From Minisyncoccota bacterium (lineage in GTDB: Bacteria; Patescibacteriota; Minisyncoccia; Phycocordibacterales; UBA9973): a DNA stretch of 43,331 bases. The position numbers were made by a program, and so were the translations under genes. This document shows positions 1 through 43,331 of this stretch, piece after piece. The notes below the pieces were generated by a model, which saw only the letters and a program-made list of their open reading frames with translations, had not been told where the DNA came from and made no database searches. How positions within the stretch are numbered: the first letter of the stretch is position 1; every line of letters starts with the position of its first letter. The stretch spans positions 1 through 43,331 of the forward strand of contig JAGOSX010000004.1 in NCBI GenBank assembly GCA_018062065.1. Reading direction: 5' to 3'.

Positions 1-2
1 CT

Positions 3-65
3 AAAATCAAAGCTGAAATTAAAAAGCTTGCATTAAAGCATCCGATACCTAAAAAATTTATATAA
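3..65 (+). CDS. C-terminal end of an upstream gene (partial)
   Basis: An open frame runs in from the window edge and ends at TAA 63-65, one base before the next ATG. Only 20 residues are visible, ending in ALKHPIPKKFI. A basic tail with a KHPIP-like ending resembles the C-terminus of serine hydroxymethyltransferase, but the piece is too short to identify. The one-base gap to the next gene suggests the same transcript. Confidence 0.45.
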   Translation, partial: KIKAEIKKLALKHPIPKKFI

Positions 66-66
66 A

Positions 67-612
67 ATGATTGAAGTTGAGAAAAAGTTTAGTTTAGAGA
101 ATATTGACTTAGATAAATTCCTAGGAGATTTAGATTTCTTAGGAGAAGTACTTAATCATGATATTTATTATGATTATCCTGATTATAGACTTTTAAAAAA
201 TAAAATTTATTTAAGAAATAGAAATGGTAATTTTGAACTTAAGATCAAACAAGGATCTGGAGTTTATCAAGAGATTGAAGATGAGAATAAAATAGCTGAT
301 TACTTTAAAGTTTCTTCTTTAAAAGATTTTGTTAATAAAGATTTGCATGGTTGTATGGATATTAAGAACAATCGTAAAAAATATAAAAAAGAAGATTTCC
401 ATATTGATATAGATGATATGGATTTTGGTTATAAAGAAGGGGAGATTGAGTTATTAGTTGAAACAGAAGAAGAAATAAAAAATGCAGAAGAAAGGATATA
501 TGAATTTTTTAAAAAATACAACCTAGAGAAGCTTCACGAAGATACATCTAAGAAAAGAGTTTATTTAAAAACTAAAAGACCAGATTTATATAAAATATTT
601 TATGAAAAATAA
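67..612 (+). CDS. CYTH-domain protein (triphosphatase / class IV adenylate cyclase-like)
   Basis: This 181-residue protein starts with the CYTH signature ExExK (E3, E5, K7 in MIEVEKKF). It continues with the charged strands of a triphosphate tunnel: the LRNRNG region, a FELKIKQ strand, then EIELLVE and finally KKRVYLKT. CYTH proteins bind triphosphate groups and most hydrolyse thiamine triphosphate or inorganic triphosphate; some make cAMP. The substrate cannot be read from the sequence. The start is the first ATG, one base after the preceding stop, with no Shine-Dalgarno sequence. Codon use is AT-rich like its neighbours. Confidence 0.8.
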   Translation: MIEVEKKFSLENIDLDKFLGDLDFLGEVLNHDIYYDYPDYRLLKNKIYLRNRNGNFELKIKQGSGVYQEIEDENKIADYFKVSSLKDFVNKDLHGCMDIKNNRKKYKKEDFHIDIDDMDFGYKEGEIELLVETEEEIKNAEERIYEFFKKYNLEKLHEDTSKKRVYLKTKRPDLYKIFYEK

Positions 613-624
613 ACTTTTAATTAA

Positions 625-1530
625 ATGACTGAATCAAAAAAAGGAAATATTTTTATAATTTTAGAAATGATATTATGGTCTTTATTTCCCATAATATCTT
701 TTTTAGGTTTAAATGGTGTCCCTGTTTTTGTTTCTTTATTTTGGGTAAATATTTTTGCAGTTTTATTTTTCTTTAGTTTAGTTTTATTAAAAGATAAATT
801 ATTTGAATTAAAAAATAAAAGAGTTTGGGTTTTGACTATCGGAGTTGTTGTGTTTATTAATGTTTTATTCTACGGTTTTTATTTTTTATCTTTAAAATAT
901 ACAACACCAGCCAATGCTTCTATTGTTTCTATGTTTGAAATTATAACTTCTTATATATTTTTTCAAATTATTAAAAAAGAACATTTTTCAAAAAAGCATA
1001 TTCTAGGAATTTGTTTGGCTGTTATTGGTGCTTTAATAGTTTTATTACCTAAAGCCGGAAGTATTAATCCAGGTGATTATATTATGCTCTTAGCAGTTAT
1101 TTTTCCTCCTTTTGGTAATTGGTGTCAGCAACAAATTAGAAAACACGTATCTAGTTATACTGCTTTATTTTTGAGACATTTGTTGTCAATACCTTTTTTG
1201 ATTTTAATGACTTATATATTTAATACTTCTATTTTTGATTTTAATATTAGTAATGTATTTTGGTGGTTATTATTAAATGGGGTTTTGGTGTTTGGGTTAT
1301 CAAAAATATTTTGGTTAGAAGCTATTCATAGAATGTCTGTTACTAAAGCTCTTGCTATTAATGGTTTAAACCCTATATTTACTTTATTTTTTGCATGGTT
1401 GATTTTAAATCAACATCCTACTTTACCTCAACTATTTTCTTTACCTTTTCTTCTTGTCGCTGTGTATTTACTAACAGATATGAGTTTTTTAAAAAATCTG
1501 TTAAAGTATAAATATGCAGAAAAAATCTAA
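625..1530 (+). CDS. EamA/DMT-family transporter
   Basis: A 301-residue, very hydrophobic protein with about ten membrane segments in two similar halves, as in EamA-family drug/metabolite exporters. The second half has the usual small-residue helix around residues 245-265 (ALAINGLNPIFTLFFAW). The protein sits in the cytoplasmic membrane; the substrate is unknown. The gene begins 12 bases after the CYTH stop and its last 17 bases overlap the start of the thymidylate kinase gene in another frame, so the genes are probably co-transcribed and translationally coupled. Confidence 0.8.
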   Translation: MTESKKGNIFIILEMILWSLFPIISFLGLNGVPVFVSLFWVNIFAVLFFFSLVLLKDKLFELKNKRVWVLTIGVVVFINVLFYGFYFLSLKYTTPANASIVSMFEIITSYIFFQIIKKEHFSKKHILGICLAVIGALIVLLPKAGSINPGDYIMLLAVIFPPFGNWCQQQIRKHVSSYTALFLRHLLSIPFLILMTYIFNTSIFDFNISNVFWWLLLNGVLVFGLSKIFWLEAIHRMSVTKALAINGLNPIFTLFFAWLILNQHPTLPQLFSLPFLLVAVYLLTDMSFLKNLLKYKYAEKI

Positions 1531-2224
1531 AGGGAAGCTTATAGTTATAGACGGTACGGACGGTAGCGGAAAAGCGACGCAGGTCGAGCTTTTAGCGAAG
1601 ACCCTGAAGAATGAAGGGTATAAAATTAAGCTAGTTGATTTCCCTGAATATTATAAAAACTTTTTTGGGAAATTTATTGGGCATTGCTTATCCGAGCAAT
1701 ATTACAATTTTATTAATGTGCATCCAAAAATTGCATCCGTGCTTTATGCAGCAGATCGTTTTGAATCTTCTAAAGAAATAAATAGTTATCTAGAGAAAGG
1801 TTATATAGTCCTCGCGAATCGTTATGTATCCGCAAATCAAATCCATCAAGGAGGTAAAATAAAGAGCGCGAAGAAAAGAGCAGAGTTTATAAAGTGGTTA
1901 GACGAGATGGAATATGGAGTTTTTAAAATTCCGAAACCCAACTTAGTTTTATATTTATCTGTGCCACTCGAACTATCATTAAAAATGATGAAAGAGAGGA
2001 ACAAAAATTCTAAGAGGAATTATGTGGGAAACAAAAAAGACGTACATGAAGTTGATACTGATTTTCAGAAGAACTCTCGCGCAAGTGCCTTGTGGCTTTC
2101 TAAAACAATACCTAATTTTATCAAGGTAGATTGCTCCTCAAAGAAAGATATTCTCTCTCGCGAAATAATTCATCAAAAAGTTTTATTAGAAGTTAATGCC
2201 TGCCTAAGAGGTAGGAAGTTTTGA
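1514..2224 (+). CDS. tmk: Thymidylate kinase (dTMP kinase)
   Basis: This enzyme phosphorylates dTMP to dTDP for DNA synthesis. The P-loop is GTDGSGKAT (residues 14-22), followed by Q23 as in the family. The DR(Y/H) motif that contacts dTMP appears as NRYVSANQ, so the usual Asp is Asn, and the P-loop Ser/Thr after Lys is Ala followed by Thr. I believe such variants occur in divergent CPR and archaeal dTMP kinases, so the enzyme is probably active but belongs to a divergent branch. The length of 236 residues is slightly above the usual 200-215. The 5' part (about 1540-1600) is clearly richer in GC than the preceding gene. Confidence 0.85.
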   Translation: MQKKSKGKLIVIDGTDGSGKATQVELLAKTLKNEGYKIKLVDFPEYYKNFFGKFIGHCLSEQYYNFINVHPKIASVLYAADRFESSKEINSYLEKGYIVLANRYVSANQIHQGGKIKSAKKRAEFIKWLDEMEYGVFKIPKPNLVLYLSVPLELSLKMMKERNKNSKRNYVGNKKDVHEVDTDFQKNSRASALWLSKTIPNFIKVDCSSKKDILSREIIHQKVLLEVNACLRGRKF

Positions 2225-2253
2225 AATAAATTACTTAATATTTTATTAATTTA

Positions 2254-2262
2254 TGCTATTGT
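2254..2262 (+). promoter_or_regulatory. Extended -10 promoter for mazG-argS, leaderless
   Basis: TG at 2254-2255, one base, then TATTGT at 2257-2262, followed by exactly six bases and the ATG at 2269. Transcription would start at or next to the A of the start codon. Confidence 0.55.
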
Positions 2263-2268
2263 AAATAT

Positions 2269-2601
2269 ATGAACTTAAATGAATATCAACAAAATGCAAT
2301 AAAAACAGCTATTTATCCAGAAAAATATAAGGTTATTTACTCTGCTTTAGGTTTAGGCAATGAAGCTGGAGAGGTTATGGGTAAGATTAAGAAATGGCTT
2401 CGTGGAGATGATGGAGAAGGAAATTTGAGTGAAGAAAGAAAAGAAGCTTTAAAAGGTGAGCTTGGTGACGTGCTTTGGTATTTAGCAGTTTTGGCTCGTG
2501 ATCTTGATTTGGAATTAAATGATATTGCAGAAAGTAATGTTCTCAAATTAAAAGCAAGACAAGAGCAAGGTACTTTAAAAGGAGATGGAGATACAAGATA
2601 A
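2269..2601 (+). CDS. MazG-like nucleotide pyrophosphohydrolase
   Basis: A 110-residue all-alpha protein with the metal-binding pattern of the MazG / dUTPase superfamily: E32xxE35 (NEAGE) and E64xxD67 (ELGDVLWYL). These enzymes cleave NTPs or dNTPs to monophosphate and pyrophosphate and are thought to clean the nucleotide pool. It is a single-domain form, much shorter than E. coli MazG (about 263 residues). Its last 17 bases overlap the start of argS, so the two are a coupled pair. The start follows an extended -10 box by six bases. Confidence 0.85.
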   Translation: MNLNEYQQNAIKTAIYPEKYKVIYSALGLGNEAGEVMGKIKKWLRGDDGEGNLSEERKEALKGELGDVLWYLAVLARDLDLELNDIAESNVLKLKARQEQGTLKGDGDTR

Positions 2602-4384
2602 AATTCAAAATTTAATTAAAGAAGTTTTAACTAGACTTGATATAAAAAGTGAAGCTTCTTTTGTCGTTGAGCATCCTGCAGATATGAAGATGGGGGATTA
2701 TTCTACTAACGTCGCTATGGTTTATGCAAAGCAACTCGGAATGAACCCAAAAGAATTAGCAGAGAAGATTGTAAAAATTTTAACCCCCTCTAGCTCCCCC
2801 TTATCAGGGGGAGAAATTCCCTCATTGATAAGGGAGGGCGAGGGAGGGTTTATTGAAAAAATAGAAGTTGCCGGTCCTGGATTTATAAATTTTTATTTAT
2901 CTAAAAAATTCTTCTTTAATTTTTTAAATGAAATTTTAGAAGATGAAAAATTTGGGAAAAATAATGCTAAAGAGGGAGAGATTATAATGGTTGAATACAC
3001 TGATCCTAATCCTTTCAAGCCTTTTCATATTGGGCATTTGATGAGTAATTCTATCGGAGAGTCTTTATCTCGTCTCGTAGAATATAGCGGTGCTGAAACT
3101 ATTCGCGCTAACTATCAAGGCGACGTCGGACTCCACGTAGCAAAAGCTATTTATGGAATACTACAAAAGGGTATACCGGATTCATCTAAGACTGTAAACG
3201 AGCAAGCCGAATATATCGGTGAATGTTATTCTTTTGCTTCGAATTTATACGAAGAAGACGAAGAAATCAAGAAAGAAATAAATAAAATCAATAAGCAAAT
3301 TTATGAAAAGTCTGATGAGAAGATAAATGAAATCTACATGCTCGGTAGAGTTATTACTCTCGAAGCTTTTGAAAACATTTATAAACTTTTAGGTACGAAG
3401 TTCAAGCATTATTTCTTTGAGTCTGATATGGCAGATAGAGGAACAAAAATCGTGAGAGATAATATGAAAAAGGCTGAAGTCGAAGACGAAAGTCCTGAGA
3501 GTAATCGAAGGATTTTTGAAGAGTCTAACGGCGCTATAGTTTTTCACGGAGAGAAACACGATCCGAAACTTCATACTAGAGTTTTTATAAACTCTGAAGG
3601 TTTGCCTACTTATGAAACGAAAGAAATAGGACTTACCGTTACTAAATTTGAAAAAGAAAATCCTGATACTTCTATAGTTATTACTGCTATTGAGCAAGGC
3701 GAATATATGCGCGTTGTAGCAAAAGCTATTTCTTTAATTTATCCAGAATATGAATCTCGTATGCGTCATATTACTCACGGGATGCTAAGATTTGCTACAG
3801 GTAAAATGAGTTCTCGTAAAGGGAATATTATTACTGGAGAGTCTTTAATCAAAGACGTTTCAAATGCAATCCTCGAGAAAATTAAAGATCGAGATTTTAC
3901 TGAAGGAGAAAAAACAGACATAGCAAATAAAGTTGGGGTAGGGGCTTTGAAATTCTCAATATTAAAGCAAGCTCCAGGAGGAGATATTATTTATGATTTT
4001 GAAAAGTCTATTTCTTTCGAAGGGGATTCAGGTCCGTATTTACAATACTCTTTCGCTCGAGCGAATTCTTTGCTCAATAAGGCAAAAGAGCAAGGTATTG
4101 ATATCAATACTATTTCTAAAAATTCAGAAATTCTAGAAATCGAAAAGATGCTTTATAAATTCCCAGAAGTAGTTATTCGTGCGCAAGAAGAATACGCTCC
4201 GCATTATATTACTCATTATCTACTCGAACTTGCGAGAGCTTTTAATAGTTTCTACGGTAATAATCAAATAGTAAACAAAGAAGACGAATCTTCACCTTAT
4301 AAACTCGCAATCACGAGTGCTTTTGCTCGCATCATGCAAAACGGACTTTATCTCCTAGGTATTGAAAGTCCAGAGAAGATGTAG
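2585..4384 (+). CDS. argS: Arginyl-tRNA synthetase
   Basis: A 599-residue class I synthetase that charges tRNA-Arg. The N-terminal Arg-tRNA synthetase domain is followed by the HIGH motif exactly as HIGH at 148-151 (FKPFHIGHLMSN), a KMSSR-type loop at 407-414 (KMSSRKGN), and a C-terminal DALR anticodon-binding domain (LARAFNSFYGNNQIV). Residues about 67-89 are unlike any ArgRS I know. They are encoded by a GC-rich palindrome in the loop between the N-terminal domain and the conserved VAGPGFINFYLS strand, and they read through in frame. The start overlaps mazG; a GGAG directly abuts the ATG, too close to act as a normal ribosome binding site. No terminator follows; non-coding DNA starts at 4385. 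Confidence 0.95.
   Translation: MEIQDKIQNLIKEVLTRLDIKSEASFVVEHPADMKMGDYSTNVAMVYAKQLGMNPKELAEKIVKILTPSSSPLSGGEIPSLIREGEGGFIEKIEVAGPGFINFYLSKKFFFNFLNEILEDEKFGKNNAKEGEIIMVEYTDPNPFKPFHIGHLMSNSIGESLSRLVEYSGAETIRANYQGDVGLHVAKAIYGILQKGIPDSSKTVNEQAEYIGECYSFASNLYEEDEEIKKEINKINKQIYEKSDEKINEIYMLGRVITLEAFENIYKLLGTKFKHYFFESDMADRGTKIVRDNMKKAEVEDESPESNRRIFEESNGAIVFHGEKHDPKLHTRVFINSEGLPTYETKEIGLTVTKFEKENPDTSIVITAIEQGEYMRVVAKAISLIYPEYESRMRHITHGMLRFATGKMSSRKGNIITGESLIKDVSNAILEKIKDRDFTEGEKTDIANKVGVGALKFSILKQAPGGDIIYDFEKSISFEGDSGPYLQYSFARANSLLNKAKEQGIDINTISKNSEILEIEKMLYKFPEVVIRAQEEYAPHYITHYLLELARAFNSFYGNNQIVNKEDESSPYKLAITSAFARIMQNGLYLLGIESPEKM
2782..2850 (+). repeat. 69-bp palindromic repeat inserted in frame in argS
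   Basis: The outer arms AACCCCCTCTAGC (2782-2794) and the complement of GCGAGGGAGGGTT (2838-2850) pair almost throughout. Inside is a perfect hairpin CTCCCCCT / AGGGGGAG with a four-base loop TATC. The length is 69 bases, a multiple of three, so the gene stays open. The composition is far more GC-rich than the gene around it. Confidence 0.8.
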
Positions 4385-4387
4385 ATT

Positions 4388-4416
4388 GACTTTTTGAATT
4401 TTATTTAATAATCTTA
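4388..4416 (+). promoter_or_regulatory. Probable promoter of the unidentified RNA
   Basis: TTGACT at 4388-4393 as a -35 box, a 17-base spacer, and TAATCT at 4411-4416 as a -10 box. It lies just after the argS stop and points into non-coding sequence. This is one of the few places in the window with a good -35 hexamer. Confidence 0.5.
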
Positions 4417-4419
4417 AAA

Positions 4420-4618
4420 CAGAAATTTGAATTGCGTGTAATTGCTACCAATGCTGTGAGGTGACGATTGAATTCGTAAATTGGGTTAATCCCTGTTCTT
4501 TATTATTAAGCGATTTAGTTTAAGTAAAGAAACTGCCACATTTTTTGTGTGAGGAAGGAGGGAAAGCAAAGAAACAAACAATTTCTACCTGTCGAATTTA
4601 ATTTCGACAGGTTTTTTT
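4420..4618 (+). ncRNA. Putative structured small RNA, family unknown
   Basis: No reading frame of useful size lies here. From about 4420 the sequence can close on itself: AGAAATTTG near the 5' end pairs with CAATTTCT at about 4579-4586. Interior hairpins are visible (GGG TTAAT CCC; AGTTT with an 8-base loop and AAACT; CACA / TGTG). A strong intrinsic terminator follows directly, and a promoter-like -35/-10 pair precedes it. I compared it with the conserved cores of RNase P RNA, SRP RNA, tmRNA and 6S RNA as I remember them and saw none of their motifs. It could also be an attenuating leader, but a terminator and a separate T-box separate it from ileS. Confidence 0.5.
4587..4618 (+). terminator. 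Intrinsic terminator of the unidentified RNA
   Basis: The stem ACCTGTCGAA (4587-4596) pairs with TTCGACAGGT (4603-4612) and is followed by a run of seven T. It ends the putative small RNA before the T-box promoter. Confidence 0.85.
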
Positions 4619-4621
4619 ATT

Positions 4622-4649
4622 TTACAAAATTATAAATTCTGTTATTATA
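4622..4649 (+). promoter_or_regulatory. Probable promoter of the ileS T-box leader
   Basis: TTTACA near 4621-4627 as a -35 box, about 16 bases, then an extended -10 TGTTATTAT ending near 4649. It sits directly after the upstream terminator and before the leader RNA. Confidence 0.5.
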
Positions 4650-4683
4650 AGGATAAGCTATGAAAGAATAAATCACTCTTTCG

Positions 4684-4707
4684 CCCCGTCAGTCTCGACT
4701 AACAGGG
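4684..4707. repeat. 24-bp palindromic repeat, type A (copy 1)
   Basis: CCCCGTCAGTC followed by TCGACTAACAGGG, an imperfect palindrome. Its reverse complement matches the copy at 33699-33722 at nearly every base. It lies in stem I of the T-box. Confidence 0.7.
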
Positions 4708-4723
4708 CAGGCTTTGGGAAGAA

Positions 4724-4743
4724 CCCTTCGGCTACGCTCAGGG
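4724..4743. repeat. GC-rich inverted repeat, type B, in the T-box
   Basis: CCCTTCGGCTACGCTCAGGG, with CCCT and AGGG pairing at the ends, nested inside CTTTG (4712-4716) and CAAAG (4749-4753). It is far more GC-rich than the surrounding leader, and I recall very similar sequences scattered in CPR genomes. Confidence 0.55.
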
Positions 4744-4796
4744 CGAGTCAAAGAATTAGAACCCTATTAATTAAGAAGCAAACAAGGTGGTACCAC

Positions 4797-4813
4797 GGTT
4801 CGACAAGCTCACC
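4797..4813. repeat. GGTTCGACAAGCTCACC repeat, type C, between T-box and terminator
   Basis: It resembles the piece inside glyS at 13049-13065 (GCTTCGACAGGCTCAGC). The second and second-to-last bases change together, so the end pairing is kept. The segment 4801-4823 is flanked by CGGTT on both sides (4796-4800 and 4819-4823), as if inserted with a short duplication. Confidence 0.55.
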
Positions 4814-4851
4814 GCAGGCGGTTAGATAAGCTAACCAAAACAGAGCTTAAG

Positions 4852-4902
4852 ACTCGTCCTTGAATTATAACTTTATGTTGTAATTTGAGGACGAGTTTTT
4901 TT
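4852..4902 (+). terminator. T-box attenuator terminator
   Basis: ACTCGTCCT (4852-4860) pairs with AGGACGAGT (4888-4896), with further pairing of AATTATAAC and GTTGTAATT inside, followed by a run of T to 4902. The 5' arm shares CGTCC with the antiterminator. Confidence 0.9.
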
Positions 4903-4950
4903 ATTAGTTATTTACAACAAAAGTATTTTTTATCAGATACGAAAAAATTT

Positions 4951-4959
4951 TGCTAAATT
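4951..4959 (+). promoter_or_regulatory. Possible second, leaderless promoter before ileS
   Basis: TG at 4951-4952, one base, TAAATT at 4954-4959, then six bases to the ATG at 4966. The box matches TATAAT at four of six positions. If real, it would bypass the T-box and start translation at 4966 rather than 5026. Confidence 0.3.
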
Positions 4960-4971
4960 TTTTCTATGTCC

Positions 4972-4986
4972 GGCGTCAGTCACGCC
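4972..4986. repeat. Small palindrome GGCGT-CAGTC-ACGCC at the 5' end of ileS
   Basis: A perfect 5-bp stem around CAGTC, GC-rich in an AT-rich context. It shares GTCAGTC with the type A repeats. It lies just after the ATG at 4966 and would encode part of the extra N-terminal residues if that start is used. Confidence 0.5.
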
Positions 4987-5025
4987 TTCCAATATCTTCT
5001 AAAAAATAATTTTGTTTTTAATTTT

Positions 5026-8000
5026 ATGAACCAAGAAGAAAATAAAAAAAGTGAAAGTGCGTTAAGAGAAGAGAAAGTTTTAGAATTTTGGGAGAAGAAT
5101 GAAATCTTTCAAAAATCTATGACAGGTCGCGAAGGAGGAAAAGAATTCGTATTTTACGAAGGACCTCCGACTGCGAACGGTAAACCTGGAATTCATCACC
5201 TCGAAGCTCGTGCTTTTAAAGATATAATACCTCGCTATAAAACTATGCAAGGTTTTCACGTGCGTCGTAAGGGAGGCTGGGACACGCACGGACTTCCAGT
5301 TGAACTTCAAGTAGAGAAGAAATTGGGACTTAATTCTAAAAAGGCTATCGAAGAATACGGTATAGATAAATTTAATAAAGAATGTAAGCAAAGCGTTTGG
5401 GAATACTTAGAATTCTGGAATTCTTTTACGAAGCGTATTGGATATTGGGTTGATCAAGAAAATCCTTATATTACTTATGAGAATAATTATATAGAATCAC
5501 TTTGGAACGTAGTAGGGGAAATAAATAAGCAAGATTTGCTTTATAAGGATTATAAAGTTGTGCCTTGGTGTTCACGTTGCGGAACTGCTCTTTCTTCGCA
5601 CGAACTCGCGCAAGGATACGAAGATGTTAAAGATTTATCTCTTTATGTAAAATTTAAATTAAAACCGGGTCAAAAAATTAGAGACGAAATTATTGATGAT
5701 AATACATATGTTTTGGCATGGACTACTACTCCTTGGACTTTGCCTGGTAACGTAGCTCTAGCTGTAGGTGAAGATATTGATTATTCTTTAATGAAAATTA
5801 TAAAAAATGATACTGAAGAACCACTCAAAGAAACATATATTGTAGCAAAAAATGCTTTATCAAAAAAATTTCCTATTCCTGAAGGATTTCATGCTTATAA
5901 TTATGATACAGAAAATATCAAAGGTAAAGATTTCATCGGTCTAGAATACAAACCGCTTTTTCCATATCTAGAAAATACTATTTCTGATAGCGAAAAGCCT
6001 AAACTAGAAAATGCTTTCAAAGTTTATTCTGCGGATTTCGTGACTACGGAAGACGGAACCGGAATAGTGCATACTGCGGTGATGTACGGAGCGGATGACT
6101 TTAATCTTGGAAACGAAGTAGGATTGCCTAAGCATCATTTAGTAAACCTCGAAGGTAAATTTATAGCTGGGACTGATTTCTTAGCTGGACGATTCGTTAA
6201 AGAAAAAGATGAAGCAGGCAAACCCACTCTCGACGTAGATATCATAAAATATTTGCAAGATAAAAATCTATTCTTCCACAAAGAACTTTATGAGCACTCT
6301 TATCCGCATTGTTGGCGTTGCAAGACGGCTCTCATTTATTATGCTCGCGACTCTTGGTATATCCGTATGTCTAGTCCAGAGATCAAAAATAAAATGATTG
6401 AGGAGAATAAAGGAATTAATTGGGAACCGGAGCATACTCGCGAGGGGCGTTTCGGAGAATGGCTAACTGGAATTAAAGACTGGGCTATTTCTCGCGAGAG
6501 ATATTGGGGAACTCCATTTCCTGTTTGGATTAATGAAGACGGAGAAAAGCTCGTAGTTGATTCTATTGACGCAATTAGAAAATACAGCAAGAAATCTGGA
6601 AATAAATATTTCGTAATGCGTCACGGAGGCACAGAAGGTAATGAAAAAGGAATAGTTTCTTATGGTAAAGAAAGTGAAGATCATTTAACTGAAAAAGGAC
6701 GTCAACAAGTACGCTCTGAAGCAGGGCATTATAAAGGTAAGGTTGATATAGTGATTGCTTCTCCTTTTACTCGTACGAGAGAAACTGCAGAGATAGTTTG
6801 TGAAGAATTAAAAATTTCAAAAGAAAACTTAATTATAGAAAATAGATTGCATGAAATTAACCCTGGAATTTTTGATGGTAAGACTTGGGAAGAATATCAT
6901 GAATATGTATATAACTTTGAGGGCAATTGGTTTGAACAAAAGATAGACGGTGGAGAATCTTTGAAAGAAGTTTATTATAGAATTGCTAGCGTAATCTATG
7001 AGGTAGAAGAAAAATACAAAGGAAAAAATATTCTTTTTGTTACTCACGGAGGTCCGGCTTGGCTTTTCTTCGTCGCTTCAGGCGAATTTTTACCACATAA
7101 GCAAGATTATGAAAAAGCGAATACTCAAGCTTTCGTAAAAAGTTTCAAAAGATTTCAAAATGCTGAGATTAGAGAACTTCATTTCTCTCCGCTTCCACAT
7201 GACGAAAATTATGAACTAGATCTGCATCGTCCTTATATAGACGAAGTCGTATTAGAGCGTGAAGGTAAAGAATATCGTAGAGTGAAAGAAGTTATGGACG
7301 TTTGGTTTGATAGTGGAGCTATGCCTTTTGCGCAGGATCATTATCCTTTCGAATTCTCTCAAGATAAACCGTTCTCAAACAAAGATATTTCATATCCTGC
7401 CGATTTTATTTCTGAAGCTATTGATCAAACGAGAGGATGGTTTTATACACTTCATGCGGTGGGGACTTTGATGGGAAGAGGTAAAGCTTATAAGAACGTG
7501 ATTTGTCTCGGGCATTTGCTCGATGCGAAAGGCAAGAAAATGAGTAAGTCTTTGGGTAATATTGTTGACCCTTGGATTATGATGGATAAATATGGAGTTG
7601 ATACTTTGCGTCTTTGGATGTATTCGGTGAATCAACCAGGAGAAAGTAAAAACTTTGATGAGAAGACTGTAGCGATATTGCATAGTCAGGTTTTCGGGCT
7701 ACTCTATAACGTGCTCGCTTTCTATGAACTTTATCGAGACAAAGATTTAGAAAAGAATGAATTTATAAAAAGTGAAAATATTTTAGATGTTTGGATTTTA
7801 GCGAAATTAAGTGAGCTCGTAGAATCAGTAACTAATAACCTCGATAATTATAAAGTCTTAGAACCGACTCGAGCTATTCGTGATTTTATTGGAGATTTAT
7901 CTACTTGGTATGTGCGTCGTTCCCGCGAAAGAATAAAAGATGGAGATAGAGAAGCTAAGCAAACTTTATACTTTGTATTGAAAAATCTTGCGAAAGTTAT

Positions 8001-8589
8001 AGCTCCTTTTGCTCCGTTTTCTGCAGAAGATATTTGGTTAAAACTTAGAAATGATAATGATCTTGAAAGTGTGCATTTAGCAAATTGGCCCTACGTCGCC
8101 GAGGCTTTGCAGGGCAAGCCAGAAGTTCTCGACAATATGAAGTTAGTTAGAGATTTAGTTTCTACTGGACTTCAAATGCGTCAAAAGAATAATTTGCCAG
8201 TTCGTCAGCCATTATCTTCGTTTACAATTACAAATAAAGATTTTCAAAAAGAATCTTTAGAAATATTGAAAGATGAACTAAACGTTAAAGAAATTATTTT
8301 TGGAGAAGAGATAAACCTAAATACAGAAATTACCGAAGAATTAAAAGAAGAAGGGAATTATCGTGAATTTTTGCGCTCTGTGCAAGATTTGCGCAAGAAA
8401 GAAGGTTTAGTCCCGAGTGATATGATTAATGTTTTTATTGAGACTAATGAAGAAGGTAAAAACTTAATCAATAAATTTGAAGCTGAATTCAAAAAAGTTG
8501 CTGGAATTAGTGAAATTTCTTTTGCTGCAAATGACGGATTTGAAGTTAAAGTAGGGGAATTAGTATTTAAAATCAAAATAGAAAAATAA
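5026..8589 (+). CDS. ileS: Isoleucyl-tRNA synthetase with inserted histidine-phosphatase domain
   Basis: From ATG 5026 this is a 1187-residue class I synthetase. Its HIGH motif is the variant GIHH (55-58), found in the IleRS type also known from eukaryotes. KMSKS is at 838-842, editing-domain landmarks are present (TTTPWTLPGN), and the C-terminus has a DUF5915-like domain. Between the WGTP block and the DLHRPYID block lies about 160 extra residues with a complete phosphoglycerate-mutase-type signature: R532-H533-G534, R583 in SPFTR, E610 in RLHE and H674 in VTHGG. A start at 4966 would add 20 residues encoded by a repeat; homology favours 5026, while a -10 box six bases before 4966 keeps that start possible. 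The T-box upstream implies control by tRNA-Ile charging. Confidence 0.93.
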   Translation: MNQEENKKSESALREEKVLEFWEKNEIFQKSMTGREGGKEFVFYEGPPTANGKPGIHHLEARAFKDIIPRYKTMQGFHVRRKGGWDTHGLPVELQVEKKLGLNSKKAIEEYGIDKFNKECKQSVWEYLEFWNSFTKRIGYWVDQENPYITYENNYIESLWNVVGEINKQDLLYKDYKVVPWCSRCGTALSSHELAQGYEDVKDLSLYVKFKLKPGQKIRDEIIDDNTYVLAWTTTPWTLPGNVALAVGEDIDYSLMKIIKNDTEEPLKETYIVAKNALSKKFPIPEGFHAYNYDTENIKGKDFIGLEYKPLFPYLENTISDSEKPKLENAFKVYSADFVTTEDGTGIVHTAVMYGADDFNLGNEVGLPKHHLVNLEGKFIAGTDFLAGRFVKEKDEAGKPTLDVDIIKYLQDKNLFFHKELYEHSYPHCWRCKTALIYYARDSWYIRMSSPEIKNKMIEENKGINWEPEHTREGRFGEWLTGIKDWAISRERYWGTPFPVWINEDGEKLVVDSIDAIRKYSKKSGNKYFVMRHGGTEGNEKGIVSYGKESEDHLTEKGRQQVRSEAGHYKGKVDIVIASPFTRTRETAEIVCEELKISKENLIIENRLHEINPGIFDGKTWEEYHEYVYNFEGNWFEQKIDGGESLKEVYYRIASVIYEVEEKYKGKNILFVTHGGPAWLFFVASGEFLPHKQDYEKANTQAFVKSFKRFQNAEIRELHFSPLPHDENYELDLHRPYIDEVVLEREGKEYRRVKEVMDVWFDSGAMPFAQDHYPFEFSQDKPFSNKDISYPADFISEAIDQTRGWFYTLHAVGTLMGRGKAYKNVICLGHLLDAKGKKMSKSLGNIVDPWIMMDKYGVDTLRLWMYSVNQPGESKNFDEKTVAILHSQVFGLLYNVLAFYELYRDKDLEKNEFIKSENILDVWILAKLSELVESVTNNLDNYKVLEPTRAIRDFIGDLSTWYVRRSRERIKDGDREAKQTLYFVLKNLAKVIAPFAPFSAEDIWLKLRNDNDLESVHLANWPYVAEALQGKPEVLDNMKLVRDLVSTGLQMRQKNNLPVRQPLSSFTITNKDFQKESLEILKDELNVKEIIFGEEINLNTEITEELKEEGNYREFLRSVQDLRKKEGLVPSDMINVFIETNEEGKNLINKFEAEFKKVAGISEISFAANDGFEVKVGELVFKIKIEK

Positions 8590-8590
8590 T

Positions 8591-9247
8591 ATGAGAAATA
8601 TTTTAGAAATTTACGAACATTATAAAATAATGCCGAATCTTGCCTTGCACCAGCTAAGAGTAGCGAGTGTTATAGCTTTGATTTGTAAAAACCTTGAGAT
8701 AAAAGTTGATGAAGACATAGCGATACAATCAGGGTTACTTCATGATATGGGTAATATTATTAAATTTGATTTAACTTATTTTCCAGAATTTAATGAGCCT
8801 TTAGGTTTAGCCTATTGGCAAAATATTCAAAAAGAATATTTTGAAAAATATGGAACTGATGAACATGAAGCTACTCAAAAAATCTTAAAAGAATTAGGTA
8901 TTAATGACCGTGTTATAGAAATAGATAGTAAAATGATTTTTGGAAATTTATGCATCGATAAAGAAGGTAATGATTGGGAATTGAAATTACTTCATTATGC
9001 AGATATGAGAGTAGGACCTTTCGGAGTTTTATCTTATGAAGATCGTATGGAAGATGCGAGGAAAAGATATGCAAATGCACCAGAGGATGAAATGACTAGA
9101 GAGCAAAATAGAAGAGAGTTATTGCTTGCTTGCGGTAAAGATATAGAAACTCAAATTTTTGAGCATTGCAAAATCCGCCCCGAAGATATTAACGATGAAT
9201 CAATAGCACCGATATTAGAAGAGCTCAAGGGTTATATGATAAAATAA
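8591..9247 (+). CDS. HD-domain phosphohydrolase-like protein
   Basis: A 218-residue protein with the HD-superfamily pattern: H20 near the N-terminus (ALHQLRVAS), H51-D52 in GLLHDMGN, a histidine in DEHEATQ, and an aspartate in HYADMRVGP. These residues bind metal in HD phosphohydrolases that act on nucleotides or similar phosphoesters. The substrate is unknown. The start lies one base after the ileS stop (TAA T ATG) without a ribosome binding site, so it is probably translated by re-initiation on the ileS message. Confidence 0.8.
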   Translation: MRNILEIYEHYKIMPNLALHQLRVASVIALICKNLEIKVDEDIAIQSGLLHDMGNIIKFDLTYFPEFNEPLGLAYWQNIQKEYFEKYGTDEHEATQKILKELGINDRVIEIDSKMIFGNLCIDKEGNDWELKLLHYADMRVGPFGVLSYEDRMEDARKRYANAPEDEMTREQNRRELLLACGKDIETQIFEHCKIRPEDINDESIAPILEELKGYMIK

Positions 9248-9256
9248 GTCTTATAG

Positions 9257-9832
9257 ATGCATCACATTTATCATACAGAAGGAATAATACTGGGTAGTAA
9301 GAATTTCAAAGAGGCGAGTAAGTATTTTTATATACTTACGAGGGATTTAGGTTTAGTTTATGCTGAAGCGCAAGGGATAAGGAAAATTTCTTCAAAACTT
9401 CGTTTTGTATTGCAGGATTTTAATTATCTTAAACTTGATTTTGTACAAAGGAAAAATATTTGGCGTATTACGAATGCTATTAAAACTAATGAACTCGAAA
9501 ATTTAAATAAAGATTTTTATAAATTAAAAATCGTAGCAAATATTTCTAAACTTTTATTGCGTTTACTTCCAGGCATAGAACCTAACCCGACTCTTTTTGA
9601 AGAAGTTGTAAATGGGTTTTTTTTGCTTGAGAAAAATAATTCTAAAGAAGAACTTAAAAATATAGAAATAGTTTTAGTTTTACGAATTCTAAGTAATCTC
9701 GGTTATATTGGAGAAAATTTTGAAGATTTAACTCGTTCTCCTTTCGAGAATGAATTGCTGGGTATTTTATCTCAAAACAAAGTTAAGATTATCAAAGAAA
9801 TCAACAAAGCTCTTCGCGAAACTCAACTTTAA
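9257..9832 (+). CDS. recO: DNA repair protein RecO, short form
   Basis: RecO helps load RecA at gaps together with RecR. The N-terminal OB-fold is clear (HTEGIILGSKNFKEASKYFYILTR, then GLVYAEAQGIRK). After it comes a helical part with LLRLLPGIEPN and VLRILSNLGYIG, typical of the RecO C-terminal domain. At 191 residues it is shorter than the usual 230-250 and shows no cysteine zinc motif. It starts nine bases after the HD gene. The stop codon adjoins the promoter of the next gene. Confidence 0.85.
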   Translation: MHHIYHTEGIILGSKNFKEASKYFYILTRDLGLVYAEAQGIRKISSKLRFVLQDFNYLKLDFVQRKNIWRITNAIKTNELENLNKDFYKLKIVANISKLLLRLLPGIEPNPTLFEEVVNGFFLLEKNNSKEELKNIEIVLVLRILSNLGYIGENFEDLTRSPFENELLGILSQNKVKIIKEINKALRETQL

Positions 9833-9835
9833 TTG

Positions 9836-9844
9836 TGGTATAAT
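9836..9844 (+). promoter_or_regulatory. Extended -10 promoter, leaderless, GTG start
   Basis: TG at 9836-9837, one base, a perfect TATAAT at 9839-9844, then six bases to GTG at 9851. It fixes GTG rather than an upstream TTG as the start of the next gene. Confidence 0.7.
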
Positions 9845-9850
9845 ATTTCT

Positions 9851-11740
9851 GTGGAAGAAAACAAAGAAGAGTTAAATAAAGTAGAAGATTTAAAGAAAAA
9901 ACTTTTTAGCACTAGCTACAAGACTCGTATTGAAGACCGAGAAGGTTTTCATTATATTCATCGTGAAAAAATTCCTGAAGCTTGGAACGAAACTGATCTT
10001 GCACCTAAAAATCTAGTAAAGAAAAATCCAATTTTTCAAAACTTTTTTATTTTTTCTTTTATTGTTTTTTTAGGAGCAATCGGATATTTACTTTTCAACT
10101 TTTTTATTAAAGGCAATGACGTTTCAAATGACAATATCGAAATCGCAGTTTTCGGAAATACCTTTACTGGTGGGGGAGAAGAATTACCTTTGATAGTAGA
10201 AATTACCAATAAAAATACTTTACCTCTTGAATTAGCAGATCTCGTCGTTGAATACCCGAAAGGCTCAGCAGTAGATAATACCGGAGAAGAAATAGCTCGT
10301 CTTCGTCAATCCCTCGGAATAGTCAAAGCCGGTGAAGTTAAAACTGAAAATATTAAAGTTTCTCTTTTTGGAGAGACTGGATCTATTCATCAAATTAAAA
10401 TCGCTCTAGAATACAGACTCGAAGGCTCAAATGCAATTTTCGTAAAAGATAAACTATACGAAGTTACTATTAATTCGACTCCTGTAAACTTAACCGTAGA
10501 TGCACCTACTGACACTATACCTGGCCAAGAATTTTCTCTTTTAGTTAAAGCAACTTTGAACGAAACCGAAGAAGTCCCTAATAATCTCGCACTTAAGCTT
10601 GATTATCCTTTCGGATTTTCTTTTGCTTCGTCTTCAATACCTCCTGCTATTGGGAATAATGTTTGGAGTTTAGAAGGACTTAAACCTGGAGAAGAATTCG
10701 TCCTTGAAGTAAAAGGAACTATGATTGACGTATTTGAAGGGGAAGAAAAAATCTTTCATGTATCTGCTGGTCCTGAGAAAAGAAATGATAAATCTGAGTT
10801 AGGTGTAGTATTTAATTCTCTCAAGCACAGTCTCTTTATCAAAAAACCTTTCATTGAAACTAAATTATTTGTAAATAGTGAATATAAGAAAGAATATGCT
10901 GTAACTTCTAAAACTTCTATTGTAGGAGTTATCGAATGGACTAATAACCTTGCAACTCCTGTTAATGATCTTGAAATCACAGCGAAATTAAGTGGTAATG
11001 CATATAATCCTCGTAATGTAAAAGTTGATCCAGGCTTCTTTGATTCTAAAACTAATACTATTATTTGGGATAAAAATATTGAAGAAAGTTTTATAGAAAT
11101 TTCACCGGGTAAAAGCGGAACAGTTTCTTTTACTCTTTCTCCAACTTCGGTTTTCGGAGTGAACGGTAATATGTTAGTTGATCCGCAAATTAATATCGAG
11201 CTCTACGTTAAAGGCAAGCAAACTGAAGCTGGAGCGACTGTTAAGAATCTCGATGTGGTTGAAAATAAAAGCATCAAAATTATTTCTGATTTATCTTTGC
11301 TTTCTAAATCTCAATATACTGGAGGAGCGTTTAAAAATACTGGACCATTCCCAGGCAAGCCCGAAGAAGAAACAACTTATACTGTAAACTTTAGTTTAGC
11401 TAATACCACTAACAATATTTCTAAAGCAAAATTAGTTACTACTTTACCTCCTCGCGTAACTTATAAAAATCTAATTCTTCCAGCCGATGAGAAATTAACC
11501 TTTAATCCAGATACACGAGAATTAATCTGGGATATTGGAACTATACCTCGCGAAACTGGACTTTCAGCTAAGAAGAAAGAAGTTTCTTTCCAAGTTTCCT
11601 ATACTCCTTCTTTATCAGAAGTCGGACTTAATCCTACTTTAGTAAATAAAATAACTTTGACTGGACACGATGATTTTGCTAATGTGGATTTAAAGGTAGA
11701 GCGCCCAATAATTCAATCAGGGGCTAATATTAAAGAATAA
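9851..11740 (+). CDS. Large membrane-anchored protein with Ig-like repeats
   Basis: From GTG 9851 the protein has 629 residues. The first about 60 are charged and cytoplasmic. One membrane segment follows (FFIFSFIVFLGAIGYLLF), and the remaining about 540 residues are beta-rich with several repeats of the type LPLIVEITNKN, GQEFSLLVKATLN, TVNFSLANTTNN, each about 120 residues, resembling bacterial Ig-like or DUF11-like modules. There are no cysteines for heme or metal and no catalytic motif that I can see. The function is unknown; it probably lies at the cell surface. A TTG at 9833 would add six residues, but it overlaps the promoter. The next gene is 15 bases downstream. Confidence 0.75.
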   Translation: MEENKEELNKVEDLKKKLFSTSYKTRIEDREGFHYIHREKIPEAWNETDLAPKNLVKKNPIFQNFFIFSFIVFLGAIGYLLFNFFIKGNDVSNDNIEIAVFGNTFTGGGEELPLIVEITNKNTLPLELADLVVEYPKGSAVDNTGEEIARLRQSLGIVKAGEVKTENIKVSLFGETGSIHQIKIALEYRLEGSNAIFVKDKLYEVTINSTPVNLTVDAPTDTIPGQEFSLLVKATLNETEEVPNNLALKLDYPFGFSFASSSIPPAIGNNVWSLEGLKPGEEFVLEVKGTMIDVFEGEEKIFHVSAGPEKRNDKSELGVVFNSLKHSLFIKKPFIETKLFVNSEYKKEYAVTSKTSIVGVIEWTNNLATPVNDLEITAKLSGNAYNPRNVKVDPGFFDSKTNTIIWDKNIEESFIEISPGKSGTVSFTLSPTSVFGVNGNMLVDPQINIELYVKGKQTEAGATVKNLDVVENKSIKIISDLSLLSKSQYTGGAFKNTGPFPGKPEEETTYTVNFSLANTTNNISKAKLVTTLPPRVTYKNLILPADEKLTFNPDTRELIWDIGTIPRETGLSAKKKEVSFQVSYTPSLSEVGLNPTLVNKITLTGHDDFANVDLKVERPIIQSGANIKE

Positions 11741-11755
11741 TAATAATATAATAAT

Positions 11756-13171
11756 ATGAAAAAAGAAGAAAAATTAGATTTAATGGATAAAATAGTGAGT
11801 CTTTGCAAAAGAAGGGGATTTATTTTTGCGGGTAGTGATATTTATGGAGGGTTCGCAGGCACTTATGACTGGGGTCATTTAGGAGTAGCTCTAAAGAGAA
11901 ATGTTACTGATATGTGGAATAAGGCTATGCAAGATCATTATAATATGACTTTTTTAGATTCTAGTATTTTTACTTCTGGTAAAGTTTGGGAAGCTTCTGG
12001 TCATGTTTCAGGGTTTTCCGATCCTTTAGTAACTTGTAATTTATGTAAAGAAAAATCTCGAGCAGATCATCTTTTAGAAGCTATAGGCGTCAAGGCTGAT
12101 GAGAAATTAACGGATATTGATATTAATAAAATTTTTGATGAAAATAGAGTTAATCTAAAATGTCCTAAATGTGGAGGTAAAGATTTCGGTAAGGTAAGAG
12201 CGACTAATCTACTAGCAACTTCTAATTTAGGAATGCTCGATGAAAATGAAGGCCAAGTATATTTACGCGGTGAAACAGCTCAAGGTATTTTTATTAACTA
12301 TAAAAATGTTTTAGATAGTGGTTTTGTTTCTATCCCTTTTGGTATTGCGCAGATAGGTAAAGCTTTTCGAAATGAAATTAGTCCTCGTCAGTTTCTATTC
12401 CGTAAAAGAGAATTTGAACAAATGGAAATGCAATACTTCTGTAACCCAAAAGAAGCAATGCAAGATTTTGAATCTTGGAAAGCTGAAAGAATGGAATACT
12501 ATAGAAAAATGGGAATCAATATGGATAAGCTCCGTTTTAAACCACATGAAAATCTAATTTTCTATGCAAAAGCTGCTTGCGATATTGAATATGAATATCC
12601 TTTTGGTTGGAGTGAGCTTGAAGGGGTTCATTACAGAGGAGACTATGATCTAACTCAACATCAAAAGTTTTCTGGAGTAGATATGAGGTTTTACGATGAA
12701 GAAACGAAAGAGCGTTACGTTCCTCATGTTGTAGAGACTTCTGTTGGAGTAGATAGAACTGTGCTGATGATTTTATGTGATTCTTATTATGAAGATGAAA
12801 TAGGTGACAGTAAAAGAATTGTTTTGAAATTCCCTCCAAAAATCGCACCTGTGATTTGTGCGGTTTCTCCGTTACTTAAGAATAAACCAGAATTAGTAGA
12901 TTATTCTAAAGTTGTTTTTGGAAATTTGAAAAACGAATTTGGTAGAGTTATGTTTGACGATAATGGAAATATCGGTAAACGCTACCGTCGCCAAGACGAG
13001 ATAGGTACTCCGTTTTGTATAGTAGTAGATTTCGATACTTTAGGTGATGCTTCGACAGGCTCAGCACAAGATACCAAAGATACAGTTACCGTCCGCGAAC
13101 GTGATACTGGAACTCAAGAACGCGTCAATGTCTCCGAACTTGTTTCTTATATTAAAGAGAAGTTAAATTAA
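11756..13171 (+). CDS. glyS: Glycyl-tRNA synthetase, alpha2 type
   Basis: A 471-residue class II synthetase of the single-chain type found in archaea, eukaryotes and many bacteria. Motif 1 region (FAGTYDWGHLGVALKRN), the Zn-binding cysteines (CNLCKEK and CPKCGG), motif 2 (FRNEISPRQFLFRKREFEQ) and motif 3 (VVETSVGVDRT) are all present, followed by the anticodon-binding domain. In the latter, residues 432-438 (ASTGSAQ) are an insertion relative to the family, between DTLGD and the conserved DTVTVRERDTG. They are encoded by a GC-rich repeat. The start is an ATG 15 bases after the previous stop, and a TAATAT box lies six bases upstream of it. Confidence 0.95.
   Translation: MKKEEKLDLMDKIVSLCKRRGFIFAGSDIYGGFAGTYDWGHLGVALKRNVTDMWNKAMQDHYNMTFLDSSIFTSGKVWEASGHVSGFSDPLVTCNLCKEKSRADHLLEAIGVKADEKLTDIDINKIFDENRVNLKCPKCGGKDFGKVRATNLLATSNLGMLDENEGQVYLRGETAQGIFINYKNVLDSGFVSIPFGIAQIGKAFRNEISPRQFLFRKREFEQMEMQYFCNPKEAMQDFESWKAERMEYYRKMGINMDKLRFKPHENLIFYAKAACDIEYEYPFGWSELEGVHYRGDYDLTQHQKFSGVDMRFYDEETKERYVPHVVETSVGVDRTVLMILCDSYYEDEIGDSKRIVLKFPPKIAPVICAVSPLLKNKPELVDYSKVVFGNLKNEFGRVMFDDNGNIGKRYRRQDEIGTPFCIVVDFDTLGDASTGSAQDTKDTVTVRERDTGTQERVNVSELVSYIKEKLN
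13049..13070. repeat. Type C repeat inserted in frame in glyS
   Basis: GCTTCGACAGGCTCAGC followed by ACAAG. It resembles the T-box copy at 4797-4813. The bases encode ASTGSAQ without breaking the frame, in a loop where other glycyl-tRNA synthetases are shorter. Confidence 0.6.
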
Positions 13172-13177
13172 CTTTTT
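13160..13177 (+). terminator. Weak AT-rich terminator after glyS
   Basis: AAGTTA and TAACTT pair around AAT across the glyS stop codon, followed by five T. The stem is short and without strong pairs, so termination would be partial. Confidence 0.3.
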
Positions 13178-13178
13178 G

Positions 13179-13208
13179 TTTACAAAACTATATTTTTATA
13201 GTAAAGTT
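13179..13208 (+). promoter_or_regulatory. Probable promoter before the orphan gene
   Basis: TTTACA at 13179-13184 as a -35 box with TAAAGT 17 bases further on. The stretch also holds the inverted repeat ACTATA-TTTT-TATAGT (13187-13202). A similar sequence occurs at 17918-17941. Confidence 0.4.
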
Positions 13209-13255
13209 ATTTTTAGATAATGATTTTGTTATTTTAAATTAAAAACAGACATACC

Positions 13256-13987
13256 ATGAGTAAAGATGGTGCAGAAGTTAAAAAGGCTCCAGAATTGTTG
13301 AGCGTGAAAAAGCAAGCTTCGCTTGCTGGTTTTATTACTGAAAAAATAATCAATGGCTCTTCCGTAGAGCAAGTTGAGTATTGGCTCGGACACAAGGAAG
13401 AATTAACTAATAATCTAAATTTAGTTTTTTCTTTAATTCCTGAGGACGAGTATTTTGTAGAGAGACAATACTGGCAAAAATTCTACAAAGACCAATTCGA
13501 TTGGACGGTAGATTTTAGCCAGATTATTATTCCTGAAAAACCTAAATCTGGAAATTGGATATTGATTTTTATTGCTGAAGGGATGACTATGAATCTGGCT
13601 TTTAAAAAAGCGTCTAAATTATTTGCAGCTTGGAAATGTGCAGATGATTTAAATAAAACAACTCCTAATGTTCGAAATACTAAAAATTCTTATGCTGTTT
13701 GGGTAAAAGACTACCACGAATTTGAACCATATCCTGAATTTTTATTTTACTCTACAAGATTATCTGAAATGTTATTAAGTGTTACTTTGCTTGAAGTAAT
13801 CATTTTAGAAATGAAATACTTTACTGAAACAGGTAATCATTTTTTAAAAAATAAAGTAGTTATTTTTTGTGGTGATTCTCGTTATTCTGATGGTCGTCTC
13901 TCCTGCGTTTATTTGATTAACGGCTGTTTTAGGGTTGATTGGTCCGTTCCGGGCGATTCAGATTCTGATTATGGTATATCCGCTTAG
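13256..13987 (+). CDS. Conserved protein of unknown function, CPR-type family
   Basis: A 243-residue soluble protein. The N-terminal third is helical (SVKKQASLAGFITEKIINGS). The middle has a strand NWILIFIAEGMT and the block FAAWKCADDL. The C-terminal part has LLEVIILEMKYFTETGNHF, then GDSRYSDG and the ending FRVDWSVPGDSDSDYGIS. I recall this order (Trp-Lys block, YAVWVKD, LExxILExKYFxETGxH, GSRxSDG, V-W-P-D/S end) from a family of uncharacterised proteins that occur in several copies in parcubacterial genomes. I know of no assigned function. It stands alone, with its own promoter, an unusually long untranslated 5' part for this window and a strong terminator, like an independent cassette. 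Confidence 0.7.
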   Translation: MSKDGAEVKKAPELLSVKKQASLAGFITEKIINGSSVEQVEYWLGHKEELTNNLNLVFSLIPEDEYFVERQYWQKFYKDQFDWTVDFSQIIIPEKPKSGNWILIFIAEGMTMNLAFKKASKLFAAWKCADDLNKTTPNVRNTKNSYAVWVKDYHEFEPYPEFLFYSTRLSEMLLSVTLLEVIILEMKYFTETGNHFLKNKVVIFCGDSRYSDGRLSCVYLINGCFRVDWSVPGDSDSDYGISA

Positions 13988-14020
13988 CAGTAAAGCTTTG
14001 ATCTTTACTCTTGTATCCTT

Positions 14021-14055
14021 AACAGGTTAGTTTAGCATAACTAACCTGTTTTTTT
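14021..14055 (+). terminator. Strong terminator of the orphan gene
   Basis: AACAGGTTAGTT (14021-14032) and AACTAACCTGTT (14039-14050) form a perfect 12-bp stem with a six-base loop, followed by T to 14055. This isolates the orphan gene from the peptidase gene. Confidence 0.92.
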
Positions 14056-14070
14056 ATGTATAATCTTTTG

Positions 14071-14079
14071 TGATATAAT
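14071..14079 (+). promoter_or_regulatory. Extended -10 promoter, leaderless
   Basis: TGATATAAT with TG at 14071-14072 and a perfect TATAAT at 14074-14079, then six bases (AACGGG) to ATG 14086. Confidence 0.75.
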
Positions 14080-14085
14080 AACGGG

Positions 14086-15354
14086 ATGAAAATAATCAAG
14101 AAAACTTTAAAAAATGGACTTAAGGTATTGATCATACCCATGCAAGATAATCCTACCGTTACGGTGCTTTCTTTAGTTGAAACAGGTAGTAAATACGAGA
14201 ATAAAGAATTAAATGGTATTTCGCATTTCTTAGAGCATATGTGCTTTAAGGGAACCCTAAAGCGTCCGAAAGCTATAGATATTTCCCGGGAGCTAGATAG
14301 TATCGGTAGTCAATATAACGCTTTTACCGGTCAAGAATATACTGGATACTATGCGAAAGGGGACGCCAAGCACTTCAAGAAAATTTTTGATGTAGTTACA
14401 GATATTTATTTAAATTCTACTTTTCCTGAAACTGAAATCGAAAAAGAAAAAGGAGTGATAATCGAAGAAATAAATATGTACGAAGATATGCCTCATCGTC
14501 ACGTGCAAGATTTAGTTATGGAACTTCTTTACGGAGATACTCCTGCTGGATGGAATATTGCAGGCAAGAAAGAAAATATTTTGAAAATGAATAGAGAAGA
14601 TTTCGTAAATTATAAAGCTCTGCATTACGTACCGAATGCGACGACTTTAGTAATTGCAGGGAATATTAAACCTAACGAAGTCTTAAAAGAAGTAAATAAA
14701 ACTTTCGGTAAAATAATAAAATCTAAAAAGGGAAATAAAGTTAAAGTAATAGAATCTCAAACTAAACCCGAAGCCTTGATCAAATATAAAGAAACTGATC
14801 AAACGCATTTTGTATTAGCTTTTCGAAGTTTTGATTTAAAAAATAAAAAGAATAATATTTTATCTATCTTAGGGGGAGTACTCGGGGCAGGTATGAGTTC
14901 GAGATTATTCGTAAAGCTTCGAGAAGAGATGGGAGTGGGCTACTACGTGCGTGCATATAATGACTCTTATACTGATCACGGATATTTTCAAATTTCTGCA
15001 GGAGTAGATAATAAAAGAGTGCATGAAGTCCTAGAAGCTATTCTACTTGAGGTTAAAAAATTAAAAGAAGAATTAGTAGGAAGCGAAGAATTAGAAAAAG
15101 TTAAAGAATGCCTAATAGGGAATATGAAACTTTCTCTAGAATCTTCGGATGATATTGCGAACTATTTTGGTATGCAAGAATTACTCAAGAAAGAAGTTAA
15201 GCAACTTAAAGATAAAGAAAAAGAATTAAGGCGTGTTACTGCGAAAGAAGTCCGCGATATGGCGAAAACTATATTTAAAAATGAGAAAATGAACCTTGCT
15301 CTTATAGGTCCTTTCCACGATAAAGAAAATTTTATAGATATACTTAAATTCTAA
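14086..15354 (+). CDS. M16-family zinc peptidase
   Basis: A 422-residue metallopeptidase of the pitrilysin / processing-peptidase family. The inverted zinc motif HxxEH is H47-F-L-E50-H51 in SHFLEHMCFKGT, and the distal zinc ligand lies in the VIIEEINMYED segment. The C-terminal half contains the family's RLFVKLREEMGVGYYVRAY block. The length fits the single-unit, dimer-forming bacterial type. It probably degrades peptides in the cytoplasm or at the envelope; no signal peptide is seen. It heads a run with the permease and metG. Confidence 0.93.
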   Translation: MKIIKKTLKNGLKVLIIPMQDNPTVTVLSLVETGSKYENKELNGISHFLEHMCFKGTLKRPKAIDISRELDSIGSQYNAFTGQEYTGYYAKGDAKHFKKIFDVVTDIYLNSTFPETEIEKEKGVIIEEINMYEDMPHRHVQDLVMELLYGDTPAGWNIAGKKENILKMNREDFVNYKALHYVPNATTLVIAGNIKPNEVLKEVNKTFGKIIKSKKGNKVKVIESQTKPEALIKYKETDQTHFVLAFRSFDLKNKKNNILSILGGVLGAGMSSRLFVKLREEMGVGYYVRAYNDSYTDHGYFQISAGVDNKRVHEVLEAILLEVKKLKEELVGSEELEKVKECLIGNMKLSLESSDDIANYFGMQELLKKEVKQLKDKEKELRRVTAKEVRDMAKTIFKNEKMNLALIGPFHDKENFIDILKF

Positions 15355-15359
15355 ATTTA

Positions 15360-15368
15360 TGTTATTAT
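15360..15368 (+). promoter_or_regulatory. Extended -10 promoter, leaderless
   Basis: TG at 15360-15361, one base, TATTAT at 15363-15368, then six bases (GAGTGT) to ATG 15375, all within the 20-base gap after the peptidase gene. Confidence 0.6.
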
Positions 15369-15374
15369 GAGTGT

Positions 15375-16436
15375 ATGTTTAATCAAAATAACACCTTATC
15401 TATAAGTACTGGATCTATGATCCGCTTCCTACTTGTTTTGTTGGGATTTTTCTTGGTATGGGTATTACGAGATTTAGTTTTAGTAGTGTTGACTTCTATC
15501 GTTGTCGCGTCTTTTATGGAATCAACTGTACCTTTTTTAAAGAAAATTAAACTCGGTAGAGTTTTCGGGATGGCTATAGTTTATTTGATTTTGATTTTAC
15601 TCTTAGCTCTCTTTTTCTATCTTTTTGCGCCTTTGTTAATTACTGAAATTTATAATTTATCTATATTTTTGTCTACTTATGCTGTAGGGGTAGATTTTTT
15701 GAATTATTTTAATAATGAAGCTTTTGGCGGAGCTAAAGATATCGTTTCTAGTCTAGGAACTAATTTTTCTTTAGAATCTTTACTTGAAACTTCTGAAGCA
15801 TTTTTGCAAAATCTTTCAGGAGGATTCTTTACAACTTTATCTTTTGCTTTCGGAGGACTGTTTAACTTTGCTCTTATTCTAATCGTTTCTTTTTATCTTT
15901 CTATTCAAGAGAAGGGTATAGAGAATTTTTTGCGCATAATTTTGCCTGTGAAATACGAAGGTTATGTTGTTGATCTTTGGAATCGTTCTTCAAGGAAAAT
16001 AGCTCTTTGGATGAAAGGGCAAATCTTTGTGGCTTTTATGGTCGCTTTGCTTATTTATTTGGTTCTTGCATTGATGGGAATTGAATATGCTCTTCTGCTC
16101 GCTTTGATTGCGGGAATTACTCAAATCGTACCTTATGGAATTTGGGTAGCTTTAGTGCCTGCTTTGTCTTTTTCTTATTTGGCGGGAGGGACTAATGTCG
16201 CTTTAACGGTTTTCGCAGTATATATGATTATTCATCAATTTGAATCTTTCTTATTTACTCCGCTTCTGATAAATAAAGTAGTTGGGCTTTCTCCGCTTGT
16301 AGTTATTTTATCTTTGCTTATTGGTTTTGAATTGGCAGGATTTTGGGGTATTATTTTAGCTATACCTGTTGCGGTAGTTTTGATGGAATATATGTCAGAC
16401 TTAGAAAAGCAAAAAATAAATATCAAAAATAATTAA
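15375..16436 (+). CDS. AI-2E family membrane permease
   Basis: A 353-residue membrane protein with two or three hydrophobic helices at the N-terminus, a soluble middle (about 90-150), and the conserved C-terminal half with GxxQIVPYGIWVALVPALSF and the ending HQFESFLFTPLLINKVVGLSPLVVILSLLIG. These are the marks of the AI-2E / PerM-type family. Members export small molecules or act as Na+/H+ exchangers; the substrate here is unknown. metG begins six bases downstream. Confidence 0.9.
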   Translation: MFNQNNTLSISTGSMIRFLLVLLGFFLVWVLRDLVLVVLTSIVVASFMESTVPFLKKIKLGRVFGMAIVYLILILLLALFFYLFAPLLITEIYNLSIFLSTYAVGVDFLNYFNNEAFGGAKDIVSSLGTNFSLESLLETSEAFLQNLSGGFFTTLSFAFGGLFNFALILIVSFYLSIQEKGIENFLRIILPVKYEGYVVDLWNRSSRKIALWMKGQIFVAFMVALLIYLVLALMGIEYALLLALIAGITQIVPYGIWVALVPALSFSYLAGGTNVALTVFAVYMIIHQFESFLFTPLLINKVVGLSPLVVILSLLIGFELAGFWGIILAIPVAVVLMEYMSDLEKQKINIKNN

Positions 16437-16442
16437 ATTCAA

Positions 16443-17912
16443 ATGGAAAAGAAAAACTTTTATCTTACAACAACATTACCTTACGTAAATGCAGAGCTTC
16501 ATATGGGGCATGCGCTAGAATTTGTGCGAGCTGATGCTATCGCTCGCTATAAAAAGCTTATCGGTTACGACGTATTTTTTAATACTGGGACTGATGAGCA
16601 CGGAATGAAAATTTACGAAAAAGCAAAAGAGAATAATATGGATGCGCAAGCTTTCGTCGATCAAAACTTTCTGAAATTTAAAGATTCTCTAAAAGCTTTC
16701 GGTATGAGTGAAGATTTGCATTTTATTCGTACTACTGACGATCGTCATATTGCTCTCGCGCAAGAGTTCTGGAAAAGGGTTTATGATAACGGATATATTT
16801 ATAAGAAAAACTATGAAGCAAAATATTGCGTAGGTTGCGAAAGCGAGAAGACAGATAGTGAATTAAATGATAAAGGATTTTGCCCTGATCATAACGGTAT
16901 TCCGCTAGAAACTATTAGCGAAGAAAATTACTTTTTTAAATATAGTGAATTTACTGATAAGCTTTTAAAATTTTACGAAGAAAACCCAAACTTCATAGTT
17001 CCAGAATTTCGTTACAACGAAATCAAAGCTTTCGTTGCGCGCGGTTTGCAAGATTTCTCTATCTCAAGACTCAAGAGCAAAATGCCTTGGGGAATACCGG
17101 TGCCGGGTGACTCTCTACACGTTATGTATGTTTGGTTTGATGCCCTTACTAACTATATCAATACGCTAGATTGGCCTTTCGACTACTCTCAAGATAAACA
17201 AAATAATGAATCTTTGTTTGAAAGATATTGGGTGAATGGAAATCCGACTCAATATTGCGGGAAAGATAATACTCGTTTTCAAGGAGCTATGTGGCAAGCA
17301 ATGCTAATCGCTGCAGGTTTTCCAAATTCTCATCAAATCATAGTGAACGGTTTTATTACTGGAGACGGAGGGGTAAAGATGAGTAAGACTTTAGGAAACG
17401 TTATCAATCCGAGAGAAATAGTAGAAGAATACGGTACTGATGCTTTGCGGTATTTTTTACTTCGTGAGATATCAAGTTTTGAAGATAGTCCTTTTACTCG
17501 TGAACGTTTTTTAGATGCTTATAATTCCGGACTTGCGAATGGCTTAGGGAATTTATCTTCTAGAATCTTAACTTTGTCTGAAAAATACCTAGATAGTTGT
17601 CCTGAAATTCCTGCTACTTCAATCCCAGAAGATTTTTTCTTGCAACTAGAAAAGTTTGATATTAAAGGGGCTTGTGATTTAGTTTGGGATCGCGTTACAA
17701 AACTTGATAAAAGAATTCAAGAAACTGAACCCTTCAAAGTTGTAAAAGTAGATTTAGAAAAAGGAAAAGCTTTAATCTCGGAAATGGTTTTAGAACTTTA
17801 TACAATAGCAAGAATGCTAAATCCAATAATGCCGGAAACTAATGAAAAACTAAAAGTCCTAATCAAGGCGAACAAAAAGCCCGAAAATCCACTATTTTTA
17901 AGAAAAGACTAA
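16443..17912 (+). CDS. metG: Methionyl-tRNA synthetase
   Basis: A 489-residue class I synthetase. The HIGH motif is HMGH (20-23), the KMSKS loop is KMSKT (312-316), and the connective peptide has CVGCES followed by CPDHNG, a reduced zinc knuckle of the four-ligand type. The helical anticodon-binding domain ends the protein; there is no C-terminal tRNA-binding EMAP domain, as in many short bacterial forms. The gene starts six bases after the permease stop and has no visible ribosome binding site. Confidence 0.95.
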   Translation: MEKKNFYLTTTLPYVNAELHMGHALEFVRADAIARYKKLIGYDVFFNTGTDEHGMKIYEKAKENNMDAQAFVDQNFLKFKDSLKAFGMSEDLHFIRTTDDRHIALAQEFWKRVYDNGYIYKKNYEAKYCVGCESEKTDSELNDKGFCPDHNGIPLETISEENYFFKYSEFTDKLLKFYEENPNFIVPEFRYNEIKAFVARGLQDFSISRLKSKMPWGIPVPGDSLHVMYVWFDALTNYINTLDWPFDYSQDKQNNESLFERYWVNGNPTQYCGKDNTRFQGAMWQAMLIAAGFPNSHQIIVNGFITGDGGVKMSKTLGNVINPREIVEEYGTDALRYFLLREISSFEDSPFTRERFLDAYNSGLANGLGNLSSRILTLSEKYLDSCPEIPATSIPEDFFLQLEKFDIKGACDLVWDRVTKLDKRIQETEPFKVVKVDLEKGKALISEMVLELYTIARMLNPIMPETNEKLKVLIKANKKPENPLFLRKD

Positions 17913-17917
17913 TTAGC

Positions 17918-17941
17918 TTTACAAAACTATTTTTATATAGT
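17918..17941. repeat. Second copy of the TTTACAAAACTAT sequence
   Basis: TTTACAAAACTAT at 17918-17930, followed by the partner ATAGT at 17937-17941. It matches 13179-13202 in sequence and in placing: after a tRNA synthetase gene and before an orphan gene. It may be a promoter -35 region with a small hairpin. Confidence 0.4.
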
Positions 17942-17984
17942 AACCTGTAAGGGAAATTGTTTTTTTAAATTAAATCTTCTAAAA

Positions 17985-18575
17985 ATGAAAACGATAATAA
18001 ATTTTATTAGTTCTAAGCTTAATATATTACAATATCTATTGTTAATAATTATAGTTTTAGGTTTTATTTCCTCAGTATTTCTGATTGAAAGAAAAGAGAT
18101 GCTTTTAGTTATTTTGTTTTTATTCAACTTTTGTTTACAGTGGTGTGTAATAAGGTTTTATAAAAATTCAAATAATTATTTTTTAAATTTTTCACTTCTT
18201 ACTCAAACTTTTATTTTAGGTAAATCTTTAAATATATTTTTATATTTAGTATCCAATAGAGATATACTTCAGCTTGAAGTTGGAAAAATTTTTATGTATG
18301 TTATTCTTCTTTTGTTTAGCATATTTGGAACTTTATTTCACCCTTCATTTATGGGGAATTGGGAGAATTGGGGAAATAAGTTTTCTATTATAAGAAAGTT
18401 TTTCCCCAATTTAAATATTGAAAAAGGAAAAAAGTTATTTTTAATCACGCTTTCTATACTAAATTTATTTTTAGTTATAATTATAGGTGGTCCGAACGTT
18501 TTAATTTTTGTATTGTACACTCTTGTTGTTATCTTTTCTTGTACTATCATTTTTGATTTGAAAGCGGTGAAATAA
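17985..18575 (+). CDS. Small integral membrane protein, unknown
   Basis: A 196-residue protein that is almost all membrane helices, about six (for example LQYLLLIIIVLGFISSVFL, LLVILFLFNFCLQW, FLITLSILNLFLVIIIGG). The short loops are basic. I recognise no family. It is more AT-rich than metG and stands alone between a repeat-like promoter region and its own terminator, whose loop contains the stop codon. Confidence 0.65.
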   Translation: MKTIINFISSKLNILQYLLLIIIVLGFISSVFLIERKEMLLVILFLFNFCLQWCVIRFYKNSNNYFLNFSLLTQTFILGKSLNIFLYLVSNRDILQLEVGKIFMYVILLLFSIFGTLFHPSFMGNWENWGNKFSIIRKFFPNLNIEKGKKLFLITLSILNLFLVIIIGGPNVLIFVLYTLVVIFSCTIIFDLKAVK

Positions 18576-18587
18576 GCCGCTTTTTTT
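18561..18587 (+). terminator. Terminator overlapping the membrane-protein stop codon
   Basis: AAAGCGG (18561-18567) pairs with CCGCTTT (18577-18583), followed by T to 18587. The TAA stop (18573-18575) lies in the loop. Confidence 0.85.
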
Positions 18588-18592
18588 ATTTA

Positions 18593-18616
18593 CCTCGTAA
18601 ATCGAGATTGACGGGG
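18593..18616. repeat. 24-bp palindromic repeat, type A (copy 2, diverged)
   Basis: CCTCGTAAATCGAGATTG then ACGGGG. It keeps the TCGAGA core and the ACGGGG end of the other copies but has lost part of the pairing. The rest of the 18576-18776 gap holds a small hairpin ATCTTT / AAAGAT (18620-18637) and a 21-codon frame at 18644 that I do not regard as a gene. Confidence 0.55.
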
Positions 18617-18776
18617 TTTATCTTTTTATGTAAAGATAGATATATGAATCCCGTAGTAGATTTTCAAATCATTACTGGAGTAATAGGTTTAAATAAAATA
18701 CAAGTTTAGTTTTATTATTAATTTTAATTATATTTTCAAATAAAGTTTTGAAACAATTTGAAAATTCACTAACGGG

Positions 18777-19598
18777 ATGAAATACATAGATATCCATTCG
18801 CATATTAATATAGATCCGCTTTTGGGGAATAAAGATGAGGTTATAAAAAGAATGCTTGAGCAAGAAGTAGGGACTATTATTATAGGTACTGATTTTAATT
18901 TATCTCAAATCGCTTTAGGTTTAGCGAAAGAATATGATTTTATTTACGCTGGAGTAGGACTTCATCCAAACGATAATCTGAGCGAAGAATTTAATTACGA
19001 GAAATATTTAGCTTTAGCGAAAAATGAAAAAGTAGTTTGCATAGGGGAAACAGGGCTCGACTATTTTAGAAACGAAGGAGAAGAAAATAAAATTCGCCAA
19101 AAAGAAATTTTTAAGCGCCATATAGAGCTCGCTATAGAGGTAAATAAACCTCTTATGATTCACGCTCGTCCGAGCAAGGGGAGTATGCCCGTCCGACCGA
19201 ATGAAGTCGGTCATTCGGGCGGGGATGCGTATATTGATGCACTTGATATCTTGGAAATATATAAAAAAGATAATCCTATGCTTCATGCGAATTTTCATTT
19301 CTTCGTAGGTGATTTAGAAATTGCAAAAAGAATTTTAAAAAACAACTGGACTGTGTCTTTTGATGGACCAATAACTTTTGCGCGAGATTATGATGAAGTT
19401 ATAAAGTTTTTACCGATAGAGAATATTATGTGCGAGACGGATGCACCCTTTGCGGCACCCGTGCCTCATCGAGGGAAAACCTGCGAGCCGTATATGGTAA
19501 TAGAAATATATAAAAAAATAGCCGAAATAAAAGGTTTAGATTTAGAAACTACAACCTCCAAAATCCGCGAAAACGTAAAAAGAGTTTTTAGATTTTAA
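18777..19598 (+). CDS. tatD: TatD-family metal-dependent hydrolase (DNase)
   Basis: A 273-residue TIM-barrel hydrolase. The metal site is H7-x-H9 (IDIHSHIN), GETGLDYF gives the Glu, MIHARPS the next His, and CETDAPFAAP the final Asp. TatD enzymes are 3'-5' exonucleases used in DNA repair or turnover. Residues 138-149 (PVRPNEVGHSGG) interrupt the usual SKGSM-DAYxDAL junction and are encoded by a 36-base palindromic insert that keeps the frame. The gene ends exactly where recG, on the other strand, ends. Confidence 0.92.
   Translation: MKYIDIHSHINIDPLLGNKDEVIKRMLEQEVGTIIIGTDFNLSQIALGLAKEYDFIYAGVGLHPNDNLSEEFNYEKYLALAKNEKVVCIGETGLDYFRNEGEENKIRQKEIFKRHIELAIEVNKPLMIHARPSKGSMPVRPNEVGHSGGDAYIDALDILEIYKKDNPMLHANFHFFVGDLEIAKRILKNNWTVSFDGPITFARDYDEVIKFLPIENIMCETDAPFAAPVPHRGKTCEPYMVIEIYKKIAEIKGLDLETTTSKIRENVKRVFRF
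19188..19224. repeat. GC-rich palindrome inserted in frame in tatD
   Basis: CCGAATGA and TCATTCGG pair exactly around AGTCGG, with GC-rich flanks CCCGTC and GGGCGGGG. An alternative fold pairs GACCGA with TCGGTC. Twelve codons (36 bases) are added to tatD. Confidence 0.75.
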
Positions 19599-21767
19599 TT
19601 ATTCAAAATGAATATTTTGGTTTTTTTCTTTTACTTTTTGCTTTAGGATAGGGTAGTCTTTTAATTCTCTATCTTTATTTATTATTTCTAAAGCTTCAGT
19701 CCTTGCCGCAGAAACCATTTTAATATTTTTAATAGCTTCCATCCCGAGGTCGGTTATACCCCATTGCTTGCCACCTGAAAGCTCTCCTGCGCCTCGAAGA
19801 GTTAGATCTAACTCTGATAATTCAAAACCGTTTTTTGCAGTTTTAAGAGCATTTAATCTATCTATAGTTTTTTGACTTTTAGCATCAGCAAATACGTAGC
19901 AATATGCTTGATGAGTACCGCGAATTACTCTACCGCGTAGTTGATGAAGTTGCGAAAGTCCAAATCTCTCAGCTCCTTCGATAATTATCATAGTTGCATT
20001 CGGAACGTTGACTCCAACTTCGACGACAGAAGTCGCGACTAAAATATCTATTTTTTTACTATGAAAATTAAGCATTATTTCTTCTTTCTTTTGTTTGGTC
20101 ATTTTAGAATGCAAAATATCGATATTGTGTTCTTTGAAAACTTCTTTCTTGAGCCTTTTAGCTTCTTCGGTAACAGATTTCATTTCTATTTTATCGTCTT
20201 CGCTTGTATCAATACGAGGGCAAATGATGTAAAGCTGTCTTCCATTTTTTAATTCTTTACGAATTTCTTCATACGTTTTTTCTCTTTTGTTTGGAGTTAT
20301 GATTTCTGTGATTATAGGTTTACGTCCGCTTGGCATTTCAGAAAGTAAAGATAAATCCAAGTCTCCATAAATAGTTAAAGCGAGCGTTCGGGGTATAGGA
20401 GTAGCCGTCATAGAAAGTAGGTGAGGGTAAATATCGTCTTTTTTCACTAACTCACGTCTTTGCTTGGTTCCGAAGCGATGTTGCTCGTCGATAATTACGA
20501 GAGCTAAGTGTTTGAATTTTACTGACTTTTGAATAAGAGTATGCGTTCCTATTAGTATAGGTATTTCCCCGTTTGCTACCCATTTGAGTAATTGAGTACG
20601 AGAAATATCAGTCCAAGTTTTCGGATTTGTTTTAGAAGGGAATTTACGGCAAGTTTTTCCAGTAATAAGTCCAATATTAATTCCTAGATTTTCAAAATAT
20701 TTTATAAAAGATTCAAAGTGCTGAGTAGCAAGGATTTCAGTCGGGACCATATAGGCTACTTGAAGATTTCCGAAATCTTGTTTTTTGTTTAGTTCTTTGT
20801 TGATAGGGCGTTCGTTGATTGTAGCGTAGCTTATTGCTCCAGCTACGAGAGTTTTACCACTACCGACGTCTCCTTCAAGCAAACGAGACATAGGATAGTC
20901 TTTTTCTAGATCATTTAAAATAATATTGATAGCTTCTTTTTGAGAATTAGTCGGAGAGAAGGGGAAATTACTTAAGAATTTTTTTATTTCTTGTTCTTTG
21001 ATATTGATTTGGAAAGCTTTATGGTCTTTGTATTCGAGACGAGCTTTTTGCCTTTCTAATTGAATAAAAAAAACTTCTTCAAAGGCAAACCTCTTGCGAG
21101 CTATGTCACGGTCATTTTTGTCTTTTGGTATATGTATCCAGATTAGAGCAGTTTTAAGGCTCGGTAAATTATATTTTTCTAAAATACTTTTTGGTATATA
21201 GTCTTCTAAATTGTCTAAAGTTTTTTCTTTGATTATTTTTTCAATTGCATGGTAGAACCATTTAGAAGTTATTCCTCTAGTCTCGCGATAAATAGGGTAG
21301 GAAAGCCCAAAATCTTTTTCTCCAGAATTAAATAAAGTGTCGTGTTTATCTATAGAAAGGTTTGGAGTTCTCTCTATTTCAGGATTAGCTAAATATATAC
21401 CAGCTTTATTTTGCATAATTTTACCAGTGAGTTTTACGTTGTCTCCGTCGCGAATCATCTTTGCGAGGTATGGTTGATTGAACCAAATAATTTTTATTTT
21501 TCCAGTTAAATCTTCAGCGTACCCTTCGCCCATAGGGATTTTGCTTTTAAAACCTTTTTTAGTTTGGAGTTTAGAAATTTTAGCGTATATTGTTGCACTT
21601 TCTCCACCAACTAAATCTGAAATATTTTTTACTTCACTCATATCACTATAACGAATAGGGAAGTAGAAAAGTAAATCCGAAACAGTAAAAAGCTCTAGTT
21701 TCGCTAAAGCTTTCTTTTGTTCAATATCTAAACGAAAATTCTTTTCTAATTTGTCTCCTAAGTTCAT
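19599..21767 (-). CDS. recG: ATP-dependent DNA helicase RecG
   Basis: A 722-residue superfamily 2 helicase that remodels stalled forks and Holliday junctions. The N-terminal wedge/OB domain (LGDKLEKNFRLDIEQKKALAKLEL region, then KISKLQTKKGFKSK) is followed by motif I GDVGSGKT, motif II DEQHRFG, motif III SMTATPIPRT and motif VI QLRGRVIRG. The length is slightly above E. coli RecG (693). The ATG overlaps the stop of the receiver gene by one base (TAATG), so it is translated with the two receivers on one message. Its stop directly abuts the tatD stop of the other strand. Confidence 0.95.
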   Translation of the reverse strand: MNLGDKLEKNFRLDIEQKKALAKLELFTVSDLLFYFPIRYSDMSEVKNISDLVGGESATIYAKISKLQTKKGFKSKIPMGEGYAEDLTGKIKIIWFNQPYLAKMIRDGDNVKLTGKIMQNKAGIYLANPEIERTPNLSIDKHDTLFNSGEKDFGLSYPIYRETRGITSKWFYHAIEKIIKEKTLDNLEDYIPKSILEKYNLPSLKTALIWIHIPKDKNDRDIARKRFAFEEVFFIQLERQKARLEYKDHKAFQINIKEQEIKKFLSNFPFSPTNSQKEAINIILNDLEKDYPMSRLLEGDVGSGKTLVAGAISYATINERPINKELNKKQDFGNLQVAYMVPTEILATQHFESFIKYFENLGINIGLITGKTCRKFPSKTNPKTWTDISRTQLLKWVANGEIPILIGTHTLIQKSVKFKHLALVIIDEQHRFGTKQRRELVKKDDIYPHLLSMTATPIPRTLALTIYGDLDLSLLSEMPSGRKPIITEIITPNKREKTYEEIRKELKNGRQLYIICPRIDTSEDDKIEMKSVTEEAKRLKKEVFKEHNIDILHSKMTKQKKEEIMLNFHSKKIDILVATSVVEVGVNVPNATMIIIEGAERFGLSQLHQLRGRVIRGTHQAYCYVFADAKSQKTIDRLNALKTAKNGFELSELDLTLRGAGELSGGKQWGITDLGMEAIKNIKMVSAARTEALEIINKDRELKDYPILKQKVKEKNQNIHFE

Positions 21768-22147
21768 TAGCCTATCAATGATTTTAATTTGGCTACAAGT
21801 TCGTCCAAAGTGAAATTAGATTTCACCATAAAATCATTCACACCTAATTTATTTGCTTTCGCAATATCTTTATCTTCAGCTAAGTTTGAGAATACGATTA
21901 TCGGCACATTTGGGATTTTATTTTCTTCGCGAATTTTAGCTAAAATCGTAAATCCATCAACATCAGGCAAAAGTAAATCAAGTAAAATTATATTTATATC
22001 TCGATTCGTTTCGATTTTCTCAAAGGCTTCAACGCTATTAGAAGCAGTCAAAACGTCGTAACCTTCTTTGGTTAATTTCTTCGCTTCAAGTCCTTGCAAG
22101 AAGTCATCATCTTCAATTATTAAAACTTTTTTCATTTTTTTATCCAA
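21767..22147 (-). CDS. Stand-alone response-regulator receiver (second of pair)
   Basis: A 126-residue CheY-like receiver with no output domain. The acidic pair is IEDDD at the N-terminus, the phosphorylated Asp is in ILLDLLLPDVDG, the switch residue is in VFSNL, and the conserved Lys is in FMVKSNF. The ending TLDELVAKLKSLIG nearly repeats that of its neighbour, so the two arose by duplication. Its first eight bases overlap the end of the upstream receiver gene. Confidence 0.92.
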   Translation of the reverse strand: MDKKMKKVLIIEDDDFLQGLEAKKLTKEGYDVLTASNSVEAFEKIETNRDINIILLDLLLPDVDGFTILAKIREENKIPNVPIIVFSNLAEDKDIAKANKLGVNDFMVKSNFTLDELVAKLKSLIG

Positions 22148-22517
22148 TTAAATTTCTAATTTTTTCGACTAATTCATCTAAAGTAAAGTTTGCTTTGGTT
22201 AAGAAGTCTGTTACCCCGAGAGAATTTACTTTCTTTTGTCTTTCAGCATCATCAGAATTAGAGAATACAATAACTTGAGTTTCTTTCGTGTTTGGGTTTT
22301 CGCGAATCTTTTGTAGTACAGTTACTCCATCCACATTTGGTAAAAGTAAATCAAGTAATATCAAATCTATAGTTTTTGCTTCTTCAGTATTTAAGTGAGT
22401 GAAGGCATCTTCTCCTGAAGTTGCAATTAAAACATCATAACCGTTATCTTTTAGCTTTTTCGCTTCCATGCTAAGCATGAGAGGATCGTCTTCGATTATT
22501 AGTACTTTTTTAGCCAT
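22140..22517 (-). CDS. Stand-alone response-regulator receiver (first of pair)
   Basis: A 125-residue receiver without an output domain. IEDDP is the acidic pocket, LILLDLLLPNVDG holds the phosphoacceptor Asp, VFSNS the switch Ser, and FLTKANF the Lys. It lies 35 bases downstream of the histidine kinase and has its own TATAAT box six bases upstream of the ATG. The kinase is its likely phosphodonor. With no output domain, it must signal by protein contact, as CheY does. Confidence 0.92.
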   Translation of the reverse strand: MAKKVLIIEDDPLMLSMEAKKLKDNGYDVLIATSGEDAFTHLNTEEAKTIDLILLDLLLPNVDGVTVLQKIRENPNTKETQVIVFSNSDDAERQKKVNSLGVTDFLTKANFTLDELVEKIRNLIG

Positions 22518-22523
22518 ACCTAA

Positions 22524-22529
22524 ATTATA
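22524..22529 (-). promoter_or_regulatory. TATAAT box, leaderless, before the receiver pair
   Basis: A perfect TATAAT on the minus strand, then six bases (TTAGGT) to the ATG at 22517. No TG extension is present. Confidence 0.6.
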
Positions 22530-22552
22530 TATTACTTAGGATTAAGTGCAAA

Positions 22553-23296
22553 CTATTCATATATAGGCAAAGTAAAGTAAAAGATAGTTCCATCTCCAGG
22601 TTGACTTTCAAACCAGATTTGGCCCTCTGATTTATCTATAATTTTCTTTACTGTATAAAGTCCGATTCCTGTACCAGTGATTTCTCTTTTCTCTGCTTCT
22701 GTGTCGCGGTAAAACTTTTCAAATATGCGGTTTTTACCTTCTTCGGAAATGCCAGTACCCGTATCTTTGACCGAGACTTGGATTTTGTTTTCTAATTCTT
22801 TAGCGGTGATAAATACTTTACCGTGAGGGTCACTATATTTAATAGCATTTTCTATAAGGTTTTGAAGCACTACTCTTAATTTTTCTTTATCAGCTCGCAT
22901 AAATTTTAATACATGATCTGGTCTTAGAAAAATCATTTCAATACCTTTAGCGTGCGCTTCACCCGAGAAGTCAAAAATAGTTTCTTCTAATAACTCGCAA
23001 ATATTTACTTTTTCAAAAATATAACTTCTTTCAACTATGTTTTCAGTTTTATTAGTATCTAGGATTTCTGTGAGGTTTTTAATTGCGCGCTCATTACTAT
23101 CTAGAGCTTTCTTCATCAAGTTTTCTTGCTCTGGAGTTAATTTACCTAAATCTCCATCTAAGAACATCTTGATGATCCATTTGAGTCCTGAGAGGGAAGT
23201 ACGAGCTTGATGACTCATAATCGAAACCATATCAGTTTTAAAAGATATAACTTGTTTTAATTTTTCATTTTCGTTTTTTAATTCTTCAATTTCCAT
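22553..23296 (-). CDS. Soluble histidine kinase
   Basis: A 247-residue kinase with no membrane segment or sensor domain. A short coiled coil (residues 1-20) leads to the HisKA box, with the phosphoacceptor H29 in SHQARTSL. The ATPase domain shows the N box NLIENAIKYS, G1 DTGTGIS and G2 GTGIGLYTVKKII. The signal must come through the coiled coil or a partner. Two receivers follow on the same strand. It starts six bases after a TGCTATAAT box. Confidence 0.93.
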   Translation of the reverse strand: MEIEELKNENEKLKQVISFKTDMVSIMSHQARTSLSGLKWIIKMFLDGDLGKLTPEQENLMKKALDSNERAIKNLTEILDTNKTENIVERSYIFEKVNICELLEETIFDFSGEAHAKGIEMIFLRPDHVLKFMRADKEKLRVVLQNLIENAIKYSDPHGKVFITAKELENKIQVSVKDTGTGISEEGKNRIFEKFYRDTEAEKREITGTGIGLYTVKKIIDKSEGQIWFESQPGDGTIFYFTLPIYE

Positions 23297-23302
23297 GCTT
23301 TT

Positions 23303-23311
23303 ATTATAGCA
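23303..23311 (-). promoter_or_regulatory. Extended -10 promoter, leaderless (kinase)
   Basis: TGCTATAAT on the minus strand, then six bases (AAAAGC) to the kinase ATG at 23296. It is back-to-back with the promoter at 23356-23364. Confidence 0.75.
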
Positions 23312-23355
23312 ATAAATATACAGAAAAACACAAACTAGAGAAATTTAAATTTCAG

Positions 23356-23364
23356 TGCTAGAAT
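23356..23364 (+). promoter_or_regulatory. Extended -10 promoter, leaderless
   Basis: TGCTAGAAT at 23356-23364, six bases (TTATTT), ATG at 23371. Confidence 0.65.
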
Positions 23365-23370
23365 TTATTT

Positions 23371-23823
23371 ATGGAAATATTTAATCTAAATTTTGTCGGA
23401 TTGTTTTTATTAATTGCTGGATTTGTAGTAGGGTTAGGGGCTGTATTAGTTATTGATATTCACGGATTTTTAGGCCGTAAGTCATCTTATTGGACTGTAG
23501 CAACTACGCGGACTCATAAAGTCACTAAACCTTTAATCTGGAGCGGAATGTTTTTAGCGATTATAGGCGGACTTATTTTTTATCGCGACGAACCTTTCTC
23601 CGGTATTCCTTTAATTCATAGTATTTTTGCTGTTATTTTAATTTTAAATGGTTTATTTTTGTCTTTTGTAGTTAGTCCATTTTTATTAAAAAAAGAAAAA
23701 GAAGGTAAAGATGGAGAATTACTACCTCAATCTTTGCAAAATAGAATAACTCTGAGCTTTATAATCTCAGCTTTATTTTGGTGGGGCAGCTTAGTTTTGT
23801 TAGTTGTTTATTTGCTGAATTAA
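23371..23823 (+). CDS. Four-helix membrane protein, unknown
   Basis: A 150-residue protein with about four membrane helices (VGLFLLIAGFVVGLGAVLVI; PLIWSGMFLAIIGGLIF; LIHSIFAVILILNGLFLSFVV; LSFIISALFWWGSLVLLVV). Conserved-looking polar residues lie between helices 1 and 2 (GFLGRKSSYWTVATTRTHKVTK), including a histidine. The overall look resembles small CopD- or DUF420-like membrane proteins, but I cannot assign a family. The DUF1801 gene follows after five bases. Confidence 0.65.
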   Translation: MEIFNLNFVGLFLLIAGFVVGLGAVLVIDIHGFLGRKSSYWTVATTRTHKVTKPLIWSGMFLAIIGGLIFYRDEPFSGIPLIHSIFAVILILNGLFLSFVVSPFLLKKEKEGKDGELLPQSLQNRITLSFIISALFWWGSLVLLVVYLLN

Positions 23824-23828
23824 TAAAT

Positions 23829-24185
23829 ATGAAAAAATATAAAACTATAGACGAGTATATTAAATCTTTAGATAAAGAAGATAAAAAGTTAGCGGAAGAA
23901 TATCGTGCGACTATAAATAGTATAGGCAAATTTACTGAAACTATTTCTTATAATATGCCTTCGTTTAAGAACAAAGAAGGGAAGATAGTATCTTGCTTTT
24001 TGATTTGCAAAAATCACGTCGGATATTATCCGTATAGCGGAAATATAATTTCTAAATTTAAAAAAGAATTAAAGGATTTTAAAACTTCAACCGGCGCAAT
24101 TCAATTTCCAAAAAATATAAAAATTAATAAAAGTTTAATCAAGAAATTAATTTTAGAGAGAGGGAAAGAGGTTGAAAGTAATTAA
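23829..24185 (+). CDS. DUF1801 / YdhG-like protein
   Basis: A 118-residue protein with the DUF1801 pattern: YIKSLDKEDKKLAEEYRATI, then ETISYNMPSFKNKEGKIVSCF, then HVGYYPYSG and TSTGAIQFPKNIKI near the end. Members are related to the frataxin-like YdhG/Fra family, and their role is poorly defined. I place the start at 23829, five bases after the previous stop, because the longer frame from 23778 would overlap the membrane-protein gene and adds non-family residues. The gene ends two bases before a tRNA on the other strand. Confidence 0.85.
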   Translation: MKKYKTIDEYIKSLDKEDKKLAEEYRATINSIGKFTETISYNMPSFKNKEGKIVSCFLICKNHVGYYPYSGNIISKFKKELKDFKTSTGAIQFPKNIKINKSLIKKLILERGKEVESN

Positions 24186-24187
24186 TG

Positions 24188-24274
24188 CGGAAGCGGTGAG
24201 ATTCGAACTCACGGTCCTGTTTAAGGGACGGCGGTTTAGTAAACCGCTGATTTAAACCACTCATCCACGCTTCC
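24188..24274 (-). tRNA. tRNA-Ser, anticodon ACU
   Basis: An 87-base class II tRNA: acceptor GGAAGCG / CGCTTCC, D stem GAT / ATC, anticodon stem GCGGT / ACCGC with loop TTACTAA, a long variable arm GTCC / GGAC, T arm GTGAG-TTCGAAT-CTCAC and discriminator G. The CCA end is not encoded. The seven-base loop gives anticodon ACU (reads AGU), where GCU is usual. The rest of the molecule is normal. Confidence 0.9.
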
Positions 24275-24295
24275 ATATATTCACTTCGTTCAAAT

Positions 24296-24315
24296 GGAAT
24301 CTCTTATAGAGTTCC
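24296..24315. repeat. Hairpin between the divergent tRNA genes
   Basis: GGAATCTCTTATAGAGTTCC: CTCT and AGAG pair around TAT, and GGAA pairs with TTCC. It may lie in the tRNA promoter region. Confidence 0.4.
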
Positions 24316-24382
24316 GTATAGCTACTATACTATAAAATTGAAATTTTTCAAAAGTTTTGATTTATGTTAATCTAAAGTTACT

Positions 24383-24469
24383 GGAGCCGTGGGAGAGTGG
24401 TCTAATCTACCTCTTTGCTAAAGAGGCAGGGTCTTAAAGCCCTCGCGAGTTCGAATCTCGCCGGCTCCG
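24383..24469 (+). tRNA. tRNA-Ser, anticodon GCU
   Basis: An 87-base class II tRNA: acceptor GGAGCCG / CGGCTCC, anticodon stem CCTCT / AGAGG with loop TTGCTAA (anticodon GCU), variable arm GGGTC...GCCC and T arm GCGAG-TTCGAAT-CTCGC. CCA is not encoded. The next protein gene starts three bases downstream. Confidence 0.95.
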
Positions 24470-24472
24470 CTT

Positions 24473-25261
24473 ATGCAAAATAAAAGTTTAAAACAAGTTT
24501 TAGGTAAGTATTATATAGCTCTCAAGATTTTAATTTTGGTGGCTATTATTTTAGCTTTGAGATTTTTTGTGCTTCAATATTCTTTGGATTTTATTACCCT
24601 CAACTCCCTCGCTAGTAGTATTATTTCCGGAGCGATATTCGTTATCGGATTTTTACTTGCAGGAGTTTTCTCTGACTATAAAGAAGTAGATAAATTACCT
24701 TCAGAAATTCGTTCTATATTAGAGAGTATTTTGTCTGAAGGGGATACTTTGCTTCGCAAAGATGAGACTTTTCGAATTCATAACGATAAGTTAAAAAAGA
24801 TAGCTATTAAATTTATTCAAGAATTCGAAGACGGACTTTCTCACGCTTATGATCATTCTCACCTCGAGCATGCTCTCGAAGAAATAAAAAACTTCGATTT
24901 GATTTTTGACGAGATGGAGAAAAGGGGAGTTCCGCCGAACTATATGACTCGCATTAAAACTGAGCAATCTAATTTGAAGAAAATACTTCTTCGTGTTTAT
25001 CATATTCAGAAAACTAAATTCGTACCTTCTATTGTATTTCTCGTTGACTCTATAGTTTTCTTTGTGATTTTATTTTTACTTCTCTCAAAGACAGATCTAG
25101 TAATAGGCTATCTCGAACTTGGTCTTATTTCTTATATTTTGCTTTATATCAGAAGACTAATCATCGTCCTCGAGAAACCTTTTCGTAAAGGCAAAGACGA
25201 TACCGAAGACGACGTCAGTATTTTCGTCCTCCGCGAACTTCGGGAGAGTTTAGAGAAATAG
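24473..25261 (+). CDS. Membrane protein with cytoplasmic helical domain, unknown
   Basis: A 262-residue protein. Two membrane helices (about residues 15-35 and 42-65) and two near the C-terminus (about 185-205 and 212-235) flank a charged helical middle of about 110 residues. The ending IVLEKPFRKGKDDTEDDVS is reminiscent of bestrophin-like / DUF4239 channels, where a Pro-Phe and an acidic cluster follow the last helix. I regard this as a hint only. The ATG lies three bases after tRNA-Ser(GCU), with no promoter in between, so it is probably made from the tRNA transcript. Confidence 0.7.
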   Translation: MQNKSLKQVLGKYYIALKILILVAIILALRFFVLQYSLDFITLNSLASSIISGAIFVIGFLLAGVFSDYKEVDKLPSEIRSILESILSEGDTLLRKDETFRIHNDKLKKIAIKFIQEFEDGLSHAYDHSHLEHALEEIKNFDLIFDEMEKRGVPPNYMTRIKTEQSNLKKILLRVYHIQKTKFVPSIVFLVDSIVFFVILFLLLSKTDLVIGYLELGLISYILLYIRRLIIVLEKPFRKGKDDTEDDVSIFVLRELRESLEK

Positions 25262-25270
25262 TCTTTATAA

Positions 25271-25279
25271 TGCTATAAT
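25271..25279 (+). promoter_or_regulatory. Extended -10 promoter, leaderless
   Basis: TGCTATAAT at 25271-25279, six bases (TAAACT), ATG at 25286. Confidence 0.75.
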
Positions 25280-25285
25280 TAAACT

Positions 25286-25681
25286 ATGAATTCATATAAT
25301 TGGTACTCTAGTTTAATAAAGCCTAGTTGGGCTCCGCCTAGTTATTTGTTTGGTCCGGTTTGGACTTTTCTATATATTTTGATTTTTATTTCTTTCGGAA
25401 AAGTATTTTTACTTTTCTTTGAAAAGAAAATACCATTAATGGTAGTTTTACCTTTTGTTTTAAATCTGATTTTTAATATGATTTTTACTTATTTTCAATT
25501 TACCTTGAAAAATAATTTACTTGCTTCGATAGATATTTTACTAATATTAACTACTTTAGTTTGGGCTATGTTTGCGATTTATCCATACCTAAAATGGATA
25601 ACTTATATTCAAATACCGTATTTGCTTTGGGTGTCTTTCGCTACCGTGCTCCAACTAACTATTACTTATTTGAATAGATAA
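25286..25681 (+). CDS. TspO/MBR-family membrane protein
   Basis: A 131-residue, five-helix membrane protein. The N-terminal signature [25 protein letters not shown] is typical of TspO (tryptophan-rich sensory protein / translocator). The family's later conserved WxxYPYLxW and a polar residue in helix 5 are also visible ([11 protein letters not shown]). TspO proteins bind porphyrins or sterols. No heme pathway is visible in the window, so the ligand is unclear. It is a little shorter than usual (about 150-160). It ends exactly at the stop of comF on the other strand. Confidence 0.92.
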
Positions 25682-26332
25682 TTAGTGCGCGATAGAAAAA
25701 GCTATTACTTTTTTCGCGCCAGCTTTGCGCAAGACTTTTTTAGCTTCGGTTATAGTTGCTCCGGTTGTAACTACGTCATCGAGTAATATAATATTTCTGT
25801 TTTTTATTTTCTCGATATTTTTAACTTTAAAAGTATTAACTAAGTTTTCTAATCTTTCTTTTTTGTTTTTGAGTCGAGCTTGATGCTCGGTTTCTTTGAT
25901 TTTTAATAAAATATCTTTTTCTAAAATAAAGTTTTGATTTTGGTCTAAAGATATTATCTCTTCTGCAAGTAGTAAACTTTGATTGTAATTTCTTTCCTTT
26001 TTTCTTTTTTGAGATATTGGTATAGGGATTAAAATAGGGAGAGAAAAATTCTCTAATCTTTTTAAATCGCTTAACTCTTCAATAATATGAGAGTAAATTG
26101 CTTCAGCAAAGATTTTCGCAACGTCTTTTTTGTTTTTGTATTTTAAAGCCCAAATAGCTTTACGTATTATTGGATCACGAAAATCATAAATAGGGTAAAT
26201 AAAATTAGGAACCTCTTTTTCATTAAAATGTGCTTTGTAAAGACAGCTTTCGCATAGACTAGAACCCTTTTTGCTACAATTTACACAAAAAAGTGGAAAG
26301 ATTATATCTAATATTGTTTTTAGAATTTTCAT
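25682..26332 (-). CDS. comF: ComF-family phosphoribosyltransferase-like protein
   Basis: A 216-residue protein with an N-terminal double zinc pair (CVNCSKKG and CESC), the GARL-like stretch QARLKNKKER, and the PRPP-binding loop ILLDDVVTTGAT near the C-terminus. ComF is needed for DNA uptake in naturally competent bacteria, where it acts in the cytoplasm with ComFA. Its place beside the pilus locus, divergent from pilM, fits a role in DNA uptake. The start region overlaps the promoter area of pilM. Confidence 0.9.
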   Translation of the reverse strand: MKILKTILDIIFPLFCVNCSKKGSSLCESCLYKAHFNEKEVPNFIYPIYDFRDPIIRKAIWALKYKNKKDVAKIFAEAIYSHIIEELSDLKRLENFSLPILIPIPISQKRKKERNYNQSLLLAEEIISLDQNQNFILEKDILLKIKETEHQARLKNKKERLENLVNTFKVKNIEKIKNRNIILLDDVVTTGATITEAKKVLRKAGAKKVIAFSIAH

Positions 26333-26336
26333 TCTA

Positions 26337-26345
26337 TGCTATAAT
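26337..26345 (+). promoter_or_regulatory. Extended -10 promoter of the pilus operon
   Basis: TGCTATAAT at 26337-26345 with pilM ATG at 26368. Unlike the leaderless promoters, it leaves a short leader of about 16 bases. It overlaps the comF start region. Confidence 0.6.
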
Positions 26346-26367
26346 TCTATAGTATTTAACAATAAAA

Positions 26368-27498
26368 ATGAACAATCCTTTTAGAAAAATTTTAGATTCT
26401 TTTTCCGGTATGGGAATTTCTTCAGGCGGGGAGAGTGCTTTAGGTATTGATATTGGAACTTCGGCTATTAAAATAGTTGAGATTAAAAAGAAAAACGGTA
26501 AAGCAATGCTTGAAACTTACGGAGCGATATCTCTCGGTCCGTATCAAGACTTAAAGCAAGGCGCTGTGACTAATCTTCCTGAAGATAAAATCATTGCTGC
26601 TTTAAAAGAAGTTTTAAAGCAATCTGGAACTACGAATAAAAACGTAGCTCTTGCTGTGCCGGTGCAATCGAGTTTGATTTTTGAAATGGAATTACCGTCC
26701 AATATTAATGATAAAGAAATGAGCGCTATTATTAGTACTGAAGCTCGTAAATATATTCCGGTACCTATCAACGAAGTTACACTAGACTATTTTGAAATCC
26801 CTAAAAAAGAACTTTCTTTTGAAGAAGCGAATAACCCTGATTTTGCGCAAAGTATGGATTCTAAGAAAGAAGTTCTAGTAGTAGCTATTCAAAATGATGC
26901 AATAGAGAAATCTAAATCAGTTGTCAAAGGAAGCGAACTCTCAGCTGATTTTTTTGAAGTTGAGATTTTCTCTTCAATGCGTTCTTGCTTTGAGCATGAA
27001 TTGTCTTTAGTTTTGCTTGTAGATATTGGTGCCTCTCGTACGAAACTTTCTTTTGTAGAGTTTGGTATGGTGAAGAATTATCATACTATTAATCGCGGAA
27101 GTTTCGATATGACTTCTTCTATTTCTAAATCTTTAACTTTACCTTTTGAAAAAGCAGAGGAATTAAAAAAACAATATGGAATTTTTGAAAATCCTGTCGA
27201 ACCACAACTCGCTTCTACCATAAAAGTGCACTTAGACTATATCTTTTCTGAAACAAATAATGTATTATTAAAGTATGAGAAGAAGTACAATCGTACTGTA
27301 ACGAAAATTATTTTTACTGGTGGAGGTTCGCTCATGAAAGGTCTTAAAGAAGAAGCAATAAATACTTTCAAAGCTGAAGTAGAAATAGCACATCCATTCC
27401 GCAAAGTTGGTTCGCCGGCATTCTTGCAAAACGTTTTAGATTCTACTGGTCCAGAGTTCGCAGTAGCACTCGGTCTCGCACTCCGCAAATTACAATAA
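26368..27498 (+). CDS. pilM: Type IV pilus assembly protein PilM
   Basis: A 376-residue actin-like ATPase. ALGIDIGTSAIKIVEIK is the phosphate-1 motif, LVLLVDIGASRTKLSFVE the phosphate-2 motif and IIFTGGGSLMKGL the adenosine motif. PilM is a cytoplasmic ring that connects the PilN/PilO inner-membrane complex to the assembly ATPase. It heads a run of closely spaced pil genes. The first 25 residues are an extra, glycine-rich lead. Confidence 0.93.
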   Translation: MNNPFRKILDSFSGMGISSGGESALGIDIGTSAIKIVEIKKKNGKAMLETYGAISLGPYQDLKQGAVTNLPEDKIIAALKEVLKQSGTTNKNVALAVPVQSSLIFEMELPSNINDKEMSAIISTEARKYIPVPINEVTLDYFEIPKKELSFEEANNPDFAQSMDSKKEVLVVAIQNDAIEKSKSVVKGSELSADFFEVEIFSSMRSCFEHELSLVLLVDIGASRTKLSFVEFGMVKNYHTINRGSFDMTSSISKSLTLPFEKAEELKKQYGIFENPVEPQLASTIKVHLDYIFSETNNVLLKYEKKYNRTVTKIIFTGGGSLMKGLKEEAINTFKAEVEIAHPFRKVGSPAFLQNVLDSTGPEFAVALGLALRKLQ

Positions 27499-27519
27499 AT
27501 AGTTTATAATATAAATTAG

Positions 27520-28158
27520 ATGGAACAAAATTTTCAAACATCATTTATACCCAAAAAGCCAATAGTAGAAGATACTACCAAGACTAGTTCTTCTTCTAGT
27601 TTTTTTGTTGTTTTGTCTGTATTGGTTTTTATTACTGTAGTGCTTGCTTTCGGAGGACTTTACCTATATACAAATATATTAACTAAAAATATTACTGCCA
27701 AAAAAGATCAACTCGATCGCGCTAATCAAAGATTTGAAATTGATCGCATTAATGAGCTCAAACTCCTAGATAAAAGACTAAAAGCGGGGAGCAAAGTCTT
27801 AGATAAGCATATTAGTATTAGTCCGATTTTTGAAATTTTGCAAAAAATAACTATGAAGACTGTGCGTTATACAAAATTCTCATACGAAGTAACCGAAAAA
27901 GGAGAGATAAATATTAAAATGAATGGTCAAGCTCTTGGTTATCGTTATATTGCCTTACAATCAGATTTGTTCTCTGAAGAGAAAAATTTGATTAATCCTG
28001 TATTTTCGAATTTAACTTTAGATGATAAGTCTAACGTGAATTTTGATTTAAGCTTTTCTGTAGATCCGTCTTTAGTTGATTATGAAGAAAAATTACAAAG
28101 AGAAAGTCCTACTCCGGTCGAAAATAACACTACAAGCATAATTGATTTAAATAATTAA
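27520..28158 (+). CDS. pilN: PilN-like pilus assembly protein
   Basis: A 212-residue protein with a cytoplasmic N-terminus of about 28 residues containing the FIPKKPIVED segment that would dock on PilM, one membrane helix (FFVVLSVLVFITVVLAFGGLYLY), a coiled coil and a ferredoxin-like periplasmic domain. The identity rests on position between pilM and pilO, and on topology; sequence similarity in this family is weak. A TATAAT lies at 27505-27510, nine bases before the start. Confidence 0.8.
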   Translation: MEQNFQTSFIPKKPIVEDTTKTSSSSSFFVVLSVLVFITVVLAFGGLYLYTNILTKNITAKKDQLDRANQRFEIDRINELKLLDKRLKAGSKVLDKHISISPIFEILQKITMKTVRYTKFSYEVTEKGEINIKMNGQALGYRYIALQSDLFSEEKNLINPVFSNLTLDDKSNVNFDLSFSVDPSLVDYEEKLQRESPTPVENNTTSIIDLNN

Positions 28159-28159
28159 T

Positions 28160-28747
28160 ATGAAATTTTTATTACCTATATTTTTAATACTACTTGCGAT
28201 CGGAGGTTTTATTATGCTTATTTCTCCGCAATATGAAAAGGTTAAAACCTTAAGGCAAGAAGTTTCGGCTTATGATAATGCTTTAAATAATTCTAAAGCT
28301 CTTGAAAGTGAACGCGATAAATTAGTAACTAAATATAACGCGATCGATCAAGGTAACTTAGATAAAATTTCTAAAATGCTTCCTGATAGTATTGATAATA
28401 TTCGTCTTATTTTGGAGATTGAAAAAATCGCTTCACCTTATGGTATGACCTTGAAAGATGTTAAATATGAAGATACTAAAAAAGAAGAAGAGGGAACTGC
28501 GCCTTTAGCCGGAGCAGAGAATGAAGCTATTAATGAAGATTACGGAATTTGGAATCTAGAATTTTCAACTGAAGGAAATTATAATAATTTTATTAAATTT
28601 ACAAAAGACATGGAGAAGAATTTACGCTTAGTTGATATTTCTTCGATTGGTTTTTCCGCATCTGATAATCTAAGTAGTAAATCAAGTAGTAGTAACGATG
28701 TTTATAAATATAATTTTAAAATTAAAACTTATTGGTTAAAAAAATAA
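28160..28747 (+). CDS. pilO: PilO-like pilus assembly protein
   Basis: A 195-residue protein with an N-terminal membrane helix (FLLPIFLILLAIGGFIMLI), a coiled coil (YEKVKTLRQEVSAYDNAL...) and a C-terminal domain with YNNFIKFTKDMEKNLRLVDI, the best-conserved part of PilO. PilO pairs with PilN and aligns the inner-membrane platform. It follows pilN by one base (TAA T ATG), as coupled genes do in this window. Confidence 0.85.
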   Translation: MKFLLPIFLILLAIGGFIMLISPQYEKVKTLRQEVSAYDNALNNSKALESERDKLVTKYNAIDQGNLDKISKMLPDSIDNIRLILEIEKIASPYGMTLKDVKYEDTKKEEEGTAPLAGAENEAINEDYGIWNLEFSTEGNYNNFIKFTKDMEKNLRLVDISSIGFSASDNLSSKSSSSNDVYKYNFKIKTYWLKK

Positions 28748-28748
28748 T

Positions 28749-29222
28749 ATGAGTAGCAAAATTAAAAACTTAATATTTGTTTTAGTCGGATTGGCTTTAA
28801 TCTTGGTTTATATTTTATTTTTTAAAAAAGATAAAGTAGAAGAAAATCTAACCGTAAACAACGCACCGATCAATACTGCCGAGATTAACACCGTATCAAA
28901 TAACCCTATTGATGATAAATTATCAAACGAGATTTTAGCTACTTTATCTAGCATTAAAAGTATCACTTTAGAAGATAAGATTTTTAAATCACAATCTTTT
29001 AATAGCTTGGTTGACGGTACTGTGCCTTTAGTGCAAGACGGAAACGAAGGTAGACCTAATCCTTTTGCTCCTATCGGAACTGATGCTACAACTTCTACTA
29101 ATACTACTGCAATAGCTGATACTACTAAACCAGAAACAACCACATCTTCTCAAGAATCATCAACTCCAACAACTTCAAACCCAAATACCACAAATACAAG
29201 TCAAAACAAAAAACCAAATTAA
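28749..29222 (+). CDS. PilP-like membrane-anchored protein
   Basis: A 157-residue protein with an N-terminal membrane helix (LIFVLVGLALILVYILFF), then a short domain with NSLVDGTVPLVQDGN and GRPNPFAPI. The latter resembles the GRxNPFxP block of PilP-like and other pilus anchor proteins. The last about 50 residues are low-complexity Thr/Ser/Pro/Asn. In diderms PilP bridges to the secretin. There is no secretin here, so its partner is likely different. Confidence 0.65.
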   Translation: MSSKIKNLIFVLVGLALILVYILFFKKDKVEENLTVNNAPINTAEINTVSNNPIDDKLSNEILATLSSIKSITLEDKIFKSQSFNSLVDGTVPLVQDGNEGRPNPFAPIGTDATTSTNTTAIADTTKPETTTSSQESSTPTTSNPNTTNTSQNKKPN

Positions 29223-29224
29223 TT

Positions 29225-31000
29225 ATGAGTTTTTTAGAAGAATTAGTTAAAAGAGGGCTCATTAGAGAGTCACAAATAGTTGAAATAAAAAATCGCGCCA
29301 AAGAAAAATACAATGGCGATATCGATTTAGCTTTAGTGGAATTTGGTGTTACCGAAGAGCAATCTTTAGCAATTAAAGGTGAATACTTTAATATGCCTAC
29401 TGCAAAAGTTAATCGCAAAGAAGTGACTTTTGGTATTTTAAAATATATTCCTGTTGATTCTGCAAAGTATTATAACTTCGTGCCTTTCGCTTTGCGCGAA
29501 GGAGTTTTGAATGTAGGTATTATTGATCCAGAAAATATCCAAGGTCTAGATGCTTTACAATTCATTTCAGCTAAAATTAATTTACCTTTTAAAGTTTTTT
29601 TAATTAGTAAAAGCGATTTTGAATATGTTTTGAAAGCTTATGACGGAGCTGGTTCTCAAGTAAATGAAGCCCTTGATAATTTTGAAGAAGGTGAAGATAA
29701 AGATAAAAAAGAACTAGAAAATCAAATAAGTGAAGAGTCTGGAGATCCTACTTTAGACAAAGAAATAAATCAAATTGGTGAAAACAAAAAAGAAGAAAAA
29801 ATAGTTGAAGATGCTCCCATAATTAAAATCGTAGCTGTGATTTTAAAAAATGCACTTGAAGGTTCGGCGTCTGATATTCATATAGAGCATACAGGGGATA
29901 AAGTAAAAGTCCGTTATCGTGTGGACGGGAATTTATATACAACTTTAGTTTTACCTACTAATACTCATAGTGGAGTTGTTGCTCGTATTAAAATTCTTGC
30001 AAAATTACGCTTAGACGAAAAACGTAAACCTCAAGACGGATCTTTTACTTCTAATATTGATGGACGTAAAATTGATTTTCGTGTTTCTACCATGCCTTCT
30101 TATTATGGAGAAAAAGTTGTGATGCGTATTTTGGACTCTCAAAAAGGAGTAAAAGCTATTAACGATTTAGGGCTTTCTGAAACTAATTTAGCTTTGATTA
30201 AAGATGCTATTAAAAGACCTTATGGACTTATTCTTGTAACTGGTCCTACTGGATCGGGAAAATCTACAACCCTTTATTCTTTGATGAATGAACTCGACAA
30301 AGAAAAAAGCAATATCGTAACACTTGAAGACCCAGTCGAATACCATATGCCAGACGTAAACCAATCTCAAGTTTTACCTGAGATAGGTTATACTTTTGCT
30401 TCCGGACTTCGCTCGATACTTCGTCAAGACCCAGACATTATAATGGTTGGAGAAATCCGCGATAAAGAAACTGCTCAGCTTGCAATTCAGGCTGCTCTTA
30501 CTGGGCATCTTGTTTTATCAACCTTGCACACTAACAACTCTATAGGTGCTATTCCTCGTTTGATAGATATGGGCGTTGATCCTTATTTGATTGCACCTAC
30601 TTTACTGCTTTCTGTGGCACAACGTTTAGCTAGAACTACTTGTCCTTCTTCTCGTAAATTAGTAACTATGGACCCTAGTATTAAAGCACAAATCGAGAAA
30701 GAGATTGCGGATTTGCCTGATGAATTTAAAAATAAATTTAAATTGAAAGAAGAGATGTACGATACTGTGCCATCACCGGATTGCCCTTCTGGTACACGCG
30801 GACGTATTGCTATTTATGAAATGTTTAAAATTGATAAAGAAGTTCAAGCTATGATACTAAAAAATCCAGTTTATGATGATTTATATAAAATAGCACGCAA
30901 AAACGGAATGCTTACCATGAAAGAAGACGCTATGTTTAAAGCAATCGAAGGAGTAATACCATTTGCTGAAGTTTATAATTTTGCTAACGAAGGAGAGTAG
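29225..31000 (+). CDS. pilB: Pilus extension ATPase PilB
   Basis: A 591-residue GspE/PulE-type ATPase that drives pilus extension from the cytoplasm. It has an N-terminal GspE domain (residues 1-140), an acidic linker (about 150-195), Walker A GPTGSGKSTTLYSL, Asp box VTLEDPVEYH, Walker B DPDIIMVGEIRD and the His box GHLVLSTLHTN. The zinc knuckle, usually CxxC ... CxxC, reads TCPSSRK and DCPSGTRGR, so only two of four cysteines remain. The gene starts two bases after the pilP-like stop. Confidence 0.95.
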   Translation: MSFLEELVKRGLIRESQIVEIKNRAKEKYNGDIDLALVEFGVTEEQSLAIKGEYFNMPTAKVNRKEVTFGILKYIPVDSAKYYNFVPFALREGVLNVGIIDPENIQGLDALQFISAKINLPFKVFLISKSDFEYVLKAYDGAGSQVNEALDNFEEGEDKDKKELENQISEESGDPTLDKEINQIGENKKEEKIVEDAPIIKIVAVILKNALEGSASDIHIEHTGDKVKVRYRVDGNLYTTLVLPTNTHSGVVARIKILAKLRLDEKRKPQDGSFTSNIDGRKIDFRVSTMPSYYGEKVVMRILDSQKGVKAINDLGLSETNLALIKDAIKRPYGLILVTGPTGSGKSTTLYSLMNELDKEKSNIVTLEDPVEYHMPDVNQSQVLPEIGYTFASGLRSILRQDPDIIMVGEIRDKETAQLAIQAALTGHLVLSTLHTNNSIGAIPRLIDMGVDPYLIAPTLLLSVAQRLARTTCPSSRKLVTMDPSIKAQIEKEIADLPDEFKNKFKLKEEMYDTVPSPDCPSGTRGRIAIYEMFKIDKEVQAMILKNPVYDDLYKIARKNGMLTMKEDAMFKAIEGVIPFAEVYNFANEGE

Positions 31001-31003
31001 TAT

Positions 31004-31009
31004 TATAAT
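31004..31009 (+). promoter_or_regulatory. TATAAT box, leaderless, within the pilus locus
   Basis: A perfect TATAAT at 31004-31009, six bases (AGAAGT), ATG at 31016. It gives the receiver-pilT-pilC part its own start. Confidence 0.6.
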
Positions 31010-31015
31010 AGAAGT

Positions 31016-31420
31016 ATGGAAGGTGAAAAGAAAAAAATTCTATTAGTGGATGATGATGGTTTTTTATTAGATATGTATGCTTTTAAGTTCAGTCAGAATA
31101 ACTTTGATGTATTTACTGCTACTAACGGCAAGCAAGCTTTAGAGAAAATTAAAGAAGGACTTTCTCCGGAGATAATGATGATAGATATTATTATGCCGGA
31201 ATTAAACGGTTTTGAGACTTTAGAGAAAATTAAAGAAGAGAATTTATTACCTAATACTATAAAAATCATTCTTTCTAATAAAAATCAAACTGCAGATATT
31301 GAAAGAGGGAATAGTTTAGGAGTTTCTGGATATATTATTAAAGCAAATACTGTCCCTTCTGAAGTAGTAGCTCAAGTACATAAAATTTTAGAAGAAAAGA
31401 CACTTAAAAATTTACAATAA
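31016..31420 (+). CDS. Stand-alone response-regulator receiver in the pilus locus
   Basis: A 134-residue receiver without output domain. VDDDG is the acidic pocket, MMIDIIMPELNG holds the phosphoacceptor Asp, ILSNK the switch and YIIKANT the Lys. It is placed between the extension and retraction ATPases, 15 bases after pilB and one base before pilT. By analogy with PilG/PilH, CheY-like proteins that control pilus motors, it probably adjusts extension or retraction. No kinase is in the locus; the nearest is at 22553. Confidence 0.9.
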   Translation: MEGEKKKILLVDDDGFLLDMYAFKFSQNNFDVFTATNGKQALEKIKEGLSPEIMMIDIIMPELNGFETLEKIKEENLLPNTIKIILSNKNQTADIERGNSLGVSGYIIKANTVPSEVVAQVHKILEEKTLKNLQ

Positions 31421-31421
31421 T

Positions 31422-32480
31422 ATGGATTATAAAAAAGAATTAGAAGATTTAATATTAACAGTAATTCGTGAGAATGGGTCTGACCTTCATTTGGGTGCGG
31501 GTAGATTGCCTGCAATGCGAGTTTACGGTGAGCTTATTTCTTTAGTAAAGCATCCAATCCTTTCTCAAGATGACATGAAAGGGATTTTAGGGGAGTTGCT
31601 AGACAAAGAAAATGTAAATAAATTCTTAGAAGAAAAAGAAGCTGATTTTTCTTATGATTTTCGGGGAGAAGCGAGACTACGTTGCAATGCTTTCTTTCAA
31701 AAAGGTTTAATCAATATTGCTTTTCGTTTAATTCCTCAAGTTAAAAATACTGAAGAGCTTAATCTTCCACCTATAATTACTGAAATAGCAAAACGAAAAC
31801 AAGGATTTTTCCTTGTAGTAGGTCCTGTTGGTCAAGGTAAGTCCACAACTCTGTCTTCTATGATAAATACTATTAATCGTGAGCAAGCTCGTCATATTGT
31901 AACTATTGAAGACCCTATCGAATACGTTTATACTCCCGATAAATCTATCATTAATCAAAGAGAAGTTGGCATCGATACTAAAGACTTTCACACAGCTTTG
32001 CAATCTGTATTTCGTGAAGACGTAAACGTTATTCTTATTGGAGAAATGCGTACCCCTGAGACTATTTCAACTGCCGTTTCTGCAGCTGAGACTGGCCACC
32101 TTGTACTTTCTACTTTACATACTAATAATGCTTCCCAAACGATAGATAGAATTATCGACTCTTTCCCTAGTGGGCAACAAGAGCAAATTCGTATTCAACT
32201 TGCTTCTTCGCTCTTAGGAATTTTTTCTCAAAGATTAGTACCTCGCATTACGGGCGGACTGATTCCTGCGTATGAATTATTACTTAACAACAACGCTGTT
32301 GCTAACCTTATTCGCGAAAAGAGAACTCACGAAATAGATGTGGTTATTGAAACAGGTATGGAAAACGGTATGATTGATCTTAATCACTCTTTACTAGAAC
32401 TCGTACGTAAAGGCGAGATTACTATCGAAAATGCTTATCAATATTCTCTAAATCCAAAAGGCTTAGAGAGAATGCTTTAA
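31422..32480 (+). CDS. pilT: Pilus retraction ATPase PilT
   Basis: A 352-residue hexameric ATPase that retracts the pilus. Walker A reads GPVGQGKSTTLSS (commonly GPTGSGKST), Asp box VTIEDPIEYVY, Walker B NVILIGEMRTPET and His box ETGHLVLSTLHTNN. The C-terminal GRVPAYE-like segment is GGLIPAYELLLNN. It starts one base after the receiver stop. The length is normal. Confidence 0.95.
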   Translation: MDYKKELEDLILTVIRENGSDLHLGAGRLPAMRVYGELISLVKHPILSQDDMKGILGELLDKENVNKFLEEKEADFSYDFRGEARLRCNAFFQKGLINIAFRLIPQVKNTEELNLPPIITEIAKRKQGFFLVVGPVGQGKSTTLSSMINTINREQARHIVTIEDPIEYVYTPDKSIINQREVGIDTKDFHTALQSVFREDVNVILIGEMRTPETISTAVSAAETGHLVLSTLHTNNASQTIDRIIDSFPSGQQEQIRIQLASSLLGIFSQRLVPRITGGLIPAYELLLNNNAVANLIREKRTHEIDVVIETGMENGMIDLNHSLLELVRKGEITIENAYQYSLNPKGLERML

Positions 32481-32492
32481 TTTTTAAAATAT

Positions 32493-33698
32493 ATGTTATT
32501 CAAATATCAATCAATAGACGATAAAGGAATCAAAAAAGAAGGGGAGATAGACGCTCCTAATCGTGATTTGGCTATTTCAGCATTGCAGAGAAGAGGACTT
32601 ATTATTGTATCTATTTCTGAATCTGACAAGAAAAGTGTTTGGGAAATGTCGTTTTTTGATAAGGTAAAGACTAAAGACGTAGTTATCCTTTCTCGTCAAA
32701 TCGCAACACTTTTCGAAGCCCAAGTTTCTGCTCTTAAAGCTTTCACTATGCTTTCGGCGAATTCCGATAATAAACTTTTAGGGAAAAAGTTGCTTGAAAT
32801 TGCAGATGACCTTCAAGCCGGAGTATCTATCTCAGGAGCACTTGCAAAGCATCCAAAAGTTTTTTCTGAATTTTATGTGAACATGGTCCGTTCAGGAGAA
32901 GAAACCGGTAAGCTTAATCAAACTTTCTTGCACCTAGCTTCTTATCTTGATCGCCAATATGCTTTAACTTCTAAAACTCGGAATGCTTTAATATATCCAG
33001 TCTTCGTTATTATTACATTTTTCGTAGTTATGACTTTGATGTTCGTCGTAGTTATACCTAATTTAGCAGAAATTTTAGAAAACTCAGGGCAAGAAATTCC
33101 AACCTTCACTAAAGTTATTATTGGTTTATCTGATTTCTTTGTAAATTATGGATTTATTTTCTTGATATTTTTGGTTTTGTTTGGAATTTGGATGTGGCAA
33201 CTTTCTACTACTGAAGCAGGCAAGAATTATATTGATAGATTAAAGCTCTCTATTCCAGCTGTAGGTAACTTATATCGTAAACTATACCTTTCTCGTATTG
33301 CGGACAACTTAGATACTATGCTCGTTTCAGGTATTCCTATTGTACGTTCTCTAGATATTACTTCAGACGTCGTAGGTAGTAAAATTTATAAAAACGTTAT
33401 CAAAGAATCAGCTGAAGGGGTTAAGTCTGGACTAACTTTATCTCAATCTTTTGAAAAGCATAGTGAATATATGCCAGCTATCATGATTCAAATGGTTAAA
33501 GTAGGAGAGGAGACCGGTTCACTTGGACAAATCCTTAAAACTTTAGGAGATTTCTATAAGAGAGAAGTTGATGATGCGGTAGATACTCTCGTAGGGCTTA
33601 TAGAACCTGTGATGATCGTAGTGCTCGGTTTGGGAGTTGGAATACTTCTAGTTTCAGTACTCGTACCTATTTATAACCTTGCAGGAGGAATCGGGTAA
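32493..33698 (+). CDS. pilC: Inner-membrane platform protein PilC
   Basis: A 401-residue GspF-family protein with two cytoplasmic helical domains (about 70-190 and 270-390) and three membrane helices (about 170-190, 215-235 and 370-395). The repeated EETGKL (SGEETGKLNQTF and VGEETGSLGQIL) is typical. PilC is the base on which PilB and PilT act. A palindromic repeat begins at the very base after the stop codon. Confidence 0.95.
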   Translation: MLFKYQSIDDKGIKKEGEIDAPNRDLAISALQRRGLIIVSISESDKKSVWEMSFFDKVKTKDVVILSRQIATLFEAQVSALKAFTMLSANSDNKLLGKKLLEIADDLQAGVSISGALAKHPKVFSEFYVNMVRSGEETGKLNQTFLHLASYLDRQYALTSKTRNALIYPVFVIITFFVVMTLMFVVVIPNLAEILENSGQEIPTFTKVIIGLSDFFVNYGFIFLIFLVLFGIWMWQLSTTEAGKNYIDRLKLSIPAVGNLYRKLYLSRIADNLDTMLVSGIPIVRSLDITSDVVGSKIYKNVIKESAEGVKSGLTLSQSFEKHSEYMPAIMIQMVKVGEETGSLGQILKTLGDFYKREVDDAVDTLVGLIEPVMIVVLGLGVGILLVSVLVPIYNLAGGIG

Positions 33699-33722
33699 CC
33701 CTGTCAGTCGCGACTGACGGGG
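33699..33722. repeat. 24-bp palindromic repeat, type A (copy 3)
   Basis: CCCTGTCAGTC, then GCGACTGACGGGG. It is nearly perfect and begins immediately after the pilC stop. It matches the inverse of 4684-4707. No T run follows, so it is not a normal terminator. Confidence 0.8.
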
Positions 33723-33802
33723 TAAACATTTAAGTGCCTGCATTTCGTAGCCTTGGCGTAAAAGTGTGGATAACTAACTTGTATATTTTTTATTTTTGCT
33801 TG

Positions 33803-33811
33803 TGATATAAT
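33803..33811 (+). promoter_or_regulatory. Extended -10 promoter of the first pilin gene
   Basis: TGATATAAT with a perfect TATAAT at 33806-33811. The start codon is 135 bases on, so this message has a long leader, unlike most in the window. Confidence 0.65.
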
Positions 33812-33879
33812 ATCTATATAAATAAAGTCGAAAATTATTTAAAAATTTATTAAAAGTTTATTATTAATTTATAGGTATT

Positions 33880-33935
33880 AAGTTTTAGTTTTTGGTTTCT
33901 ATTTTTAGAACCTAAAACCTAGAACCTATAACCTA
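33880..33935 (+). repeat. Hairpin and four 7-base repeats in the pilin leader
   Basis: GAACCTA, AAACCTA, GAACCTA and TAACCTA follow each other at 33908-33935. The first of them pairs with an upstream GGTTTCTA (hairpin GGTTTCTATTTTTAGAACC). The rest of the leader (33812-33880) shows only AT-rich sequence. It is not a CRISPR: the units are too short and lack spacers. Confidence 0.6.
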
Positions 33936-33945
33936 AATACAAAAT

Positions 33946-34401
33946 ATGAAATTAAATTTCAAAAAAGGTTTTACATTGATTGAACTTCTAGTTGTAGTTG
34001 CAATCATAGGTATATTAGCTTCTGTTGTTTTAGCTTCACTAAACACAGCTCGTTCAAAAGGTGCAGATGCAGCTATTAAAGCTAACATGGCTAATGCTCG
34101 CGCAGCAGCAGAGATTTTTTATGATACAGCTACAAACTATACAAACGTTTGTACTCTTTCTAACGGTATAGCAAGTAATCTTTCTGCAGCGATTTCAGCA
34201 GGTTCTACTGGAGCTATTTGTCAAGGTGATGCTACTGCTTGGGCTATGGCTGGTACTTTGAAGAATGCTCCTGGTTATTGGTGTGTTGATAGTACAGGTG
34301 TAGCAAAAGGAACACAAGGTGCAACAACAACCGCTTATACAGCAATTTCAGGTGCTGCGACCGCTGCGTTAACTGCAACAAACGATTACTCTTGTAATTA
34401 A
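33946..34401 (+). CDS. pilA: Type IV prepilin, major-type
   Basis: A 151-residue prepilin. The class III leader ends at G8 (KG / FTLIELLVVVAIIGILASV), with E13 at the +5 position needed for assembly. The long hydrophobic helix is followed by an Ala/Thr-rich globular part with two cysteines near the C-terminal half (YWCVDST and NDYSCN), which would form the pilin disulfide loop. Its own promoter, long leader and strong terminator mark it as a separately and probably highly expressed gene, the best candidate for the major pilin. Confidence 0.92.
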   Translation: MKLNFKKGFTLIELLVVVAIIGILASVVLASLNTARSKGADAAIKANMANARAAAEIFYDTATNYTNVCTLSNGIASNLSAAISAGSTGAICQGDATAWAMAGTLKNAPGYWCVDSTGVAKGTQGATTTAYTAISGAATAALTATNDYSCN

Positions 34402-34411
34402 CTGTTTTTAT

Positions 34412-34438
34412 AAAAACCACTCGAAAGAGTGGTTTTTT
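34412..34438 (+). terminator. Terminator after the first pilin gene
   Basis: AAAACCACTC and GAGTGGTTTT pair around a GAAA tetraloop, followed by T. Confidence 0.92.
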
Positions 34439-34451
34439 ATTTTGTTTAGTT

Positions 34452-34457
34452 TATAAT
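34452..34457 (+). promoter_or_regulatory. TATAAT box before the second pilin gene
   Basis: A perfect TATAAT at 34452-34457, 37 bases before ATG 34495. It lies just after the terminator of the first pilin. Confidence 0.55.
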
Positions 34458-34494
34458 ATATCTATAGGTATTTTTATAAAATAAAATAAATAAA

Positions 34495-34977
34495 ATGAAA
34501 ATAAATAAATTAAATTTCAAAAAAGGTTTTACATTGATTGAACTTCTAGTTGTAGTTGCAATCATCGGAGTGCTTTCAGCAATAGTGTTGTTTACTCTTA
34601 ACTCTGGTAGCACAAAAGGCAAAAATGCTGGGATTAAATCTAACTTAGCAGGAGCTAGAACTCAAGCAGAAGTTTTTTATAATACTAATACTGTTGCAAA
34701 TTTAACTTTTACTAATGTTTGTACTAATGGTGCTGTTGGTGGAGTTCAGGGTATAGGTGCTGCTGTTTTGGCTGCTGCAAAAGTTACAGGTCTGTCTGTT
34801 TTTGTTCAAGATGCTATTGGTACAACTGCAACTGCTACTTGTAATGATAGTGCCGGTGCTTGGGCTGCTGAAGCTCCTTTGGTAGGCGGAGGTATGTGGT
34901 GTGTAGATAGTACTAATAAATCAATTCAAACGGCAGGAACTAGTTTGTCTGCTACAAATGATTATACTTGTAATTAA
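34495..34977 (+). CDS. Type IV prepilin, second copy
   Basis: A 160-residue prepilin with leader cleavage after G11 (KG / FTLIELLVVVAIIGVLSAIVLF) and E at +5. The C-terminal part has the same WCVDST...NDYTCN ending as the first pilin but a different middle. The first 59 bases of the shared region are identical to the first gene (34507-34565 and 33949-34007). No terminator separates it from the glycosyltransferase genes. Confidence 0.92.
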   Translation: MKINKLNFKKGFTLIELLVVVAIIGVLSAIVLFTLNSGSTKGKNAGIKSNLAGARTQAEVFYNTNTVANLTFTNVCTNGAVGGVQGIGAAVLAAAKVTGLSVFVQDAIGTTATATCNDSAGAWAAEAPLVGGGMWCVDSTNKSIQTAGTSLSATNDYTCN

Positions 34978-34989
34978 TTTAGTATAAAT

Positions 34990-36444
34990 ATGTTTTTTAA
35001 AAAAATTTCCAATTTCTTAAATTTAAATAATTTATTTATTGGACTTTTTTTTATTGTTATTTGTGCTCAATTTTTAGTTTTAGATAAGCTGACCCTAGAT
35101 AGATCTATGTGGGCTGATCAAGCTCTATATTTTGAAACAAATGATGAAAGGCAGTACGACTTCCTTTTAGCTTATGGGCATCCAGGAGGACCTATTATTG
35201 AAGGAACTATTGCTTTAAATAAATTATTCTCTATCAATTACGATGACGCACTTTTTTATCTTTTGTTATTTTTTGGTAGTTTAATTATAACTCTAATCTG
35301 TTATCTGATTTATTTACTCAAGAAAAATCTATTTTTTGTTTTAACCACTTTTTTGGTTATAGGATTTCACAGATTTTATGCAGATCTAACCCCGACTTCA
35401 TATATCGCTTCTTTGCTTTTTGTTTTACAAGCATTTTATTCTTTATTTTTATATGAAAATAAAGAAAAATTAAAATTTAAAGATATATTAGGATTTTCTG
35501 TTTTATCTGGGTTAATAATGGCAACTCGTATAGATATAGGTTTTATAGGAACTTTATTTTTTGGAATTTACTTGTTGCCTAAAATCACTATGCGAGATTT
35601 CATATATTCAGTATTTTTTATATTAGGTTCTTTCGTGCTCTTTAATCCTTATATGTGGTATATGCCTTTTCAGCACATAAGTGACTTGGCTTATAAATTT
35701 ATATACCACTATGAATTTTTTGTTACTACGAAAATGAATTTATTGAATATATTTTCAATTTCTATTTTTCCATTATTCTCATTATTAATTTTATTTTTTC
35801 TATCAATTTTTGATATAAAAAAAATATCATTGAATTTACGTTTTTATTTTATGTTGCTTGTTGTTTTTATTTTTACTTATTTTATTTTTATTAATTCTCA
35901 GATCACAACTGTTAGGTATTTTGTACCCATTATTCTAATGTGGGAAGTATTAATGCCAATTTTGATATTAGATTTATTGTCTTCAAATAAATTATCTAAT
36001 TTTATTAAGGACGCCTGTGATTTTAAACATAAAAATTTTATTATTATTTCTATGCTTTTATTGTTTTGCCTTTTTTTTGTTGGTTTTTCTAGCTCACTTT
36101 TATTTTTTGTTTTATTAATTTTCTTTTTATTTTTTAAAAAAATATTTGATATTTTTAAAATAAATCTTTACACTTTATATTTCGTTTCTTTTATATGTAT
36201 ATTACTAACAATAATAACTTTTAATAATTATAGGGATTTTTATTTTTACTCTTTGTTTTTTAAGTTCTTAGACCTAACTACTTTTGTGCTTCTAGGAAGT
36301 TTATTAAATACAATTCTTTCTTTATTTTTAATTAATGATTTAATGAATAAAATAGATAAAACAAATAATGATAATTATGTTCTTTATGTTAAAGTAATAC
36401 TAGTATTATTTTTATTATCTTGTAATCTAACTTTATTTATCTAA
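34990..36444 (+). CDS. Multi-pass glycosyltransferase-like membrane protein (GT-C fold)
   Basis: A 484-residue protein with 10-12 membrane helices. The first extracytoplasmic loop has WADQALYFETNDERQ and YGHPGGP, acidic residues placed like the catalytic Asp-Glu of GT-C enzymes such as protein O-mannosyltransferases. GT-C enzymes move a sugar from a lipid-phosphate donor onto protein or glycan on the outer side. The next gene resembles a polyprenyl-phosphate-sugar synthase, the natural donor maker. The gene is strikingly AT-rich with long poly-Phe/Leu stretches. The acceptor is not known. Confidence 0.75.
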   Translation: MFFKKISNFLNLNNLFIGLFFIVICAQFLVLDKLTLDRSMWADQALYFETNDERQYDFLLAYGHPGGPIIEGTIALNKLFSINYDDALFYLLLFFGSLIITLICYLIYLLKKNLFFVLTTFLVIGFHRFYADLTPTSYIASLLFVLQAFYSLFLYENKEKLKFKDILGFSVLSGLIMATRIDIGFIGTLFFGIYLLPKITMRDFIYSVFFILGSFVLFNPYMWYMPFQHISDLAYKFIYHYEFFVTTKMNLLNIFSISIFPLFSLLILFFLSIFDIKKISLNLRFYFMLLVVFIFTYFIFINSQITTVRYFVPIILMWEVLMPILILDLLSSNKLSNFIKDACDFKHKNFIIISMLLLFCLFFVGFSSSLLFFVLLIFFLFFKKIFDIFKINLYTLYFVSFICILLTIITFNNYRDFYFYSLFFKFLDLTTFVLLGSLLNTILSLFLINDLMNKIDKTNNDNYVLYVKVILVLFLLSCNLTLFI

Positions 36445-36445
36445 A

Positions 36446-37195
36446 ATGATTCCAAACCCTAAAACCGCAATAGTTCTCCCAGCGTACAATGCAGAAAAGA
36501 CCTTGTATAAAACTTTGGCTGATATACCTTATGAGTACGTAGACTTTTTGGTTTTAGTAGATGATAAATCAAAAGATGATACAGTAAAGGTTGCAAAAGG
36601 TATAAGAGAGCAAGAAATTTTTATAAATAAAGAAAATTTTTATATTATTGAATTACCTAAAAACTTAGGTTACGGAGGTAATCAGAAGACTTGTTACGAT
36701 AAGGCTTTAAGTTTAGGGGCAGATATTGTAATAATGCTTCATCCTGATTATCAATATGATTCTAGGGCCATTGCTGATTTTATAAAATCTTTTAATAAAG
36801 AAAAGGCTGATGTAGTTTTGGGTTCAAGAATTCGCAATCGAGCTGAATCTATTTCCGGAGGTATGCCTATTTATAAATATTATTCCAATAGATTTTTATC
36901 TAGTTTGCAAAATTTAATTACGGGTGAAAATCTCTCGGAATGGCATACTGGTATGAGATCTTATAAGAGGGAAGTGTTAGAAAGTATTAAATATAAAGAT
37001 TTTTCTAATGACTTTATTTTCGATACTGAAATGCTTTTATCTATAGTAGCTAGAAAATATAAAATAGGTGAGGTTGCTGTACCTGTTAGGTATTTTAAAG
37101 AAGCCTCTTCTATTAATTTTAAAAGAAGTTTACGATATGGTATTTTAACGTTTTTTCATACTTTAAAATACTTATTTGGTAAATATAAAGATTAG
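36446..37195 (+). CDS. GT2-family glycosyltransferase (polyprenyl-phosphate sugar synthase-like)
   Basis: A 249-residue GT-A enzyme: IVLPAYNAEKTLYKTLADIP, VDDKSKDDT (the nucleotide-binding DD), LPKNLGYGGNQKTCYDKAL, and DIVIMLHPDYQYD, where DxD is replaced by HPDYQYD as in DPM1-like enzymes. It lacks a C-terminal membrane domain. It probably transfers a hexose from a nucleotide sugar to undecaprenyl phosphate, giving the donor for the upstream GT-C protein, one base away. Confidence 0.88.
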   Translation: MIPNPKTAIVLPAYNAEKTLYKTLADIPYEYVDFLVLVDDKSKDDTVKVAKGIREQEIFINKENFYIIELPKNLGYGGNQKTCYDKALSLGADIVIMLHPDYQYDSRAIADFIKSFNKEKADVVLGSRIRNRAESISGGMPIYKYYSNRFLSSLQNLITGENLSEWHTGMRSYKREVLESIKYKDFSNDFIFDTEMLLSIVARKYKIGEVAVPVRYFKEASSINFKRSLRYGILTFFHTLKYLFGKYKD

Positions 37196-37213
37196 CTCTT
37201 GTTTTTTAATTTG

Positions 37214-37222
37214 TGATATAAT
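37214..37222 (+). promoter_or_regulatory. Extended -10 promoter, leaderless (pilD)
   Basis: TGATATAAT at 37214-37222 with a perfect TATAAT, six bases (TTAAGT), ATG at 37229. Confidence 0.75.
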
Positions 37223-37228
37223 TTAAGT

Positions 37229-38014
37229 ATGTTTACATTTTTAGATATCGTATTTCTTTTACTAGGAATGATAGTTGGAAGTTTTTTAAATGTAGTTATT
37301 TATCGTTTTAATACTCATAAAACTTTCGGAGGACGTAGTGTTTGTATGTCTTGCAAGAATCAGATTTGTTGGTATGACTTAGTACCTGTATTTTCTTTCT
37401 GTTTCCTTTCTGGGCGATGCCGTCATTGCAGTTCTAAAATCTCTTGGCAATATCCGGCAGTAGAACTTGCGACGGGAATAATGTTTTTGCTTCTGTTTTC
37501 TAAATTTGAATTTATCTTTTGGGTAGATCCGTTAATATTTGCTTATACTTTTGGATTCTTCGCGACTATTTTTTCTGTGCTCATGGTGATTACTATTTAT
37601 GATTTGAAGCATAAAATTATTCCTGATACTTTGTCTTTAGTTTTCGGAACTTTAGCTTTTATGTCAGTTTTTATTTTTTCTGATTTAATTTTGTATGTGC
37701 ATATGCCGACTTTATATGAATTTGCTGGAATTTTAATTGCTTTACCTTTTGCATTTTTCTTCTTTGTTTCTGGAGGGAAATGGATGGGTTTCGGAGACGC
37801 GAAGCTCGCTATTGGTATTGGACTTCTTTTAGGACTTGCGAAAGGCCTATCGGCTGTAGCTTTAGCTTTTTGGATAGGAGCAGTAGTCGGAATTTTCTTG
37901 GTAATTTTAGGTAAGGTTCGTGGATTTAAAAGCGAAATACCTTTCGCCCCGTTTTTAGCTTTAGGAACTTTCTTAACTTTTCTTTTAGAATTTAATTTCT
38001 TTCATTTATATTAA
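37229..38014 (+). CDS. pilD: Prepilin peptidase PilD
   Basis: A 261-residue membrane aspartyl protease with about seven helices. The N-terminal GSFLNVVIYRF and two cysteine pairs (CMSC and CRHC, in the cytoplasmic loop) are typical. The catalytic aspartates are in IYDLKHKIIPD and MGFGDAKLAIG. It cleaves prepilin leaders after the Gly and methylates the new N-terminus. Its substrates are the six prepilins in this locus. The last base of its stop is the first base of the next gene's ATG. Confidence 0.95.
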   Translation: MFTFLDIVFLLLGMIVGSFLNVVIYRFNTHKTFGGRSVCMSCKNQICWYDLVPVFSFCFLSGRCRHCSSKISWQYPAVELATGIMFLLLFSKFEFIFWVDPLIFAYTFGFFATIFSVLMVITIYDLKHKIIPDTLSLVFGTLAFMSVFIFSDLILYVHMPTLYEFAGILIALPFAFFFFVSGGKWMGFGDAKLAIGIGLLLGLAKGLSAVALAFWIGAVVGIFLVILGKVRGFKSEIPFAPFLALGTFLTFLLEFNFFHLY

Positions 38015-38664
38015 TGAATTTTAAAAAGCTACAAAAGAATAAAGGAATGACTTATGTTGAGCTTATTGTAGTTTTATCTATTGCTGGAATTATCGCTAGC
38101 ATATCTCTTTTTAATTATAAAGATTTTCAAGACCGCGTTGATATGAAAAATTTAGCTAGTGATATTGCTAGTAAAATAGTTGAAGCTCAGAAAAACTCTA
38201 TTTCCGGTAAATTACCTGTAACAGGAGCACCGAGCAGTACTTGGAAACCGTCATATGGAGTATATTTTGATTTAGAGAATGGTACTGATCCTAAAAAAAG
38301 TTTTTATTTATTTACTGATTTAGATGAAAATAAAGCTTTTAATTTAGGGGATATTAATGATTGTCCTATAAATGAATGTAGTGCTAAAGTCACCTTGGGT
38401 AATAATTATGAAATTAATGATCTTTATATTTATACTTCTGATGGCTCTCCTGATCCAACCGCTAATAATATATTACAACTTAGTATAAACTTTACTCGTC
38501 CGAATTCTGGAGCAATTTTTTCCAATAAAGATCCTAGTACTTATAATTCTGTTTTTGGAGAAAGTACTCAAATCTTTTATACAGAAATTATTTTATTAAA
38601 CACTAGAAATTCTACTACTGCTACTATTAGAGTTCATTCTTCAGGTAAAGTAGAAATAATATAA
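38014..38664 (+). CDS. Minor pilin-like protein
   Basis: A 216-residue prepilin. The leader ends at G11 (NKG / MTYVELIVVLSIAGIIASISL), with Met instead of the usual Phe at +1 and E at +5. The C-terminal domain is beta-rich (SYGVYFDLENGTD, VRVHSSGKVEII) as in GspH/FimT-type minor pilins. It begins a four-gene set of minor pilins. Confidence 0.88.
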   Translation: MNFKKLQKNKGMTYVELIVVLSIAGIIASISLFNYKDFQDRVDMKNLASDIASKIVEAQKNSISGKLPVTGAPSSTWKPSYGVYFDLENGTDPKKSFYLFTDLDENKAFNLGDINDCPINECSAKVTLGNNYEINDLYIYTSDGSPDPTANNILQLSINFTRPNSGAIFSNKDPSTYNSVFGESTQIFYTEIILLNTRNSTTATIRVHSSGKVEII

Positions 38665-38665
38665 T

Positions 38666-39310
38666 ATGGATATTAAAAAATTAAAAATTAATATAGGAGG
38701 ATATACTATCATAGAAATGATGATAGCTATTTCGATATTTCTTATTGTTATTTCTATCGGAATGAATGGACTTTTGCAATCTAATTTAGTTTTAAATAAA
38801 TCTCGTGATATGAGAAATATTATGGATAATTTATCTTTTGTTATGGAAGATATGTCTCGTAGTATTCGTACTGGATATAAATATCGTTGTTTTGATGAAG
38901 GTTTAATTTGGGAAAATTCTTACATTCAAGATGGGTCCTTAGAAATTCCTCGCAGTTGTGCTTTAGGACATGCAATAGCTTTTGAAGAAGCAACTACAGG
39001 AAATGTAGGTGAGGCAAAAGATCAATGGATTTATCGTTTTGGTTTTGATGAGAGGACTGGAGGATTTACTATCTATAAGTCTATAAATGGAGGATTAAAT
39101 TTTTACCCTTTAACTGATTCTAAAATTGTTTTTGATCAAACTTCTGGGATTTCGGTTTTGGCAGCAGAACCTCAAGATGCTGATCCTGTAAATGACGGTC
39201 AACCTTTTGTTATTATTAGACTTTCTGGTTATATAGAGTTTAAAGGAATTAAAACGCCTTTTAACTTACAAACTTCTGTCTCTCAAACCTTAATAGATAT
39301 TACTATTTAA
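38666..39310 (+). CDS. Minor pilin-like protein (PilW/GspJ-type)
   Basis: A 214-residue prepilin. Leader GG / YTIIEMMIAISIFLIVISIGM, with E at +5. The C-terminal part has DMSRSIRTGYKYRC, typical of PilW/GspJ-like minor pilins, and SGYIEFKGIKTPF near the end. The TAA T ATG junction to the previous gene suggests coupled translation. Confidence 0.88.
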   Translation: MDIKKLKINIGGYTIIEMMIAISIFLIVISIGMNGLLQSNLVLNKSRDMRNIMDNLSFVMEDMSRSIRTGYKYRCFDEGLIWENSYIQDGSLEIPRSCALGHAIAFEEATTGNVGEAKDQWIYRFGFDERTGGFTIYKSINGGLNFYPLTDSKIVFDQTSGISVLAAEPQDADPVNDGQPFVIIRLSGYIEFKGIKTPFNLQTSVSQTLIDITI

Positions 39311-39313
39311 TAT

Positions 39314-39940
39314 ATGAAAAAAAATAAGATAAAATTCAATAAAGGTTCTATCCGAAATGCTACGCATAATGTTGCAGGTGGGTTTACTTTAGTCGAGACT
39401 TTAGTTGCTATTTCTATTTTTACTATTGCTCTTATTGGTATGCTTAATATTACTGGCGGAACTATTTCTGATACAAATTACGCTAAAGATAAACTTGTTG
39501 CCAATTATCTTGCTTCAGAAGGCATAGAATATATTCGTAATTTACGTGATACTTATAATCTGTATGAAGCGAATGGTTGGGATGGATTTTTGTCTCATAT
39601 CAAGGTTTGTAAAGTTGAAAATAAAACTGGTTGCTATATAAATCCGCGAAATATTGATTTTAATAATCAAACTCAACCTATGAAATCTTTAGAGGTCAAC
39701 GAATGTGCCGGAGGAGTTTGCCCTAATTTATACTATGAACCAGATTTAGCAATTTACAAATATAATTATATTTCCGGCAACCTTACTTCTTTTAGTCGCA
39801 AAATCTTTATTGAAGAATTACCTACCCAAAATTTACAAGATAAAGAGATAAAAGTAACTTCTACTGTTTCTTTTGTTGCTGGTCGTAGGTCAAGCTCTGT
39901 GACTTTTACTACTTATTTAAAAAATTGGAATGAATTTTAA
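39314..39940 (+). CDS. Minor pilin-like protein (PilV/GspI-type)
   Basis: A 208-residue prepilin with a long, basic leader; cleavage after G23 (VAGG / FTLVETLVAISIFTIALIGML), E at +5. The EGIEYIRNLRDT segment is typical of PilV/GspI-type minor pilins. A CysxxxxxCys region (NECAGGVCPNLYYE) could form a disulfide. Confidence 0.88.
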   Translation: MKKNKIKFNKGSIRNATHNVAGGFTLVETLVAISIFTIALIGMLNITGGTISDTNYAKDKLVANYLASEGIEYIRNLRDTYNLYEANGWDGFLSHIKVCKVENKTGCYINPRNIDFNNQTQPMKSLEVNECAGGVCPNLYYEPDLAIYKYNYISGNLTSFSRKIFIEELPTQNLQDKEIKVTSTVSFVAGRRSSSVTFTTYLKNWNEF

Positions 39941-39941
39941 T

Positions 39942-42471
<2,530 letters not shown>

Positions 42472-42473
42472 TT

Positions 42474-42479
42474 TATAAT
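42474..42479 (+). promoter_or_regulatory. TATAAT box, leaderless, before the zinc-ribbon gene
   Basis: A perfect TATAAT at 42474-42479, six bases (ATATTT), ATG 42486, right after the ligA stop. Confidence 0.6.
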
Positions 42480-42485
42480 ATATTT

Positions 42486-42735
42486 ATGAAAACTTTAAAA
42501 GGGAATTGTGAGAGTTGCTTGATGCCTTTTGCGAAAGATCCAAAAGGGGAGAATAGAGAGTGAGCAATATTGCTCTTATTGTTTTACAAACGGTAGTCTT
42601 TGCTATCCTGGTAATGATGTAAAAGAATTTAAAAAAGCTATGATAGAAGCAATTGTCGCTCGTGGAGAATCTCGCATCAAAGCTCATGTCTATGCATTTA
42701 TGGCAGGCTTCGCTCCGAGGTGGAAGAAGAAATAA
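42486..42735 (+). pseudogene. Putative zinc-ribbon protein gene with frameshift
   Basis: From ATG 42486 the frame reads MKTLKGNCESCLMPFAKDPK and meets TGA at 42561-42563. The +1 frame continues with SEQYCSYCFTNGSLCYPG to TAA 42733-42735. Together they give the two halves of a CxxC...CxxC zinc ribbon (CESC and CSYC) of the small 'putative zinc ribbon' family, with a basic ending APRWKKK. One base too many in the GAATAGAGAGTGAG stretch breaks the frame. It may be a real lesion, an assembly error or a programmed shift. The intact -10 box argues that the gene is or recently was expressed. Confidence 0.7.
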
Positions 42736-42739
42736 ATTT

Positions 42740-43177
42740 ATGAAAAATATATTTGTATATGGGACTTTGTTGTTTCCTGAAATACTAGAGAGATTAACTG
42801 GTAAAACTTTTGAAAGCAAAGAAGCTTACTTGAATGATTTTAAGCGTTATCAAATTTTTGATGATAATATCTCTCGAAAGTATCCTGCAATTATAGAGAG
42901 TAAAGGTAGCAAGGTAGAAGGTAAAATAGTATTTGATTTAGATCAAGAAAGTTTAAATATTTTAGATTTTTTTGAAGATGAAAAATATGAACCTAAAATT
43001 CTAAAAGCTTATTCTCAGAGTGGCGAGGAGTATCAAGTTTTAGTTTACGTTTGGAAAGATGAATTTAAAGATATGCTAAAAGGGGATTGGGATATAGGTT
43101 ATTTTAAAGATAATTATTTATCAATTTACCTAAATGAAATTATCCCTAGAGTTTTAGGGGAATATAAAAATATGTAA
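42740..43177 (+). CDS. Gamma-glutamylcyclotransferase-like (AIG2 family) protein
   Basis: A 145-residue protein starting MKNIFVYGTLLFPE, where YGTL is the substrate-binding signature of the GGCT/AIG2 fold. It continues with YPAIIESKGSKVEGKIV, DLDQESLNILDFFED and EYQVLVYVW. Enzymes of this fold release 5-oxoproline from gamma-glutamyl groups. I place the start at 42740, four bases after the zinc-ribbon stop; the longer frame from 42653 overlaps that gene. Confidence 0.85.
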   Translation: MKNIFVYGTLLFPEILERLTGKTFESKEAYLNDFKRYQIFDDNISRKYPAIIESKGSKVEGKIVFDLDQESLNILDFFEDEKYEPKILKAYSQSGEEYQVLVYVWKDEFKDMLKGDWDIGYFKDNYLSIYLNEIIPRVLGEYKNM

Positions 43178-43331
43178 CTTCTGCGGAGGGTTGGAGATTC
43201 AGCTACTACATAGCCAGGTATTTTTCGACAAATTTTTATAAAAAATTAGTAGACCGAAAAATCTTTCGAATATCAACAAAAGTTCCCCCAGACCTTTTTC
43301 CTAAATTTACTTTGTAAATTTCTCCTGCGGT
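43178..43331. other. Non-coding end of the window with nested inverted repeats
   Basis: No gene seen. ATTTTTCG (43220-43227) pairs with CGAAAAAT (43255-43262), enclosing AATTTTT / AAAAAATT (43231-43247). Further on, AAATTTAC-TTT-GTAAATTT (43303-43321) is a perfect hairpin. This may be the start of a structured RNA or a repeat array continuing beyond the window; I see no tmRNA, RNase P or tRNA pattern. Confidence 0.4.

Follow-up and report, generated by a model that had tools for sequence, protein, structure and literature searches.

A histidine phosphatase domain inserted between the two catalytic-core halves of isoleucyl-tRNA synthetase in Patescibacteria

We analyzed a window of 43,331 nucleotides, i.e., the whole stretch of contig JAGOSX010000004.1 considered here, from a Minisyncoccota bacterium of the Patescibacteria (CPR). 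One of its genes (5026..8589, forward strand, as for all window features below) encodes a protein of 1187 aa; the ORF could also begin at 4966 (4966..8589). Judged by its score against the equivalog model TIGR00392 (860 bits, above the cut-off of 621.4), the product is an isoleucyl-tRNA synthetase (IleRS), and it is of type 2 (IleRS2-like). Both class I signatures are found, HIGH in the altered form GIHH (5188..5199) and KMSKS in the second half of the catalytic core (7537..7551). The GXHH form of HIGH has been described in mupirocin hyper-resistant IleRS2 (PMC10485003), and GXHH or AXHH forms are common among CPR IleRS. The closest solved structure is P. megaterium IleRS2 (8c8u; 44% identity, 918 aligned residues, Z 44). 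The overall fold is alike and a GXHH-type signature is found in both groups (PMC10485003), whereas the solved type-2 enzymes lack the histidine phosphatase (HP) insert that the window IleRS carries. The upstream neighbor is an ArgRS gene (2585..4384), and this ArgRS–IleRS order is kept where HP is a separate gene between the two. Directly downstream lies a gene for an HD-domain protein (8591..9247; PF01966, 24.8 bits, cut-off 22). We rejected its identification as a YqeK-type Ap4A hydrolase, as TIGR00488 was not among the matches listed. In two other loci (L074 and L125), the C-terminus of IleRS is itself fused to an HD domain.

The original prediction had placed a histidine phosphatase with a full catalytic set between the WGTP and DLHRPYID blocks of the synthetase, at 6540-7180. 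The place held, and the limits were revised to 6601..7209 (residues 526 to 728, the C-terminal limit being approximate). This segment lies between WGTPFPVW...KKSG and DLHRPYID and is absent from the insert-free IleRS of relatives. It follows the CP1 editing domain and, within the CP2 region, separates one half of the HUP catalytic core from the other (the terms core halves, CP1, and CP2 follow PMC10485003). The domain proper spans residues 529-682 (6610..7071) and matches His_Phos_1 (PF00300) with 113.3 bits (cut-off 21.7, E 1.4e-32). All residues named in the prediction, counted from the start at 5026, are exactly where it had put them: the RHG motif R532-H533-G534 (6619..6627), with H533 as the presumed phospho-accepting histidine and no variation at R or H in alignments A2 and A3; the phosphate-binding arginine R583 (6772..6774) and the second catalytic histidine H674 (7045..7047), both invariant in the alignments; and the general acid/base E610 (6853..6855), which is Glu in 98% of the inserts at this site (site A) and Asp in the rest. 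AF2 models were confident for the whole protein (window protein plus 56 relatives; mean pLDDT 89, pTM 0.82) as well as for the domain alone (pLDDT 93.3, pTM 0.89). Both cysteine pairs of a CxxC...CxC knuckle flank HP in 61 of 132 IleRS with HP; the window IleRS has lost these cysteines. A search of the insert borders for traces of mobile elements yielded short AT-rich repeats only.

By profile and residue content, the insert is a complete domain of branch 1 of the histidine phosphatase superfamily, of the PhoE/CobC/PspA kind. PhoE was the best profile match (E 2e-28), and the model adopts a phosphoglycerate-mutase-like fold, with closest structural matches to PspA (4ij6; Z 20.1, rmsd 2.4 over 168) and PhoE (1ebb, Z 18.9; 1h2e, Z 18.7). 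The closest solved relatives are the phosphomonoesterases PspA, PhoE, and CobC, together with a riboflavin-pathway phosphatase. PspA (4ij5/4ij6), PhoE (1h2e), and CobC share the fold, the RHG motif, the second Arg, the acid/base Glu, and the second His with the window HP (Z 18-20, 24-25% identity), but only the window HP sits inside a synthetase. The equivalog cut-offs of the named subfamilies were all missed (score/cut-off: CobC 82.2/162.9, PspA 58.3/350, dPGM_arch 59.1/225, SixA 27.5/74.5), and we rejected an assignment as phosphoserine phosphatase since the score is far under the PspA cut-off. Pro613 of the window HP aligns with the His of the PspA motif "EIDHG", a residue which we take to be a mark of phosphoserine phosphatases.

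The insert is not confined to the window genome, as the original prediction had suspected. We scanned 84,980 species genomes and obtained 80 loci, 78 of which carry HP inside IleRS at this site; in the remaining two (L134 and L137), HP is a separate gene. The sources are CPR-named or unnamed MAGs, except for one 3-kb contig binned as Spirochaetales. This contig (L100, SLST01000362.1) carries a CPR-type IleRS with HP and is probably a binning error. We also sampled the window's class evenly: IleRS was detected in 136 of 142 genomes, and HP lies within a long, IleRS-sized frame (≥577 aa, mostly 1100-1260) in about 95 of the 142, a count made from a listing in which frame coordinates agree with interrupted IleRS matches and frames were not checked singly. 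Phylum-wide, the insert is rarer than in this class. Because many genomes that were assembled independently share the insert at this position, chance, contamination, and an assembly chimera, the last of which would have undone the prediction, can be ruled out.

Conservation argues that the domain is intact and under selection, in line with what had been proposed from the window alone. Of 130 site-A inserts, 129 have the full catalytic set R-H...R...E/D...H, and the lone exception is interrupted by an ORF break. It is likewise intact at site B (11/11), site D (3/3), and site C (1/1), in 10/10 separate or nearby HPs, and in 8/9 ValRS inserts. The catalytic columns are the least variable of the insert alignment, and shortened HPs that have lost about 35 middle residues (L123, L125, and L135) retain the quartet. 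We also observed that in the shortened inserts of L123, L125, L135, and L147, the missing residues (~35) include the GGES segment, with the checked catalytic residues kept. In close pairs, dN/dS was 0.035-0.163 for HP versus 0.059-0.177 for the N-terminal part of the host. A degenerate insert is rejected by the complete catalytic set and the low dN/dS. GC3 of HP tracks that of the host (r 0.94, 116 genes), and in many relatives of 0.5-0.7 Mb, the sole His_Phos_1 match is the IleRS-sized frame (e.g., G501, G504, G509, G516, G526, G527, and G535-G538).

The history of the insert differs from that of its host. On a tree of 175 IleRS with the insert removed, the insert state changed at least 16-29 times. 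Among 35 IleRS with the insert, trees of the N-terminal part and of the C-terminal part recover an identical pair of clades (support 99 and 100). Imposed on the HP data, this split is rejected (log-likelihood 122 lower, AU p 4e-64), and the groupings obtained from HP are in turn rejected by the IleRS data (AU p 3e-5 and 5e-85), in tests for which some groups were named after the trees were seen and which do not extend to the route of exchange. As the flanks share one history and HP has another, these sequence comparisons indicate that the insert has been exchanged between IleRS genes as a unit, i.e., as a cassette without its flanks. Unrelated HP lineages have entered IleRS at several sites, and ValRS as well. 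Other CPR families carry HPs of other lineages at the same IleRS site, and have further sites before VWFDSG, after WFESG, and after the KMSKS half. Use of the second site (before VWFDSG) leads to tandem A+B proteins of about 1450-1550 aa. One IleRS of 1572 aa (L040, 1667-6382) has three HP domains at three different sites. HP also occurs in ValRS (L039, L041, L045, L048, L050, L051, L063, L064, L227, and L233), partly at the equivalent place. Other fusion partners of HP are pyruvate kinase, an MFS protein, a PGDH-like dehydrogenase, and a DedA-like protein; in relatives of the window's genus, HP is fused ahead of the pyruvate kinase barrel (L228, 1639-3096, minus strand; L230, 2465-3910).

HP can also stand beside IleRS as a gene of its own. 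Nine loci (L134, L137, L154, L156, L157, and L174-L177) show ArgRS, HP, and IleRS as adjacent genes on the same strand, with an HP of about 185-215 aa just upstream of an IleRS without insert and ORFs that often overlap; in L157, HP and IleRS are separated by a SpoT-like HD gene. By a rough estimate based on about 40 insert-free IleRS, about 0.2 such loci would be expected by chance. In the HP tree, many inner branches of which are weakly supported, the class-insert lineage includes eight of the ten separate or nearby HPs, and those of L157 and L179 branch beside it. Taken together, placement and adjacency indicate that the domain can exit the synthetase yet stay next to it; HP is coupled to IleRS in cis or as a neighbor gene.

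Other enzymes occupy comparable inserts in class Ia synthetases of these bacteria. IleRS inserts are mostly HP, and the scanned NUDIX inserts lie mainly in LeuRS: they were confirmed in five LeuRS of the class (L236, L237, L239, L240, and L243), and close NUDIX relatives occur in long frames, not each confirmed as LeuRS, in about 17 of 142 genomes. Single LeuRS inserts are Ham1 (L241) and a nucleotidyltransferase (L234), and a serine hydrolase is found in L236 and L237. Three ValRS carry a PF06821 serine hydrolase (L048, 827-4657; L055, 695-4537; L246, 1077-4355); those of L048 and L055 carry HP too, and that of L048 also a HAD insert. ValRS in this class is often very short (ORFs of about 650-760 aa, e.g., G000:C1:2569-4749), the region matching the C-terminal portion of the TIGR00422 model being absent. 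Within IleRS, one locus has an inserted GNAT acetyltransferase (L036, 2138-6490, minus strand) and another a NUDIX domain in the CP1 region (L214, 3193-6780; 84.7 bits). The nearest registered case of an enzyme-bearing synthetase, the class to which we assign the window IleRS, is ileS_w_GNAT (NCBIfam NF040702). Both have an extra small-molecule enzyme domain, but the added enzyme differs (acetyltransferase versus HP). The window IleRS is not a member of that family (361.3 bits, cut-off 1999), and the Pfam search matched no GNAT domain in it. Our search, restricted to open-access literature (subscription papers and preprints lay outside it), turned up no description of an HP domain in an aminoacyl-tRNA synthetase, and AARS Online nowhere mentions a phosphatase.

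Given its conserved residues, HP is probably an active phosphatase. It would hydrolyze a phosphomonoester via a phosphohistidine on H533, and this activity may serve isoleucylation. Our main reading, to which we give a probability of roughly 0.4, is that a phosphatase of the PhoE/CobC/PspA kind does so, likeliest by protective house-cleaning: it would remove a small phosphorylated molecule that accumulates at, or poisons, the synthetic site, with a nucleotide by-product, a damaged nucleotide, or an inhibitory phospho-compound as candidate substrates. House-cleaning is judged likelier because sister synthetases hold NUDIX, Ham1, HAD, serine hydrolase, and GNAT domains in comparable inserts. Action on aminoacylation by-products or nucleotides, or regulation of the synthetase, as put forward in the original prediction, would likewise be candidate roles. 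NUDIX, HP, HAD, and GNAT are common families, however, and how often they occur may explain part of the clean-up theme. It also counts against the proposal that the insert has been gained and lost many times, so that most CPR IleRS function without HP. Two specific roles found no support and were discarded: replacement of a missing pyrophosphatase, since the window genome has the soluble enzyme (PF00719), which is rare in the class whether the insert is present or not; and clearance of (p)ppGpp, since neither the f165 genomes with separate HP nor several of the insert genomes have RelA/SpoT. Neither of these nucleotide pathways (pyrophosphatase, RelA/SpoT) tracks HP across genomes. Nor is the HP insert associated with the GXHH signature (Fisher p 0.35; 14 independent pairs, sign test p 1).

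The variety of inserted enzymes, the patchy gain and loss, and the HP fusions to non-synthetase proteins fit a second explanation. The loops of CPR class Ia synthetases (CP2 and others) may simply tolerate compact domains with close termini, HP being an ordinary metabolic phosphatase parked there and unlinked to aminoacylation. We consider this doubtful though far from negligible, because the pairing is specific, with HP mainly in IleRS and the scanned NUDIX mainly in LeuRS, and because HPs outside the synthetase adjoin IleRS far above the chance estimate and belong largely to the insert lineage. This coupling in cis and as a neighbor gene would in turn suit a built-in protein phosphatase that dephosphorylates Ser, Thr, or His of IleRS or a partner and thereby keeps or switches IleRS activity. 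Some histidine phosphatases do target proteins, e.g., SixA acting on phospho-Ndk (PMC12934123). This role appears unlikely to us, as our data indicate neither a phosphorylated IleRS nor a cognate kinase and the nearest HP relatives are small-molecule phosphatases; moreover, HP lineages differ among sites, which makes one shared internal target less likely.

The chief caveat to an active phosphatase is that conservation of an RHG domain does not guarantee activity, as illustrated by mycobacterial MutT1, in which the RHG domain by itself was inactive in the published assays, the exchange H170A left the measured activity unchanged, and the domain supports its partner structurally (PMC11784022). 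As in the window protein, an RHG domain is joined there to another nucleotide-handling enzyme; in contrast to it, the partner is NUDIX and the fusion is end-to-end (PMC11784022). A purely structural module with dispensable catalysis, which would stabilize CP2 or aid tRNA or partner binding, is nevertheless improbable here: MutT1 offers the precedent and the IleRS inserts are large and predicted to be well ordered, but the catalytic columns are the least variable and have almost no exceptions, trimmed versions and separate genes included.

Returning to house-cleaning, we tentatively extend it to a broader picture, which may well prove too wide: class Ia synthetases of CPR would be platforms that take up, swap, and release clean-up enzymes, and the HP of IleRS would be a new quality-control domain for phosphorylated molecules at the site of aminoacylation. 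An essential enzyme with an ancient catalytic core, IleRS retains a second enzyme in its interior throughout much of a bacterial class, and the catalytic residues of that second enzyme are conserved as strictly as the synthetase's own; this points to an unmet need of aminoacylation in these minimal cells. An exchange of only the insert between IleRS genes is an unusual evolutionary event for an essential gene. The natural set of genomes with the insert, with a separate neighbor gene, or with neither renders the functional question directly testable. If the broader picture is true, quality control by HP would stand beside the known editing domain, which handles mischarged amino acids.
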